Source: an uncultured SAR86 cluster bacterium (lineage in GTDB: Bacteria; Pseudomonadota; Gammaproteobacteria; Magnimaribacterales; D2472). From it: a DNA stretch of 60,886 nucleotides. The DNA lies in contig CACPCZ010000006.1 in the NCBI GenBank assembly GCA_902632555.1, forward strand, positions 1-60,886, read 5' to 3'. The translations under genes and the position numbers were made by a program. Below are positions 1-60,886 of the stretch, piece after piece. The notes under the pieces are model-generated. The model ran no database searches. It had not been told where the DNA came from and was given only the letters and a program-made list of their open reading frames with translations. Every line of letters begins with the position of its first letter. Position 1 is the stretch's first letter.

Positions 1-1
1 T

Positions 2-1018
2 GGTTCTGATATAACCATAGTTTCATCTTCAGGCCTATTAGAATTTGCATCAGCTCCAGACTTCGAGACACAAACTTCTTACTCTGCAACTGTAACGGTT
101 TCTGATGGTACAAATACTGTTACCCAAGACATAACTGTCAACGTGACTAATGTTAATGATGTAGCTCCTGAATTTACTTCAAATGCTACTTTCAGTGCAG
201 AAGAAAATCAAACAGCTATTGGAACTGTAACTGCAACTGATGCTGAAGGTGACGACGTAACATTTACTGTATCAGGATCTGAATTGGAGATTACTTCAGC
301 AGGGGTATTAACATTTGCTACTGCTCCAGATTATGAAACTGTTACTAGTTTTACAGCAACTGTAACTGCTTCAGACGGAACTAATTCAACCACTCAGGAT
401 ATTACAGTGAACGTGACAAACGTTAATGACAATAGTCCTGTTATAACTTCAAATGCAACATTTACAGCAGAAGAAAATCAAACTGCAATTGGAACTGTAA
501 CTGCAACTGATGCTGACGGCGATAGTGTTACTTTTACAATTTCAGGTTCTGAGCTTCAGATTACTTCCGCAGGTGTTTTATCATTTGTTTCAGCACCTGA
601 TTATGAGTCTCAAGACACATATACAGCAACTGTAACTGCTTCAGATGGAACCAATACGACTACACAAGATATTACTGTTACTATCACAGATGTAGCAAAT
701 GAAACAACAGTTCTCAGAGTTATCTCAACATCTGGTGGCGGATATGCGTATGTTATAGATGGAGTGGCGAAACCAACCTTAACATTTGAGAGAGGGAAGA
801 CATATGAATTTGATATGTCTGATCCAAGTAATGCAATTCATCCATTAAGATTCTCAACAACATCTGATGGAACTCATAATGGTGGAAGTATCTATAGTAC
901 TGGTGTCACGCAAGCATCGAATTCGATGACAATCACAATTAGTGCAAGCACTCCAAGTACTTTATATTACTTCTGTCTGGCACACTCAAATCAAGGCGGA
1001 AGAATTAATATTAACTAG
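2..1018 (+). CDS. Cadherin-repeat surface protein with C-terminal cupredoxin-like domain (5' truncated)
   Basis: The reading frame is already open at base 2, so only the C-terminal part of a larger protein is present. It begins with the end of one repeat, followed by two nearly complete repeats of 90 residues (about 176-445 and 446-706), each ending in a VTNVND-type or similar linker typical of cadherin-like domains. After base 710 comes a different domain with the pattern HPLRFSTTSDGTHNGG and later YYFCLAHSNQGG. This matches the cupredoxin-like tail often seen in marine phage and bacterial surface proteins, with a His, Cys and His arrangement like type 1 copper sites. The position usually held by the Met ligand is Gln. 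The protein is probably secreted or surface-bound, in adhesion or structure; the role is inferred. The tandem DNA repeats are the coding repeats themselves. Confidence 0.8.
   Translation, partial: GSDITIVSSSGLLEFASAPDFETQTSYSATVTVSDGTNTVTQDITVNVTNVNDVAPEFTSNATFSAEENQTAIGTVTATDAEGDDVTFTVSGSELEITSAGVLTFATAPDYETVTSFTATVTASDGTNSTTQDITVNVTNVNDNSPVITSNATFTAEENQTAIGTVTATDADGDSVTFTISGSELQITSAGVLSFVSAPDYESQDTYTATVTASDGTNTTTQDITVTITDVANETTVLRVISTSGGGYAYVIDGVAKPTLTFERGKTYEFDMSDPSNAIHPLRFSTTSDGTHNGGSIYSTGVTQASNSMTITISASTPSTLYYFCLAHSNQGGRININ
176..715 (+). repeat. Two tandem 270-bp coding repeats
   Basis: Two successive 270-bp units encode the same 90-residue cadherin-like module starting at TSNATF. Stretches such as the segment encoding AEENQTAIGTVTATDA are almost identical at the DNA level. 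A further partial unit lies at 2-175. The near identity points to recent duplication or ongoing homogenisation within the gene. Confidence 0.85.
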
Positions 1019-1023
1019 AAAGC

Positions 1024-1108
1024 TGGTGCCCCATATCTGAGTCGAACAGATACTCCCTTAGGAACGCGATTTTGAGTCGCGCGCGTCTACCAATTCCGCC
1101 AATGGGGC
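1024..1108 (-). tRNA. tRNA-Leu (anticodon CAA)
   Basis: On the minus strand the sequence folds as a class II tRNA: a GCCCCAT/ATGGGGC acceptor stem, an anticodon stem CGCGA/TCGCG with loop CTCAAAA (anticodon CAA, reading UUG), a long variable arm and a T arm with TTCGA. The 3' CCA is encoded. A TACAAT box at 1118-1123 on the same strand could serve as its -10 element. Confidence 0.96.
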
Positions 1109-1156
1109 AAGTGAAGCATTGTAGCTAAGTATTATCTATTTTAAAATCTTGGATCC

Positions 1157-3281
<2,125 letters not shown>

Positions 3282-3290
3282 GAATTATTC

Positions 3291-3587
3291 ATGGAAACAG
3301 CACAACCATCATTACTATCACCATTACTATTTTTGGGAATGTTACTTTTGTTCATGTACGTCTTCATTATTAGACCTCAAAATAAAAGAACCAAAGAGAT
3401 AAATGAAATGCTAGATAACTTAGTTGTTGGGTCTGAAATAATTGCAGCTAGCGGAATTTTAGGAAAAGTAAAAAGTATCAAAGGTGAATATATATCTGTT
3501 GAGGTAAGTGAGAATGTTGTTTTTAAGCTTCAAAGATCAGCAATTGCTAATATTCTTCCTAAAGGAACAATAGACTCAATCAAATAA
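3291..3587 (+). CDS. yajC: Sec translocon accessory protein YajC
   Basis: This small inner-membrane protein of 98 residues has one N-terminal membrane segment (about residues 10-28) ending in the typical YVFIIRPQNKR. A soluble domain follows with VGSEIIAASGILGKV and VEVSENVVFKLQRSAI. YajC associates with SecDF and the SecYEG channel. It lies directly between tgt and secD, with one base separating it from the secD start, as in many gammaproteobacteria. Confidence 0.96.
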   Translation: METAQPSLLSPLLFLGMLLLFMYVFIIRPQNKRTKEINEMLDNLVVGSEIIAASGILGKVKSIKGEYISVEVSENVVFKLQRSAIANILPKGTIDSIK

Positions 3588-3588
3588 A

Positions 3589-5445
3589 GTGAATAAGTTC
3601 TCTATTTATCAATATATGCTAATTTTGATTGTATTGGTCATAGGATCTATATATGCGCTCCCAAATCTTTATCCCACGCAACCATCAATTCAAATTGCAT
3701 ACACTGATTCTGCAAAATCTGCAGATCAAGAGCTCCTTAATGACCTTGAAAATATACTTGAAGACTCAGAGACAGCCTATGATGAGATATTTTTGAGAGA
3801 AAACAAAATTGTTGTTAAATTTCCTGATGTAGAAACTCAATTAAAATCAAAAACTGTCTTACAACAGCAGCTTCTTGATAAAGTTATAATTGCTTTGAAT
3901 TTAGAGCCATCAACACCACAATGGTTAAAAAATTTAGGTGGTAATCCAGTAAAACTTGGCTTAGATTTATCAGGTGGCGTACATTTTCTTCTTGAAGTAG
4001 ACATCGAAACAGCTGAACAAGGAAGACTTGAACTTCTTTTAGATAACTATAGAAAATCTTTTAAAGATGAAAATATTAAATATGGCAAATCTGAAATTAG
4101 AGACTTGGCTTTACTGTTTCAATTCTCTGATAAAAGTAGTTATAACAAGGCTTTAAAAAAATATAGAGATGAAAGCCTTGGAATAACAGGAGTTCAATAT
4201 GTTATTACAGAAAGACCAAGTTCAAATACATTGCTCTTAGAATATTCTGATATCGCTCTTAGAGAGATTAGAGATTATGCAGTAGGCCAAAACCTTACAA
4301 CATTAAGAAATAGAGTAAACGAACTGGGAGTATCTGAGCCTATTGTTCAAAGACAGGGATCTAATCGAATTGTAGTTGAACTTCCAGGTGTGCAGGACCC
4401 GACTGCTGCAAAAAAAATTATCGGGAAGACAGCTAATCTTGAATTTCGACTTGAAGCTAATTCAAGAACTTCTCCATTAAGGAAAGAGCAATTTAATTAT
4501 AAAAATAGTGATTATCAATCTGCTTTTTTAGAGAAAGCTGTTGTAGTGACAGGTGATCGAGTCACTAATGCAAATACTGGTTTTGATGAAAGTGGTTTTG
4601 CTCAGGTAAATATCACCCTTGATATGCAAGGTGGACGAGCAATGCAAAAAGCAACTTCTGGCAATATTGGGAGAGGTCTGGGCGTATTATTTGTTGAACA
4701 AAAAACAAAATCAGAATTAGTCGTAAATGAAGCTGGTGAAACTGTCATTGAACAAACAAGTTATATTGAAAAAAATATAATTAGTTTAGCTACTATTCAA
4801 GCAGTACTTGGAACAAGTTTCAGAATTACAGGAGTAGGTTCACCAGCTGAAGCCAGTGAGCTTGCTTTACTGCTTAGGGCCGGGGCATTGGCGGCACCAA
4901 TGAAGTTTGTTGAAGAAAGAACAGTTGGACCAAGTTTAGGTAAAGAGAATATAGAACTAGGCATGAAATCTATTGTTATTGGTTTCAGTTTGGTTGTTCT
5001 ATTCATGGCTTTTTACTACAGAGTTTTTGGACTAGCAGCAAATATATCTCTTATTATTAATTTGGTTCTGATAACTGGCATCATGTCTCTTTTAGGCGCA
5101 ACACTAACTCTGCCAGGAATAGCGGGTATTGTTCTCACAGTTGGTATGGCTGTTGATGCAAATGTATTAATTTTTTCAAGGATTCGAGAGGAACTTAAAG
5201 AAAAAAATCCGCAATTAGCAATAAAAGATGGTTTTTCAAGAGCATTCGTAACAATTTTTGATGCAAATATAACAACATTAATAGCAGCTCTAATTTTATA
5301 CGTAATAGGCACAGGTCCAGTGAAAGGTTTTGCAATTACTCTTTCAATAGGAATTGTTACTTCAATGTTTACAGCAATTATGTGTACAAGGGCCATGGTC
5401 AATTTAATGTACGGCAATAAAAATATTCAGGAGCTAAAAATATAA
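3589..5445 (+). CDS. secD: Protein translocase subunit SecD
   Basis: SecD works with SecF to use the proton gradient to drive late steps of protein export. The 618-residue product has an N-terminal membrane helix, the DLSGGVHFLLEVD motif (about 126-138), a large periplasmic domain, and five C-terminal membrane helices starting near residue 465 with VDANVLIFSRIREE. The start is a GTG at 3589, directly after the yajC stop. The stop overlaps the secF start by one base (TAATG). Length and order are as expected. Confidence 0.97.
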   Translation: MNKFSIYQYMLILIVLVIGSIYALPNLYPTQPSIQIAYTDSAKSADQELLNDLENILEDSETAYDEIFLRENKIVVKFPDVETQLKSKTVLQQQLLDKVIIALNLEPSTPQWLKNLGGNPVKLGLDLSGGVHFLLEVDIETAEQGRLELLLDNYRKSFKDENIKYGKSEIRDLALLFQFSDKSSYNKALKKYRDESLGITGVQYVITERPSSNTLLLEYSDIALREIRDYAVGQNLTTLRNRVNELGVSEPIVQRQGSNRIVVELPGVQDPTAAKKIIGKTANLEFRLEANSRTSPLRKEQFNYKNSDYQSAFLEKAVVVTGDRVTNANTGFDESGFAQVNITLDMQGGRAMQKATSGNIGRGLGVLFVEQKTKSELVVNEAGETVIEQTSYIEKNIISLATIQAVLGTSFRITGVGSPAEASELALLLRAGALAAPMKFVEERTVGPSLGKENIELGMKSIVIGFSLVVLFMAFYYRVFGLAANISLIINLVLITGIMSLLGATLTLPGIAGIVLTVGMAVDANVLIFSRIREELKEKNPQLAIKDGFSRAFVTIFDANITTLIAALILYVIGTGPVKGFAITLSIGIVTSMFTAIMCTRAMVNLMYGNKNIQELKI

Positions 5446-6359
5446 TGGATATTAAATTTAGGTTCATGAAATTTAGGAAGATTGCCGGAATTATTTCTAT
5501 TACTATCTTTCTTGTCTCAATTCTTTCGCTAGGTTTAAGAGGTCTTAGCCTCGGGTTAGATTTTAGTGGAGGAACATTATTAGAAATTACATATGAGGAA
5601 CCAGTCTCTCTTGAGCTCATAAGAAACACACTTGAAAAAAATGGATATCCTGATTCTCAAGTTGTAAATTTTGGAACCAATCTAGATGTTTTAATTAAGG
5701 TTGCAGATCAAGATGGTAATAGTTCAATTGGTGAAAATATTTTTAATATCCTCAATGAACAAGGTATTAGCGGTGAGTTAAAAAGAGTTGAGTTTGTAGG
5801 TCCTCAAGTGGGCGCTGAATTGAGAGATCAAGGTGGACTAGGGATGTTAATAGCTTTATTTATGATATTAATGTACGTTGCATTCAGATTTCAATACAAG
5901 TTTGGGCTTGGAGCTGTTGCTGCTCTTATGCATGATGTAGTAATAATATTAGGCTTATTCTCAATTTTTGCATGGGATTTTGATTTGACAGTTTTGGCTG
6001 CACTACTGGCTGTTATTGGATATTCTTTGAATGATACCATAGTCGTTTCAGACAGAATTCGGGAGAATTTCAGAACAGAACGTGTTCTTGAGCCCATAGA
6101 TTTGGTTGATCTTTCTCTTAATCAAACATTAGGAAGAACAATAATTACTTCATTTACAACTCTTCTAGTTTTATTTGCACTATTTATATTTGGCGGTGAA
6201 TTAATTCGAGGATTTAGCCTTGCTTTAATACTTGGAGTTTTAGTTGGAACCTATTCATCAATATATGTTGTCGCAAATATGCTTCTATCGATGAACCTTT
6301 CACAAGAGGATCTTGCAATTCCAGAGCCAGAAGGTGCTGACTTTGATGGAATGCCTTAA
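5445..6359 (+). CDS. secF: Protein translocase subunit SecF
   Basis: SecF is the partner of SecD in the membrane. The 304-residue product has an N-terminal helix, the LGLDFSGGTLLEI motif near residue 31, and a C-terminal helix bundle with YSLNDTIVVSDRIREN. The start codon overlaps the secD stop. Its end overlaps by a few bases with the convergent suhB-like gene on the other strand, leaving no room for a separate terminator. Confidence 0.97.
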   Translation: MDIKFRFMKFRKIAGIISITIFLVSILSLGLRGLSLGLDFSGGTLLEITYEEPVSLELIRNTLEKNGYPDSQVVNFGTNLDVLIKVADQDGNSSIGENIFNILNEQGISGELKRVEFVGPQVGAELRDQGGLGMLIALFMILMYVAFRFQYKFGLGAVAALMHDVVIILGLFSIFAWDFDLTVLAALLAVIGYSLNDTIVVSDRIRENFRTERVLEPIDLVDLSLNQTLGRTIITSFTTLLVLFALFIFGGELIRGFSLALILGVLVGTYSSIYVVANMLLSMNLSQEDLAIPEPEGADFDGMP

Positions 6360-7147
6360 TTTTTAATATAAGGCTTAACTGATTTAAGTATAGATTTATA
6401 TATTTTTGAAGAAGAAGCAATTATATTATTACCATCTAAAAACTTTGGATCTCCATTAAAATTACTTACTAGAGCGCCACCTTCTTGAGCAATCAATGAT
6501 CCTGCTGCAATATCTATGATGTTTAAATCATGTCCCCAAATACCATCCAGCCTTCCAGTGCCAACATAAGCTAGGTCTAACGAGAAACATCCCGATTCAC
6601 GCATATTTAATTTTTGATTAGACAATTCTTTATGAGATTTATCAAAATCATAATCTTTTGATTTCTGTCTAGACTTACAAAACGCTAACATAGCATTCTC
6701 TAAGCCTTGTTGTTTACTTGCTCTTATTTTATTGTTATTTAGATTTGCTCCTCCACCCACATACGCTGCAAATTCTTCTCGTCTAATAGGATCTATAATT
6801 ACAGCTGACGTAATCACATTATCAATCATCGCACATAAAGATATTGAAAAATGTGGATATCCATTGATGAAATTTTCAATTCCATCCATTGGTTTAAGAA
6901 TCCAGGTTAAATTTGAATTATTAATGACATGACCTTGCTGTGTGCTCAACAAATTGTCCTCTTTATGAAATTTTTGAATTTCTTCAAAAACTAGGTCTTC
7001 AACTCTTCTTTCAATAGCCTTGATGTAGCCTTCTGGACCACCCTTAGACGAATCTAGACTATGAACCTTTTTGACAGCAAACTCCAACTCAGCAGCTCCT
7101 TTTCTTGCCGCTAATTGATTAACATTTAATAAAGCTTGTTTTGACAT
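6356..7147 (-). CDS. suhB: SuhB-like inositol monophosphatase family protein, catalytic residues altered
   Basis: This 263-residue protein aligns along its length with E. coli SuhB, including FINGYPHFSISL, the SLDLAYVGTGRLDGIW block and DIAAGSLIAQEGG. Like E. coli suhB, it is divergent from trmJ. Known IMPases bind Mg2+ through a Glu pair and a DPxDGT motif. Here the Glu pair reads TQQ (residues 69-71) and DPLDGT reads KPMDGI (residues 85-90), so a Glu and an Asp metal ligand appear lost; D88 and the DIAAG Asp remain. In E. coli, SuhB also acts with NusA in ribosomal RNA antitermination and does not need phosphatase activity for this. I infer that this copy keeps the transcription role rather than the enzyme role. 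Confidence 0.85.
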   Translation of the reverse strand: MSKQALLNVNQLAARKGAAELEFAVKKVHSLDSSKGGPEGYIKAIERRVEDLVFEEIQKFHKEDNLLSTQQGHVINNSNLTWILKPMDGIENFINGYPHFSISLCAMIDNVITSAVIIDPIRREEFAAYVGGGANLNNNKIRASKQQGLENAMLAFCKSRQKSKDYDFDKSHKELSNQKLNMRESGCFSLDLAYVGTGRLDGIWGHDLNIIDIAAGSLIAQEGGALVSNFNGDPKFLDGNNIIASSSKIYKSILKSVKPYIKN

Positions 7148-7182
7148 GTCGCTATTGTAATAGAAATCAGCATAATAGTTGT

Positions 7183-7908
7183 ATGAGTTTAAAAACTAAT
7201 TTAATTAATATAGTTTTAGTCGACACCATCCATCCAGGTAACATTGGTTCAGTTGCAAGGGCTATGAAGACAATGGGCCTTTATAGGTTGTCTCTTGTAA
7301 ATCCTCGTGTTTTTCCTTCAGGAGATGCTAATGCATTAGCTGGTAATGCCACCGATGTTCTTAAAAATGCAAAAATTTTTTCATCAATTAATGATGCCAT
7401 CAAAGACAGCACATTTGTTTATGCTACTTCTTCCAGAGATAGATCCATACAATGGCCATTAATGAATGCTGAAAGTGCAGCAAATGAAATATGTAATCAA
7501 GTAAATTCTGATAAAGAGGTTTCAATAGTTTTTGGAAAAGAGGATAGGGGACTTACCAACGAAGAGCTTGAACTTGCAAATAAACTAATTGAGATTCCGG
7601 CAAATCCAGAGTACCCCGTTTTAAATTTGGCTATGTCAGCTCAAATAATTTCGTATGAAATATTAAAAGCCTCATCAGACAGTCAGACCAAAGAGTGGAG
7701 GGATTATCCAGAGGTGAACTCTAAACAATTACAAATGCTAATTGATCATTTTATTGAAACTGCAGTTGAGATTGATGTTATAGATCCTAAGAATCCAAAA
7801 AAAATTATTTCACGTATTAAAAGAATGTTCACTAGGCTTCAGCCAGATGAAATGGAAGCCAGTTTTATGAGAGGATTTTTATCTGGTATAAAAAAGAAAT
7901 TAGAATAA
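7183..7908 (+). CDS. trmJ: tRNA (cytidine/uridine-2'-O-)-methyltransferase TrmJ
   Basis: TrmJ belongs to the SPOUT class and methylates the ribose at position 32 of several tRNAs. The N-terminal block VLVDTIHPGNIGSVARAM and the C-terminal knot motif VLNLAMSAQI are clear. Between them lies FGKEDRGLTNEEL, also diagnostic. The ATG at 7183 fits homologues; an upstream ATG at 7141 would add 14 cysteine- and asparagine-rich residues and overlap the suhB start. The product is 241 residues. Confidence 0.95.
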   Translation: MSLKTNLINIVLVDTIHPGNIGSVARAMKTMGLYRLSLVNPRVFPSGDANALAGNATDVLKNAKIFSSINDAIKDSTFVYATSSRDRSIQWPLMNAESAANEICNQVNSDKEVSIVFGKEDRGLTNEELELANKLIEIPANPEYPVLNLAMSAQIISYEILKASSDSQTKEWRDYPEVNSKQLQMLIDHFIETAVEIDVIDPKNPKKIISRIKRMFTRLQPDEMEASFMRGFLSGIKKKLE

Positions 7909-7915
7909 ATATGAT

Positions 7916-7943
7916 TTGAATATCTTATTCTATTCCATATAAT
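7916..7943 (+). promoter_or_regulatory. Likely promoter of tRNA-Glu
   Basis: TTGAAT at 7916-7921 and a perfect TATAAT at 7938-7943 are separated by 16 bases. The predicted start lies 7-8 bases before the mature tRNA. Confidence 0.7.
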
Positions 7944-7957
7944 ACACAACTTATCCT

Positions 7958-8033
<76 letters not shown>

Positions 8034-8040
8034 ATTTACT

Positions 8041-8068
8041 AAAAAGCCCACACTAGTGGGCTTTTTTT
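8041..8068 (+). terminator. Rho-independent terminator after tRNA-Glu
   Basis: GCCCAC/GTGGGC stem with loop ACTA, flanked by A and T runs and followed by seven T, placed just after the tRNA. Confidence 0.92.
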
Positions 8069-8077
8069 ATTTGTGTT

Positions 8078-8174
8078 GTGTCCATGGTGTGTCCCTATGT
8101 ATTTCTTTTAGTTAAAGGATTTATAAAATCTTAAAGTGTCCATCAATGTGTCCATGAACTATTAATTTGTGTCC
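8078..8174 (+). repeat. Five GTGTCC direct repeats downstream of tRNA-Glu
   Basis: GTGTCC occurs at 8078, 8089, 8136, 8148 and 8169, three of them followed by AT. Short repeats of this kind directly downstream of a tRNA are common beside integrase attachment sites. No integrase gene is present here, so this may be a scar or recombinase arm-site remnant. The last copy provides the GTG start of the next reading frame. Confidence 0.45.
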
Positions 8175-8642
8175 GCAATGAATTTTATTTTGACAAACTG
8201 GTATGGCATCATTATTTATATGTTTTTTCTAAAGATACTAGAGAAATTAGGACGAAAAAGAGTCGTATTGGATAGGGGTCCCTCGCACCCAGAATATCAC
8301 CTAGCCAAACCATGGACTGAAAGGTATTATTTGCTATTTAGAAAAAGACCAAAATGGTTTCCTTTCAATATACTTATTAATCATATAATTGATAATGACC
8401 ACGGTATTGGACTTCATAATCATCCCTGCCCATACATTACAATTATTTTAAGTGGAGGTTACTGGGAGACAAACGTTAAGAAAGAAAGAAAATGGCGTGG
8501 AAAATTTTATATAGGTTTTAGAAGTGCTGACAATTTACACCGAGTTGACTTAGAACCAGGCATTAATCCTATTACAATATATATTGCTGGTCCATTCGGA
8601 CTGAGAAAAAAAGGAAGAAGTGAATACGGGACTTGGAAATAA
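8169..8642 (+). CDS. Cupin-like hypothetical protein
   Basis: The 157-residue product begins with a hydrophobic segment (about residues 8-24). A beta-rich domain follows with LHNHPCPYITIILSGGYWE, which has the His pair and Gly pattern of a cupin motif, then HRVDLEPGINPITIYIAG as a likely second cupin motif. Similar proteins occur in phages and marine bacteria; the substrate is unknown. The start may be the GTG at 8169 or the ATG at 8178. It sits just after tRNA-Glu and the GTGTCC repeats, which suits a gene brought in with a mobile element (inference). Confidence 0.65.
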   Translation: MSAMNFILTNWYGIIIYMFFLKILEKLGRKRVVLDRGPSHPEYHLAKPWTERYYLLFRKRPKWFPFNILINHIIDNDHGIGLHNHPCPYITIILSGGYWETNVKKERKWRGKFYIGFRSADNLHRVDLEPGINPITIYIAGPFGLRKKGRSEYGTWK

Positions 8643-8656
8643 TTTTTTCTTTGTTA

Positions 8657-8944
8657 TTAAGTTATAAGTTTTGGTATCAAACCAATTTGAGCAAGAATTC
8701 CAAAAATAATCATTAATATGAAAGCTGCCAGAATTTGTAAATTCTTTTTTTCAACCAACTCAAATAGATCTTCTAAAACTTTTCTTACAAAATCATCAGC
8801 ACTGCCCATTAATTTAACAGCTTTTCTTGTCCACTTATCAGTCTTGTCGATTAGTGGAAGAGCAAGTGCAGCAATAATAAGCCACACAACTCCATTTAAA
8901 ATCATGTCTATAATCCATCCTATTACAACCCAATTAACTTCCAT
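8657..8944 (-). CDS. Small membrane protein, unknown function
   Basis: A 95-residue product with two hydrophobic segments: about residues 5-30 (WVVIGWIIDMILNGVVWLII) and 70-92 (ILAAFILMIIFGILAQIGLI). A charged middle region, DKTDKWTRKAVKL, separates them. I do not recognise the family. The opposite-strand frame at 8718-8957 is less protein-like and ignored. The gene is convergent with the cupin gene and shares its island-like setting after tRNA-Glu. Confidence 0.6.
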   Translation of the reverse strand: MEVNWVVIGWIIDMILNGVVWLIIAALALPLIDKTDKWTRKAVKLMGSADDFVRKVLEDLFELVEKKNLQILAAFILMIIFGILAQIGLIPKLIT

Positions 8945-9051
8945 TAAATTATATTAATGTATAAATATGCATAAATTAAATAAAGTTAAAAGTTTTTTAC
9001 TATTGTTGATATATTTAATGTAAGATTGCATTTTCTCATTTAGGATAATTA

Positions 9052-9297
9052 ATGAATATATATGTCGGAAATATTTCTTGGGGATTAACAGACCAAGATC
9101 TAGAAAATGTTTTTGCTGAACATGGAACAGTCACTTCTGCAAAAATTATTACAGACAGAGCGACTGGACGCTCCAGAGGCTTTGGTTTTGTTGAAATGAG
9201 TGATGGAGCTGAGGCTGCTATCGAAGCATTAAACGGTACTGAAGTTGACGGAAGGGAATTAGTTGTTAATGAATCAAGACCCAAAGATAAAAGCTAA
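9052..9297 (+). CDS. Glycine-poor RRM-type RNA-binding protein
   Basis: This 81-residue protein is a single RNA-recognition motif. RNP2 (IYVGNI, residues 3-8) and RNP1 (RGFGFVEM, residues 42-49) are both intact with their aromatic residues. It lacks the glycine-rich tail of cyanobacterial and plant homologues. Bacterial RRM proteins of this type bind single-stranded RNA and are often linked to cold or stress responses; the targets here are unknown. It is preceded by an AT-rich region with AGGA about 7 bases before the ATG, and appears to be transcribed alone. Confidence 0.93.
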   Translation: MNIYVGNISWGLTDQDLENVFAEHGTVTSAKIITDRATGRSRGFGFVEMSDGAEAAIEALNGTEVDGRELVVNESRPKDKS

Positions 9298-9689
9298 CTA
9301 AGACTTTCCAAAGAAGCTATCATTTTTTCTTGGACTTTCTCAACGGCTTTGATAGGTCTAATCATTACTTTAAAATTTTGAATCTTCCCGTCTTCGTTCC
9401 ATTCGATTATATCAACACCATTTACAGAGATATCGTCGATAAAAGTCTCAAATTCTAGTACAGAGTTCATTCCGTCGTGAACTTCTTTTGTATATTTAAA
9501 TTTATTCATATTGAATGATTGACCAGCAGCATATAAGTACATAAGAGTAACTTCTTTTCCATGCATTGGTTTAAAAACTACTGGAGATGAGAAAGAAGCA
9601 TCTTCAGCTATGATTTCATCTAAATCTTTTACTTCATAACTTTTTACTACATTGTGCCATTTATGTATTAGTTCGCTTGCTTGAATCAT
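9294..9689 (-). CDS. NTF2/SnoaL-like domain protein
   Basis: The 131-residue product fits the NTF2-like alpha/beta barrel fold: an N-terminal helix (MIQASELIHKWHNVVKS), LDEIIAEDASFSSPVVFKPMHGK, and strands ending in VDIIEWNEDGKIQNFKVMIRP, a pattern typical of SnoaL-like small-molecule enzymes or binders. The start at 9689 is supported by an AAAGGT ribosome site; an in-frame extension to 9752 is rejected because it is basic, aromatic and unconserved in appearance. The stop overlaps the convergent RRM gene by four bases. Function is unknown. Confidence 0.8.
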   Translation of the reverse strand: MIQASELIHKWHNVVKSYEVKDLDEIIAEDASFSSPVVFKPMHGKEVTLMYLYAAGQSFNMNKFKYTKEVHDGMNSVLEFETFIDDISVNGVDIIEWNEDGKIQNFKVMIRPIKAVEKVQEKMIASLESLS

Positions 9690-9730
9690 ATAAATACCTT
9701 TTTTTTGTAAAACTCTCGAAATGTTCAAAA

Positions 9731-9736
9731 TATAAT
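9731..9736 (+). promoter_or_regulatory. Perfect -10 box upstream of the leader ORF
   Basis: TATAAT at 9731-9736 in the short divergent gap between two NTF2-like genes. A convincing -35 at 17 bases is not visible; TTGTAA lies at 9705-9710, 20 bases upstream. Confidence 0.45.
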
Positions 9737-9763
9737 AGTATCTTATTCGCATAGGAGAGAGAT

Positions 9764-9811
9764 ATGAAGAATTTTTTTAATAAATGGATTTCTAAGGAAA
9801 AAATAATATGA
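9764..9811 (+). CDS. 15-codon leader ORF translationally coupled to the next gene
   Basis: After a strong AGGAGAGAG ribosome site (9753-9761) an ATG opens a 15-codon frame encoding MKNFFNKWISKEKII. Its TGA stop overlaps the ATG of the next gene as ATGA (9808-9811). The downstream gene has only a weaker AAGGAA inside this frame. This layout suggests translational coupling or a leader peptide. The peptide is basic and amphipathic. Expression is not shown by sequence alone. Confidence 0.5.
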   Translation: MKNFFNKWISKEKII

Positions 9812-10173
9812 GTGATATTGATAAAATAAATAGCTGTGTTCAATCTTACTATGATGGTTGTTGCGAATCAGATTCTAATAAAATCAAAGATGTATTTGAT
9901 GAAAATGCAATGATCAGTGGATACCTGCCTGATGGGTTGCATGAAATGTCCCTGAATGATTTTGCTGATTTCGTGGGTGCTCAACAGCCATCTCCAAGAT
10001 CAAAAGGTGATGAAGAAAGCCTAGAAATTATTTCAAGTGATATTCATGGTTCAACTGCCATAGTAATGGTCAGAGAAAAATATTTAGGAATGACTTTTGT
10101 TGATACTCTCTCATTTCTTAAAAAAGACGATACTTGGAAAATATATACTAAGTTATTTCATGTTGAATCATAA
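9808..10173 (+). CDS. NTF2-like (lumazine-binding type) protein
   Basis: The 121-residue protein has the profile of the SnoaL/lumazine-binding-like branch of NTF2 folds: an N-terminal helix (IDKINSCVQSYYDGCCESD), IKDVFDENAMISGYLPDG, a HGSTAIVMVREKYLGM strand pair and a closing DTLSFLKKDDTWKIYTKLFHVE. Such proteins are often small isomerases or orphan binding proteins; the function here is unknown. It is divergent from another NTF2-like gene (9294-9689), and the two are too different to be a recent duplication. Confidence 0.8.
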   Translation: MSDIDKINSCVQSYYDGCCESDSNKIKDVFDENAMISGYLPDGLHEMSLNDFADFVGAQQPSPRSKGDEESLEIISSDIHGSTAIVMVREKYLGMTFVDTLSFLKKDDTWKIYTKLFHVES

Positions 10174-10245
10174 ATTCTCTTAAGTGCTGAATGAATCTGA
10201 GATTGCAGTATCATTTATGTTACATTACCTTAAAATATCAGTGAC

Positions 10246-11337
10246 ATGATTATTGGCGTACCTACAGAAATTAAAAACAATGAAAAAAGAATTGGCCTAA
10301 CACCAGATTCTGTGGCCAGGCTTACAGCTATTGGCCACGAAGTTTTAATTCAAAAAAATGCTGGCGAAAGTATAGGCTTTACCGATGAAGAATATCTTGC
10401 TAATAAAGCTAAAATATTAGATACCGCAGAAGATGTATACAAATCTTCAGAAATGGTAGTAAAAGTCAAAGAGCCTATTCCAGAGGAGTATAAATATTTA
10501 AGAGATAATCTAACGCTATTTACCTATCTCCATTTAGCAGGCGATCCTGAGAATGCAAAAAAAATGATAGATACTGGAGTTACAGGAATTGCATACGAGA
10601 CAGTTACTGCTGATGATGGTTCAATGCCATTACTGGCTCCTATGAGCACTATTGCTGGTCAACTTGCTTTTTTTGTGGGCTCTTATCATCTACTTAAACA
10701 CAATAACGGCAAAGGAGTAATGATAGGTAAATTAGAAGACATCGATCCAAGAGTTGTTTCAGTGATTGGTGCTGGAGTTGCTGGAACTCAATCAATCGCA
10801 AAAGCACTTGAAAATCATGCACATGTAAAAGTAGTGGATTCCTCTCAACAAAAACTTGAAAGTTTAAAGTCCCAATTCGGAACAAATAATATCGAATATA
10901 TACTCTCCAACGAAGAATCAATTCAAGCATCAATTAATGATTCAGATTTAGTAATTGGAAGTGTTTACGTTGTTGGTAAAGAAGCTCCTAGAGTTGTAAC
11001 ACGAGAAATGCTCACTTCGATGAGTCCTGGAACAGTTATGGTGGATGTTTCAATTGACCAAGGCGGATGCTTTGAATCAAGCAGACCAACTACTCATGAT
11101 AAGCCTACATTTGTGGAGAATGATATTGTTCATTATTGCGTCACGAATATGCCTGGCGCAGTTCCTTTAACCGCAACTGAGGCATTAAATAAGGCAACAA
11201 TTTCATATATAGAAGAACTAGCAAACAAAGGAATTGAAAGAGCATTGTCTGAAAATAAGCATTTAAAAAATGGTCTAAATATTCAAGATGGAAATATTAC
11301 ACATCAAGGTGTAAAAGATTCACTAGAAAAAATTTAA
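10246..11337 (+). CDS. ald: Alanine dehydrogenase
   Basis: Ald reversibly oxidises L-alanine to pyruvate and ammonia with NAD+. The 363-residue product starts with the family signature MIIGVPTEIKNNEKRIGLTP. It has the substrate Lys in VKVKEP (about residue 75), the catalytic His in YLHLAGDP (about 96), and the NAD-binding VIGAGVAGTQS (about 173-183). The C-terminus carries NMPGAVPLTATEALNKAT. It is close to the usual 370 residues. The following SDR gene starts 10 bases after its stop with an AGGAG ribosome site, so the two may be co-transcribed. Confidence 0.95.
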   Translation: MIIGVPTEIKNNEKRIGLTPDSVARLTAIGHEVLIQKNAGESIGFTDEEYLANKAKILDTAEDVYKSSEMVVKVKEPIPEEYKYLRDNLTLFTYLHLAGDPENAKKMIDTGVTGIAYETVTADDGSMPLLAPMSTIAGQLAFFVGSYHLLKHNNGKGVMIGKLEDIDPRVVSVIGAGVAGTQSIAKALENHAHVKVVDSSQQKLESLKSQFGTNNIEYILSNEESIQASINDSDLVIGSVYVVGKEAPRVVTREMLTSMSPGTVMVDVSIDQGGCFESSRPTTHDKPTFVENDIVHYCVTNMPGAVPLTATEALNKATISYIEELANKGIERALSENKHLKNGLNIQDGNITHQGVKDSLEKI

Positions 11338-11347
11338 GGAGAAAAGT

Positions 11348-12355
11348 ATGGAGAAAGTTTTAGTAACAGGTGCTACAGGATACATAGGCCTTCATTGCAT
11401 TCATCAGCTTTTAAATCAAGGTTATGCAGTAAATGGCTCTGTAAGGTCACCCGATAGAAAAGATGAAATTTTTCAAGCCTTACAAAATCATAATACTTCA
11501 ACAGAAAATCTAAATATTTTTACTTTTGATTTGAACGATGATGAAGGTTGGGATGAGGGCATGGAAGGATGTGACTATTTACTTCATGTAGCATCTCCGA
11601 TTGCGTTAGAGAACCATGATGAGGATTTTTTTGTAAAACCTGCTGTAGCTGGAGTAAATCGTGCAATGAAGTTTGCAAAAAAACATAACCTTAAGAAAGT
11701 TGTTCTAACATCTTCCGTGGCTGCGATTTATGAAACAATGGAATCTAAGAGCTACTATGACGAAAATGATTGGTCTGATCCGGAAAATCCAGCTATAAGT
11801 CATTATTCAAAAAGTAAAACACTTGCCGAAAGAGCAGCATGGGAGTTTGTAGAGAATGAAAATCATCCCTTTGAATTAGCAGTTATAAATCCTGCATTAG
11901 TAATAGGTCCGTCACTCTCAGGTGATCTTGGAGAATCAAATAAAGCAATTGAAATGGTAGCAACTGGAAAAATGCCAGTTGCCGTTCCTCTTCAATTTGG
12001 TTATGTCGATGTAAGAGATGTTGCCGCAGCCCATATTTTAGCAATGCAAAACCCTTCAAGTAATGGAGAAAGATTTGCTTTAGCTGAGAAAGATTTATGG
12101 TACGGAGATGTTGCTAAAGTTTTAAGGGACAATGGATTTGATAAAGCACCAACTTTAGCTGTTCCAGTCTGGCTTGCAAAAATATTAGCGATTTTTAGTA
12201 AGGAATTAAAACTTGCAGTGCCATACCTTGGTAGATTAAGGAGTGTTAAAAATTCCACAAAAGCAAAAGATATTCTTGGATGGAATCCCAGACCCGCAGA
12301 AGAGTCAATTGTGCAAATTGCTCAACAAATTCAAGACATGGGATTAATTAAATAA
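11348..12355 (+). CDS. Extended SDR, NAD(P)-dependent epimerase/dihydroflavonol-reductase family
   Basis: The 335-residue protein has an N-terminal nucleotide-binding TGATGYIGLHC (from residue 7). The VVLTSSVAAIY block and an active-site HYSKSKTLAE (Tyr near 153, Lys four residues later) follow. INPALVIGPSLSG is typical of the dihydroflavonol reductase/cinnamoyl reductase/3-beta-hydroxysteroid dehydrogenase group. The substrate cannot be read from the sequence. It lies next to a steroid-reductase-like membrane protein and a GMC oxidoreductase, which makes a role with lipid or sterol-like substrates possible but unproven. Confidence 0.88.
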   Translation: MEKVLVTGATGYIGLHCIHQLLNQGYAVNGSVRSPDRKDEIFQALQNHNTSTENLNIFTFDLNDDEGWDEGMEGCDYLLHVASPIALENHDEDFFVKPAVAGVNRAMKFAKKHNLKKVVLTSSVAAIYETMESKSYYDENDWSDPENPAISHYSKSKTLAERAAWEFVENENHPFELAVINPALVIGPSLSGDLGESNKAIEMVATGKMPVAVPLQFGYVDVRDVAAAHILAMQNPSSNGERFALAEKDLWYGDVAKVLRDNGFDKAPTLAVPVWLAKILAIFSKELKLAVPYLGRLRSVKNSTKAKDILGWNPRPAEESIVQIAQQIQDMGLIK

Positions 12356-13097
12356 CTCCAGGAATAATAGCTTTTCTATTTTTTGGATAGTCCTCAAATT
12401 TATTTAAATACCATTTGTGATGAGATATTGCTCTTGGAAATAAATTAGCTATTACCCATATTAAAAAAACTAATCCCGAAATACTCCAAGTAAGAATTGC
12501 CCATCCTAACCATTCTATGATTTCTCCAAAATAATTAGGTGCTGATAAATATTTATATAAAAATGAGTTAGGAATATGATACCCAGGACCTTTTTCTTTT
12601 TTTAAATTGATCATAATGTAATCCGATTTAATATTTATATACATCCCAATTAAAAACAAACTCAAACCTATCATGAAGGTATTGCTAACAAGCCAATCTT
12701 GTGAAAATTGTGTGAAATAGAAAATTCCATAAGCTTGAATACTTACATTAATAATATTAAAGAAAAAGGCAGATGCTGCAATAGATATTGGCATATATGG
12801 ATTAGTCACTTTGATTGCAAATGGATATATAAGAGTCCTGTGTATATAGTGCGTTAACCACAAAATTAAAAAGATAATGTGATAATTTTTAAGCTGATCA
12901 TAGACAAGAATTGCATATAAAATCATGAGAAAAACACAAGGGGATTCCATAACAATCCAACCAAGCCTTGCTGATATTTTTACACCCCATCCATCCTTAA
13001 TATGTCTCCCATATGGAGCGCTCTCAAAAAAAAGATATATAAAAGTAATAACTGCAACAGTTACCCAAATTACCAAAAAGATATAAAAAGAACTCAT
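12348..13097 (-). CDS. Steroid 5-alpha-reductase-like membrane protein (SRD5A/DET2 type)
   Basis: This 249-residue polytopic membrane protein has about six hydrophobic helices. Its C-terminal half matches the 3-oxo-5-alpha-steroid 4-dehydrogenase family closely, with KYLSAPNYFGEIIEWLGWA, ISHHKWYLNKFEDYPKNRK and IIPGVI, plus an upstream YIHRTLIYPF. Known members reduce the delta-4,5 double bond of steroids or related enoyl lipids with NADPH. The resemblance to the eukaryotic DET2/SRD5A branch is stronger than to the DUF1295 group. The natural substrate in this bacterium is unknown. It overlaps the convergent SDR gene by eight bases. Confidence 0.85.
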   Translation of the reverse strand: MSSFYIFLVIWVTVAVITFIYLFFESAPYGRHIKDGWGVKISARLGWIVMESPCVFLMILYAILVYDQLKNYHIIFLILWLTHYIHRTLIYPFAIKVTNPYMPISIAASAFFFNIINVSIQAYGIFYFTQFSQDWLVSNTFMIGLSLFLIGMYINIKSDYIMINLKKEKGPGYHIPNSFLYKYLSAPNYFGEIIEWLGWAILTWSISGLVFLIWVIANLFPRAISHHKWYLNKFEDYPKNRKAIIPGVI

Positions 13098-13177
13098 AAA
13101 ATTTATTTAAAAACAAAGTTTACAGTTTTGGTTCTAAATCTTAAACTAATTAGATAGTTTTTTTGGGGAATTTAAAA

Positions 13178-14857
13178 ATGGAAAAATATGATTTTATTAT
13201 CCTTGGTGCTGGCTCTGCAGGATGCGTACTTGCTAATAGATTAAGCTCTAATCCGGATCATAAAGTTTGTCTTATTGAAGCAGGTTCAAAAGATAGCGAT
13301 CCTAGAATACATATTCCAATAGGTTTTGCATTCCTAGGAGATGGGAGCAAATATAGTTGGAATTATGAAACCGTACCTCAGAAAGAGTTTGAAAAAGAAG
13401 TTGTCACTGAGCCTGTTCAAGAAGTTGTTGATTCAGCAGGTGGAACCCATAAGGTTGAGGCAGAGTCACTTGAACACAGAAAAGGATTTCAACCAAGAGG
13501 AAAGACTCTTGGTGGTTCAAGTTCAATAAATGCAATGTTATATGTTAGAGGTCATAAATGGGATTATGATCATTGGTCAGAATTAGGAAATGAGGGCTGG
13601 TCCTACGATGAGATACTTCCTTATTTTAAAAAAGCTGAGCATAACGAAGTTTTTGATGATGATTATCATGGTCAAAATGGACCTTTAAATGTTTCTAAAA
13701 TTCGTAATCAAAATACGCCTACTGATGATTTTGTTAAAACTGGATCTGAACTATTTGGTTATAATGAGGATTTTAATGGCTCCAATCAAGAGGGAATAGG
13801 GTATTACCAGACAACTCAAAAAGATGGTAAGCGTTGCAGCGCTGCAAAAGCATATCTAGTGCCTGCTTTAGAGAGAGAAAACCTAACTGTAATGACAGAT
13901 ACAAATGTTAATAAAATAATGTTTGAAAACAAAAAAGCTGTTGGAGTAGAGTGTATAGACCAAAATGGGGATGTATTAACAATTAGTGCAGATAAAGAAG
14001 TCATTCTTAGTTCTGGAGCATTTGGTTCGCCACAGATACTTCTTAGATCTGGAGTGGGTCCTTCTGAGGAAATACTGAAACATAATATTGAGCAAATACA
14101 TGAGCTACCCGGAGTTGGTAAGAATCTCCAAGATCATATTGATTATTTATCAGTACATAAATATAACTCTATTGAATTGATTGGCTTCTCTTTAAAATCA
14201 ATTTTTTATAAATTTCCTCTAGAAATTCTTAAATATATTTTTGCAAAGGTTGGTATGTTCACTTCGACTGTGGCCGAAGCAGGTGGTTTTATTAAATCAA
14301 ATGAAGAGAAAACTATACCTGATATTCAATTACATTTTGCTCCTGCAATGGTTATAGATCATGGCAGGACATCAGTTTGGGGTCATGGTTTAAGTTGTCA
14401 TGTTTGCTTATTGAGACCAAAATCTAGAGGGGAGGTGACGTTAAATTCAGCAGATCCTTTTGAAGATCCATTAATAGATCCTAAATTTTTATCTCATCCT
14501 GATGATGTGAAAGATCTTGTTGCAGGTTACAAAAAGATGATGACCATTCTAAATAAAAGCCCTGTTAGCAAATACACAAGCAATCATGTGCAAAGACCAA
14601 TTGACTTGAATGATGATAAAGACATAGAACAGGCAATTAGAGAGGATGCTGATACCGTTTATCATCCAGTTGGTACTTGCAAAATGGGAAGTGATGAAAT
14701 GTCAGTTGTTGATAGTAAGCTTAATGTTCATGGTATTGAGGGTCTAAGAGTTGTAGATGCTTCAATTATGCCTACACTTATTGGTGGTAACACTAACGCA
14801 CCAACGATTATGATTGGTGAAAAAGCCTCAGATATTATATTAGAACATTGGTCCTAA
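13178..14857 (+). CDS. GMC family FAD-dependent oxidoreductase (choline dehydrogenase-like)
   Basis: The 559-residue product starts with an ADP-binding motif FIILGAGSAGCVLANRL (residues 6-22) and has the GMC signature GKTLGGSSSINAMLYVRG (about 108-125). The C-terminal active site is YHPVGTCKMG (His near 494) with GGNTNAPTIMIGEKA. GMC enzymes oxidise alcohols to aldehydes or ketones. An unusual acidic, glutamate-rich insertion (about residues 65-95) lies between the dinucleotide fold and the signature. I chose the ATG at 13178, preceded by GGGGAA, over a TTG at 13163. The substrate is open: choline-like alcohols or lipid alcohols. Confidence 0.92.
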   Translation: MEKYDFIILGAGSAGCVLANRLSSNPDHKVCLIEAGSKDSDPRIHIPIGFAFLGDGSKYSWNYETVPQKEFEKEVVTEPVQEVVDSAGGTHKVEAESLEHRKGFQPRGKTLGGSSSINAMLYVRGHKWDYDHWSELGNEGWSYDEILPYFKKAEHNEVFDDDYHGQNGPLNVSKIRNQNTPTDDFVKTGSELFGYNEDFNGSNQEGIGYYQTTQKDGKRCSAAKAYLVPALERENLTVMTDTNVNKIMFENKKAVGVECIDQNGDVLTISADKEVILSSGAFGSPQILLRSGVGPSEEILKHNIEQIHELPGVGKNLQDHIDYLSVHKYNSIELIGFSLKSIFYKFPLEILKYIFAKVGMFTSTVAEAGGFIKSNEEKTIPDIQLHFAPAMVIDHGRTSVWGHGLSCHVCLLRPKSRGEVTLNSADPFEDPLIDPKFLSHPDDVKDLVAGYKKMMTILNKSPVSKYTSNHVQRPIDLNDDKDIEQAIREDADTVYHPVGTCKMGSDEMSVVDSKLNVHGIEGLRVVDASIMPTLIGGNTNAPTIMIGEKASDIILEHWS

Positions 14858-14861
14858 TTTT

Positions 14862-15173
14862 ATGAGAAGACTTTTATCACTTTTTTTATTTATTTTTTCT
14901 GTATCTCTGTTTTCTGAAGTGGTTATTGATGTAAGAACTCCAGATGAATTTGATGTTGGCCATGTTCAAGGTTCACAAAATATAGAATGGGAAAACATTC
15001 AACAAATACAAGATAGTATAAAAAAAGACGAAAAAATATATCTTTACTGCAGAAGTGGGAATAGATCAGGCAAAGCTACAAAAATTTTAATTGATTTAGG
15101 TTATAAAAATGTTACAAACCTTGGCAGCCTTCAGTCGGCATCAGATTTTCTTGAGTTGAAAATTGTTAAGTAA
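14862..15173 (+). CDS. Exported rhodanese-like protein
   Basis: The 103-residue protein has an N-terminal signal peptide (RRLLSLFLFIFSVSLFS). A single rhodanese domain follows: VVIDVRTPDEFDVGHVQGSQNI and the active-site loop CRSGNRSG (about residues 64-71) with Cys as likely sulfur acceptor. It is probably periplasmic. It starts four bases after the GMC gene stop and is followed 15 bases later by the patatin gene, so these three are likely one operon. Confidence 0.9.
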   Translation: MRRLLSLFLFIFSVSLFSEVVIDVRTPDEFDVGHVQGSQNIEWENIQQIQDSIKKDEKIYLYCRSGNRSGKATKILIDLGYKNVTNLGSLQSASDFLELKIVK

Positions 15174-15188
15174 ACTTCAGATGGTTTA

Positions 15189-16112
15189 ATGAAAAACTTT
15201 TTTAGTTTTTTATCAAAATTTTCAAACAAAAAAATTATATGTTTTGATGGCGGTGGAGTAAGAACTATTGCATCGATAGTTTTTTTAAAAAAACTTGAAG
15301 CTGAAAGTGGTAAAAAAGTTTCTGATATTTTTGATATGTTCATTGGAACTAGCGCTGGTGCATTCAATGCTGCGTGTTTTGCTTATGGTGGATTCACTGC
15401 AGATAAAGTTAAAAGATATTGGTCAAGAAGTTACCTAGATAAAATTATGAGAACATCTTTTTTTTGGGACAAAGCTAGTTTGATTCAAGCAAGACCGAGA
15501 TACGAGAGCGAAGGGAGATTAGAAGTTTTGAAAGAAATTTTTGGTGAAAGCACTCTTAGAGAATCTAATAAACCTTTTTTATCGCTTTGCTATAACATTG
15601 AAACTAGAGAGCATGTAATTCATGACTCAATTAATACACCAGAAATAACTTTTATAGATGCCGTTGCTGCTTCAAGCGCAGCACCAATGTATTTTCCAAC
15701 TTATCAAATGAAAAATAAGTCATGGATGATAGACGGCAGCATCGTCACAAATAACCCCACACTTATTGGTTACCAGTATGCAAAAAAAATTCTTGATAAC
15801 AAAAATATAAAAATATTGAGCATAGGATCGGGACATAATAAAAATAAAATTAGCGGCGAAACCTCCACAAAGTGGGGTGGTGTTGGATGGTTGAGAAACG
15901 ATATTATGGGCATGATGTTAGATTCTGAAATTCATAATGAGATCTCTAGTAATATCTTTAAAGACAACTATCTAAGAATTAATACTCCATTAGGAAAGAT
16001 TAATAAATTTCTTGATGATGATTCAGAAGAAAACCTTGAGAAAATTCATCTAATGGGCATGGAATGGTGGACAGAGTTCGGTGAAGATGCCCTCGAGTTT
16101 ATTGCAAACTAA
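15189..16112 (+). CDS. Patatin-like phospholipase
   Basis: The 307-residue product has the patatin catalytic dyad: an oxyanion glycine run DGGGVRTIASI (about 19-29), the nucleophile elbow GTSAG (about 52-56) and the Asp in IDGSIVTNNP (about 180). Patatins hydrolyse acyl esters of lipids. It lacks a clear signal peptide, so it probably acts in the cytoplasm or at the inner membrane. Patatin nucleases of CBASS defence are related in fold, but no nucleotide cyclase is nearby, so I read this as a housekeeping lipase. Confidence 0.9.
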   Translation: MKNFFSFLSKFSNKKIICFDGGGVRTIASIVFLKKLEAESGKKVSDIFDMFIGTSAGAFNAACFAYGGFTADKVKRYWSRSYLDKIMRTSFFWDKASLIQARPRYESEGRLEVLKEIFGESTLRESNKPFLSLCYNIETREHVIHDSINTPEITFIDAVAASSAAPMYFPTYQMKNKSWMIDGSIVTNNPTLIGYQYAKKILDNKNIKILSIGSGHNKNKISGETSTKWGGVGWLRNDIMGMMLDSEIHNEISSNIFKDNYLRINTPLGKINKFLDDDSEENLEKIHLMGMEWWTEFGEDALEFIAN

Positions 16113-16145
16113 TTATCAATAATACTTATAAATATACATAAATAC

Positions 16146-16176
16146 TTGACATAATATTCTCAAAAAAGTCTAATAA
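16146..16176 (+). promoter_or_regulatory. Possible promoter of the TonB receptor gene
   Basis: TTGACA at 16146-16151 followed by TAATAA near 16171, in the 101-base gap before the receptor start. The spacing of 18-19 bases is slightly long. Confidence 0.45.
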
Positions 16177-16213
16177 CTCTTTTCAATTACACACTAAAAC
16201 CTAGGGGGTTAAC

Positions 16214-19200
16214 GTGAATAAGTACTTATTATCTTTACTGGTGATTTTGCCAGCGTCTCAAGTTGTATTTGCACAAGATACTGATGAAGAAGTTGAAGAA
16301 GTTGTTGTAACTGGCTACAAATCAAGTTTAAAAGATGCAATTGACATTAAAAGAAAAAATGTTGGTGTTGTTGATGCATTAACAGCTGAGGATTTGGGTA
16401 AATTTCCCGATGGAAATTTGGCTGAAGCCTTATCAAGACTTGTCGGTGTAACGACTGAAAGAAGCAATGACGAGGGTACTAAAGTTACTGTTCGTGGTCT
16501 AGGTCCTGAATTTAATTTGGTAACACTCAATGGGAGAACTATGCCAACTGTTCCTCCTCAATACGGCGGTGGAAGATCATTCAATTTTGGGGACATTTCA
16601 TCACATGGTGTTGCTGCAGTTGAAGTTTATAAATCTGCAAATGCAGTTCTTCCATCTGGTGGCTTAGGTTCCACTATTAATATGGTTACAGCAAAGCCAC
16701 TTTTGGCTGATCCGGGTGGATCCGTAAGCATAAGAGCAAACAATCATACAAAAAATGAAAATGGCAAAGATTTAACCCCTGAGCTAGATTTTATATTTAC
16801 CACAAAAGGTGAAATGATGGGTTCAAGTTGGGGTTTTGCAATATCCGGTTCACATCAAGAAAGAAACAACAGGGAAGAAGGCACAAATGAAATAACTTGG
16901 CTTCCCTCTAACGAAAGAAATCATGTACCGGATACAGCTGTAATCACATCAGCGAATACAAGATCTGATGGTGTATTTTTCTACCCTGAATCTTTGGCTT
17001 ATAAATTTAAAGACAATGAAAGCGTTCGAGATAATCTTCAGACAACATTTCAGTGGGAAACTGGAAGGCTTGTAACAACTGTGGATTATACTGTTTCAAG
17101 CACAAGTTTTGATTTTACAGGCATAACGGTAGGTTCATACTTTGCTGGATGGAATACGACTGTAGCATCAATAAATGAAAATGGTGCAGTTATATCAGGT
17201 ACGTCGCTAGCAACTCCTAATGGCGACAGCTGGCAAAATGATTTCGAATATGGAAATTCAGATAACAATAATATTTCTGCTGGAATTAATTTTGATTTTC
17301 AGGTGAATGACAATCTAAATATTTCTCTTGATTATCACGATTCTTCGGCGGCATTTAAAGGTACTCCTGGCGGTACGCAAAATAACATTCTTCAGTTTTC
17401 TAATGGTGCATGGGCTGGATGGGGCTGGTGGCCAGTTCAAGAAGCTTCAGGTTATTTGAGAGAAAGATCATTCGACTTTAATAATAAAGTTGGATCATTA
17501 ACTTGGAACATGGATAAAAATTTCCAGGGAAATCCAATAAATGTTACAGAATTCGACGGAAGTGACATGGGCCCCAGACAAGCATTTTTAAACTATCAAG
17601 AAAGAGAAAGTGAATTAGATCAACTTCAATTGATTGGTGCTTGGGATAATAATGACGAAATATTTATGAGTTCTTTAAAATCAGTTGAATTCGGAATATC
17701 TCAGATGGATACTAAATTTACGAATCAAAAATGGTTCAATCAATTAGTAAATGGAAAGCTTGCTGATGGTGACCCTGTAATGATGACTTATGCATTTATG
17801 CCTGACGGTGTATGGACAAAGAATTATGCACCAGGATATTTAGGATCAGGTACTCCATTTTATTATCTTAATATAAGTAAAGAAGATGCATTGTATTGGT
17901 TTGGAGCTGCTGGAATGCTTGGCGATTTTTCAAGCCAAGATGGTAGTTGGTGGAATAATAACAATACACCTTATCAATGGCCTGCAGAATGTATTGCTCA
18001 GGATGCTGTAGATGCTGATGGTAATCCAAATGGATTAGGTTCTAACGTTGGATACGATGGTAATAGATCAACAACTCGAGGAGTCGTAGATGGTTGTTAC
18101 GGTAGCAGAGATTCAAATGGAATTATTGTTGAAGAACTAAACTCAGTATTCGTTAACTTTAACTTTGAAACTGAAACTGCCTCAGGTATGCCTGTCAGAG
18201 CTCAACTTGGATTGAGATACGAAGAAGAAGAAAGATCATCAACAGCAACAACTGTAGTTCCCACGAATACAGCCTGGAGCTTAGGTGCATTCATGTATGG
18301 TGATAAAGTTGGAGTAGTTACTGCCCCTGTTCAATACACTGGTTTTGGTGAGTCTGATTATTTCCTTCCTAATTTCAATATGACTGTTGAAACTTCTGAG
18401 AATAAAATAATTAGATTTGCAGCCAGCAAAACTATAGCTAGACCTTCCTTAGAGCAGATGGACTCTACAGTCAGTGTTGGTGCTTTTGATTCAAGGTATC
18501 CTCTTACTATTGGTACTGGTAATCCAAACCTTCAACCATATGAGTCTACAAATTTTGATATAGCTTATGAACATTATTATGCAGAAGGCAGCTACTTTGC
18601 TGTTAATTACTTTGTGAAACAGATTGAAGATTATCATGGAGCTGGATTGAACAGCGGGCCATTCAATGGTGTAAGAGATGTAACAGCTGGTCCTAGAGGT
18701 GTTCTAATTGTTCCAGAAAATGATGATGCGTTATGTCAATGGACAGCATCTCAAGGATACTGGGCATGTGGTTGGTCAAATGCATACGATTGGGCATGGT
18801 TAAACAATACTGGCTTTACGTTTGGATGTAATGGTGCGCCAGCATCTGATTGTATACCAGACGCAAATAATGGTAATGCTGTTTTTCTAGGTAATTCTGA
18901 TGATCCTTTTTATATTTTTAATTTAGCTCAACCAGTCAATAAATATAGCGGGGACTTAGATGGTTTCGAAGTTGCTATTCAACATTTATTTGAGAACAAC
19001 TTTGGTGTACTTGCTAATATGACTTTTATTGGCGGAGATACTGATGCAGATAGAGCTGCTCTTGGAGAGCAATTTGCATTACCAGGATTTGGAGATGCAG
19101 CCAATTTATCAGTATTTTATGAAGATGAAAAAATGTCAGTCAGATTGTCATATAACTATAAAGGAGAAACGTATGCTGGTATGGATCAATATAATCCACT

Positions 19201-19390
19201 ATATGTTGTAGAAAGAGCACAAGTTGATCTTAACGCTACATTTAATGCATCGGAAAAAACTCAATTATTTTTTGAAGCAATTAATTTAACAGACTCAGAA
19301 GTAGAACTTTATTCAAGATACGAAGAAATGACTTTCTTATTTCAAGATCACGGACCAATTTATAAAGCTGGTTTCAGATATAAGTTCTAA
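16214..19390 (+). CDS. TonB-dependent outer-membrane receptor (large Caulobacter/Xanthomonas type)
   Basis: The 1058-residue protein has a signal peptide ending at VVFAQ and a likely TonB box in EEVEEVVVTGYKSSL. The plug domain reads LTAEDLGKFPDGNLAEALSRL, VRGLGPEFNLVTLNGRTMP and VEVYKSANAVLPSGGLGSTI. This follows the pattern of the TIGR01782 family, linked to uptake of sugars and other large molecules. The C-terminus ends in a beta-strand with terminal Phe (KAGFRYKF). The extracellular loops are rich in Trp, Asn and Gly. The start is a GTG at 16214 after an AGGGGG ribosome site. The substrate is unknown; a glycan is plausible given the GH3 operon in this window. Confidence 0.94.
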   Translation: MNKYLLSLLVILPASQVVFAQDTDEEVEEVVVTGYKSSLKDAIDIKRKNVGVVDALTAEDLGKFPDGNLAEALSRLVGVTTERSNDEGTKVTVRGLGPEFNLVTLNGRTMPTVPPQYGGGRSFNFGDISSHGVAAVEVYKSANAVLPSGGLGSTINMVTAKPLLADPGGSVSIRANNHTKNENGKDLTPELDFIFTTKGEMMGSSWGFAISGSHQERNNREEGTNEITWLPSNERNHVPDTAVITSANTRSDGVFFYPESLAYKFKDNESVRDNLQTTFQWETGRLVTTVDYTVSSTSFDFTGITVGSYFAGWNTTVASINENGAVISGTSLATPNGDSWQNDFEYGNSDNNNISAGINFDFQVNDNLNISLDYHDSSAAFKGTPGGTQNNILQFSNGAWAGWGWWPVQEASGYLRERSFDFNNKVGSLTWNMDKNFQGNPINVTEFDGSDMGPRQAFLNYQERESELDQLQLIGAWDNNDEIFMSSLKSVEFGISQMDTKFTNQKWFNQLVNGKLADGDPVMMTYAFMPDGVWTKNYAPGYLGSGTPFYYLNISKEDALYWFGAAGMLGDFSSQDGSWWNNNNTPYQWPAECIAQDAVDADGNPNGLGSNVGYDGNRSTTRGVVDGCYGSRDSNGIIVEELNSVFVNFNFETETASGMPVRAQLGLRYEEEERSSTATTVVPTNTAWSLGAFMYGDKVGVVTAPVQYTGFGESDYFLPNFNMTVETSENKIIRFAASKTIARPSLEQMDSTVSVGAFDSRYPLTIGTGNPNLQPYESTNFDIAYEHYYAEGSYFAVNYFVKQIEDYHGAGLNSGPFNGVRDVTAGPRGVLIVPENDDALCQWTASQGYWACGWSNAYDWAWLNNTGFTFGCNGAPASDCIPDANNGNAVFLGNSDDPFYIFNLAQPVNKYSGDLDGFEVAIQHLFENNFGVLANMTFIGGDTDADRAALGEQFALPGFGDAANLSVFYEDEKMSVRLSYNYKGETYAGMDQYNPLYVVERAQVDLNATFNASEKTQLFFEAINLTDSEVELYSRYEEMTFLFQDHGPIYKAGFRYKF

Positions 19391-19408
19391 ACTTTTCATT
19401 AATTTTTA

Positions 19409-19434
19409 AAGAGGGCGTTTAGCCCTCTTATAAT
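19409..19434 (+). terminator. Hairpin after the TonB receptor gene
   Basis: AAGAGGGC/GCCCTCTT stem with loop GTTTA at 19409-19429. The tail is TATAAT rather than a full T run, so it may be a weak terminator; the tail could also serve as a -10 box for the next gene. Confidence 0.6.
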
Positions 19435-19450
19435 GAGATATAATTAAATT

Positions 19451-21529
19451 GTGAATTACTTAAGATCTGCTATTGCTTTGCTCTTAATTGTCTCATGTGG
19501 AGGCGGTGGTGGCGGAGGACCGAGCGTTCCATTCACACTTAATCTTGCACCAAATAATATTTCTACTGATGAAGACACTATATATTCAGGCTCTCTAGCT
19601 GCTGATGCAAATGAAGTTGTTACTTTAACTTATGCTCTAACAACTCAAGCTTCAAACGGTCAAGTTTCTTTATCTGCAAATGGGGGTGCTGTTACCTACA
19701 CACCAAATGAAAATTTTAATGGCACTGATTCTTTTTCTTACTCTGTCACGGCTGTTGAAAAGAGTAATGTTAAAAATAGCACAGTTACCGTTACAGTTAA
19801 TCCTGTTAATGATGCACCAGTTGTAACAATAACATCAAAGACAAATCTAACAGAGAACAACATTTTGTTTGATCAAAATCCCACTTTTTCTTTGACCTAC
19901 AATGACGTTGATAATACTAATGACGAACTTACTTTTAGCGCCAGAGTAAATAATACAAATGTGCCATCAACTTTTACTGAATCAAATCCAGGTATTGGTG
20001 ATATTGTTCTTGACTTAACATCATTGTCATCTGCTGGACTTTTTGATGCAGAAATTATTGTTTCCGATGGAAGTTTGTCAGGTTCCGATACCTATACAAC
20101 ATGGCATATTTCAAACAAAAGAGTTGTTACTATTAGTCAAGATGATGATCCCGAAGATGGTTTTGATGGCGGCGCTAAAACTCTCAAGGATTATTATGTT
20201 TACTATCTAGTTGGAGATCCAAATTCAAAAGGCAGAACTAAATATTTATTTATAGGTGATTCATTAAATGGCTCAACAGATATAAATTTATATCGAAGGG
20301 CACTTATTGCGTCTGTAAACAAGTTAAATGGTTCTGATGCTTCTGAATTTTTCAGTGAAGATTATTTCACGGTAGTATCAGCAGAGCCAGTAAATCCTGA
20401 CGGCACATCACCGGTTGGAGTAAGAACCGGATGCTATGATTTCGATGAAAATGTTTATTGTATTGGCGAAATGGATACTGCGATATTTGATGTTTTATTA
20501 CCAGACAATGTTCTTATTTCTACACTTACAAGAGTTCAAGGACGGGGTGTAAACCTAGGAAATAGAAATATTCAAAGAATAACAGAAAGTGACCCAGAGA
20601 GAACTAGACATACCTTAATGCACGAACTTGGACATGCTCATGGATATATGGGTGATGAATATAGAAGTGATGAGAGAGACCTTACTGACTACGGCAGAAA
20701 TGTAAATACCACAACCCAATCTGATGTAACTATTTTAAAATGGAATCACCACATATCTGACCAACTCAACGTTCTTGGTAAAGATATTCAGGTTTGTTAT
20801 AACTATGGTGATGGAAGTATTGCTGACAGAGATAATTTAGGAATTACTCCAGCTGATTGTGATTGCAATATAAATGTTTGGAGAGAATCGGTAGATTCAA
20901 ATGGCAACATTTCCTATTCATTTGTTAGAAAAAACGAAGAATGCAGCGGTGTTGGATTATTCGAAGGTAATTACTATGGCTTGTATGATAACTACAGGCC
21001 AACTTTTTGTTCAGTGATGGACGTGTGTACAAGTGCCGGTTATGGACCAGTAAATATCGAGGGATTTGCAGTTGGTTCTATTCAAAATCAAGGATTTTAT
21101 AATACAAGCAGTTATGGTTTTGCCAGAGATCAAGAAACTAATGAAATTAATGGATGGAGAATGGAATTAGATGTGGAATATGATACTTCAAAAATTACTT
21201 TGAAATGGTTTGTAAATGGAGAAGAAGATACATCTAAGGAAAATCAAACGACTGTCGTCTTCGATAGACCAGTTGATGACAGAGTTGAAATATATACTGC
21301 AAAAGCTGTTGATCTTACTGGAACTATAAAAGCAGAAGATGATGTTCTGGATAATACAGATTTCTATGAAGGTGCTTTTCAATCATACTTTTATTGGTGC
21401 GCCTATGATTCTAATAATTCATGTTCCTGGGCATATGATCCAAATCCATCGACATACAGTCAATATAATTATGGTTATATGAGAGGACCGCTTGGTGTAA
21501 CATGGGCAATTAATTGGGAAAAATGGTAA
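19451..21529 (+). CDS. Lipoprotein with cadherin-like domain and peptidase M64 domain
   Basis: The 692-residue protein starts (GTG) with a lipoprotein signal, LLIVSC, with the lipidated Cys at residue 16 and a poly-Gly linker. Residues 25-115 form a tandem-repeat-type beta domain (TYTPNENFNGTDSFSYSV). A second beta domain follows. Residues about 205-490 contain the zinc-metallopeptidase motif HELGHAHGYMGDEY (about 390), which matches the M64 (IgA peptidase-like) signature HExxHxxxxxxDEY. The C-terminal part is rich in aromatic residues and Cys and may be a binding domain. It is probably anchored to the outer membrane and acts on extracellular protein (inference). It follows the TonB receptor and overlaps the next gene by seven bases. 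Confidence 0.85.
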   Translation: MNYLRSAIALLLIVSCGGGGGGGPSVPFTLNLAPNNISTDEDTIYSGSLAADANEVVTLTYALTTQASNGQVSLSANGGAVTYTPNENFNGTDSFSYSVTAVEKSNVKNSTVTVTVNPVNDAPVVTITSKTNLTENNILFDQNPTFSLTYNDVDNTNDELTFSARVNNTNVPSTFTESNPGIGDIVLDLTSLSSAGLFDAEIIVSDGSLSGSDTYTTWHISNKRVVTISQDDDPEDGFDGGAKTLKDYYVYYLVGDPNSKGRTKYLFIGDSLNGSTDINLYRRALIASVNKLNGSDASEFFSEDYFTVVSAEPVNPDGTSPVGVRTGCYDFDENVYCIGEMDTAIFDVLLPDNVLISTLTRVQGRGVNLGNRNIQRITESDPERTRHTLMHELGHAHGYMGDEYRSDERDLTDYGRNVNTTTQSDVTILKWNHHISDQLNVLGKDIQVCYNYGDGSIADRDNLGITPADCDCNINVWRESVDSNGNISYSFVRKNEECSGVGLFEGNYYGLYDNYRPTFCSVMDVCTSAGYGPVNIEGFAVGSIQNQGFYNTSSYGFARDQETNEINGWRMELDVEYDTSKITLKWFVNGEEDTSKENQTTVVFDRPVDDRVEIYTAKAVDLTGTIKAEDDVLDNTDFYEGAFQSYFYWCAYDSNNSCSWAYDPNPSTYSQYNYGYMRGPLGVTWAINWEKW

Positions 21530-21996
21530 AAATATTTAAATCGGTTTTAATTATTTCAATGAGCCTTTCAGTCTCTGGTAATCTTCCTATTCTTTCAAAG
21601 AAAGAATTTGCTGAGAGAAGTGATTTATCTTATGGAGATGAAATCGCTCAAATATTTAGTTTACCCTCTAGCAGAAATGGTATATCCGATGTAAGTTCTA
21701 GTGTTGGGAAGCCCTCCGAAGTAATCATCAAAAATATGAAATTGCTGTCTCCAACGGATAGGTATGCTCTTCGAATTCTAGACAGTGATAGAAATGAAAT
21801 CTTCATAATTGGATTGGGCAATCCATTTTATATTCATGCGCAGCATATAGGATATGAAGACAGCGATTCCTTTGGGACTTATATTGATGCTGATATACAA
21901 ATTGCTCTTCCAATAGATAATGATGCATCCTATTTCGTTCTTTTATCTCAAGAAAATAAATTTTTGAAAAAAATTAATGAGATCAAAATAAGATAA
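21523..21996 (+). CDS. Exported hypothetical protein coupled to the M64 lipoprotein
   Basis: The 157-residue product has an N-terminal signal-like segment (IFKSVLIISMSLSVSG) and a soluble domain with no family I recognise. It contains VIIKNMKLLSPTDRYALRILDSDRNE and repeated beta-strand-like stretches near GLGNPFYIHAQHIGYED. The ATG at 21523 lies inside the end of the peptidase gene, so it is likely translated by coupling; an in-frame TTG at 21514 is less likely. The tight link suggests it is a partner, inhibitor or chaperone of the peptidase (inference). Confidence 0.75.
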   Translation: MVKIFKSVLIISMSLSVSGNLPILSKKEFAERSDLSYGDEIAQIFSLPSSRNGISDVSSSVGKPSEVIIKNMKLLSPTDRYALRILDSDRNEIFIIGLGNPFYIHAQHIGYEDSDSFGTYIDADIQIALPIDNDASYFVLLSQENKFLKKINEIKIR

Positions 21997-22039
21997 GTTT
22001 TCTATAAAAATTTTATTTTGTCTCTTGTAAATCAATAGC

Positions 22040-22068
22040 TTGAAAGCACAAAATTTAAAGAGTATATT
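22040..22068 (+). promoter_or_regulatory. Promoter of tRNA-Gly(GCC)
   Basis: TTGAAA at 22040-22045 and TATATT at 22063-22068 with the ideal 17-base spacing, placing the start a few bases before the tRNA. Confidence 0.75.
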
Positions 22069-22079
22069 AACTCACCAAT

Positions 22080-22155
22080 GCGGTACTAGCTCAGTTGGTA
22101 GAGCGTCTGCTTGCCAAGCAGAAGGCCGCCGGTTCGAGACCGGCGTACCGCACCA
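22080..22155 (+). tRNA. tRNA-Gly (anticodon GCC)
   Basis: A 76-nt cloverleaf with acceptor GCGGTAC/GTACCGC, anticodon stem TCTGC/GCAGA, loop TTGCCAA giving anticodon GCC, T arm GCCGG-TTCGAGA-CCGGC and encoded CCA. Confidence 0.98.
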
Positions 22156-22239
22156 GTTCACTTACAAAAATTTTATATAAATTTCGATCATAAGACCTTT
22201 TTTTTGTTGTAGTATATATCTGATACAAAGGAGAGAATT

Positions 22240-22947
22240 ATGAAGAAATTTTTGTTTAGTTTAGTAGTACTTTTAAGTTTTTCATTTCAGTCCCTCAGTG
22301 CGGCAGGATATATTGCTCTTTATTCAATGGAAGTTAGAGACCAAAATGAATTTGCTGCTGATATGGATGAATTAATGAGTTCTGATTGGGGAAAAGCATT
22401 TCCTGGTGCAGTTTCTTTAGTGCACTATACTTTTAACGGTTATGATGATGCCTCACATGCAGTCGTAATAAATTATGAGACAGAAGCTGATATGGCTAAA
22501 GGTACAGATTCTTTTTATGAACCATATTTTGGAACATTTTTAGCTAAAACAGCCTCAAATGTTAAAGATGTGGAGCAATCACTCAGCATGAAGTTAATCT
22601 CGGGTGGTGAAACTAATCCTGATAATAATCAAGTTTACACTGTTTTTAGAATGCAAGTAAAAGATCCAAGTTCATATGCAAAAGCATATATGAAAGTTAC
22701 CGAAGCTCAACAAGAGGCTGGAAACATGGATGGTGGATACGGGCTAAGAGCTCAGGTTGCTGGTAGTCAAAATTACTACACACACTATGCTTTCATCGGT
22801 GCTAGTAGTATGCAATCTGCAATTGAAGGAATGGAGACTCTATACGGAAGTGAATCTTTCGCTACTTTTCAAAAAGAGGTAGATGGCAATAGAAAGATAA
22901 TGAATACATCGATGCTGAAGGTCTTAAAAGTTTATAATAGTAATTAA
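22240..22947 (+). CDS. Exported two-domain protein of an unrecognised family (member 1)
   Basis: The 235-residue product has a signal peptide ending near FQSLSAAG and then two halves of similar layout. Each starts with a beta strand (GYIALYSMEV; QVYTVFRMQV), followed by a helix, a two-strand unit (SHAVVINYETE; THYAFIGASS) and an aromatic-rich helix (DSFYEPYFGTF; ETLYGSESFATF). This suggests a duplicated ferredoxin-like or dimeric alpha/beta barrel fold (inference). Related proteins are at 24058-24807, 42489-43229 and 43363-44118. It has an AAAGGAGAGAATT leader and a GGGAGC terminator like those of the 24058 gene. Function is unknown. Confidence 0.82.
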   Translation: MKKFLFSLVVLLSFSFQSLSAAGYIALYSMEVRDQNEFAADMDELMSSDWGKAFPGAVSLVHYTFNGYDDASHAVVINYETEADMAKGTDSFYEPYFGTFLAKTASNVKDVEQSLSMKLISGGETNPDNNQVYTVFRMQVKDPSSYAKAYMKVTEAQQEAGNMDGGYGLRAQVAGSQNYYTHYAFIGASSMQSAIEGMETLYGSESFATFQKEVDGNRKIMNTSMLKVLKVYNSN

Positions 22948-22966
22948 CTTTTAAAGATTTTTTGGA

Positions 22967-22988
22967 GGGAGCTTTTGCTCCCTTTTTT
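22967..22988 (+). terminator. Terminator of exported-family member 1
   Basis: GGGAGC-TTTT-GCTCCC followed by six T. The same hairpin occurs at 24825-24850. Confidence 0.92.
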
Positions 22989-23000
22989 AAATAAGTTTCA

Positions 23001-23975
23001 ATGAAATTAATATATTTTTTTACAATAATTTTTATAGTTTCATCATGTGGTGGAGGTGGTGGATCATCTTCTAGCGATTCAAATAATATAGTCCCTCCTG
23101 ATCCTGTGACAGATACTATTACTGAAAGCTGTGCACCAACTAGTTGGAATTACAGAATTCAAAGATGTGACTTGAATCATGACAATCTTGAAAGATACTA
23201 TTTTTTATATAGACCTGAAAATTTAAATTTATCTGAGAGCATTCCTGTTCTATTCGCCCTTCACGGTTACGGTAGCACCGCAAGAAATCATCTTTACTAT
23301 ACAAATTATGCACCAATGGCTGATAACAATAATTTTATAGTTGTATACCCACAAGGCTTTCCAATGCGAACAGTGCTAGCAAGTTCAAATTCACATTGGA
23401 ATGTGGGAGGGTGGACTATTGGAAGCGATGTCGATGATGTTGATTTTATTGATTCTGTAATTAATTTAATTTCAAAAAAAATTCCAATAGACGAAGATAG
23501 AATATATTCCTCTGGGATGTCAAATGGAGGTTTTATGAGCTATCACCTGGTGTGTAATTTGAGTAATAAAATAGCTGCAATTGCTTCGGTCACTGGATCA
23601 ATGACACCTGAAACTTATGAAGATTGCAATCCAAGCCATCCAACTCCAGTATTACAAATACATGGCTTACAGGATGTGACAGTACCATATTCAGGGCTAT
23701 CTTTCATGGAAAGTATTCCAAAGGTAATTGAGTACTGGAGAGATTTTAATTCATGCGATATTGAACCAGACAGAATTATCCAGGACAATTTTTCAGCAGG
23801 GTATGTAATTAATATTGATGAGTATAAAAATTGCTCTAATGATGTCAATGTAAAACTAATACTTCATAGCACGATGGGCCATACTTGGCCATCTACAAAC
23901 AATCATAGCGTGAGCGCAAGTAACGAGGTGTGGAATTTTGTATCTCAATTCGATTTAAACGGTAAGATAAATTAG
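23001..23975 (+). CDS. Lipoprotein esterase of the PHB-depolymerase/feruloyl-esterase-like family
   Basis: The 324-residue protein begins with a lipoprotein signal FIVSSC and a Gly/Ser linker. An alpha/beta-hydrolase domain follows: LFALHGYGSTARNH (oxyanion region), VVYPQG, the nucleophile elbow GMSNGGFMSYH (about residue 174), an Asp in QDVTVPYSG and the catalytic His in STMGHTWP. This arrangement is shared by secreted poly(3-hydroxybutyrate) depolymerases and feruloyl/acetylxylan esterases, so the true substrate is open. Cys pairs suggest disulfides in the periplasm or outside the cell. It starts 12 bases after the upstream terminator and probably has its own promoter. Confidence 0.88.
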   Translation: MKLIYFFTIIFIVSSCGGGGGSSSSDSNNIVPPDPVTDTITESCAPTSWNYRIQRCDLNHDNLERYYFLYRPENLNLSESIPVLFALHGYGSTARNHLYYTNYAPMADNNNFIVVYPQGFPMRTVLASSNSHWNVGGWTIGSDVDDVDFIDSVINLISKKIPIDEDRIYSSGMSNGGFMSYHLVCNLSNKIAAIASVTGSMTPETYEDCNPSHPTPVLQIHGLQDVTVPYSGLSFMESIPKVIEYWRDFNSCDIEPDRIIQDNFSAGYVINIDEYKNCSNDVNVKLILHSTMGHTWPSTNNHSVSASNEVWNFVSQFDLNGKIN

Positions 23976-24057
23976 TACTAAAATAAATACATTTCTTAAT
24001 AAGCAATAAATAAATTTGATGTTATATTATATTTTTAAAAAAAAGGGAGAGAATTAA

Positions 24058-24807
24058 ATGAAATATTTATTAAGCATAAGTCTTTTGTTCAGCTTTGTTT
24101 TGATTGCAGATCAGCATGAAGAAAAGTCTTCTTATGAACCAAATGTTGCTGAGTACTATGTAAGTACCTTCAAAGATGGAAAAGATATGGACGACATGAT
24201 GAGATGGGCTAAAAAGTTCAATATGTGGGCAGACAAAACTGATCATTTTGAAAATTATACTGCTGCAATGTTAGTTCCTTATTATCACAGTGGTGAGCAG
24301 CCTCATGATTTTGTTTGGGTTGGTATTAGTCCTGACTCAGAAGCGCATCATAAAGGTAATGATCATTGGTTCACCAATGGCACCAAACTTTTAGCTGAAT
24401 TAAACAAAATTTTAGACTCTGGAAACCAAACTACATATACATGGCAAAGAACTGTATCTGAAACTCCTAGTGGTCAAAATGGCTATGTGGTTTATTCAGA
24501 TTGTAAATTAGGTGAAGGTGTTACAGCTGTACAATTCTATGACGCATATTATGCTTATGCAGTAGCTGCTAAAAAAATGGGTGATGTAGCTGGAAGAAAA
24601 ATGATTTTCCCAAATATGGGTGTTCCTTCAACATGGGATTATGATTTTGTTCAAGCAGTTTCAACTGAAACAATTGCAGACTATGGAAAAAATTGGACAA
24701 ATTTTTGGAGCAATACTGATGATATGCCTGAACTTAAAGCATTAAATGACTTAGGTGGCTCTTGCGAAAATGAAAGATCATACGGTATTGTGCCAGTAAG
24801 AGGCTAA
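24058..24807 (+). CDS. Exported two-domain protein of an unrecognised family (member 2)
   Basis: The 249-residue product has a signal peptide (KYLLSISLLFSFVLIADQ). The mature part again has two halves: one with AEYYVSTFKDGKD and HDFVWVGISPDSEAHHKGND, the other with GYVVYSDCKLGEG and YDFVQAVSTETIADYGKNW. The DF(V/I)W-type strand followed by a Trp-containing helix also occurs in the proteins at 42489 and 43363. Its AAAGGGAGAGAATTAA leader and GGGAGC terminator resemble those of member 1. No enzymatic motif is seen. A periplasmic binding or quorum-type monooxygenase-like fold is possible but unproven. Confidence 0.82.
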   Translation: MKYLLSISLLFSFVLIADQHEEKSSYEPNVAEYYVSTFKDGKDMDDMMRWAKKFNMWADKTDHFENYTAAMLVPYYHSGEQPHDFVWVGISPDSEAHHKGNDHWFTNGTKLLAELNKILDSGNQTTYTWQRTVSETPSGQNGYVVYSDCKLGEGVTAVQFYDAYYAYAVAAKKMGDVAGRKMIFPNMGVPSTWDYDFVQAVSTETIADYGKNWTNFWSNTDDMPELKALNDLGGSCENERSYGIVPVRG

Positions 24808-24824
24808 TAAAAATCATTATAAAT

Positions 24825-24850
24825 AAGGGAGCTTTTGCTCCCTTTTTTTT
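24825..24850 (+). terminator. Terminator of exported-family member 2
   Basis: AAGGGAGC-TTTT-GCTCCCTT with a run of T. It is nearly identical to the hairpin at 22967. Confidence 0.93.
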
Positions 24851-24862
24851 TGAAAACCAAAT

Positions 24863-26002
24863 ATGCATAATACAGATGTGACAAAATATGATAAACATAT
24901 AGCTATTATTGGTGCTGGTATATCAGGCTTAACTCTTGGTATTTCCTTAAAACTAAATAATATTCCATGTGTGATTTTTGAGAAATCCCCAACAGTTAGT
25001 GAACATGGCGCAGGAATATCAATTTCACCCAATGGTAAACATATTTTGAGTAAATTAAATATTCTTGACGAGCTTAAAAAGGTATCAGGCAATACAAGTG
25101 AAACAATATTCTTTTCTAATTTAAAAGAAATTACAAGGATATCATCTGATGTATTAACTACATCTAGAAAAAGCCTATATGATATTTTGTTAAGTAAATA
25201 TATCTCTCTTGATGGTGAAATTCACTTTAACAGCGAACTAGAAAAAATAGATCTAGATCTAAAAGAGATTTCTTTAAAAAATGATAAAAGTTTTAATGTA
25301 GGTCATATAGCATCATGTGATGGAATTAAATCAATATGTAGATCAAAAGCTATAGACCCAAGCTTCCCAAAATATAGTGGATATTCTGTATGGAGATCAA
25401 TCATCAACCAAAAACAATCTCACATAGGTTTCTATCTAGGTGCAGGCTTTCATATTGTTTCATATCCAATAAACAACGAGCAGACAAGTTTTGTTGCAGC
25501 CGTAAAAACAAATAATCAAACAAGGGAATCATGGATGACAAAAGGATCATATTCTGATCTTCAAGATGATATTCCAAAAGAAATTCTTCAAAAATTTAAC
25601 AGCCTTAAATCTAGTGAAATATATAAATGGGGAGTTTTTGTGAGACCAAAGACAAGAATTTTATTTAAAAAAAATGTTACTTTTTTTGGCGATGCTGCTC
25701 ATCCAATTGTTCCTTTTATTGGGCAAGGTGGATGTCTGGCAATTGAAGATGCTTATGTTTTCTCAAATCTTTATATAAAAAATAACTATAATATTTCCAA
25801 AACTCAGGAAGAATATCAATTAATTAGATTAGATCGTATTAATAAAATAACTAAATCGTCTCAAAATCAAGGGAAACTAAATCATTTAAAAAATCCTTTT
25901 TTGGTATTTTCAAGGAACTTTCTTATGAAAAATACAAATATAATCAAATACATGACTAAAAACATATGGGGATATAGACCTGAAAATGATATTCATTTTT
26001 AG
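24863..26002 (+). CDS. FAD-dependent aromatic-hydroxylase-like monooxygenase
   Basis: The 379-residue protein is a class A flavoprotein monooxygenase of the UbiH/salicylate-hydroxylase fold. It has an N-terminal FAD motif IAIIGAGISGLTLGISLK (about 10-27), the GAGISISPNG block and the C-terminal FAD-ribityl motif FFGDAAHPIVPFIGQGGCLA (about 274-293) with the conserved Gly-Asp. Such enzymes insert one oxygen into aromatic or similar substrates using NAD(P)H. The substrate cannot be assigned; ubiquinone synthesis is possible but no ubi gene is adjacent. It stands alone upstream of malate synthase. Confidence 0.88.
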   Translation: MHNTDVTKYDKHIAIIGAGISGLTLGISLKLNNIPCVIFEKSPTVSEHGAGISISPNGKHILSKLNILDELKKVSGNTSETIFFSNLKEITRISSDVLTTSRKSLYDILLSKYISLDGEIHFNSELEKIDLDLKEISLKNDKSFNVGHIASCDGIKSICRSKAIDPSFPKYSGYSVWRSIINQKQSHIGFYLGAGFHIVSYPINNEQTSFVAAVKTNNQTRESWMTKGSYSDLQDDIPKEILQKFNSLKSSEIYKWGVFVRPKTRILFKKNVTFFGDAAHPIVPFIGQGGCLAIEDAYVFSNLYIKNNYNISKTQEEYQLIRLDRINKITKSSQNQGKLNHLKNPFLVFSRNFLMKNTNIIKYMTKNIWGYRPENDIHF

Positions 26003-26052
26003 ATTATAAATCCATGTTATTGGTATATTTAACTAACTGATATAATTTATGT

Positions 26053-28263
26053 ATGAATATTTTCAAGACATTTTTTTCTTTACTAAATCCAAATTCAAAA
26101 AATTTAATATCCTCAGGACCAAATAACTTAAAAATATCTCCAAACTTAAAAGAATTTGTAAGTGATGAGTTGTTACCAGGCTTAAATATTTCTGAAGATT
26201 ATTTTTGGAAAACATTTGAAAGTATTTTAGATATGTTTACTGAGAGGAATATCGAACTTTTGCAAGAAAGAGGCGAGATTCAAAAAAAAATTGATGAGTG
26301 GCATATTCAAAATAAAGACAAAAATTTTGACCGTAATAAATACAAAGCTTTTCTTGAGGAAATTGGATATATTCATCCAAGAAGTAAAAATTTTTCAATA
26401 AAAACTTGGAATGTTGATCCCGAAATTAGAAAAATAGCCGGACCACAACTTGTGGTACCAGTGATGAATGCTAGATTTGCGCTCAATGCAACCAATGCTA
26501 GATGGGGAAGTCTGTATGATGCTTTGTATGGAACTGATGTAATAAGTGAATCAGACGGTGCAAAAAGGGAGGGTGGCTATAATCCGATTAGAGGTGAAAA
26601 GGTAATTGCTTTTGCTAAAGATTTTCTAGATACAGCGGCACCTCTTCAATCAGGCAAATATAATGAAGTTATAGATTTTGAGTTTGTAGAAAGCGAACTC
26701 CTTGTAACTTTATCAAATGGCAAAAAAGTAAATTTAGTTAAAAAAGAACAATATATAGGTTATATGGATAAAGGTGAGGGGGCTTACGGACTTTTATTTA
26801 AAAATAATAATCTTCATTTTGAGATTCAAATTGATAGAAGTCATCCAATTGGTCAAGATGATCCAGCTGGTATAAAAGATATACTAATGGAATCTGCTAT
26901 TACAACAATTCAAGATTGTGAAGACTCTGTTGCTGCCGTGGATGACGAAGACAAAATAATTGTTTATCGTAATTGGTTAGGTCTGATGAAAGGCAACCTT
27001 AAAAGAACATTTGATAAAGGTGGAGAGAGGCTAACAAGAGAGCTAAATCCTGATAGAAAGTATTTGCTTAAAAATGGAAGAATGATTTTACTTCCTGGAA
27101 GAAGTATGTTGCTTGTCAGAAATGTAGGACACTTAATGACAAATCCAGCTGTAATAGATAAAAATGGCAATGAAGTTTTTGAAGGCATAATGGATGCAAT
27201 TTTTACTATATGTATTGGTATTCATGATTTAATTGGAAATGGAATCTACAAAAACTCTAAAACAAAAAGCATTTACATAGTAAAGCCAAAGATGCATGGC
27301 CCAAAGGAGGTTAAGTTTACGTGTGACCTTTTTACAGCAATTGAGGATGCATTTAACTTACCAATTAATACAGTTAAAGTTGGCATTATGGATGAAGAAA
27401 GAAGAACAACTGTGAATTTAAAAGAATGTATTGAGGTAGCAAAACATCGAGTAATTTTCATTAATACAGGATTCTTAGATAGAACTGGTGATGAAATTCA
27501 CACAAGCATGGAGGCAGGACCAATGGTGACTAAGACCAAAATGAAACTCGAGAGCTGGATAAATGCTTACGAAAATTGGAACGTAGATATTGGTTTAGAA
27601 ACAGGATTTAAAGGTAATGCACAAATTGGCAAAGGCATGTGGCCTATGCCTGATGAAATGCTAGATATGTATAAAAGTAAGACAGTTCATCCCAAGTCAG
27701 GAGCAAATTGTGCATGGGTTCCATCACCCACAGCGGCCACACTTCATGCAATTCACTATCATCAAATATTTGTGCAAGATGAGCAAGATAAACTAATGAA
27801 GAGAGAGAAAGCATCTCTAGAAGATATTTTAAGCATACCTCTAATAAAAAATGACGAAATGCCATCTGAGGAGGAAATTCAAGAGGAGTTAGACAATAAT
27901 GCACAAGGAATATTGGGATATGTGGTCAGATGGGTTGATCAAGGTATCGGTTGTTCAAAAGTCCCTGATATAAATGACATCGGACTAATGGAAGATAGAG
28001 CTACTTGTAGGATTTCTAGTCAACATATCTCAAATTGGTTGCATCATGGATTATGCACTGAAGATCAGGTTATTGAAACAATGAAGAAAATGGCTCGGGT
28101 TGTTGATTTACAAAATAAAGATGATGTTAACTACAAAAAAATGTCTCCCTCATATGATGGTATTGCTTTTAAGGCAGCTTGTGATTTAGCAATTAAAGGT
28201 AGATCACAACCTAGCGGATATACTGAACCTATTCTTCACGAAATGAGGCTCAGAAGAAAATAA
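26053..28263 (+). CDS. glcB: Malate synthase G
   Basis: GlcB condenses glyoxylate with acetyl-CoA to malate. The 736-residue length matches the G isoform (about 720). Diagnostic blocks are NATNARWGSLYDALYGTD, the catalytic stretch AITTIQDCEDSVAAVD, MDEERRTTVNLKE, GMWPMPDEM and GANCAWVPSPTAATLHA. No isocitrate lyase gene is in this window, so glyoxylate may come from glycolate or purine breakdown, or aceA lies elsewhere. It is followed one base later by the DUF1330 gene. Confidence 0.97.
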   Translation: MNIFKTFFSLLNPNSKNLISSGPNNLKISPNLKEFVSDELLPGLNISEDYFWKTFESILDMFTERNIELLQERGEIQKKIDEWHIQNKDKNFDRNKYKAFLEEIGYIHPRSKNFSIKTWNVDPEIRKIAGPQLVVPVMNARFALNATNARWGSLYDALYGTDVISESDGAKREGGYNPIRGEKVIAFAKDFLDTAAPLQSGKYNEVIDFEFVESELLVTLSNGKKVNLVKKEQYIGYMDKGEGAYGLLFKNNNLHFEIQIDRSHPIGQDDPAGIKDILMESAITTIQDCEDSVAAVDDEDKIIVYRNWLGLMKGNLKRTFDKGGERLTRELNPDRKYLLKNGRMILLPGRSMLLVRNVGHLMTNPAVIDKNGNEVFEGIMDAIFTICIGIHDLIGNGIYKNSKTKSIYIVKPKMHGPKEVKFTCDLFTAIEDAFNLPINTVKVGIMDEERRTTVNLKECIEVAKHRVIFINTGFLDRTGDEIHTSMEAGPMVTKTKMKLESWINAYENWNVDIGLETGFKGNAQIGKGMWPMPDEMLDMYKSKTVHPKSGANCAWVPSPTAATLHAIHYHQIFVQDEQDKLMKREKASLEDILSIPLIKNDEMPSEEEIQEELDNNAQGILGYVVRWVDQGIGCSKVPDINDIGLMEDRATCRISSQHISNWLHHGLCTEDQVIETMKKMARVVDLQNKDDVNYKKMSPSYDGIAFKAACDLAIKGRSQPSGYTEPILHEMRLRRK

Positions 28264-28264
28264 A

Positions 28265-28552
28265 ATGAAAAAAGGATATTGGGTGGTTAGAGCAAATATT
28301 TCTGATAAATATGAATACTCTAAATATATTGAATTAGCCTCAAAAGTTATTCAAAAATATGATGGCAAATTCCTTGTTAGAGGCGGTTCTCAGATAGAAT
28401 TCGAAAAAGATGGGTTCGAAAGGACTGTTGTGGTTGAATTTGCAAGTCACCAACAAGCATTAAATTGTTACGAATCTAAGGGATATCAGTCTGCTCTAGA
28501 TTATGTTAAGAATTCAGCCGTAAGATATGTTTCTGTTGTAGAAGGGTATTAA
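28265..28552 (+). CDS. DUF1330 family protein
   Basis: The 95-residue protein begins KGYWVVRANISD and shows the dimeric alpha/beta barrel pattern of DUF1330: KYDGKFLVRGGSQIEFE, TVVVEFASHQQALNCYES and a closing VKNSAVRYVSVVEGY. Family members are small, probably dimeric proteins of unknown function. It starts one base after the glcB stop, so it is almost certainly co-transcribed with malate synthase. Its end overlaps the convergent indoleamine dioxygenase gene by four bases. Confidence 0.9.
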   Translation: MKKGYWVVRANISDKYEYSKYIELASKVIQKYDGKFLVRGGSQIEFEKDGFERTVVVEFASHQQALNCYESKGYQSALDYVKNSAVRYVSVVEGY

Positions 28553-29691
28553 ATTTTTTGATTGTGAGTTTCATCTCTGTGTTTCTTGAGATATTTCATA
28601 AAAGGTGTTCCGCCGGTTCCTCTTACTGTTGATCCTCCAGATCCAATATCACTAGTCACTTGCGCTTGTTTATGAATATAAGTTGCAGCATATTCAAGAT
28701 GCTGAGCCCTAAACTTTCTTATTTCTTCAAGACATTGATTATAGATTTCTGTAAGGCACTTAGATTTATGAATTATATCTTTTGCCTTAGATTTTTTTTC
28801 AACCTTTTCAATCATCTCTCTATGATGAGGCGGCATATATTCTCTCATCTCATTTAAATAATGCCTTAAGTTATCATTTGTGTGATAAATACCCAATGCA
28901 CCATCTAAAAATGGAATAATGCTACTTTGAGCTCCAGTCTCTCCTCTGAAAAACTGTGGCTCATTATTAAATTGATTTTCATAAATTAGCCCATCTTTTA
29001 AATCGGGATTATCTTTTGTTCCGAATATATATGGCCTAACCCTATGATAATAAACATATGGGTCACATTTTTCTGGCATTTTAGAAAAGATGCTATTTAC
29101 CTTTATAAGAGACTTCTTTATTCTTTTTAATTCTTTTGAAAATTCACTATCTAAATTTTTGCTGTCCAAGTGTGCCAATTTATATGCTGCATCAATCGCA
29201 TCACTTGCAGCATCTTCAATACAAACGTGGATTGTAACAAACCAATCCTCATCAACACCCCCTAGAAAATTATTTATTAGAGCCACATTATCAAGGGAGA
29301 TAGGTTCAGAATTATCAATTTTATACCAATTATCTAAGCAATAACTTGCGTAGCTTAGAATCGGCGGCCTTCCTAAATATTGAGACAATTTTACCCATGG
29401 TTCAGATATAACTTCTGGAAGGATTGGTTCTGGATTTTTACCTCCCCACATATATGCATGAGCAATAAAACTGATATGTGACATTGCTAGGTTTATCTCT
29501 TGAATATTATTTTGTTTAATAATTTCATCAACAGAAAAATCTTTTTTATTCAATTTAAGAATTGTTTTTTGAACCTTGTTAGTTAAAAGTAATTTTGGTA
29601 AATGTGAAGCAATGTTTGAAATATTATTTAATGTTTTGGACTCAGTCTTATATGACATTATGGGGTCTTTTTTTGGAAGAAAAGTGTGCAT
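28549..29691 (-). CDS. Indoleamine 2,3-dioxygenase family protein
   Basis: The protein (380 residues, or 369 if it starts at 29658) matches the heme dioxygenase that opens the indole ring of tryptophan or similar indoles. It has LGRPPILSYASYCLDNW, FFRGETGAQSSIIPFLDGAL, MREYMPPHHR and the C-terminal FRAQHLEYAATYI, in which His 331 is the likely heme-iron ligand, then GTGGTPFMKYLKKHRDET. Bacterial members exist but are less common than tryptophan 2,3-dioxygenase. No kynureninase or formamidase is adjacent, so the pathway is unclear. The start is uncertain because neither ATG has a clear ribosome site. Confidence 0.9.
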   Translation of the reverse strand: MHTFLPKKDPIMSYKTESKTLNNISNIASHLPKLLLTNKVQKTILKLNKKDFSVDEIIKQNNIQEINLAMSHISFIAHAYMWGGKNPEPILPEVISEPWVKLSQYLGRPPILSYASYCLDNWYKIDNSEPISLDNVALINNFLGGVDEDWFVTIHVCIEDAASDAIDAAYKLAHLDSKNLDSEFSKELKRIKKSLIKVNSIFSKMPEKCDPYVYYHRVRPYIFGTKDNPDLKDGLIYENQFNNEPQFFRGETGAQSSIIPFLDGALGIYHTNDNLRHYLNEMREYMPPHHREMIEKVEKKSKAKDIIHKSKCLTEIYNQCLEEIRKFRAQHLEYAATYIHKQAQVTSDIGSGGSTVRGTGGTPFMKYLKKHRDETHNQKI

Positions 29692-29790
29692 AACATTTAT
29701 ATAATAAACTCATAAAATTAATAAATACAACATGTTTTTTTGTACTTAAAAAATTAATTAAAAAAAAGTATATTTTTTTACAAAAAAGTG

Positions 29791-29818
29791 TTGACAAGTT
29801 TTCTAATAGGAGTAATAT
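29791..29818 (+). promoter_or_regulatory. Strong promoter of the structured RNA candidate
   Basis: A consensus TTGACA at 29791-29796 and TAATAT at 29813-29818 with 16-base spacing. It is preceded by A/T tracts (29700-29790) that could act as an UP-like element. The predicted start is near 29825. Confidence 0.8.
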
Positions 29819-29824
29819 TAAATA

Positions 29825-30046
29825 TACCAACGGCAACCGACTAGTGACCAACTGCAGACGGGAGACCTAGAGAGAAGCTGAAGGAAGAGACCGAAGGGTG
29901 AAAGCATTTACAAGAGTCGGCGATAAAAAAGAGCTTGTAAATCCACCAAGAGTTCAAGAGAAAGAACTCAAGGAGCTAAAGAAAATCTCACTTTAGACCC
30001 CTAAGGAACTCGATTAAGAAAACAGAGTTTAACTCTGTTTTTTTTT
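29825..30046 (+). ncRNA. Structured RNA candidate upstream of aceE
   Basis: This 440-base gap between genes holds an approximately 220-nt GA-rich, non-coding transcript with a consensus promoter and a terminator. Visible pairings are ATTTACAAG (29906-29914) with CTTGTAAAT (29934-29942); AGTCGG in that loop with CCGACT at 29837-29842 (a pseudoknot); GAGTTC (29950-29955) with GAACTC (29964-29969 or 30006-30011); and CTAAAG (29976-29981) with CTTTAG (29991-29996). AACTC at 30007-30011 could also pair with GAGTT in the terminator. I could not match it to 6S, tmRNA, RNase P, SRP, CsrB or a known riboswitch. It may be a stand-alone RNA or a cis-regulator of aceE. Confidence 0.65.
30021..30046 (+). 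terminator. Terminator of the structured RNA
   Basis: AACAGAG/CTCTGTT stem with a TTTAA loop and nine T. It lies 87 bases before the aceE start. Confidence 0.93.
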
Positions 30047-30132
30047 GCCTTAAAAAAACTAAATTATTCAATTTTAAATTATAAAAATTCCATCTAAAAT
30101 ACTGTAAACTTGTTTTATCATGGGAGTTTTAA

Positions 30133-32769
30133 TTGTCAGATAAAGATATTGATCCAATTGAAACTTCTGAGTGGCTTGAGGCTATAAATAGCGTAATTGA
30201 AGAGGAAGGTATTGATCGAGCTTCATTTTTATTATCTAAGTTAGCAAAAAAACTCAATCAAGAGGGCGCAATTCCATCATATAATCTTACGACTCCATTT
30301 AAAAACTCTATACCCTTAAAGGAAGAAGCCCCAATGCCAGGCGATCTTTTTATGGAAAGGAAAATAAGATCACTAATCCGTTGGAATGCTCTTGTCATGG
30401 TTCTAAAAGCAAACATGAATGATGATGAATTGGGAGGACATATCTCAACTTTTTCGTCTGCTGCAACACTATATGATGTTGGTTTTAATTATTTCTTCAG
30501 AGGCTCAAATGGCCAACTTGAAGATATGGTTTATTATCAAGGGCATTGCTCACCAGGTATATATGCAAGGAGCTACCTTGAGGGATATTTGAATGAAGAC
30601 GATCTAGATAATTTTAGACAAGAAGTTCATAAACCAGGATTATCATCTTATCCACATCCCTGGCTAATGCCGGATTATTGGCAATTTCCTGTGGTTTCAA
30701 TGGGGTTAGGTCCAATACTTGGGATATATCAAGCACATGTCATGAGATATTTATCAGCAAGAGGACTTGTACCGAGAAATGACAGAAAAGTATGGGTTTT
30801 TTGTGGCGATGGTGAGATGGATGAGCCAGAGTCTAAAGGAGCTATTGGCCTTGCGGGTCGAGAACAATTAGAAAATCTGATATTTGTTGTGAACTGCAAT
30901 CTCCAAAGACTTGATGGACCAGTAAGAGGAAATGGGAAAATTATTCAAGAATTAGAAGGCGCATTCAGAGGTGAAGGCTGGAATGTTATCAAAGTTGTTT
31001 GGGGAAGATTTTGGGATCCAATAATGGCAAAAGATACAGAAGGCAAATTACAAGATTTAATGGATGTGGTGGTTGACGGAGAGCTGCAAAATTTCAAAGC
31101 AAAAGGAGGCGCATATACAAGAGAGAATTTTTTTGCAAAAGATCCTGATGTTTTAGAAATGGTAAAAGATTTATCCGATGATGATATTTATAAACTTAAC
31201 AGAGGGGGGCATGATCCTTATAAGGTATATGCCGCTTATCACAAAGCTGTAAATTCTGAGGGAGCTCCAACTGTAATACTTGCTCTCACAACCAAAGGTT
31301 ACGGAACAGGCTCAAGAGAGGCAGATAATACAACACATCAAGTTAAAAAATTATCTATGGATAATATCAAATCATTTAGAGACAAATTTAATATACCGGT
31401 TTCAGACTCTGAAATTGTAAAACTACCATATGTTAGACCGCCAGATAATTCTCCAGAAATACAATATCTTAAAAAAACCAGGAAAAAGCTTGGTGGATAT
31501 ATTCCAAGAAGAAGAATGTCATCAGAAGCTTTACCAATGCCTGACAATAAAATATTTGAAAAATTACATGAATCAAGTGGAGATAGAAAAATATCAACTA
31601 CTATGGCAATTGTGAGATTAATTACTGATTTGTTAAAAGATAGTGAAATAGGTGAAAGAATTGTTCCTATTGTTCCTGATGAAGCTAGAACTTTTGGAAT
31701 GGAAGCATTATTTCGACAGGTTGGAATTTACTCCTCAGCTGGTCAAAAATATGAGCCAGAAGATGCTGATAAAGTGATGTGGTACAAAGAGTCAAAAGAT
31801 GGAGTGATGCTAGAGGAAGGAATCACAGAAGCAGGTGCATTTAGTGCTTGGACTGCATTAGCTACAGCATATTCAAATTATGACTTTCCAATGATCCCAT
31901 TTTATCTTTTTTATTCGATGTTCGGATTTCAAAGAGTTCATGATTTATCATGGGCTGCAGGTGACGCACAAGCTAAAGGTTTTCTAATAGGAGCAACTTC
32001 TGGAAGAACAACCTTAAATGGTGAGGGTCTTCAGCATCAAGATGGACATAGCCATATTCTTTCATCAACAATACCCAATTGTTTATCTTATGATCCTGCA
32101 TTTGCATATGAAGTTGCTGCGATTGTCAAAAATGGCATTAAAGAAATGTTTGTTGAACAGAAAAATTATTTCTATTACATAACTACAATTAATGAAAATT
32201 ACTCACATCCACAAATGCCAGAAGGCTCTGAGTCAGGAATTATCAAAGGAATGTACAAATTAAAAGGTGAAGAGAATGCTCAAATAAGGCTTCTTGGTTC
32301 CGGTGCTATTTTAAGGGAAGCAATAAAAGCAAAAGAATTATTAGAGAAGTTCAACATTAAAGCAGAGGTTTGGAGTGTAACAAGTTTTAATTTATTGAGA
32401 AAAGATGGAATGGAAGTAGAAAGATTAAATCAACTAAACCCTAGAATAAATCCAAGTTTATCGTACGTCGAGCAATGTTTTTCTGATAATGATATTCCTG
32501 TTATTGCTGCCACTGACTATATGCGTTCATATTCTGAGCAAATCAGACCCTATATTAAGTCTATGTTCTTTACTTTAGGAACAGATGGATATGGAAGAAG
32601 CGATTCAAGAGAAACATTAAGAGATTTTTTTGAAGTTGACTCAAAGAGCATTTCAAGAGCAGCAGCATACGCCTTGTATAAAACAAAAATTATTTCAGAG
32701 GATCAAATAATTGATATTTATAAAACTTTGAAAGTTGATTCATCCAAGCCCAATCCCTGGGAAGTCTGA
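30133..32769 (+). CDS. aceE: Pyruvate dehydrogenase E1 component (homodimeric type)
   Basis: AceE decarboxylates pyruvate with thiamine diphosphate and acetylates the lipoyl group of AceF. The 878-residue length and sequence match the single-chain E1 of gammaproteobacteria: HISTFSSAATLYDVGFNYFF, the ThDP motif GDGEMDEPES with downstream NCNLQRLDGPV, and the C-terminal GRSDSRETLRDFFEVD. The start is a TTG at 30133 with a GGGAG ribosome site (30122-30126). The upstream terminator and RNA candidate may control it. It overlaps aceF by one base. Confidence 0.97.
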   Translation: MSDKDIDPIETSEWLEAINSVIEEEGIDRASFLLSKLAKKLNQEGAIPSYNLTTPFKNSIPLKEEAPMPGDLFMERKIRSLIRWNALVMVLKANMNDDELGGHISTFSSAATLYDVGFNYFFRGSNGQLEDMVYYQGHCSPGIYARSYLEGYLNEDDLDNFRQEVHKPGLSSYPHPWLMPDYWQFPVVSMGLGPILGIYQAHVMRYLSARGLVPRNDRKVWVFCGDGEMDEPESKGAIGLAGREQLENLIFVVNCNLQRLDGPVRGNGKIIQELEGAFRGEGWNVIKVVWGRFWDPIMAKDTEGKLQDLMDVVVDGELQNFKAKGGAYTRENFFAKDPDVLEMVKDLSDDDIYKLNRGGHDPYKVYAAYHKAVNSEGAPTVILALTTKGYGTGSREADNTTHQVKKLSMDNIKSFRDKFNIPVSDSEIVKLPYVRPPDNSPEIQYLKKTRKKLGGYIPRRRMSSEALPMPDNKIFEKLHESSGDRKISTTMAIVRLITDLLKDSEIGERIVPIVPDEARTFGMEALFRQVGIYSSAGQKYEPEDADKVMWYKESKDGVMLEEGITEAGAFSAWTALATAYSNYDFPMIPFYLFYSMFGFQRVHDLSWAAGDAQAKGFLIGATSGRTTLNGEGLQHQDGHSHILSSTIPNCLSYDPAFAYEVAAIVKNGIKEMFVEQKNYFYYITTINENYSHPQMPEGSESGIIKGMYKLKGEENAQIRLLGSGAILREAIKAKELLEKFNIKAEVWSVTSFNLLRKDGMEVERLNQLNPRINPSLSYVEQCFSDNDIPVIAATDYMRSYSEQIRPYIKSMFFTLGTDGYGRSDSRETLRDFFEVDSKSISRAAAYALYKTKIISEDQIIDIYKTLKVDSSKPNPWEV

Positions 32770-34064
32770 TGTCAGATATTAAAACTATTAATTTACCTGA
32801 CTACGGCGAATTTGAAGAGGTTGAGGTAATTGAGATATGTGTAAAAGAAGGTCAAAAAGTCGATTCTGAAGAACCAATATTAGTTTTAGAAACTGACAAA
32901 GCCGCAATGGAAATTCCATCTTCAATTAATGGAACGGTAAATAAAGTTCTTTTAAATGTTGGTGATAAAGTAAGTATTGGAATGCCATTTTTAGATATTA
33001 AACCCGAGGAGGTTTTATCTGAATCAAAAGAGGAATCAAAAACAGAAGATTTACAATCTATTGAACCAATTGAAAAAAAAGATGAGTTACCGTCAGCAGT
33101 AGATGATGCTGCAAATATAATGTCAAAATATCAACCACAATCAAATGTAGTTGAATTTAAAAAATCAAAAAATAATAAAATACATTCTGGCCCAGCCACT
33201 AGAAAACTTGCAAGAGAATTTGGTATTGATTTATCAGAGATTAGAGGATCAGGTCCTAAAAATAGAATTTTAAAAGAGGATTTGCACGAGTACGTTAAAA
33301 ATATACTCAAATTTAAAAACCAACAAAGAGTAAATACTTCTCAGCCCGAAATAGATTTTTCTGAGTGGGGGAAAATTACAAAAGAGGAGTTAACAAAATT
33401 CCAAAAAACTTCTTTAGATAATTTGCACTCATCTTGGATTAATATTCCGCATGTTACTCAACATGAAGAAGCAGATATTACAAAACTTTTAAAATTAAGA
33501 AATAAATTAAATAAAAAATATAAATGTAAAGTATCTCCACTAGCATATGTCATAAAAGCTACTGCCGAAACTCTATTACAATTCAAACAAATGAATTCTT
33601 CTTTATCATCTGATTTAAGCTCAATAATATATAAAGAATATATAAATATTGGCATTGCTGTAGATACAGATTATGGTCTTATCGTGCCAAACGTGAAAGA
33701 TGTTAACAATAAATCAATAAATGAAATTTCTAATGAAGTAAATGAAATTGCGGATTTAGCGAAAAAAAGAAGGCTGAATAATAATCAGCTTACTGGATCA
33801 AGTTTTACAATTTCTTCTTTAAGTGGGGTTGGTGGAAAATTTTTTACGCCAATAATCAATCCTCCAGAAGTTGGGATTCTTGGACTTTCAAAAACATATG
33901 ATTCTCTCAAGTTAGACAAGCTAAAACTTCAAACAACAAATCAATTACCTCTTTCATTGTCATATGATCACAGAGTTATAAATGGAGTTTATGCAATAAA
34001 ATTTTTAAATCATTTGATTGAAGTATTAAATGATTTAAATTTTTTAGAAAGCTCTTTTAAATAA
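32769..34064 (+). CDS. aceF: Dihydrolipoyllysine-residue acetyltransferase (PDH E2), single lipoyl domain
   Basis: The 431-residue protein has one lipoyl domain (Lys 44 in ETDKAAMEIPS) and a peripheral-subunit-binding domain (SGPATRKLAREFGIDLSEI, about residues 138-156). The catalytic domain follows. The usual active-site motif HxxxDG reads HRVING (His 401, Asn 405), so the conserved Asp is Asn. E. coli AceF has three lipoyl domains, so this is a shorter version. No lpd (E3) gene follows; E3 must be elsewhere. The overlap with aceE implies coupled expression. Confidence 0.95.
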   Translation: MSDIKTINLPDYGEFEEVEVIEICVKEGQKVDSEEPILVLETDKAAMEIPSSINGTVNKVLLNVGDKVSIGMPFLDIKPEEVLSESKEESKTEDLQSIEPIEKKDELPSAVDDAANIMSKYQPQSNVVEFKKSKNNKIHSGPATRKLAREFGIDLSEIRGSGPKNRILKEDLHEYVKNILKFKNQQRVNTSQPEIDFSEWGKITKEELTKFQKTSLDNLHSSWINIPHVTQHEEADITKLLKLRNKLNKKYKCKVSPLAYVIKATAETLLQFKQMNSSLSSDLSSIIYKEYINIGIAVDTDYGLIVPNVKDVNNKSINEISNEVNEIADLAKKRRLNNNQLTGSSFTISSLSGVGGKFFTPIINPPEVGILGLSKTYDSLKLDKLKLQTTNQLPLSLSYDHRVINGVYAIKFLNHLIEVLNDLNFLESSFK

Positions 34065-34104
34065 TTGTTACAATAATCTCTTAATTTAAAGCTATAAGGA
34101 AAAA

Positions 34105-35670
34105 ATGTTTAACACGTTAGATTGGGTGATAGTAGGGCTTTATTGTATCGGTATTATTTCACTAGCAACTTATGTCTCTAGAAATAAAACTGGCACACAA
34201 AGAAGTGCAGAAGATTATTTCCTAGCTGGACGAACACTGCCGTGGTGGGCAATTGGCGCTTCATTAATTGCTGCTAATATATCTGCTGAACAGATAATCG
34301 GAATGTCAGGACAAGGATTTGTTGTAGGCATGGCGATAGCGGTATGGGAATTGACTGCCGCGATTGCTCTAATAGTAATGGCGAAATACTTTTTACCAAT
34401 TTTTTTAGAAAAAAAGATCTACACTATGCCGCAGTTCTTAGAGCAACGCTTTAACAAGAATGTAAGTTTAGTTTTGTCTTTTTTTTGGTTAGTTGTTTAT
34501 ATTTTTATTAATTTAACCTCAGTTCTTTGGTTGGGTTCATTAGCAATAAACGCTTTGACAGGATTAGATCTATTTTACGGTTTAATAATTTTGGCAGCTT
34601 TTTCTTTAGCCTATTCACTTTTTGGTGGTTTGAAAGCAGTAGCTATGACAGATGTTGTTCAAGTTGTTTTATTAATCTTTGGTGGACTTGCAGTTTCTTT
34701 TATCGCTTTGAACACTATTTCAGAGTCTTCAGGAGTTTTAAGTGGTTTAAAAATTGTTTTCAATGAGATGCCTGAAAAATTTGACATGATACTTTCAGCT
34801 GATAATCCATCCTATAAAAATTTACCAGGTATCTGGATACTAATTGGTCTAGGTGTATGGATTGGACATTTTTTCTATTGGGGATTCAATCAATATATTA
34901 CTCAGCGCGCTTTAGGAGCAAAATCTATCAAAGAGGCACAAAAGGGTGTAATGTTTGCTGCTTATTTAAAGTTACTAATGCCTATTGTAATAGTATTACC
35001 TGGGATATGTGCAGCAGTTCTTTTTCCAGTTCTTGAAAAATCTGATCAAGCATATCCTACAATGATGTCTCTTCTACCAAACGGACTATTGGGTCTTACA
35101 TTTGCTGCATTGATTGCTGCTATAGTTTCATCGCTAGCATCTATGAGCAATAGTATCAGCACAATATTTACTATGGATATTTATAGATATTTTCAAAAAA
35201 ACGATCATGATCAAGCACACCTTATTAAAATTGGAAGATCTACAGTAGTAGTTTCTTTAATTATTGCAACATTAATTGCAAAACCCCTTTTAGGCAGCTT
35301 TGATTCAATTTTTCAATATATCCAGAATTTCACTGGCTATTTCTCACCTGGAATAGTTGTTATATTTTTAGTAGCTCTTTTTTGGAAAAAAGCTACATCT
35401 ATGTCTGTAATATTTGCTGCTGTTATATCTCTAGTTGGTTCAATTTTTATAAGTGGAAGTTACCCCGATTTACCATTTATACATAGAATGACAATTGTTT
35501 TTCTGATGTCGGCATTTGGATGCTGGCTGGTTACGTACATTCAAGGATATAAAGATCAGGAAAAGGCCATAGATCTTAGCAATATTGACTTCTCAACAAC
35601 CAAAGCATTTAACATAAATACTGCAATTGTTGTTATTACTTTGGGCTTGATTTATGTTTCACTTGCTTAA
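34105..35670 (+). CDS. Sodium/solute symporter (SSS family, SGLT-like)
   Basis: The 521-residue protein has about 13-14 hydrophobic segments and the SSS pattern: EDYFLAGRTLPWWAIGASLI, AANISAEQIIGMSGQGF, SLFGGLKAVAMTDVVQ and IVSSLASMSNSISTIFTMD. This is the sodium-coupled sugar-type branch (SGLT/sialic-acid-like). It is followed immediately by a secreted beta-glucosidase-type enzyme and a glucokinase, so glucose or a related hexose is the most likely substrate (inference). Confidence 0.92.
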   Translation: MFNTLDWVIVGLYCIGIISLATYVSRNKTGTQRSAEDYFLAGRTLPWWAIGASLIAANISAEQIIGMSGQGFVVGMAIAVWELTAAIALIVMAKYFLPIFLEKKIYTMPQFLEQRFNKNVSLVLSFFWLVVYIFINLTSVLWLGSLAINALTGLDLFYGLIILAAFSLAYSLFGGLKAVAMTDVVQVVLLIFGGLAVSFIALNTISESSGVLSGLKIVFNEMPEKFDMILSADNPSYKNLPGIWILIGLGVWIGHFFYWGFNQYITQRALGAKSIKEAQKGVMFAAYLKLLMPIVIVLPGICAAVLFPVLEKSDQAYPTMMSLLPNGLLGLTFAALIAAIVSSLASMSNSISTIFTMDIYRYFQKNDHDQAHLIKIGRSTVVVSLIIATLIAKPLLGSFDSIFQYIQNFTGYFSPGIVVIFLVALFWKKATSMSVIFAAVISLVGSIFISGSYPDLPFIHRMTIVFLMSAFGCWLVTYIQGYKDQEKAIDLSNIDFSTTKAFNINTAIVVITLGLIYVSLA

Positions 35671-35671
35671 A

Positions 35672-37537
35672 ATGAAAAAGTTGTTTTTGATTTTAAGTTT
35701 TTCTTCTATTCTTTTCTCAGATACTGATTGGAATGACCAAAATGATTGTTCTTTGCCTGACAATAATAATCTTGTAGAAAGCATTTTAAATAATATGACC
35801 CTAGAACAGAAAGTTGGCCAGATAATAATGCCTGAAATTAATAGCATTACTCCCGATGATGCAAAAAAATATCAATTTGGAACAATATTAAATGGCGGTG
35901 GTGGTTTTCCAAATAAAAATAAAAATAGCTCAATTGAGGATTGGAAAAATCTTAGTAAAAGTTATTATGAGTCATCGCCAATAGTAAGTGGTATTAGAGT
36001 TCCAATATTATGGGGCACAGATGCAGTTCATGGTCATAATAATGTAATTGGTGCGACTATCTTTCCTCACAATATTGCTCTTGGTGCTACCAGGAATCAT
36101 TTACTTGTTAGAGAAATTGGTAAAGCAGTTGCTAAAGAGGTTTTATCTACTGGAATTGTTTGGACTTTTGCTCCTACTATTGCAGTTCCTCAGAATGATT
36201 TATGGGGAAGAACATACGAAGGCTACTCAGAGGATCCAGCTCTAGTATCACTATTAGGTAAAAATTTTATTATTGGACTTCAGGGTGAGGGCTCAGACTT
36301 TTTAGGAAATCATAAAGTTTTAGCAACAGCTAAACATTTTCTTGGAGATGGAGGAACCAGCGAGGGCATTGATCAAGGCAATACAATTATTGATGAGCAA
36401 TCGTTAAAAGAAATTCATGGAGAGCCTTACTATCATGCTATTGACTCTTGTGCTATTTCTATAATGGCAAGCTTTAACTCATGGAATGGTCTTAAAAGCC
36501 ATGGAAATAAGTATCTACTAGAAAATATATTGAAATCTCAAATGAATTTTGATGGATTTGTTGTTGGTGACTGGAATGGTCATGGGCAAATACCTGGCTG
36601 CGAGGATGCTAATTGTCCAGAAGCATTTAATTCTGGAGTTGATATTTTTATGGTACCGACTGAATGGGAGGGACTCTACTGGAATACCCTTAGTCAAGTA
36701 AAAGAAGGCATTATTAGCGAAAAAAGATTAAATGATGCTGTAAAAAGGATATTAAATGCCAAAGCTTACCTTGGACTATTTGAAGAAAGAGTTCCACACG
36801 CATTTACAAAAAATTATATTGGAGATTCCAAACATAGAGCACTTGCGCAACAAGCTGTTCGAGAATCATTGGTTTTACTTAAAAATAATGCTTCTGTTTT
36901 GCCAATGAATCCAACTAAAAAATTTCTAATCGTTGGCAGTCAGTCAAAGAACATTGAAAACCAAATGGGAGGTTGGACTATTACATGGCAAGGTAAAAGC
37001 TGGGAGGGGGTAAGTATTGATAACAATGATTTCCCAAATACTAAAAGTATTTATGAGTCATTGTCAGATCTTATAATTGATTCAGGTGGTTATGTTGAAT
37101 ATTCAGATGATGGAGAATTTAATCAAAAACCAGATTATGTGATTTTTGTTTATGGAGAATCACCATACGCTGAAGGCTTCGGAGATATTAAAAGTTTAAA
37201 TTTCAGTGAAAATAATTTTATGTTATTAGAAAAAATGAACCAACTATCAAGTCAGGATATTAACGTTATTTCTTTATTCATATCTGGCAGACCTATGATT
37301 GTTGATGAAGAATTAAGTTTGTCAGATGCATTTGTAAGCATATGGTTACCTGGTACTGCCGTCGAGGGCATTAATGACGTAATTTTTAAAAACAAAGACA
37401 ACACTATTAATTATGATTTCGTTGGAAAACTTCCTTTTTCTTGGCCTAGTTCAGAATCTAGCAACCCATTAAATTTTTATGATGTTTCTTATGAGCCTTT
37501 ATTTGAATATGGCTATGGATTAACTTACTCAAAATAA
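35672..37537 (+). CDS. Exported glycoside hydrolase family 3 (beta-glucosidase-like)
   Basis: The 621-residue product has a signal peptide (KKLFLILSFSSILFS), then the GH3 N-terminal barrel with LWGTDAVHGHNNV and DLWGRTYEGYSEDP. TAKHFLGDGGT and the nucleophile region FVVGDWNGHG (Asp 300) follow. The GH3 C-terminal domain is present, with LLKNNASVLPM and IVGSQSKN. Family members release terminal beta-linked glucose from cello-, laminari- or similar oligosaccharides. The ATG at 35672 follows the symporter stop by one base; the ATG at 35654 would overlap it and lacks the signal-peptide start. It would act in the periplasm and pass glucose to the symporter and Glk. Confidence 0.94.
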   Translation: MKKLFLILSFSSILFSDTDWNDQNDCSLPDNNNLVESILNNMTLEQKVGQIIMPEINSITPDDAKKYQFGTILNGGGGFPNKNKNSSIEDWKNLSKSYYESSPIVSGIRVPILWGTDAVHGHNNVIGATIFPHNIALGATRNHLLVREIGKAVAKEVLSTGIVWTFAPTIAVPQNDLWGRTYEGYSEDPALVSLLGKNFIIGLQGEGSDFLGNHKVLATAKHFLGDGGTSEGIDQGNTIIDEQSLKEIHGEPYYHAIDSCAISIMASFNSWNGLKSHGNKYLLENILKSQMNFDGFVVGDWNGHGQIPGCEDANCPEAFNSGVDIFMVPTEWEGLYWNTLSQVKEGIISEKRLNDAVKRILNAKAYLGLFEERVPHAFTKNYIGDSKHRALAQQAVRESLVLLKNNASVLPMNPTKKFLIVGSQSKNIENQMGGWTITWQGKSWEGVSIDNNDFPNTKSIYESLSDLIIDSGGYVEYSDDGEFNQKPDYVIFVYGESPYAEGFGDIKSLNFSENNFMLLEKMNQLSSQDINVISLFISGRPMIVDEELSLSDAFVSIWLPGTAVEGINDVIFKNKDNTINYDFVGKLPFSWPSSESSNPLNFYDVSYEPLFEYGYGLTYSK

Positions 37538-37541
37538 ATTT

Positions 37542-38441
37542 ATGAGTAAAATATTGTTAGTTGATGTCGGCGGTACGAATATTCGCTATGCAGTCTATGA
37601 TAGTGACTCATCAGACATTAATGATGTTCACAAAACTAAATTTGAAACTAAAGTTTTCGAAGAAATTTTAAAAAAAATTATAGATGTCAATAATGTAGAT
37701 CAATTAGTTATTTCAGCAGCTGGACCAAAGATAGATAATACTATCTCCATGACTAACAAAAATTTTGTTTTAAATTCTGATGAGTTGAGGAAAAAATTTA
37801 ATTTAAAAAAATGCTATCTGTTAAATGATTGGGAAGCTATAGCTTATAGTTATGATTATGTCTTTGATGATATTAAATTCATTAAAAATGGAAAGAAATT
37901 TAATAACCAAACCCTTTTTTTGGGTCCAGGGACTGGACTCGGTGCAGCGCTCTTGATTGATAATAAAATTGTTGTCTCAACTGAGATTGGGAATACAGGA
38001 AATACAACTCAATTTCTGAGAACAAATTTTAATTTTGAAATTCCTGAGAATATAACGTTAGAAGAAATAATATCAGGAACAGGAATTTCAAACTTATATA
38101 AATTCAAAACAGGAATGACATTAAGAGCAGAGGAAATATTTAATAAGTACTTAGAAAATGATCAAGAATCACTTGATGTTATAAATGGTTTTATTAAATG
38201 TCTTGCTCAAACCTTATCTGATTTATCATTAACATTTCTTCCAGGAAACGGGATTTTATTGGCTGGAAGCTTAATTCGCTCTCTTTATCAGTTTATAGAT
38301 ACAAAAGAATTTAAAGAAAATTTTGTTGGAGTAAAAAAGGCCGTTCATAGAGAAATACTAGACATGATTTCGGTTGGTATAATCACAAAAGAAAGAACCC
38401 CTCTATATGGAAACCTAGGTTTTTATAAAAGATTATCTTAA
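37542..38441 (+). CDS. glk: Glucokinase (Glk type)
   Basis: The 299-residue protein matches the proteobacterial Glk family, not ROK: an N-terminal ILLVDVGGTNIRYAVYD with the phosphate-binding DVGGTN, LNDWEAIAYS, the ATP loop FLGPGTGLGAALL (about residue 126) and a C-terminal NGILLAGSLI. It phosphorylates glucose at C6. It starts four bases after the GH3 stop and completes a transporter-glucosidase-kinase operon. Confidence 0.93.
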   Translation: MSKILLVDVGGTNIRYAVYDSDSSDINDVHKTKFETKVFEEILKKIIDVNNVDQLVISAAGPKIDNTISMTNKNFVLNSDELRKKFNLKKCYLLNDWEAIAYSYDYVFDDIKFIKNGKKFNNQTLFLGPGTGLGAALLIDNKIVVSTEIGNTGNTTQFLRTNFNFEIPENITLEEIISGTGISNLYKFKTGMTLRAEEIFNKYLENDQESLDVINGFIKCLAQTLSDLSLTFLPGNGILLAGSLIRSLYQFIDTKEFKENFVGVKKAVHREILDMISVGIITKERTPLYGNLGFYKRLS

Positions 38442-38459
38442 ATAAAAGATTATTTTGTG

Positions 38460-38465
38460 TATAAT
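38460..38465 (+). promoter_or_regulatory. -10 box just upstream of rpmG
   Basis: A perfect TATAAT, with the predicted transcript start only about five bases before the ATG at 38477. The -35 region (CTTAAA, 38437-38442) is weak. Confidence 0.5.
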
Positions 38466-38476
38466 CATGCACAATT

Positions 38477-38671
38477 ATGGCAGATAAAAAACAAACCAAA
38501 GTATATTTAATTCCAGAAAATGAAACTAGAGATAGTCACACATATCATTACACTGCTATTAAAACTAGAAAGTTTACATTAGAAAATAAAAAAATGAGAT
38601 TAAAGAAGTTTAATCCAGTAAAAAGAATTCACGAATGGTTTGTAGAGGCAAAGCTTCCACCACATAATTAA
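38477..38671 (+). CDS. rpmG: 50S ribosomal protein L33
   Basis: The 64-residue basic protein ends with the L33 core: YHYTAIKTRKFTLENKKM, RLKKFNPVKRIHEWFVEAK. It has an N-terminal extension of about ten residues and no zinc-binding Cys pairs, so it is the Cys-free form. The usual neighbour rpmB (L28) is not adjacent. It appears to have its own promoter and very short leader. Confidence in the assignment is high from the KKF(N)PV.R.H...EAK pattern. Confidence 0.88.
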   Translation: MADKKQTKVYLIPENETRDSHTYHYTAIKTRKFTLENKKMRLKKFNPVKRIHEWFVEAKLPPHN

Positions 38672-39777
38672 TCGTTTTTTGTAAGTCTAAGTTCAGTAGA
38701 AGAAATATCGTCCCTGAAACTATTTTCTTCAAAACCAGTGCATCTGTCTCTAATTATATCTGGAACTTCAATTTTATCTAAAGAGATAAATTTCTTACCT
38801 ACCTTTCTACCAAATACAAGAAAATTAATATTATGATCATTAAATCGTTGTATATGATCCATCATATCTTGATGACTTTCATAAAATTTTTCATCAAAAA
38901 CTCTCATTAGGGTATCAGCACCAATAATAAAAACTGAATTTGGAAACATTTCAGCTTTTTCACTAAACCTTCCTGCAGAAGTCAACATCCAACTCTCCTT
39001 ACTTTGAAATTGATCTATTGTCCTCTTAATTTCAACATAGGTTAATGGTGGTTTATCAGCATTTTTTGCACATATTTCAAATGTTGTATGCATTCCTGTT
39101 TTTCTTTCAGCAAGCTCTTGCATTTTAATGTGACCCTCATGAAGGGGATTAAACGATCCAGGAAAAATGAGTTCAGGATTATTTTTATTGTTAGAAATAA
39201 AACCGACTTTATTATTAAATAATTTTTTCCATGGTTTTTCAGCTACAACTTTTTCAATTGAAATTTTTTCCTCAATCTCAGGTATTGCGTAATTGAGCGA
39301 ACATGAATCTGCTAAAAGGCTAATAGCACATGCTGTAATTAAATCCTCTTCTTCATTCCTTGTTCTCTTTCCTTTTTGAAGGAAGCACTCCAAATATTTT
39401 GTGTAGTCATGGGCTTGAATAACTATAAAAAATTTATGATCACCTTTTTTTTCATAGGTAGTCGCTAAGTTTGCAGTAATGGCAAGACCAAATAAATATT
39501 TTGATTTAGTTTTTGATGCGATTTCTCTGGATTTTTTAAATGCATTTGCTGCCATATTTAAACATGTGTCTAAAGAGCAATAATGATCGGGTTTTCTGTT
39601 AAGAAATTGATCCATTGATTCTTTAGAGTAAGGTATATATGACTCAAGTATAGTATCACTTGCTCCAGGAACTTCTAGCAGCGAAGAAATTGCATTAGTT
39701 CCACCACCACTAGAAACAAAAGTTATTTTATAGGGCGAGCTATGAATTTTTTTTACAATGTCAGTATATTTATTCAA
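38668..39777 (-). CDS. CinA-like/nucleotidyltransferase fusion (possible NMN deamidase plus NMNAT)
   Basis: The 369-residue protein has two parts. Residues 15-170 resemble the CinA C-terminal/PncC domain: VSSGGGTNAISSLLEVPGAS, ILESYIPYSKESM and GLAITANLATTY, although the usual ESCTGG is replaced by VSSGGG. Residues 200-365 form a cytidylyltransferase-fold domain with FPGSFNPLHEGHIKM (HxGH) and ISSTELR near the end, as in NMN/NaMN adenylyltransferases. Together this suggests a bifunctional NAD-salvage protein (deamidate NMN, then adenylylate NaMN). The specificity is inferred. Similar two-domain proteins are known to me from plants and other eukaryotes. It is convergent with rpmG. Confidence 0.8.
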   Translation of the reverse strand: MNKYTDIVKKIHSSPYKITFVSSGGGTNAISSLLEVPGASDTILESYIPYSKESMDQFLNRKPDHYCSLDTCLNMAANAFKKSREIASKTKSKYLFGLAITANLATTYEKKGDHKFFIVIQAHDYTKYLECFLQKGKRTRNEEEDLITACAISLLADSCSLNYAIPEIEEKISIEKVVAEKPWKKLFNNKVGFISNNKNNPELIFPGSFNPLHEGHIKMQELAERKTGMHTTFEICAKNADKPPLTYVEIKRTIDQFQSKESWMLTSAGRFSEKAEMFPNSVFIIGADTLMRVFDEKFYESHQDMMDHIQRFNDHNINFLVFGRKVGKKFISLDKIEVPDIIRDRCTGFEENSFRDDISSTELRLTKND

Positions 39778-39840
39778 TTTAGTATAAAAATTAATCCTAC
39801 ATTTTAACCTATAATTTTAATTTCATTGTTAGAATAAACT

Positions 39841-40701
39841 ATGACTATCAGAAAATATTTATACATTCTTCTAGTTTCATTTTCATCATTACATATTCAT
39901 ACATCAACTATTAATAAGTTAACTTATGCTGCATGGGAAAAGGCAGATGTTGATCTTTTATATGTGTTGCCTTCAAAGATAAATTCAGAAACAAAAATTT
40001 TATTTGTTATACATGGTGCGTCTAGAAATGCTGAAAGATATTTATCTATGTGGATAAATGAAGCTAAGGACAAAAATGTTCTTTTAATCGCTCCTCGTTT
40101 TAAAAAAGAAGACCATCCTTATTATTCAACATTAGGTATGGCAACGCATGACGGTAAATTAATCGATGATAAGAACATTTGGCTTAATGATTCACTAGAG
40201 AGGTTTTTTACTCTTTTTAAAGAAAAATATAAGTTATCCTCAGATCAATATCTTGTATATGGTTTTTCAGGTGGATCTCAGTTTGTTCATAGATATCTAA
40301 TGTATGGCAATGATCGCGGGGTTCAGAAAGCAGCCATCGGCAGCGCTGGTTGGTATACATTTATCCAAGACTCTCCATTTCCTTATGGAATTAAAAACAT
40401 GCCATTAGAGCCTGGTAGAATTGAGTGGCTGATGTCAAAAGAAGTGTTATTTCTTTTAGGCGATATGGATAATAACCCAAACCATTCCTCATTAAATAAA
40501 AGTCCAGGATCAATGAAACAAGGCTTTAACAGGTATGAGAGGGGAATCAACTATTTTGATCATTTAATAAGAATTGGCAATGAGTTTCAGACTCCTTTTA
40601 GATGGAGATATTCTGTAATGAGAGGTGTTGATCATGATACGAAAAGAATGACACAGCCAGCTATTGAATTTCTTTTAAAAGATCTTGAGTACAAGTATTA
40701 G
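39841..40701 (+). CDS. Exported alpha/beta-hydrolase
   Basis: The 286-residue product begins with a signal-like segment (KYLYILLVSFSSLHIHTS). It has an alpha/beta-hydrolase core: FVIHGASRNAERYL, nucleophile elbow YGFSGGSQFVHR (Ser near 144), LLGDMDNNP and a catalytic His in VMRGVDHDTKRM. The similarity is to poorly characterised esterase/PHB-depolymerase-like hydrolases. The substrate is unknown. It is convergent with the photolyase-related gene, overlapping by four bases. Confidence 0.85.
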   Translation: MTIRKYLYILLVSFSSLHIHTSTINKLTYAAWEKADVDLLYVLPSKINSETKILFVIHGASRNAERYLSMWINEAKDKNVLLIAPRFKKEDHPYYSTLGMATHDGKLIDDKNIWLNDSLERFFTLFKEKYKLSSDQYLVYGFSGGSQFVHRYLMYGNDRGVQKAAIGSAGWYTFIQDSPFPYGIKNMPLEPGRIEWLMSKEVLFLLGDMDNNPNHSSLNKSPGSMKQGFNRYERGINYFDHLIRIGNEFQTPFRWRYSVMRGVDHDTKRMTQPAIEFLLKDLEYKY

Positions 40702-42197
40702 ATAGTATTTTTTTTGATAAATTCTTCAGCTTTATCAAAAATAATTTTTTTTCTTTCAGGCTTCATGTTTTTAAGAGATCTTGTCATTACAGCAAGACGA
40801 GGATTAGATTCAAAGAATTTAATATTGTTATTAACAAATCTCCAATATAGTCCGTCTACTACATCACACCAATCACCTTTTGAGTAATTAGACATTCTTA
40901 GCATATAACTTGAACCACAAATATATGGTTTTGTAGAAAATATTCCACCATCAGCATATGATCCCATGCCGTATACATTTGGAACCATGACCCAGTCATA
41001 AGCATCAATATACATCTCCATGAACCATCTATACATCTCATTAGGATGAATACCTGTTAAATTCATGAGATTTGCTATTATCATTAATCTATTAATATGA
41101 TGCGAGTATGCAAACTCTTTTGACTCTATGATTGCATCATCAAGCGGCGGTATACCAGTTTTGCCATCGTACCAATTGTCATTTAGCTTTAACGAATGTG
41201 ACCAGTAATTTAAATTTTTATACTGTGGCATATTTTCCCAGTAAACTCCCTTAATAAATTCTCTCCAACCTAAGATTTGTCTGATAAACCCTTCTAGAGA
41301 ATTGATTGGAATTTGGCTACTAGATTCAAAATATCTTTTTTGAGCTTTTTCAATACATTTCATTGGATCAAGTAATCCAGAATTTAAATAAGGTGACAGC
41401 AAAGAATGAAACATAAAAGTATTTTCCTTGCTTATTGCATCTTGATAAGCACCATAGTTAACTAAGAATCTTTCAATAAAGTCATCAAGCAACATTTCTG
41501 CCTCTTCATGCGAAGTTGCCCAATTAAAGTTTTCAAGTGATCCAATCGCATTTGGAAAACATTCTTCAACATCTACCATAGTTTCAAAAGTAATCTTGTC
41601 AGGTTTTAATGCGTTTCTGATTGGTATTTCATCTTTAAGCTGTGATATACCTTTTCTGTTATCTTTATCAAAATTCCATTTATCGCCAATAGGTTTGGAA
41701 TCTTCAGTCATAAAAATATTATATTTTTTTCTCAACCATCTATAGTAGTATTCTTGTATTCTTGTTTTCTTATCTGAGGCCCATGTCGAATAATCTTCTT
41801 TATCTGAAATAAATTTAACATCTTCTAAAACCTCAAGATCAATATTATTTGACTGACAAAAAAACATTAAATTTTTATTTACATCGAAGTCGGACGGTTT
41901 TGAGATTACTATTTTTGTAAAGTTATGTTCTTTATTAATATCTCTAAGATAAGAGGACATGTCACCATTGTATTTTTTAGTAATTTTTTTATGAATAACA
42001 TTTTTGTGCACATTATTATTAATGATTTTTCTAAACGAACTAATTAAAAATACAATTTTTTGTTTGTGATGATTTATCTCATAAAAAGTATCTAATGGCT
42101 CAAAAAATAGAAAGAAATCATCATTATTTAATTCTTTATATACAGGATTATTTTGGGATAGTTGATCAGCTAATACTATTCTTAGAGTTTTTATCAT
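40698..42197 (-). CDS. Photolyase/cryptochrome-related protein (FeS-BCP type, altered cluster region)
   Basis: The 499-residue protein aligns with the bacterial (6-4) photolyase/FeS-BCP family. Shared blocks are the N-terminal antenna-binding part (LRIVLADQLSQNNPVY), SLEGFIRQILGWREFIKGVYW, HHINRLMIIANLMNLTGI, PNEMYRWFMEMYIDAYDWV and NVYGMGSYADGGIF. Known members hold a 4Fe-4S cluster through four Cys, three in a segment resembling SDYCxGCxxx...ACPF. Here this segment reads MSNYSKGDWCDVVDGLYW: two Cys are replaced and the loop is much shorter. FAD binding and DNA repair are likely; a cluster seems unlikely or altered. Confidence 0.88.
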   Translation of the reverse strand: MIKTLRIVLADQLSQNNPVYKELNNDDFFLFFEPLDTFYEINHHKQKIVFLISSFRKIINNNVHKNVIHKKITKKYNGDMSSYLRDINKEHNFTKIVISKPSDFDVNKNLMFFCQSNNIDLEVLEDVKFISDKEDYSTWASDKKTRIQEYYYRWLRKKYNIFMTEDSKPIGDKWNFDKDNRKGISQLKDEIPIRNALKPDKITFETMVDVEECFPNAIGSLENFNWATSHEEAEMLLDDFIERFLVNYGAYQDAISKENTFMFHSLLSPYLNSGLLDPMKCIEKAQKRYFESSSQIPINSLEGFIRQILGWREFIKGVYWENMPQYKNLNYWSHSLKLNDNWYDGKTGIPPLDDAIIESKEFAYSHHINRLMIIANLMNLTGIHPNEMYRWFMEMYIDAYDWVMVPNVYGMGSYADGGIFSTKPYICGSSYMLRMSNYSKGDWCDVVDGLYWRFVNNNIKFFESNPRLAVMTRSLKNMKPERKKIIFDKAEEFIKKNTI

Positions 42198-42305
42198 AAT
42201 TGGAAAAAGATATTAAAGCAGTATAAGTTATTAAGTTTGACAATACTGTGTCTTACATGTCACAATTGTCACATATTTGTAACAATTTAAATACTGGTAT
42301 TACTT

Positions 42306-42395
42306 ATGTCTATTTTAAAAAAACAATGGAATCGTTTCCACATATTTATGAAATCAGGCAGGATTCATAAAGTTTGGAATTCAATGCCCAAATAA
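42306..42395 (+). CDS. Possible 29-residue basic small protein
   Basis: In a 290-base gap, an ATG opens a 29-codon frame encoding MSILKKQWNRFHIFMKSG and then RIHKVWNSMPK, rich in Lys, Arg, Trp and Phe. A strong terminator follows 17 bases later, so the region is a separate transcription unit. A TGGTATTAC extended -10 with TTGTAA upstream lies right before it, which would make the transcript almost leaderless; there is no ribosome site. It could also be a small RNA. Confidence 0.35.
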   Translation: MSILKKQWNRFHIFMKSGRIHKVWNSMPK

Positions 42396-42411
42396 TCAAA
42401 ACTTATTTTTA

Positions 42412-42441
42412 AAAACCCAACATTTGATTGGGTTTTTTTTT
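42412..42441 (+). terminator. Strong terminator after the small ORF
   Basis: AAACCCAA/TTGGGTTT stem with a seven-base loop and nine T. Confidence 0.92.
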
Positions 42442-42488
42442 GCAAATTTTTATTATTTAAAATTAATTAGCAATATAATATTTAGCTT

Positions 42489-43229
42489 GTGAACAATTTT
42501 TTAAAATTACATTTAATTTTTATTTTTTTATTTATTATTATTGGATGTAGTAAAGAAAATTCTGATTCAATAGATCTCAATAAATTAATAAAACCTGAAT
42601 ATGAATTTACAACTTATTTTTTAAATTGTAGTTTAAAGAATGATTCATCACTGCTGGAACTTGAATCATTCTTTTCTAATTTTCAAAGGACTAATAAAAA
42701 CAAAGATATTGAAACATCAAGTCTATATTTATTTTTTCCAGATTCTGTAAGGCTCGATGCTTTTATTTTAAATGCTGTATACGCAAATAAAAGTGATGAT
42801 TATTCAGATTTTATTCAAGATTTGAGCGATGATGGTTTTGACAAATTTGCAAATTGTAATTTTAATGTTGACAGCGAAAAGGGCTTAAAAATCCTATCTT
42901 CAAATAATTTAATACAAAAAGATAATTTTTCATCTGAGATATTAAGATGTAAATACAAAGATGGTTTCAATTTTGCTACCTTTAGAATCGCAATTGATAG
43001 ATTCAAGCAATCTCTATCCGAAATGGATTTTGATTATGAAGTTATTTATGTTGAAAACGAAAAATTAAATAACTTTACATGGATTAATAATTTTTATTCT
43101 CAAGATTATTCAAAATATATTCTTGAAAATTGGCAAAGTTCTGACGAAGCTTTTCAAATTAAAAATGAATTTACTGAAAATGCAGAATGTATTGATTCAA
43201 GATTTTATAAGGTTTTTAAGCTAATCTGA
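42489..43229 (+). CDS. Exported lipoprotein of the two-domain family (member 3)
   Basis: The 246-residue product (GTG start) has a lipoprotein signal FIIIGC with Cys at residue 20. The two halves resemble those of the proteins at 22240, 24058 and 43363: YEFTTYFLNCSLKND with ETSSLYLFFPDSVRLDAF, and ILRCKYKDGFN with NNFTWINNFYSQDYSKYIL. Sequence identity is low, so membership rests on layout, conserved Cys and aromatic strands. It ends just before tRNA-Gly(TCC), with member 4 on the other side. Function is unknown. Confidence 0.72.
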   Translation: MNNFLKLHLIFIFLFIIIGCSKENSDSIDLNKLIKPEYEFTTYFLNCSLKNDSSLLELESFFSNFQRTNKNKDIETSSLYLFFPDSVRLDAFILNAVYANKSDDYSDFIQDLSDDGFDKFANCNFNVDSEKGLKILSSNNLIQKDNFSSEILRCKYKDGFNFATFRIAIDRFKQSLSEMDFDYEVIYVENEKLNNFTWINNFYSQDYSKYILENWQSSDEAFQIKNEFTENAECIDSRFYKVFKLI

Positions 43230-43243
43230 ATAATAAAAGAAAT

Positions 43244-43266
43244 AGGGAGCAAATTACTCCCTTTTT
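43244..43266 (+). terminator. Terminator of exported-family member 3
   Basis: AGGGAG/CTCCCT stem with a seven-base loop and five T. It is similar in stem sequence to those at 22967 and 24825. Confidence 0.85.
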
Positions 43267-43286
43267 GATTATAATTTCCCGACAAT

Positions 43287-43362
43287 GCGGGTGTGGTGTT
43301 AACGGCTAGCACAATAGCCTTCCAAGCTATTGGTACGGGTTCGAATCCCGTCACCCGCTCCA
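43287..43362 (+). tRNA. tRNA-Gly (anticodon TCC)
   Basis: A 76-nt cloverleaf with acceptor GCGGGTG/CACCCGC, anticodon stem ATAGC/GCTAT, loop CTTCCAA giving TCC, T arm ACGGG-TTCGAAT-CCCGT and encoded CCA. A TATAAT box lies at 43270-43275. Confidence 0.98.
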
Positions 43363-44118
43363 TTAACTTCTTATTTGTGTCCCTTTAAAGCTAATCCCTT
43401 CTAAATTTTGATTTTGATTGCAAGATACCATTGCCTGAGCTTTGGATGGTAAATCTGTAGATTCCCAAATGGCAGTGTCAGAAGCTTTATCTTCATCAGA
43501 ACCCCAAAGATCTAACCATACAAAATCTGGTTTTGGATCTGCTGGCTCGAATGTTGGTTCTAACAAAACATACCAATGATAATCTGAAAAATTTTCAATC
43601 TTTGCTAAATCAGATCTATATGAATCCAGATCAACCATTGAATAACCTTCATTAAAATTACAAAAGAAGAAAGAATTTACAAACGAACCAGTATCATTGA
43701 TTTTCTTTGGAACTCTTCCAGTTGTTATATCAAAGAGATACACATTATTTAAATCATATTGCATGACCCCGTCGATAGCTGTGTCCCAATCAGCTTGGTA
43801 GGAGGAACCAGACCATGCATTCCAGCAATCATCTCTTGCTGATTGAGAAGTCCATAGGTGTACCCAGATAAAGTCATAACCAGGATTAGACACTTCCGGA
43901 GTTAATATATTTGCACCATTAAGACTACATTGCATATCATCAAGCATTTGATTCCATGTTCCTACTAATTGAGCTAGATTTTCGGCTGAAAAGTTTGGAC
44001 CAGCCTTCATCCAAGTATATTCAACCATTGTTTGAGAATCAGATTCTTGACTTACTTCAACCTTGGAGCATGCTCCAATAAGAAGTATAGCAGTAAAAAG
44101 TATTGTTATTTTTTTCAT
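43363..44118 (-). CDS. Exported lipoprotein of the two-domain family (member 4)
   Basis: The 251-residue product has a lipobox LLIGAC (Cys 17). Its two halves are visibly alike: the first contains NPGYDFIWVHLWTSQSARDD with a Trp helix, the second KPDFVWLDLWGSDEDKASD with a Trp after it. Each half has a lone Cys near its end or start (CSLNGAN, CNFNEGY, SCNQNQ). This is the clearest case for internal duplication. Its stop codon lies one base after the mature tRNA-Gly(TCC), on the opposite strand. No known family is recognised. Confidence 0.8.
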   Translation of the reverse strand: MKKITILFTAILLIGACSKVEVSQESDSQTMVEYTWMKAGPNFSAENLAQLVGTWNQMLDDMQCSLNGANILTPEVSNPGYDFIWVHLWTSQSARDDCWNAWSGSSYQADWDTAIDGVMQYDLNNVYLFDITTGRVPKKINDTGSFVNSFFFCNFNEGYSMVDLDSYRSDLAKIENFSDYHWYVLLEPTFEPADPKPDFVWLDLWGSDEDKASDTAIWESTDLPSKAQAMVSCNQNQNLEGISFKGTQIRS

Positions 44119-44194
44119 AATTTTAGGTATTTTTAATAGATTTATATATTTATTTATAACATATTTACATCTTAATTTTTATTATTTTCAAAAA

Positions 44195-44219
44195 AAAAGC
44201 AGGTCTAGGACCTGCTTTT
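44195..44219. terminator. Bidirectional terminator
   Basis: A perfect 11-bp stem AAAAGCAGGTC/GACCTGCTTTT with a TAG loop. Together with flanking A and T runs it can stop transcripts from either side; it sits between prepilin peptidase (minus) and the start of member 4. Confidence 0.85.
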
Positions 44220-44265
44220 GAGACCTAGGGGATATGAATTAAAGAGGATATTCAAAGGCCTTCAT

Positions 44266-45117
44266 TTATAAGACCAATATGTAATTAAAAAGTTCAAATT
44301 TTTTTAATAAAAAGAAAACTATTGAACCAAGAATGATAAAAGATCCAAGGGGTAATTCTTTTTTATAGTTTTTTTCAAAAAAAACGTAATATAAAATTCC
44401 TAAAGATGATGCAAGAAAAATTATTGGCCATATCGCAAAAGGGCCAAAGATACTTCCAATGCCACCAAATAATATAAAATCTCCTCCACCAATGCCATCA
44501 ATTTTTTTGAAAGTCTTAAAAATGAAGTTAATGCTGAATAAAAACATATAACCAAAAATAAAACCCAAAATTGAGAATGTGACTGGCGTCACTTTGAATA
44601 TTAGAAGACTATCGTCAATTGCAAGTGAAAAAAATACATTCCCAAGAAATCCCATAAGAAAAATACTTAAATTTAAAGGTAGGGGAAGGTAAAAATATTT
44701 AAAATCTAAAAAGAATAGAATATATAAAACTAAAAAAATTAAGAACATGATCAATGAATATTCTGAAAAACCATATTCAGTTATTAAAAAAAATCCGGTT
44801 AAGCAAAATACTACTTCAGTTAATGGATAAAATTTTGATATTGCTAGCTTGCAATATTCACATTTTCCTAATTGAATAAGATATCCCACTATTGGTATAA
44901 GATTAAAAAAACCTATCTTTTTCTTACAACTTATACAATTTGATCTTGAATAAATAACATTTAAAATTTTAAAGTTATTTGATGGCGAAAGTCTAATTAT
45001 TAAAGTAGAGGCAAAACTTCCTACTGATAAAAAGAAGAAACATAGAAGAACTAATTGAATTATGTTCAATTCATCATTGAGCAGGCTCGATGATGAAAAA
45101 TTATATATATTGTTCAA
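44266..45117 (-). CDS. gspO: Prepilin peptidase / N-methyltransferase
   Basis: The 283-residue membrane protein has an N-terminal helix leading to GSFASTLIIRLSP. The zinc-type Cys pairs CISCKKKIGFFNLIP and CEYC follow, then the two catalytic Asp motifs of the A24 family: FFLDFKYFYLPLPL and GGGDFILFGGIG. It cleaves the leaders of pseudopilins and methylates them, so it is needed by the GspG-K proteins encoded later in this window. The start is a TTG at 45117. It lies away from the secretion operon but likely serves it and any type IV pili. Confidence 0.93.
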   Translation of the reverse strand: MNNIYNFSSSSLLNDELNIIQLVLLCFFFLSVGSFASTLIIRLSPSNNFKILNVIYSRSNCISCKKKIGFFNLIPIVGYLIQLGKCEYCKLAISKFYPLTEVVFCLTGFFLITEYGFSEYSLIMFLIFLVLYILFFLDFKYFYLPLPLNLSIFLMGFLGNVFFSLAIDDSLLIFKVTPVTFSILGFIFGYMFLFSINFIFKTFKKIDGIGGGDFILFGGIGSIFGPFAIWPIIFLASSLGILYYVFFEKNYKKELPLGSFIILGSIVFFLLKKFELFNYILVL

Positions 45118-45118
45118 T

Positions 45119-45208
45119 TTATTTTTTTCTTGTAATGAAAAAACAAAATATGAGAAGCAGAACTACTGGGATTGCATAAGCACCAATAATCATTAGTTTA
45201 TCAATCAT
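45119..45208 (-). CDS. 29-residue single-span membrane protein
   Basis: On the minus strand an ATG at 45208 overlaps the ggt stop and opens a 29-codon frame encoding MIDKLMIIGAYAIPVVLLLI and then FCFFITRKK, one hydrophobic helix with a basic C-terminal tail. It ends one base before the prepilin peptidase start. The tight overlaps on both sides suggest a real, coupled gene. No family recognised. Confidence 0.6.
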   Translation of the reverse strand: MIDKLMIIGAYAIPVVLLLIFCFFITRKK

Positions 45209-46955
45209 TTATTTCACCTGAAGCAAAAGCATCTGGTCTTCTAAAATCACCATAGCCATAAAATGAATTATTTCTATACATTATAGTTTGAATACATGTT
45301 AATGGATTGGTTACTTTTAGTTTATAACCAATTTCTTGAAGTTCATTTTTTAAATTATCATCAATAAAAAACTCCATCTCAAGAACATCAGGCTGCCATT
45401 GATGATGAATTCTTTTTGCAAATGTAGCTTCTTCAAGATCCATCTCAAAATCTACTATATTGAGTATAGACTGCAGAACAGCTGAGATAATTCTTGCACC
45501 TCCAGGACTTCCTGTTGTTAAAAATAATTCATTATCTTTCATTATTATTGTAGGTGTCATAGAGCTTAACGGTCTTTTATATGGAGCTATTTCATTTGCC
45601 TTGGCTCCAAGCAAGCCAAATTGATTGGGGATACCTGGCGCTGCGGAAAAATCATCCATTTCATTATTCATTAAAATACCAGTGCCTTCAATTACCACTC
45701 CAGATCCAAAAGTTGAGTTTAAGGTATATGTAGACGAAACAACATTTCCATATTTATCAGCTACAGAAAAATGAGTCGTCTCATGACTCTCATTATCAAT
45801 ATACATTCCAGGATTTATATCAGAGGATTCTACAAGTGAACCTAATTCAATATTGTTTGAAATATTTTTTGCATATGATTCACTTGTCAAACTCTTTATT
45901 GGTACATTGTAAAAATCTGGATCTCCTAAATATTTAGACCTATCAGCATATGCATATTTCATAGTTTCAGCTAAGAGATTAATATATTTGCTTGAATTAT
46001 GCCCTAGAGATTGTAGATCATAATTTTCCAAGATGTTTAACATTTGAATTATATGAACACCGCCAGAGGAGGGGGGTCCCATTGTGATCAGCTCTAGATT
46101 TCTATATTTTGACTTTAGCGGCTCTCTCCAAACAGCTTTATAGTTTTCAAGATCATATTGTGATATCAAACCACCATTTTCTTCCATTGATATAGCAATT
46201 TTCTTAGCAATTTCACCCTTATAAAAACCATCCTTTCCTTCTATAGATATAATTTTTAAAGTATTTGCCAAATCCTTTTGAATTAGATCTTTTTTAAAAT
46301 CTGGATAATCTTTTTGGAAGATATTTTTAGTTTCATCATAAAAAGAAAGTTTTTTATTGTATGCTCGTAAAACGTCTGACATAAATGGAGTAACCTTGAA
46401 ACCATTCTCAGCGTAATTGATTGCATCCTCAAGAAGTTCTTCCCATGGAAGAGATCCAAATTTTTGATGCACTTCCCATAAGCCTGCAACTGTTCCAGGT
46501 ACTCCGCTTGAAAGATACCCAAAAGTTGATAATTTTTGCTTGTTAAATGATCCGTTCTTATCAAGATACATATCTCTGCTAGCAAGTTTAGGAGCTTTTT
46601 CTCTATAGTCTATAGAATAAGACTTTTGGGAATCAATATCATACATCACCATAAAACCACCTCCACCGATGTTACCAGCTCTGGGAAGAACAACCGCTAG
46701 AGTAAAACTAATTGCTATAGATGCATCAAAAGCATTGCCGCCTTTACTGAGAATTTTTTCACCAACTTCTGTAGCAATAAAGTGCTGAGTAGTTATCATG
46801 CCATTTTTGCTTTTAGCAATTTCTTTTTGCGCAGGTGAGTAGTCTTTGATTATGGAATAAATAGGTGTTGTATAAACATAGGCAGGACTTAGTAATGAGA
46901 AACTAAGTGCAAGTATAAAAATTTTTTTATTCAGATGTAGCTTCGTTAGCAACAT
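45201..46955 (-). CDS. ggt: Gamma-glutamyltransferase, exported
   Basis: The 584-residue product (ATG at 46955) has a signal peptide (NKKIFILALSFSLLSPAYVY) and the Ggt fold: GMITTQHFIATEVGEKIL, GGNAFDASIAI, the cleavage and nucleophile site ESHETTHFSVAD (Thr becomes the new N-terminus of the small subunit), MNNEMDDFS and GSPGGARI. It hydrolyses or transfers gamma-glutamyl groups of glutathione in the periplasm. A longer frame start at 47012 overlaps deeply with the acyl-CoA synthetase gene and lacks a signal-peptide start. The overlap with that upstream gene is 29 bases. Confidence 0.93.
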   Translation of the reverse strand: MLLTKLHLNKKIFILALSFSLLSPAYVYTTPIYSIIKDYSPAQKEIAKSKNGMITTQHFIATEVGEKILSKGGNAFDASIAISFTLAVVLPRAGNIGGGGFMVMYDIDSQKSYSIDYREKAPKLASRDMYLDKNGSFNKQKLSTFGYLSSGVPGTVAGLWEVHQKFGSLPWEELLEDAINYAENGFKVTPFMSDVLRAYNKKLSFYDETKNIFQKDYPDFKKDLIQKDLANTLKIISIEGKDGFYKGEIAKKIAISMEENGGLISQYDLENYKAVWREPLKSKYRNLELITMGPPSSGGVHIIQMLNILENYDLQSLGHNSSKYINLLAETMKYAYADRSKYLGDPDFYNVPIKSLTSESYAKNISNNIELGSLVESSDINPGMYIDNESHETTHFSVADKYGNVVSSTYTLNSTFGSGVVIEGTGILMNNEMDDFSAAPGIPNQFGLLGAKANEIAPYKRPLSSMTPTIIMKDNELFLTTGSPGGARIISAVLQSILNIVDFEMDLEEATFAKRIHHQWQPDVLEMEFFIDDNLKNELQEIGYKLKVTNPLTCIQTIMYRNNSFYGYGDFRRPDAFASGEIND

Positions 46956-48549
46956 CTTTTGCCCACTTGTAGTTCGCTTTTCCATTAGGTGCGCGTTTAA
47001 CTTCATCAACAAATATCACTCTTTTTGGCAGTTTATACCCGGCAATGTGTTCCCTCGTTGAGTTAACAAGTATTTCTTCAGTTACGTTTTGATTACTTTC
47101 AAGAGAAACAACTGCGACAACTTTCTGCCCAAATTTAGGATCATCAACTCCGACTACCAAACAATCAAAAACTTCGATATTTCTTTTAATCGCTTCTTCA
47201 ACCTCTTCAGGATAAATTTTTTCACCAGCTGAATTAATACAATTACTGCCTCTTCCAAGAAGAGTTATAGTTCCGTCCTCTTCCAGTTTTGCATAATCTC
47301 CTGGAAAACTATACCTAACTCCATTTACTTCTTTAAAGGTTTCTGCAGATTTTTTTTCATCTTTGTAATAACCCACTGGAACAAGACCACTTGTTCCAAT
47401 TAGACCAATTTTCTCAGAACCTGGCTGAAGAATTTCACCATCATCTGCAATAACAATAACCCCAGGATTTAAAGAAAATTTTGCAGTCTTTGGAGGATTA
47501 TCTCTTGTAGAAACTGAGCTTCCCATCCCACCTTCTGTAGATCCCATTGTATCAATAAGCTGCATATCGTGATATTTTAAAAGACCATTTTTTACCTCTT
47601 CTGACCACATTACTCCACTTGATATGATTACATTTACTGAACTTAGGTCATATGGTTTACCAGATTCGCTTGCTCTATCTAGAGCATCTAACATAGGCTT
47701 AGCAAATGCATCTCCGACTATAACAATATTTGTAGTTCTGGTATCTTCAACTTGTGTCCACATCTGGTCTGCATCAAAACCAAGATTTCTCGAAGTTATA
47801 GCAGTACCACCAAGAAGTAAAGGTAAAAAAGCTCCAAGCCACATTCCTGTTCCATGCATAAGGGGACAGCCAATTAGACTTCTTATAAATGTATTTTCTT
47901 TTTTAAAGTTATGAATTTGTGCTTCAAGATTATTTATGTCTTCAGGTACATCGTAACCCATTGCTTTAAGGGTTCTAAAAAGGAAAACAAGAAACTCACC
48001 TTGTTTATACATCACCCCCTTTGGCATGCCAGTTGTTCCGCCAGTGTATAACATATAAATAGTTTCTGGATCTCGATGAATTCTATTCATAGGAGCACAT
48101 GATTCCAATAAATCCTCAAATTTTAATGCATCTGGGAAGTGAGACTCAGTTCCATCAGCAATTTCTATCCATGCTTTAATATTAGGTAAAGAATTTGAAA
48201 TTTCTTTGATTCTTGAGCTGTAACAAGCATGATAAAAAACTGCTTCTGAATCTGAGTTGTCTAACAAGTAAATAAGTTCTTCAGCTACATAACGATAATT
48301 TACATTGATTGGAACACCTCCAATTTTAAAAATTGCATTTTGACCTATTAAGTACTCGTTTGAATTATTTAAATATAATCCAGCTTTTGAGTTTGGTTTT
48401 AATCCAGCATTTGTTAATGCAGTAGCTATCCTGCTTGATTTTTCATCGTATTCTTTCCAAGATACTATTTCGTCACCACAAATAAGAGCGTTATTATCAG
48501 GAACAATATCAGATATCATTTCCCAAACCGAAGCAAAATCAAGATTCAT
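46927..48549 (-). CDS. AMP-dependent acyl-CoA synthetase (ligase)
   Basis: The 540-residue protein is a member of the ANL superfamily. It has the P-loop-like MLYTGGTTGMPKGVMY, the adenylate-binding STEGG, the hinge region PGDYAKLEEDGTITLLGRGS and the catalytic Lys in APNGKANYKWAK. It activates a carboxylic acid, probably a fatty acid or similar, with ATP and CoA. It is divergent from a second acyl-CoA synthetase (48658) and upstream of ggt. Substrate chain length is unknown. Confidence 0.93.
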   Translation of the reverse strand: MNLDFASVWEMISDIVPDNNALICGDEIVSWKEYDEKSSRIATALTNAGLKPNSKAGLYLNNSNEYLIGQNAIFKIGGVPINVNYRYVAEELIYLLDNSDSEAVFYHACYSSRIKEISNSLPNIKAWIEIADGTESHFPDALKFEDLLESCAPMNRIHRDPETIYMLYTGGTTGMPKGVMYKQGEFLVFLFRTLKAMGYDVPEDINNLEAQIHNFKKENTFIRSLIGCPLMHGTGMWLGAFLPLLLGGTAITSRNLGFDADQMWTQVEDTRTTNIVIVGDAFAKPMLDALDRASESGKPYDLSSVNVIISSGVMWSEEVKNGLLKYHDMQLIDTMGSTEGGMGSSVSTRDNPPKTAKFSLNPGVIVIADDGEILQPGSEKIGLIGTSGLVPVGYYKDEKKSAETFKEVNGVRYSFPGDYAKLEEDGTITLLGRGSNCINSAGEKIYPEEVEEAIKRNIEVFDCLVVGVDDPKFGQKVVAVVSLESNQNVTEEILVNSTREHIAGYKLPKRVIFVDEVKRAPNGKANYKWAKDVANEATSE

Positions 48550-48657
48550 AAGAACTCCTTTTAATTACAAATTTTAATACTAGCCATAAAAACATTAGTA
48601 TCGCATTATTTACTAATCTAATAGTAAAATATCGTAAAAACATAATAAACAAATTTT

Positions 48658-50337
48658 ATGAATGATTCTAATAAATTATTTGATCAAATATCAAAAGAAT
48701 TAACACAACCTGGTCAGCTCTTTGAAACAAGAGAGTATAAAAATCAAAATGGATATTTGAGTGTGGAGTATGCAAATTTTCCAGATAACCTTAAAAAATA
48801 TTTTGATGTTGGTGCAATGCATGGAGAGAAAGAATTTTTAATTTTTGAAGATGAAAGATATACCTATGATCAAGCAACAAAGATTGCTGCTAAATTTGGA
48901 AATGCACTGCTTAAAAATGGAATCAAAAAAGGAGATAGGGTTGCTGTATGTATGCAGAATAATCCTGAATTTATTTTTGCTTACATGGGAATTGTCGGTA
49001 TTGGCGCTGTTTGTGTTCCGTTAAATTCTTGGTGGGTTCCAAACGAAGTTATTTATGGCCTTGAACATTCTCAAGCTAAATTACTAATTGGTGATCAAAA
49101 AAGACTTCAAGGTCTAGAATCAATTAAAATACCAAAGATAGTTTCAAGCTACACACCCGACGAAAATTTTACAAACTTTAAAGACTTTATTAAAAATATG
49201 CCAGAAGATTGGGCTGATATAGAAATTTTTAGAGATGACAATGCAACTATTTACTATACATCTGGATCAACTGGAAAACCTAAAGGAGTATTATCATCTC
49301 ACAGGGGTATTCTTTCATCCATGTTTAGTTGGGCATTTATGTCTACCGTTTTAAACGAAAGAGAAAAAAGATTGGGAAAAGACAGTTCACCTCTTGCTGA
49401 TTCAAATTCTTCAATTCTTCTTTGCGTTCCTTTATTCCATGCTACGGGAAGTCATGTTGCTTTCTTGTTATCTGTATTGGTAGGCAGAAAAGTAGTAATG
49501 ATGAAAAAATGGGATGCTGGTGAAGCACTTAAATTAATTAACGATGAAAAAATTTCTGATATAACTGGAGTTCCAACCCAATCATGGGAATTATTAAACC
49601 ATCCTGATAAAGATAAATACGACTTAAGTTCGCTTAAGACTCTCGGAGGTGGTGGCGGACCAAGACCTGCTGAGCATGTGAAACTTCTTGATGAAAACTT
49701 CAAAGGCAGACCCGGAATAGGATATGGCTTAACTGAGACAAATGCTTTGGGTACTTTAGGAAGTGGAGATGAGTATATTAATCATCCTTCCTCAGCCGGA
49801 AGAGTTGTTCCGCCTTTGACAGAAATAAAAATTATAGATGACGATTGGAATGAATTGTCAGAAGGAAGTATTGGTGAGATTGCAATAAAATCTCAGTCAA
49901 ATATGAAAGGTTATTGGAGAAATGAAAAAGCCACTGAAGAATGTATGAACGAGGAAGGCTGGTTTAAATCTGGAGATTTAGGAAAATTTGATGGGCCATT
50001 TCTTTATATACTTGATAGGCTCAAAGATATGGTAATTAGAGGTGGCGAGAATATAGCATGTCCAGAGGTAGAAGGCGCTATTTATGAACATCCCGATGTA
50101 TTAGAAGCCAGTGTATTTGGCATTCCAGACGAAAGGCTTGGTGAAATTTTATGTACCGCAATATATCTTAGAGAAGATTCTGAAACTTCTGAAGATGATA
50201 TTAGAGTATTTCTATCAGATAAACTTGCAGCATTTAAAATCCCAGCAGTCATCAACTTTTCTATTGAACCATTACCAAAACTCGCCTCTGGTAAGTTTGA
50301 CAAACCCACTCTAAGAGAAATTTTTGAAAATAAATAA
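48658..50337 (+). CDS. AMP-dependent acyl-CoA synthetase (FadD-like)
   Basis: The 559-residue ANL protein has IYYTSGSTGKPKGVLSSH (about residue 200), GYGLTETNALGT, the hinge GDLGKFDGPFLYILDRLKD and the final catalytic Lys in LASGKFDKPTL. It is similar to fatty-acyl-CoA ligases. It is divergent from another family member, sharing a promoter region of about 108 bases. Both may be involved in fatty-acid use or activation of imported acids. They are too different to be a recent copy. Confidence 0.93.
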   Translation: MNDSNKLFDQISKELTQPGQLFETREYKNQNGYLSVEYANFPDNLKKYFDVGAMHGEKEFLIFEDERYTYDQATKIAAKFGNALLKNGIKKGDRVAVCMQNNPEFIFAYMGIVGIGAVCVPLNSWWVPNEVIYGLEHSQAKLLIGDQKRLQGLESIKIPKIVSSYTPDENFTNFKDFIKNMPEDWADIEIFRDDNATIYYTSGSTGKPKGVLSSHRGILSSMFSWAFMSTVLNEREKRLGKDSSPLADSNSSILLCVPLFHATGSHVAFLLSVLVGRKVVMMKKWDAGEALKLINDEKISDITGVPTQSWELLNHPDKDKYDLSSLKTLGGGGGPRPAEHVKLLDENFKGRPGIGYGLTETNALGTLGSGDEYINHPSSAGRVVPPLTEIKIIDDDWNELSEGSIGEIAIKSQSNMKGYWRNEKATEECMNEEGWFKSGDLGKFDGPFLYILDRLKDMVIRGGENIACPEVEGAIYEHPDVLEASVFGIPDERLGEILCTAIYLREDSETSEDDIRVFLSDKLAAFKIPAVINFSIEPLPKLASGKFDKPTLREIFENK

Positions 50338-50388
50338 ATTTTTCCTTTCAAAAAATAAAAAAAAGAGTAAAAATGTTATTTCTATATT

Positions 50389-51087
50389 TTGAATGATATT
50401 GTGAAAATTTTAGTAATTGAGGATGAGCCTGATATTCGAAAGAATTTAGAATATAACCTGGCTAGAGAAGGTTTTTCAGTTTCAGGTGCAGCATCAATTT
50501 TAGAAGCAAAAACACTGCTTTCATCCGACGATTTTAATTTGATTTTATTGGATTTAATGTTGCCAGATGGATCAGGTCTAGATTTATGTAAGGAGATAAA
50601 AGCTAATTCCAAAACTGAATCTACTCCCGTAATAATTTTGACCGCAAAAGATGATGAGGTTGACAAGGTGGTTGGATTTGAAATTGGAGCTGACGATTAC
50701 GTTACAAAACCATTTAGTGTCAGGGAGTTAATTTTAAGAGTAAAAGCAGTACTAAAAAGAGGTACAAAAAAGAAAGAAATTCTTGAAGTTGAAAGAAAGT
50801 TTGGCGATTTAAAGATTGATATTGATTCTCATGAAGTTCATGTCGATGATGTTAAAATTAACTTAACAGCCTTGGAGTTTAGACTGCTAAGAAAGTTAGT
50901 TGATACAAGAGGAAGAGTTCAATCAAGAGACCAATTATTGACAGATGTCTGGGGTTACAGCACTGAAGTAACAACAAGAACTGTAGATACCCATGTAAAA
51001 AGACTTAGAGAGAAACTAGGACCAATGGGTAGATATGTTCAAACAATAAGAGGAGTTGGTTACAAATTTGCAAGAACTCCGGATTAA
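50389..51087 (+). CDS. phoB: PhoB-like response regulator
   Basis: The product (232 residues) has a receiver domain with the acidic pocket VIEDEPD, phospho-acceptor Asp in LILLDLMLPDGSG (about 54), Thr in LTAKDD and Lys in VTKPFS. It ends with an OmpR-type winged helix (RTVDTHVKRLREKLG, YVQTIRGVGYKF). It matches PhoB in length and layout, with the partner histidine kinase 4 bases downstream. The start could be the TTG at 50389 or GTG at 50401; neither has a clear ribosome site. It probably regulates phosphate-starvation genes, though this is not proven. Confidence 0.88.
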   Translation: MNDIVKILVIEDEPDIRKNLEYNLAREGFSVSGAASILEAKTLLSSDDFNLILLDLMLPDGSGLDLCKEIKANSKTESTPVIILTAKDDEVDKVVGFEIGADDYVTKPFSVRELILRVKAVLKRGTKKKEILEVERKFGDLKIDIDSHEVHVDDVKINLTALEFRLLRKLVDTRGRVQSRDQLLTDVWGYSTEVTTRTVDTHVKRLREKLGPMGRYVQTIRGVGYKFARTPD

Positions 51088-51090
51088 ATA

Positions 51091-52437
51091 ATGGGATACA
51101 GATTACGAACTTTTTTAATAGTATTTATATCTATTGGAATTGGTATTCTTTTCTCGAACATAATTTCATCAAATCAGGAAATATCCTTACTCCTCGTTGT
51201 TTTATCTTTATTTATAGTTGCTACAATAGCCTCATTAATATTTATAAATTTTTCATATAAAAATATTTCTAATCTAGAGGCATTAGCTTCAAAAATTGCA
51301 CAGGGTAGAACCAAAAAGAGATATATCAAAGCTCTAAAGGAAGATTCAGGTGAATTTGGAGATGTTGCATCTAGTATTTCTAAAATTTCAGAAAATTTAA
51401 AAGATACAATTAATCAAATTGCAAAACAAAGAGATCAATTTGGATCAGTTCTTGATGATTTGGGAGAGGGAATCGTTGTTACCAATCAAAATGGAGATAT
51501 AACATTTGAAAACGATCAGTTTTCACAGATACTTAATTTAAAAAATGTGAATGGGTCAAATATTAAAGACTTAGGTATAAAATCACTTGGATATCTTTTT
51601 AGAAGATCAAAGAAAAGAAAAAGAGCAGATATAGAATTTGAGATTGAACTAAATGATAATTCTAATAGATGGGTTCTGGCGACAATAAATCAAAGCAAAA
51701 CAACCAAAGAGTATATTCTTGTTGTTCACGATATTACGCAGCTTAGGAGCTTAGATTCAATGAGAAGAGATTTCATATCTAACCTTTCTCATGAACTTAG
51801 AACTCCTGTAAGTGTAATAAGAGCAAATTCTGAAACCCTTTTAGACAGCGCATTAGATGACAAAAAACAAGCTAAAATTTTTGCCAAAGCTATTTTACAT
51901 AACGCAGAAAGACTAACTGACATGGTTTCTTCTTTGCTTGATTTATCCAGAATTGAGTATGGTGAACTTAAGTTAAATTTTGAAGAATTAGAGTTAGACC
52001 GATTTTTTAGCAAGTTTATTCTGTCAATATCAACATTATCTAAGAAAAAAAATATCAATATTTTGTATAAACCACAACATCAGGGCAGTGTCATTGTTGA
52101 CTATCAAGCATTTGAAAGAATTATGAATAATTTAGTAGATAATGCAATCAAATATTCTGACGCAGATTCTGAAATAGTAATATCAACTTCAAATGAGACT
52201 GATGAATACATTAAAGTTATGGTTGAAGATAGTGGGAAAGGTATTTCGTCAGAAGATAAAGATCATATTTTTAGTAGATTTTATAGAACTGCTTCAGCTA
52301 GAGCCACCGACAATCAAGGAAGCGGGCTTGGACTTGCAATTGTTAAACATCTAGTAAATAGTTTGAATGGAGAAGTTGGTGTTCAAAATTCTAAATCTAA
52401 GGGTTCAATATTCTGGTTTACTGTACCTATTTCATAA
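51091..52437 (+). CDS. phoR: PhoR-like sensor histidine kinase
   Basis: The 448-residue protein has two N-terminal membrane helices (about residues 5-25 and 30-53) with almost no periplasmic loop, as in PhoR. A HAMP-like linker and a PAS-type domain (DDLGEGIVVTNQNGDITFEN) follow. The HisKA box is ISNLSHELRTPVSV (His near 233), and the ATPase domain has NLVDNAIKYSD, VEDSGKGIS and GSGLGLAIV. It would phosphorylate the adjacent PhoB-like regulator. No phoU or pst genes are in the window. Confidence 0.9.
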   Translation: MGYRLRTFLIVFISIGIGILFSNIISSNQEISLLLVVLSLFIVATIASLIFINFSYKNISNLEALASKIAQGRTKKRYIKALKEDSGEFGDVASSISKISENLKDTINQIAKQRDQFGSVLDDLGEGIVVTNQNGDITFENDQFSQILNLKNVNGSNIKDLGIKSLGYLFRRSKKRKRADIEFEIELNDNSNRWVLATINQSKTTKEYILVVHDITQLRSLDSMRRDFISNLSHELRTPVSVIRANSETLLDSALDDKKQAKIFAKAILHNAERLTDMVSSLLDLSRIEYGELKLNFEELELDRFFSKFILSISTLSKKKNINILYKPQHQGSVIVDYQAFERIMNNLVDNAIKYSDADSEIVISTSNETDEYIKVMVEDSGKGISSEDKDHIFSRFYRTASARATDNQGSGLGLAIVKHLVNSLNGEVGVQNSKSKGSIFWFTVPIS

Positions 52438-52498
52438 ATTTTAGTTTCTATTGTGAAACTTTCTCTTTAAAAATGAGATAAACTAGACTGCTCTTAAT

Positions 52499-52894
52499 AT
52501 GAATGCAATAAATATAAAAAAAATAATCATTAGTTCATCTGTAATTGTCGCTTTGCTAATGATTCTTTATACAGCTATGCAAATCATGAAAGAATCATCC
52601 ATAAGACAAATTGATATACCAAATATTAAAAATATAGAATTTTCGTCAAATATTGAGCCTTCCTCTAAATCTAATCTCGAATTAACAAATAATAATTTTG
52701 ATTATGAATTAATTGGATATAGGTCTGGTAAGAGAGATTTCTCAGTAATACTTAAAAAAGGTAATATGGAATATGTAGTTTCTGGTGGTGATAAACTAGA
52801 AGGAATATATGAACTTGTTTCTGTTAATGAAGATGAAGTAGTATTTAGTAATCAAGGTAAAATATATAAAATCAAGAATACTGTTGGAAAATAA
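52499..52894 (+). CDS. gspC: Type II secretion protein GspC, short form without PDZ
   Basis: The 131-residue protein has one membrane helix (IIISSSVIVALLMILYTAM) and a homology-region domain with FDYELIGYRSGKRDFSVILK and VSGGDKLEGIYELVSVNEDEVVFS. This is the HR domain that links the inner membrane platform to the secretin. The C-terminal PDZ or coiled-coil domain of longer GspC proteins is absent. It is the first gene of the secretion operon, three bases before gspD. The assignment relies on position and the HR pattern. Confidence 0.82.
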   Translation: MNAINIKKIIISSSVIVALLMILYTAMQIMKESSIRQIDIPNIKNIEFSSNIEPSSKSNLELTNNNFDYELIGYRSGKRDFSVILKKGNMEYVVSGGDKLEGIYELVSVNEDEVVFSNQGKIYKIKNTVGK

Positions 52895-52897
52895 ATA

Positions 52898-54745
52898 ATG
52901 AAATTATTGAAAAAAAAATTAGTAATATTGATGATAGGTTTTTTTATCATTAATGCTAATGCTCAAGAAACATTTATCCTAAATTATGAAGATGTTGATA
53001 TAAAAAAAGTTACTCAGGATATAGCTCAATTTTCAAAAAAAACAATCATTCTGGATCCTAGAGTAAAAGGTAAAATCACCATTTATTCAAATGCAAATCT
53101 TGACAGAGAACAGGTTTGGAATGTTTATTTAAGAACAATACAAGTTAATGGTTTCAGCACAATTGAAGAAGATGGTTTTCTTAGAGTAGTTCCAGAAAAT
53201 GAAGCAACAAGAGATAGCACTTATGGCACTGGTTCAGGTAATTTTGAAACTGTAATTATACCTCTTAAAAACAGGCCTATTGAAGAAATACTTCCTATGA
53301 TAAAACCAATTACAGGAAGGCAAGCTCATCTATCAAGTATCTCTTCAATCAACTCAATTCTTTTAGTTGATAGATCTAGTAATGTAGAGCGTATAAGGGA
53401 TTTACTCGAAGACTTAGACAAAAATAATACTGCGAAAATTAACATAATTAAGCTTAATAATTTATCCTCAATTGAGGCAGTTAGAATTTTAGAGCGATTA
53501 AAAACTCAGAACAATCCTACTATTAATCAGTTTATTGCAATACCATTTACGCCATCAAATTCGGTGATTCTCTCAGCAAATGATCTGATAACGCAAAATA
53601 TAGTCTCAACATTAAATACACTTGATAAAGATGTTACTGAAAATGATTCCACAGATGTTATATATCTTAAGTATGCAAAAGCTGCAGATATTGCGCCTAT
53701 CTTAACTTCAATTTCTGGTACTTTTGTAAGCGATGTCGAGGGAAGCAAGACCGTGATAACGCATCATGAAAAAACAAACTCACTAATAATTTCCTCTGCT
53801 GAAGAAAATATTAATTCTATTAAAAACATTATTGCAAAATTAGATATTAGAAGAGCACAAGTATTAGTAGAGGCAATTGTTGTTGATATGTCTGAAAATG
53901 CTGCAAAAACTCTTGGTGTAGAAGCAATTTTTTCCGGTGATGATGAAGATAGTATTCCAATTGGAATAACTAGGTTTACAGGCTCAGGTCCAGATTTATT
54001 AGGAATTGTTGGAGCAGGAGATGATGAAACTGATGTAACGCTCACAACTACCGCAGTTTCCTCACTGCTAAACACTCAGGGTCTCGTTGCAGGTTTCGGA
54101 GACCTTTCTAAAGGCGACGATAATTTTGTGGGGATCTTAAATGCAATTGCATCAGATACTGATTCAAATATACTTTCAACACCTTCTATATTAGCTATGG
54201 ATAATGAGCCAGCAAGATTATTTATTGGTCAAGAGATACCAATTACTACTGGTGAAAGTTTGGGAACAAATAATTCAAATCCATTCAGGACAACTTCTAG
54301 ACAAGAAGTTGGCATTGAGTTAGAAATAACACCTCAAATTGATGAAGGCTCATCTGTAATTTTAAATATTAAACAAGGCGTTTCAGGAGTTGCAGGGGTG
54401 GCTCAAAGTGGGTTAGATTTGATAACAAATAAAAGAGAAATAGAAACAACTGTTCTTGTGGATAATAATCAAATTATTGTTTTAGGTGGTTTAATTGATG
54501 AAGATGTTCAAGAGGTTATATCAAAAGTACCAGTCCTGGGATCAATACCTTTGCTTGGCAAGCTTTTCCAATCTTCTTCAAGTACTACAAATAAGAAAAA
54601 CCTTATGGTTTTTTTGAAGCCAACAATACTTACAGATTCAACCGCGAGTCAAGAAATTTCACTTGAAAAATATAACTATCTTAAAGCTCAGAAAGAGTTA
54701 AGTGGAGAACTAGATATTATTGATCTTACAAAACCTAAAGATTAA
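52898..54745 (+). CDS. gspD: Type II secretion secretin GspD
   Basis: The 615-residue protein has a signal peptide (VILMIGFFIINANAQ) and an N0 domain (FILNYEDVDIKKVTQDIAQ). Three N domains follow with repeats such as IIPLKNRPIEEILPMIKPIT and VIYLKYAKAADIAPIL, and then the secretin barrel: LSTPSILAMDNEPARLFIGQ, VGIELEITPQI and VPVLGSIPLLGKLFQ. It forms the outer-membrane channel. Its length is slightly shorter than average; a C-terminal S-domain for a pilotin is short or missing. Confidence 0.96.
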   Translation: MKLLKKKLVILMIGFFIINANAQETFILNYEDVDIKKVTQDIAQFSKKTIILDPRVKGKITIYSNANLDREQVWNVYLRTIQVNGFSTIEEDGFLRVVPENEATRDSTYGTGSGNFETVIIPLKNRPIEEILPMIKPITGRQAHLSSISSINSILLVDRSSNVERIRDLLEDLDKNNTAKINIIKLNNLSSIEAVRILERLKTQNNPTINQFIAIPFTPSNSVILSANDLITQNIVSTLNTLDKDVTENDSTDVIYLKYAKAADIAPILTSISGTFVSDVEGSKTVITHHEKTNSLIISSAEENINSIKNIIAKLDIRRAQVLVEAIVVDMSENAAKTLGVEAIFSGDDEDSIPIGITRFTGSGPDLLGIVGAGDDETDVTLTTTAVSSLLNTQGLVAGFGDLSKGDDNFVGILNAIASDTDSNILSTPSILAMDNEPARLFIGQEIPITTGESLGTNNSNPFRTTSRQEVGIELEITPQIDEGSSVILNIKQGVSGVAGVAQSGLDLITNKREIETTVLVDNNQIIVLGGLIDEDVQEVISKVPVLGSIPLLGKLFQSSSSTTNKKNLMVFLKPTILTDSTASQEISLEKYNYLKAQKELSGELDIIDLTKPKD

Positions 54746-54747
54746 AT

Positions 54748-56244
54748 ATGATAATAGACTACGAAAACGTAAGGAAAGATTTGCTTCCATATGATTTTGT
54801 TAGAAACAATGAAGTAATAGTTACTAAGTCCGATGGTAAATATTTAATTATTTCTACAAAAAACCCATCTAAACAAATCTATGAAGAATTACAAAGACAC
54901 TTATGTTCAAGTTTTGAAGTTGAAATATGTGATTCACCTACTTTTAATGAAATATTAACAAATTCATTTTCAATAACTGATCATAATAATGATATTTCTG
55001 AAGAGTTATCAGATGAATTTGATATTCAGGATTTTGCAGGTAGCATCAATGCTACTGAGGATCTTCTAAGTGGTGATAATGATACTCCAATTATTAAATT
55101 AATTAATGGAATTATTAGTCAAGCTATTAAGAATAGAGCATCAGATATTCACTTTGAGCCCTATGAAGATCATATAGTCGTAAGATATAGAATAGATGGA
55201 ATATTAAAAGAAGTATTAAAACAAGATAGTAAAATAGCCTCAGTATTGATTTCTAGAATAAAAATAATTTCTGGTTTAGATATTTCAGAGAGACGACTAC
55301 CTCAAGATGGAAGAGTATCACTTTCTTTAGGCGATAAAAGCATTGATGTTAGAGTTTCAACCTTACCTTCATCTTATGGTGAGAGAATTGTTCTTAGGAT
55401 ACTTGATAAACAATCTGCTCAAATAAATATAGATGATTTAGGTCTCCCATCTGCGATATTATCAAACTATAAATCTTCGTTAAAAGATCCGGAGGGAATT
55501 ATTTTATTTACTGGTCCAACAGGCTCTGGAAAAACAACAACCTTGTATGCTGGATTAAGATTTTTAAGCGATTCATCTCAAAATATTTTAACAGTAGAGG
55601 ATCCAATAGAATATACACTTAATGGTATTGGTCAAACACAAGTCAACACAAAAACCGGTTATACATTTGCAAAAGGTTTAAGAGCAATATTAAGGCAAGA
55701 TCCCGACGTTGTAATGGTTGGTGAAATGCGTGATGTAGAGACTGCTCAAATTGGAATTCAAGCTAGCCTTACTGGACACCTCGTTTTATCAACTGTCCAT
55801 ACAAACAGTGCTGTTGCAGCTTTGACAAGATTGCGTGATATGGGAATTGAATCATTTTTGCTGGCCTCAAGTATAAGAACAATAATATCTCAAAGACTTG
55901 TTCGAAGATTGTGTAGGGATTGTAAGAATGTTTCTAAACCGACAAATGAAGCTACTGAAATTTTTAATTTACATAAAACTAATGAGGTTTTCATTGCTAA
56001 TGGTTGTGATAAGTGTAGTCACACAGGCTATCAGGGAAGAATTGCTATAGCAGAATGTATTCAGGTAGATAAAAATCTAAAAGATCAAATTCATAACAAT
56101 GCACCTGAAAGCGAAATAGCAGATTATGTTTTTAAAGATAATAAATCTATTGATGAGGCATCAATAGATCTTATCGAAGAGGGTATTACGTCTTGTGAAG
56201 AGATCATGAGAGTAAATAATATTAAAGAAGATGCCAGCTTATAG
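54748..56244 (+). CDS. gspE: Type II secretion ATPase GspE
   Basis: The 498-residue protein powers pseudopilus assembly. It has ASDIHFEPYEDHIVVRYRID, Walker A GPTGSGKTT (about 256-264), the Asp box ILTVEDPIEY, Walker B DPDVVMVGEMRD and the His box TGHLVLSTVHTN. The zinc-binding CxxC pairs are LCRDCKN and CDKCSH. The N-terminal domain is short. The stop overlaps the gspF start by 14 bases. Confidence 0.97.
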   Translation: MIIDYENVRKDLLPYDFVRNNEVIVTKSDGKYLIISTKNPSKQIYEELQRHLCSSFEVEICDSPTFNEILTNSFSITDHNNDISEELSDEFDIQDFAGSINATEDLLSGDNDTPIIKLINGIISQAIKNRASDIHFEPYEDHIVVRYRIDGILKEVLKQDSKIASVLISRIKIISGLDISERRLPQDGRVSLSLGDKSIDVRVSTLPSSYGERIVLRILDKQSAQINIDDLGLPSAILSNYKSSLKDPEGIILFTGPTGSGKTTTLYAGLRFLSDSSQNILTVEDPIEYTLNGIGQTQVNTKTGYTFAKGLRAILRQDPDVVMVGEMRDVETAQIGIQASLTGHLVLSTVHTNSAVAALTRLRDMGIESFLLASSIRTIISQRLVRRLCRDCKNVSKPTNEATEIFNLHKTNEVFIANGCDKCSHTGYQGRIAIAECIQVDKNLKDQIHNNAPESEIADYVFKDNKSIDEASIDLIEEGITSCEEIMRVNNIKEDASL

Positions 56245-57421
56245 TTATGTAGCATTAGGTAAAAATGGCTCAAAAAGAAAGGGCATAATAAGTGCTGAAT
56301 CTGAAAGAGAGGCCCGAAGATTAGTCAAAGATTTAAAATTAACACCATTAAAAATAATTGAATCAAAAAATCTTAGTCAAACTTTAAAGATAAAAAGTAA
56401 AGACATTGTCCTAATGACAAGACAACTCGCGACTCTTCTTGAAGCTAGTACCCCTCTTGTTGAATCAATAGAGATAGTAGCTAATCAAGTTAAAAACAAA
56501 AATCTTGTATATGTACTTTATGGTTTAAAAGAAGAAATAATTCAAGGAAGAAGACTTGGTAATGCAATGAAAAAATTCCCAGGTGTTTTTTCAGATACAT
56601 ATATTTCTATGGTTTCAGCAGGAGATTCTTCAGGAAACCTTGATACTGTTTTTAATAAATTAGCAGATTATTTAGAGGAAAGTGCTGCGATTAAGCAAAA
56701 AGTTGTTTCCGCACTTACTTACCCAATAATCCTTATAGGATTTTCAATCATAGTAATAATTTCTCTTCTTGCTTTTGTCCTTCCTAGTGTTGTTAATCAA
56801 TTCATAAAAGCCGGAGCAGACCTTCCTTTAATTACAAAGATATTGCTTGGTATCTCAAATAATATTGTATTAATAATAATTATTGGTTTTATTATTGCCT
56901 CGAGCTTATATTATCTTTATCAAAATATTTCAAAAGACATAAATAAGAAAATTTCTCTTGATAAAAAAATCCTAAATATGCCCTTACTTGGGAACTTTAT
57001 TTTAAATTCGGAATTAGAGAGATTTTCGAGTACGATGGAGTTGTTAATTTCTTCTGGAGCAAATTTAGACATAGCATTGGAAGAATGTTCAAAAGTTTTT
57101 AGTAATAAATATTTATCTAGTACTATTCTTAAAGCTAGAAATGATGTTATTGAAGGGAAAGATTTTATTAAATCACTACAGCATGAATCAATAATCCCAG
57201 ATATATTTATTCAATTAATATCTAGTGGGTATAAATCTGGTAATTTAGCTGGAATGTTCAATAAAGTATCTCAATTTATGAAAGCAGAGATAGAAAATAA
57301 ACGCTCTGTTTTTTTGTCTTTACTTGAGCCTATTGTAATTATTTTAATGGGTGGATTTATAATGCTCATTGTTCTCGCTATACTAATACCCATAATGCAA
57401 ATGAATACTTTAGCAATATGA
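56231..57421 (+). CDS. gspF: Type II secretion inner-membrane protein GspF
   Basis: The 396-residue protein starts PAYSYVALGKNGSKRKGII and contains two copies of the T2SSF domain with three membrane segments (about residues 165-190, 210-230 and 370-390). It includes TRQLATLLEASTPLVESI and MVSAGDSSGNLDTVFNKLADYLE. It is the platform protein of the secretion system. It overlaps gspG by four bases. Confidence 0.96.
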   Translation: MPAYSYVALGKNGSKRKGIISAESEREARRLVKDLKLTPLKIIESKNLSQTLKIKSKDIVLMTRQLATLLEASTPLVESIEIVANQVKNKNLVYVLYGLKEEIIQGRRLGNAMKKFPGVFSDTYISMVSAGDSSGNLDTVFNKLADYLEESAAIKQKVVSALTYPIILIGFSIIVIISLLAFVLPSVVNQFIKAGADLPLITKILLGISNNIVLIIIIGFIIASSLYYLYQNISKDINKKISLDKKILNMPLLGNFILNSELERFSSTMELLISSGANLDIALEECSKVFSNKYLSSTILKARNDVIEGKDFIKSLQHESIIPDIFIQLISSGYKSGNLAGMFNKVSQFMKAEIENKRSVFLSLLEPIVIILMGGFIMLIVLAILIPIMQMNTLAI

Positions 57422-57849
57422 AAAACAATCAAAAAGGTTTTACTCTTGTTGAGCTAATGGCAGTTTTGGTAATACTAGGAATCTTAGCAACTGTTGTGGT
57501 TGTAAGCGTTGATCCGGTATTTCAAAGAGCAAATTTAGAGAAAATAAGAGCTGATATGGCAAATACAGGAAAAGCACTCGAGTTATATAAATTTAATGAA
57601 TTAACTTACCCACTCACTTCACAAGGTTTAGATGCATTAATAACTCCTCACTCAGAGCTCAAAAATCCATTTTTATATCCAGAAGGTGGTTATATTTCAT
57701 CTATTCCAAAAGATCCTTGGGGTAGAGAGTATATTTATGAATATCCACCAAGAAGATCTGCTAAATACGACTTGTATACTCTTGGAGCAGATGGTGTTGT
57801 TGGTGGTTCTGGTGAGGATTCTGATATTGGAAACTGGATGCAAAGATAA
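57418..57849 (+). CDS. gspG: Major pseudopilin GspG
   Basis: The 143-residue protein has a prepilin leader (KNNQKG, cleaved before FTLVELMAVLVILG), a hydrophobic helix and the calcium-binding C-terminus: DPWGREYIYEYPPRRSAKYD, TLGADGVVGGSGEDSDIGNW. It is the main pseudopilus subunit, matured by the prepilin peptidase at 44266. Confidence 0.97.
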   Translation: MKNNQKGFTLVELMAVLVILGILATVVVVSVDPVFQRANLEKIRADMANTGKALELYKFNELTYPLTSQGLDALITPHSELKNPFLYPEGGYISSIPKDPWGREYIYEYPPRRSAKYDLYTLGADGVVGGSGEDSDIGNWMQR

Positions 57850-58333
57850 AACAACTTCAAAAGGCTTCACCCTTATTGAAATATTGGTAGTAATTATAAT
57901 AATAGGAATTACTACCACACTAATTACTTTGAATTTTAGTGCGGTCAATTCAATAGAAAAACAAATTAACACAATTGATAAAAAATTCTCATATTTAACA
58001 GAGGAAAGCATTATTACCGGGAAAGTTATTGGATGGTATGCCACAGATAGTGGTCACTATGCCTCCTTTCTATCAGATAATAATACTGAAAGTAAAAATG
58101 AATTTTTCCAAGAGGCTGCTTGGACCGATGATAATGTTATAAAAAAAATTTTTAAGTTTGCTGATGGAACAAATATTGAACTTAAGAATAATAGTTCTAA
58201 ACGTCCAATATTAATTTTTTATCCTTCTGGAGAAAACTCTGGAGGAACCCTCGAATTACATTACAGTGACTATATACAAAAGATTATTATTAAAAATAAT
58301 GCAGATATTCGTAATGAAACTACCAGATATTAA
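57827..58333 (+). CDS. gspH: Minor pseudopilin GspH
   Basis: Pseudopilin leader TTSKG followed by FTLIEILVVIIIIGITTT marks a GspH-type subunit. The best start is a TTG at 57827, inside the end of gspG. It has a GGTGAGG ribosome site (57811-57817) nine bases upstream and gives a 13-residue leader; no suitable ATG exists. An open extension to 57686 is only a shadow of gspG. The product is 168 residues with a beta-rich C-terminus. Confidence 0.88.
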   Translation: METGCKDKTTSKGFTLIEILVVIIIIGITTTLITLNFSAVNSIEKQINTIDKKFSYLTEESIITGKVIGWYATDSGHYASFLSDNNTESKNEFFQEAAWTDDNVIKKIFKFADGTNIELKNNSSKRPILIFYPSGENSGGTLELHYSDYIQKIIIKNNADIRNETTRY

Positions 58334-58688
58334 AGAAAAAGGATTTAGTCTCATTGAGGTAGTTGTTGCCTTATTTATATTAAGCATATCTGTAATAACG
58401 ATTTACAGTCTGATAATTTCTACTTCAGTTTCAACTTTTGAATTGGAACAAAAATATCTTGCCAAGGAAGTAGCCAATAATCGTATTGCACTTATCAATA
58501 CCTTAGAAAAACCTCTAAAGCCAATAAATAGAAAAGGTGAAATGGTCATGGGTGGACAAAACTGGTTTTGGGAAGAGGAAATTAATAAAAATAAAAGCGA
58601 TGAATTTTATGATTTTACTATTTACGTTAAGTCAGCAAATAAGGACAAATATACGTATATAACGAAAGGTTTTATATTTGATGAATAA
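58314..58688 (+). CDS. gspI: Minor pseudopilin GspI
   Basis: The 124-residue protein has leader KLPDIKEKG and the segment FSLIEVVVALFILSISVI. The C-terminal pattern (LAKEVANNRIALINTL, GGQNWFWEEEI) fits GspI. The ATG at 58314 overlaps gspH by 20 bases; a longer frame start at 58266 would make the leader too long. GspI, J and K form the tip of the pseudopilus. Confidence 0.92.
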   Translation: MKLPDIKEKGFSLIEVVVALFILSISVITIYSLIISTSVSTFELEQKYLAKEVANNRIALINTLEKPLKPINRKGEMVMGGQNWFWEEEINKNKSDEFYDFTIYVKSANKDKYTYITKGFIFDE

Positions 58689-59274
58689 AGGATTTACATT
58701 AATTGAAATTTTAATTTCACTTGTTATTTTATCTTTGATAGCAGTTATCTCGTCAAATATATTACAGTCTTCTCTTGAGCTTGAGAGAACTTCTACCTCA
58801 AGGCTAGCAGACGCAAGAAATCTTAATTTCTCATCTGTAATCTTGAGAAGGGACATAAGACAGATTGTTAATACAACTTTAAAGGATGGATTTGGTAACT
58901 CAATAGAAAGCACATTTTTCGGCAATAATTTAACAAAAAAATTTTTCTTTAATACAAAAGTTAATTCTATTTCTAATGAGGTATCTCCAATTAAAAGAGT
59001 TGAATACGAAATTCAAGATAACAAGTTTGTAAGAAAACAATATTTCTCCTCTAACCCATATAATTTAGAAGAATTTATTTCTTCAAATGTAATTGATGAA
59101 ATTACAAAATTTGAAATGTCATTTCTGCATGAGAGAGAGTGGCATTCAAATTGGCCTATAGACGAAATTACAATGCATAAGATCCCTACATTAATTAAGC
59201 TAAAGTTTACTCAAAATAACAAAGAATATTTATGGATAATTGAACCAAACATAGATTATGAAGTTCAGAAATAA
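58681..59274 (+). CDS. gspJ: Minor pseudopilin GspJ
   Basis: The 197-residue protein has leader MNKG and FTLIEILISLVILSLIAVIS. The next part (SLELERTSTSRLADARNLNF, SVILRRDIRQI) matches GspJ. The ATG at 58681 overlaps gspI by eight bases. The C-terminus ends close to gspK, whose start overlaps this gene by 17 bases. Confidence 0.94.
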   Translation: MNKGFTLIEILISLVILSLIAVISSNILQSSLELERTSTSRLADARNLNFSSVILRRDIRQIVNTTLKDGFGNSIESTFFGNNLTKKFFFNTKVNSISNEVSPIKRVEYEIQDNKFVRKQYFSSNPYNLEEFISSNVIDEITKFEMSFLHEREWHSNWPIDEITMHKIPTLIKLKFTQNNKEYLWIIEPNIDYEVQK

Positions 59275-60226
59275 AGGAGTTGTCTTAATATCAATTTTAT
59301 TGATAGTATTGCTGCTGTCAGCAATCGCAATAACATTTGGAAATAAGTACTTAGTTTCGATTAAAAGAGCTCAATATATTGAATTCCAATCTCTATCATT
59401 AAATGCATTTAGAAATGTTGAGGCTATGTCATTAAACAAAATAGACAAATCATTAAGATTTAATTCAAATAATTTATCAAAAGAAAATCCGCTGATAAGT
59501 GATCAAATATTTTTTGAAATAAATGGTGCAAAAATTGTTGGTTCTATTGATGATGCATCCAACTGCTTCAATATAAATTCTCTTGTTAGTAGTAATAAAG
59601 ATGATTATCAGGAAAATAAAAAAAGTATGAATGTTTTCCGTGAATTGATGTATTTAACTGAAATGGACAACAATATCGTTGAAGAAATTATTGATCAAGT
59701 GATTGATTGGATAGACAAAAATACAAATCCAAGAGCATATGGACTTGAGGATTATTATTATTCAGGACCACTTCATAATCCTAGAGAATATAGTGGAGGC
59801 AGGCTTTTAGTTGACATAGAAGAATTGAAAAGTATCCCATCTGTTAGATTAGTAGACTGGAAAATTTTTGATGATTTGTTCTGTGCATATCCTTTTGCAT
59901 CAGACTTAAAAATAAATATTAATACATTGGATGAAAAAAATACTCTTCTTTTGGCATCATTTTTTCCTATGATCAATATTAAAGATGCAGAGTATATTAT
60001 TGAGAATATACCTTTAGATGGTTTTCAAGATATGAATGCATTCTTACAAGCCTTTAATGAAATTGATTTAAGTTCACCAAATGGTGATATTTTATTTACA
60101 TCTGACATTTTTACTATCAAAACAGTAATAGACTATGAGGGTTATTCTGCATCCTCAAAAAGTACTTTAATTTACGGAAAGAATAAAAATGGCTATATTC
60201 TTTCAAGAACATATAATGGAATCTAA
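59258..60226 (+). CDS. gspK: Minor pseudopilin GspK
   Basis: The 322-residue protein starts with a short leader (KFRNKG) and VVLISILLIVLLLSAIAITF. It lacks the Glu at position 5, as expected for GspK. The C-terminal domain contains SIDDASNCFNINSLV, VIDWIDKNTNPRAYGLEDYY and the helix-hairpin-like KSIPSVRLVDWKIFDDLF. It caps the pseudopilus tip. The stop overlaps the gspL start (TAATG). Confidence 0.94.
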   Translation: MKFRNKGVVLISILLIVLLLSAIAITFGNKYLVSIKRAQYIEFQSLSLNAFRNVEAMSLNKIDKSLRFNSNNLSKENPLISDQIFFEINGAKIVGSIDDASNCFNINSLVSSNKDDYQENKKSMNVFRELMYLTEMDNNIVEEIIDQVIDWIDKNTNPRAYGLEDYYYSGPLHNPREYSGGRLLVDIEELKSIPSVRLVDWKIFDDLFCAYPFASDLKININTLDEKNTLLLASFFPMINIKDAEYIIENIPLDGFQDMNAFLQAFNEIDLSSPNGDILFTSDIFTIKTVIDYEGYSASSKSTLIYGKNKNGYILSRTYNGI

Positions 60227-60886
60227 TGAAGACCTATATATTATTTCCTCAAAATCAAGAGCTTGATAAATTTTCTTTACTTGCAAGCGATGATGATTTT
60301 CAAAAAATATCGAAAGATCTGTCTTTCAATGAACTAGAATTTATTGAGAGTAAAGACAGATTAATTTATTTACTTCCTTCCGCTTTAGTTTCATCTCATA
60401 AATTTATTCAGAATAAAAAATTATCGCATTCAAATAATCTTGCTAATTTTATTTCTGAGATTGATACAAATCTTGCTAATGATGTATCTGAAAATAGTTT
60501 CTTCATATTTAATGAAAATGGCTTCGTTATCAATAGAAAAACAATAGATAAAATTAATTCATGCCTAAGTAAGCTTAAATGCAACTCAATCGTTATACCT
60601 GATTATTTTATCAATCATACAGATGGTATAGATACAATTACTCAACTCAATGATAAGTTTATATTTTCTTTTCAAGATGGAACTGGCTCATCAATAGAAT
60701 TAAATCAATTTGAATATTACCTAGGCATTATTAGAAATAATATTCCTGATTATAAACCTAAAATTTATGGCATTTCTGAAGATATAAATAAGTTTTTTAA
60801 GGATAGTGATTTTGATAAAAATATAAACTATCTAAATTTTGCAAATAAAGAATTTAATAATTTGCCTAACTTTTACAAGTTTAATC
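60226..60886 (+). CDS. gspL: Type II secretion protein GspL (3' truncated by window end)
   Basis: An ATG overlapping the gspK stop opens a frame that runs to the end of the window, 220 codons without a stop. The translation begins MKTYILFPQNQELDKFSLLA and includes RLIYLLPSALVSSHKF, typical of the actin-like cytoplasmic domain of GspL that contacts GspE. The membrane helix and periplasmic part lie beyond the window. Position after gspK supports the assignment; gspM is expected next. Confidence 0.85.
   Translation, partial: MKTYILFPQNQELDKFSLLASDDDFQKISKDLSFNELEFIESKDRLIYLLPSALVSSHKFIQNKKLSHSNNLANFISEIDTNLANDVSENSFFIFNENGFVINRKTIDKINSCLSKLKCNSIVIPDYFINHTDGIDTITQLNDKFIFSFQDGTGSSIELNQFEYYLGIIRNNIPDYKPKIYGISEDINKFFKDSDFDKNINYLNFANKEFNNLPNFYKFN

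Follow-up and report, generated by a model that had tools for sequence, protein, structure and literature searches.

The structured RNA IMES-1 (Rfam RF02034) is said to go back to papers by Weinberg and by Shi, both of 2009. It is reported to be highly expressed in sea water, and we know of no function assigned to it since its discovery in sea-water sequences. The retroviral dimer initiation hairpin, a packaging element of the viral genome, has a six-base self-complementary loop flanked by purines and resembles IMES-1 in these features, with no common descent suggested. Among bacterial RNAs, OLE, GOLLD and ROOL have been shown to form homo-oligomers, and for the OLE B3 and GOLLD B8 contacts the argument from palindrome covariation is accompanied by direct observation by cryo-EM (PMC12286853, section 8). 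Their likeness to IMES-1 lies in symmetric kissing loops, here proposed for IMES-1, in which adjacent loop bases covary between palindromes (same section); IMES-1 itself is not named in that paper. IMES-1 differs in being ~190-220 nt long and in that its association is a proposal from sequence comparison.

A second RNA, IMES-5 (Rfam RF02995), shares several features with IMES-1, viz. a 5' hairpin with a CUCGAG loop, as in IMES-1 of family f3, a segment like GGGUGAAA and, by eye, a loop pairing resembling that between P5 and P6 of IMES-1; it differs in that its P4-like loop has, by eye, no conserved palindrome. The IMES-1 model cross-matches IMES-5 at 27-35 bits, below the threshold of 81. IMES-5 is present in f2 and f3, the latter having both RNAs, and its CUCGAG loop is found in 47 of 48 copies; the IMES-5 model (R1) gave 0 matches in 107 f1 and 21 f4 genomes. 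Considered as a CsrA sponge, IMES-5 occurs in the same families as CsrA, and its GGA motifs are by eye not kept.

The window examined here is a stretch of 60,886 nt from an uncultured SAR86 cluster bacterium. In a covariance-model search the gap at 29700-30133, 5' of aceE, matched IMES-1 at 197.1 bits (E 9.4e-45) against the threshold of 81, over model positions 1-191, its full length. The preliminary description, which had found that the RNA fitted no common family, is thus corrected on this point. The features of the locus are as follows.

29791..29818, + strand: promoter-like site TTGACA-16-TAATAT (TTGACA 29791-29796, 16 nt, TAATAT 29813-29818)
29831..30022, + strand: IMES-1 RNA (RF02034), full model length, 197.1 bits, E 9.4e-45
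29831-29834/29877-29880, + strand: P1 helix enclosing P2; 77.7% of cells paired, both-side changes in 4/4 pairs
29841-29844/29867-29870, + strand: P2 hairpin; 98.3% paired, both-side changes in 4/4 pairs
29852..29857, + strand: P2-loop palindrome CTGCAG, kept in family copies; proposed second self-contact
29891-29892, 29895-29897 with 30000-30002, 30005-30006, + strand: P3 helix closing the P4-P5-P6 junction; 94.1% paired, both-side change in 1/5 pairs
29906-29914/29934-29942, + strand: P4 hairpin, 9 bp; 98.7% paired, both-side changes in 6/9 pairs
29916..29921, + strand: P4-loop hexamer GTCGGC, self-complementary with G-U; from comparison of copies, proposed kissing-loop self-contact
29950..29969, + strand: P5 hairpin, loop GAGA 29958-29961; 90.7% paired, both-side changes in 5/6 pairs
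29976..29996, + strand: P6 hairpin, loop UCUC 29986-29989, the proposed partner of the P5 loop
30021..30046, + strand: intrinsic terminator, hairpin and T-run, plain from sequence
30133..32769, + strand: aceE (TIGR00759, 1324 bits), downstream neighbour outside the IMES-1 unit

In all, 147 IMES-1 copies were retrieved, leaving out three genomes with partial or weak matches among those listed (G061, G070 and G096); after omission of 10 copies at contig ends or containing N, the set comprised 131 distinct complete copies (f1, n=89; f3, n=28; f4, n=14). A promoter-like site with at least 9 of 12 matches precedes 94/95 scorable copies in f1, 9/28 in f3 and 0/16 in f4, and a terminator-like hairpin with a T-run stands 3' of 144/147 copies, including those beside other genes; a consensus scan of 29500-30400 listed no terminator, although the hairpin and T-run are evident there. 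The present copy retains the Rfam consensus hairpins and folds at -56.3 (shuffled mean -42.9, sd 4.0, z -3.3). Conservation across copies extends to P1, P2, P4, P5 and P6 as well as to the hairpin of the terminator; over 35 f1 copies picked for diversity, 94.5% of hairpin cells are paired, with both-side changes in 25 of 43 pairs. Outside the loops, much of the unpaired sequence does not vary at all, and the P5 and P6 loops probably pair with each other. One of the two alternatives in the preliminary description, an independent structured RNA equipped with a promoter and a terminator, was right; every element that it listed (promoter, GA-rich non-coding stretch, hairpin, terminator and segments capable of pairing) is present, and its 9-bp hairpin is the well-supported P4. 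The nested Rfam structure draws the loops of P2, P4, P5 and P6 as unpaired, a notation that cannot depict pseudoknots or intermolecular contacts, and the symmetric loop-loop contacts proposed below would be new relative to it.

The P4 loop carries, at one position of family alignments made by MAFFT, which is blind to palindromes, a hexamer that is self-complementary (G-U allowed) in 89/89 copies of f1, 28/28 of f3 and 14/14 of f4, i.e. 131/131, in 8, 4 and 4 kinds respectively and 12 overall. At 17 other registers in f1 (-8 to +9), 0 or 1 of the 89 copies are self-complementary, except for 37/89 at -8. Formal counts were made on 46 distinct f1 and 12 distinct f4 hairpins chosen for diversity, f3 being covered by the alignment tally. 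All 138 cells of the f1 hexamer are paired (100%) versus 8-46% at slides of one or two columns; slides of -3 and +3 are more than 90% paired, on one pair and near-invariant columns, with low covariation. The centre pair of the f1 hexamer is CG, GC, AU, UA or UG, while in f4 pair 2-5 is C-G or U-A and pair 3-4 is A-U, C-G or U-A. On a tree of the 89 f1 copies made with the hexamer columns excluded, the hexamer changed ~14 times and 8/8 states are self-complementary. Since the covarying bases are adjacent in the loop, their behaviour is not explicable by pairing within one chain.

Both-side changes in the f1 hexamer are confined to pair 3-4, pairs 1-6 and 2-5 varying by G-U alone, and shuffling of columns leaves a mean of 65/89 copies self-complementary (maximum 75 in 2000 trials); most f1 copies have identical bases, and the weight of the evidence therefore rests on few changes. 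The f1 hexamer is Watson-Crick throughout in 55/89 copies and needs G-U in 34/89, so that some kisses would be weak. Where a genome has two copies, both carry the same hexamer in 24 of 26 cases, in a tally that took the f3/f4 hexamer in a register shifted by one base for 9/147 copies, unlike the alignment counts above; in the other two genomes the differing hexamers are, on our reading, still complementary via G-U.

The palindrome in the P2 loop shows two states only among distinct copies, CUGCAG in 89/89 of f1 and 14/14 of f4, and CUCGAG in 28/28 of f3. Invariant palindromes confined to a single family also exist elsewhere (UUCGAA in f3; AGAUCU and, with G-U, GAGCUU in f4), and an invariant palindrome alone is therefore little proof. 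The CUCGA that is invariant in the 3' part was considered as a partner for the P2 hexamer; by eye, such pairing is possible in f3 and not in f1 or f4.

The best explanation, and in our judgement a probable one, is that IMES-1 is an independently transcribed and terminated RNA whose molecules associate through symmetric kissing loops. An RNA of ~220 nt would be transcribed and terminated on its own in SAR86 and fold into P1/P2 followed by a P3-closed junction bearing P4, P5 and P6; two molecules would then pair through their identical P4-loop hexamers, and the P2-loop palindrome would form a probable second symmetric contact. Comparison of copies shows family membership, the helices, the self-complementarity of both loops and the covariation of adjacent loop bases; in the cell the partner would be another IMES-1 molecule, and the dimer or larger assembly may act as a structural or binding scaffold, in place of attenuation or of a role that depends on Hfq or CsrA. 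With two self-complementary loops per molecule (P4 and P2), a double-kissed dimer or growth into rings, cages or filaments is possible; such an RNA-only multi-contact assembly, joined in f3 by IMES-5 via the common CUCGAG, is put forward more tentatively, as the less likely outcome.

Of the other readings of the loops, an unlikely one holds that they are seeds for a different RNA, an mRNA or a small RNA such as IMES-5, and that IMES-1 regulates in trans. The occurrence of both RNAs in f3, with the same loop in nearly all IMES-5 copies, speaks for it, but both palindromes are kept in f1 and f4, where IMES-5 was not matched in any of the 107 and 21 genomes, a foreign partner needs no self-complementarity in a changing loop, and Hfq was found in none of 203 genomes. 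Less likely still, the loops could be incidental and the palindromes of little matter, IMES-1 being a monomer that, for example, binds a protein; the many invariant unpaired positions would suit a protein- or ligand-binding RNA, and self-association is a sequence-based proposal, but self-complementarity is retained across 12 hexamers in 131/131 distinct copies. Palindromes are also typical of protein sites on DNA, yet with its 12 variants, and placed as it is inside the loop of a hairpin that itself covaries, the P4 hexamer is very improbably such a site.

Scarcely any credence is left for a leader or attenuator of aceE with alternative pairings, an idea founded on the location 5' of aceE and on pairings possible in one copy. 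IMES-1 upstream of aceE is a stand-alone transcription unit and not an aceE attenuator, because aceE lies downstream in 4/147 retrieved copies (139 with a readable downstream ORF) and the terminator is kept beside other genes; the f3 and f4 copies adjoin genes other than aceE. Nor are the pairings conserved. The pseudoknot that had been proposed between CCGACT (29837-29842) and AGTCGG (29915-29920, in the P4 loop) forms six pairs in 7/89 and at least five in 56/89 distinct f1 copies, with 76.2% of cells paired versus 76.1% after shuffling, and the antitermination pairing of AACTC (30007-30011) with GAGTT (30025-30029, on the 5' side of the terminator hairpin) forms five pairs in 3 of 77 distinct f1 copies read (12 unread); neither shows covariation. 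Two partners had also been suggested for GAGTTC (29950-29955): both are possible by sequence and the pairing in P5 is kept, but the second is weak at best, being 73.0% paired versus 68.0% shuffled (reached by 0/500 shuffles), with a covariation score reached by 13/500 shuffles and more covariation at a slide of -3 than in the tested register. The loop that the preliminary description had flagged is special for its self-complementarity, not for a pseudoknot. An equally faint prospect is a CsrA-titrating sponge or an Hfq-dependent small RNA, to which GGA motifs in unpaired stretches and the U-rich terminator might point. However, CsrA, present in 63/203 genomes and in f2 and f3 only (family totals assigned by genome handle range), is found in 0/107 f1 genomes, the source genome included, and 0/21 f4 genomes, which rejects a CsrB/RsmZ-type sponge there, and Hfq (PF17209) was undetected in all 203 genomes by a search that detected 5/14 controls. 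IMES-1 of f3 may have a CsrA role.

Stand-ins for housekeeping RNAs were likewise rejected. 6S has a separate locus in the source genome and in 185/203 genomes, and IMES-1 does not belong to RF00013; RNase P RNA and tmRNA have their own genes in 16/16 genomes. SRP RNA was absent from the search results in 16/16 genomes, as was the Ffh M domain, and a stand-in for it is most improbable, IMES-1 having by eye no SRP-like domain IV. The easy explanations, i.e. a 6S stand-in, a CsrA sponge in f1, an Hfq RNA and an aceE leader, are thereby removed. The self-complementary loops give IMES-1 a concrete and testable physical property, self-association, which would group this small RNA, from a lineage widespread in the sea, with OLE, GOLLD and ROOL; if true, ocean bacteria without detected Hfq and, in two of four families, without detected CsrA would possess a homo-oligomeric RNA of small size.

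Elsewhere in the class, IMES-1 was found in 3/369 genomes, all of the source genome's order, and two patterns gave 0 matches in viral_contigs. One f1/f3 pattern, which misses divergent copies, returned 67 stretches in genome_contigs, of which 59 carry SAR86 in their title and 8 another name (Gammaproteobacteria, 3; Pseudomonadota, Woeseiaceae, Neomarinimicrobiota, Flavobacteriales and Bdellovibrionota, 1 each), the latter possibly by misbinning. In one copy (L205), from a contig of 3.2 kb assigned to Bdellovibrionota, the P2 hexamer reads AUGCAG, with the outer pair broken.

The Rfam scan, which covered the entire window, identified the RNA upstream of aceE as IMES-1 (RF02034), matched over the full model length with 197.1 bits against a gathering score of 81 bits, which overturns the statement in the preliminary description that it fits no common RNA family. 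All the sequence features of that description were nevertheless confirmed in the positions given, among them a near-consensus promoter, a purine-rich non-coding stretch, a 9-bp hairpin, and a terminator made up of a hairpin and T-run. Folding of the predicted transcript is more stable than that of shuffled sequence (z -3.3), and the window's draft genome holds a single copy. The locus and its neighbours are:

28549-29691, minus strand, indoleamine 2,3-dioxygenase (IDO) family protein (PF01231, 286 bits)
29791-29818, promoter
29831-30022, IMES-1
30021-30046, terminator
neighbouring gene, malate synthase G
neighbouring gene, DUF1330 protein
downstream, aceE, then the PDH E2 gene

The IDO-family gene lies two genes away from malate synthase G.

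IMES-1 is described as abundant in sea-water RNA. In the window's order (SAR86), 128 of 203 genomes matched at E <= 0.001, with 121 exceeding the cut-off, and a class-wide draw found it in 3 of 369 genomes, all three from this order; SAR86 also stands in the title of 59 of the 67 named stretches matching one IMES-1 pattern. Tallied among the matches listed, with family totals taken from handle ranges, IMES-1 occurs in 84/107 genomes of the window's own family (f1), 25/35 of f3 and 15/21 of f4, and gives four weak matches among the 40 genomes of f2. In several drafts a copy lies at a contig end (genome:contig G061:C62, G115:C4, G128:C2, G041:C4, G052:C80 and G088:C7), as if the repeated RNA broke assemblies, and copy numbers are therefore probably underestimated.

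The RNA had been proposed to be either a stand-alone transcript or an attenuator of the pyruvate dehydrogenase operon, and comparison of 147 copies from 121 genomes favours the former. A terminator-like hairpin and T-run follows 144 of these copies, two of the other three being truncated by contig ends. Of the f1 copies that could be scored, 94 of 95 have a promoter with at least 9/12 matches upstream, against 9/28 f3 copies and 0/16 f4 copies, so promoters in the latter two families are weaker or of another type. Copies in f1 adjoin many kinds of gene, one cluster of genes upstream and one downstream flank 24/28 f3 copies, and two other clusters flank 16/16 f4 copies, where the downstream gene, judged from printed sequences, is presumably prephenate dehydratase-like. 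As neighbours differ in this way and aceE lies 3' of only 4/147 copies (139 having a readable downstream ORF), the aceE attenuator reading is not supported.

Across 35 f1 copies, 94.5% of cells are paired in the structure comprising helices P1-P6, the terminator and the P4-loop hexamer, 25 of its 43 pairs have changed on both sides, and sliding it by 1-3 columns drops pairing to 26-48%; the weakest helix is P1, at 77.7%. Pairing between the loops of P5 (GAGA) and P6 (UCUC), in this or a changed version, is possible in 87/89 distinct f1 copies (two unread), 14/14 in f4 and 18/28 in f3 (six without, four unread). Compensation is seen in few copies: among the 35 there is a single replacement of G-C by A-U, and a fifth pair exists as U-A or A-U in 10, the remaining 25 being unpaired there; one f3 copy has a GAAGA:UCUUC version. 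The alternative pairings described from the single sequence fared less well among relatives. The pseudoknot CCGACT:AGTCGG forms six pairs in 7/89 f1 copies and at least five in 56/89, with overall pairing at the level of shuffled sequence (76.2 vs 76.1%), and the antitermination pairing AACTC:GAGTT is complete in 3/77 readable f1 copies, without covariation. Pairing of GAGTTC with the 3' GAACTC is weak at best, at 73.0% against 68.0% when shuffled, exceeding all 500 shuffles, but its covariation is reached by 13/500 and surpassed at a slide of -3.

The P4-loop hexamer is self-complementary, allowing G-U, in all distinct complete copies (f1 89/89, f3 28/28, f4 14/14), at a single position in each family alignment, these having been made with MAFFT without considering palindromes. 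It takes 12 forms (GUCGAC, GUCGAU, GUCGGC, GUAUAC, GUUAAC, GUGCAU, GUUGAC, GUGCGC, GCUAGC, GGUACC, GCAUGC and GCCGGC), eight in f1 and four each in f3 and f4. Other f1 registers are self-complementary in 0 or 1 of 89 copies, except register -8 (37/89), whose bases are mostly within a stem. Column shuffling of f1 leaves a mean of 65/89 self-complementary (maximum 75 in 2000 trials), because the same bases are common to most copies, and the weight of the argument therefore rests on hexamer changes. When the hexamer columns were left out of the tree, parsimony placed about 14 of these on it, six of them central; in f1 every Watson-Crick form as well as UG occurs at the centre pair, and f4 copies vary at the centre (AU, CG or UA) and at pair 2-5 (C-G or U-A). 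Both copies carry an identical hexamer in 24 of 26 two-copy genomes, and in the other two we read the hexamers as still mutually complementary via G-U. Scanning all positions found two sites self-complementary in every copy of f1, f3 and f4, this hexamer and one in the P2 loop, which reads CUGCAG in both f1 and f4 but CUCGAG in f3; further invariant palindromes belong to single families, UUCGAA to f3, AGAUCU and GAGCUU to f4.

Covariation of adjacent loop bases points to contact between molecules, because neighbours cannot pair within one chain, and from these alignments we infer that IMES-1 would associate with other IMES-1 molecules through symmetric kissing loops. The same covariation argument was made for OLE L9.3 and GOLLD L21a, where the contact is visible by cryo-EM, in the OLE/GOLLD/ROOL study (PMC12286853). 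Searching the literature by IMES names returned no dedicated paper, the founding papers falling outside that search, so prior notice of the palindromes is possible; it returned the string 'IMES-2' once, in a giant squid genome paper, and the portions consulted of PMC5069720, PMC13414033 and PMC8131839 do not name IMES.

Identity with 6S, RNase P RNA or tmRNA was rejected, 6S being a separate gene in 185/203 genomes and RNase P RNA and tmRNA each in 16/16. The RNA regulator set of SAR86 is unusually bare: Hfq (PF17209) matched 0/203 genomes, with 5/14 control genomes positive, and CsrA was found in 63/203, all in f2 or f3. These counts speak against an Hfq-dependent RNA and, in f1 and f4, against a CsrA sponge. 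The signal recognition particle may have been lost, with bacterial small SRP RNA (RF00169) in 0/16 genomes (11/14 controls) and the Ffh M domain (PF02978) in 0/16 (14/14 controls), searched in genome G000 and 15 other SAR86 genomes from all four families, 15/16 at least 90% complete. In the excerpts consulted of PMC8321541, SAR86 is named solely for a SecA sequence.

The weak f2 matches led to a model, R1, which matched 48/203 genomes (27 f2, 21 f3; none in f1 or f4), and Rfam assigned 11/11 submitted loci of the 48 to IMES-5. CUCGAG is carried by 47/48 copies and CUAGAG by the remaining one. Among 40 genomes at least 90% complete, 35 by row count carry IMES-1 or IMES-5 and five (G026, G034, G040, G050 and G120) neither. 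By eye, IMES-5 also shows loop pairing of the P5-P6 kind, which seems to co-change (GGGU:GCCC, GGUU:GACC and AGGU:ACCU at loci L034, L037 and L240). The family with both RNAs is f3, several genomes of which have them about 13-14 kb apart, for example:

G151, IMES-5/IMES-1 pair, C1:11546-11708 and 24826-25017
G176, IMES-5/IMES-1 pair, C1:839939-840097 and 826103-826289

IMES-5 shares the two families in which it occurs, f2 and f3, with CsrA.
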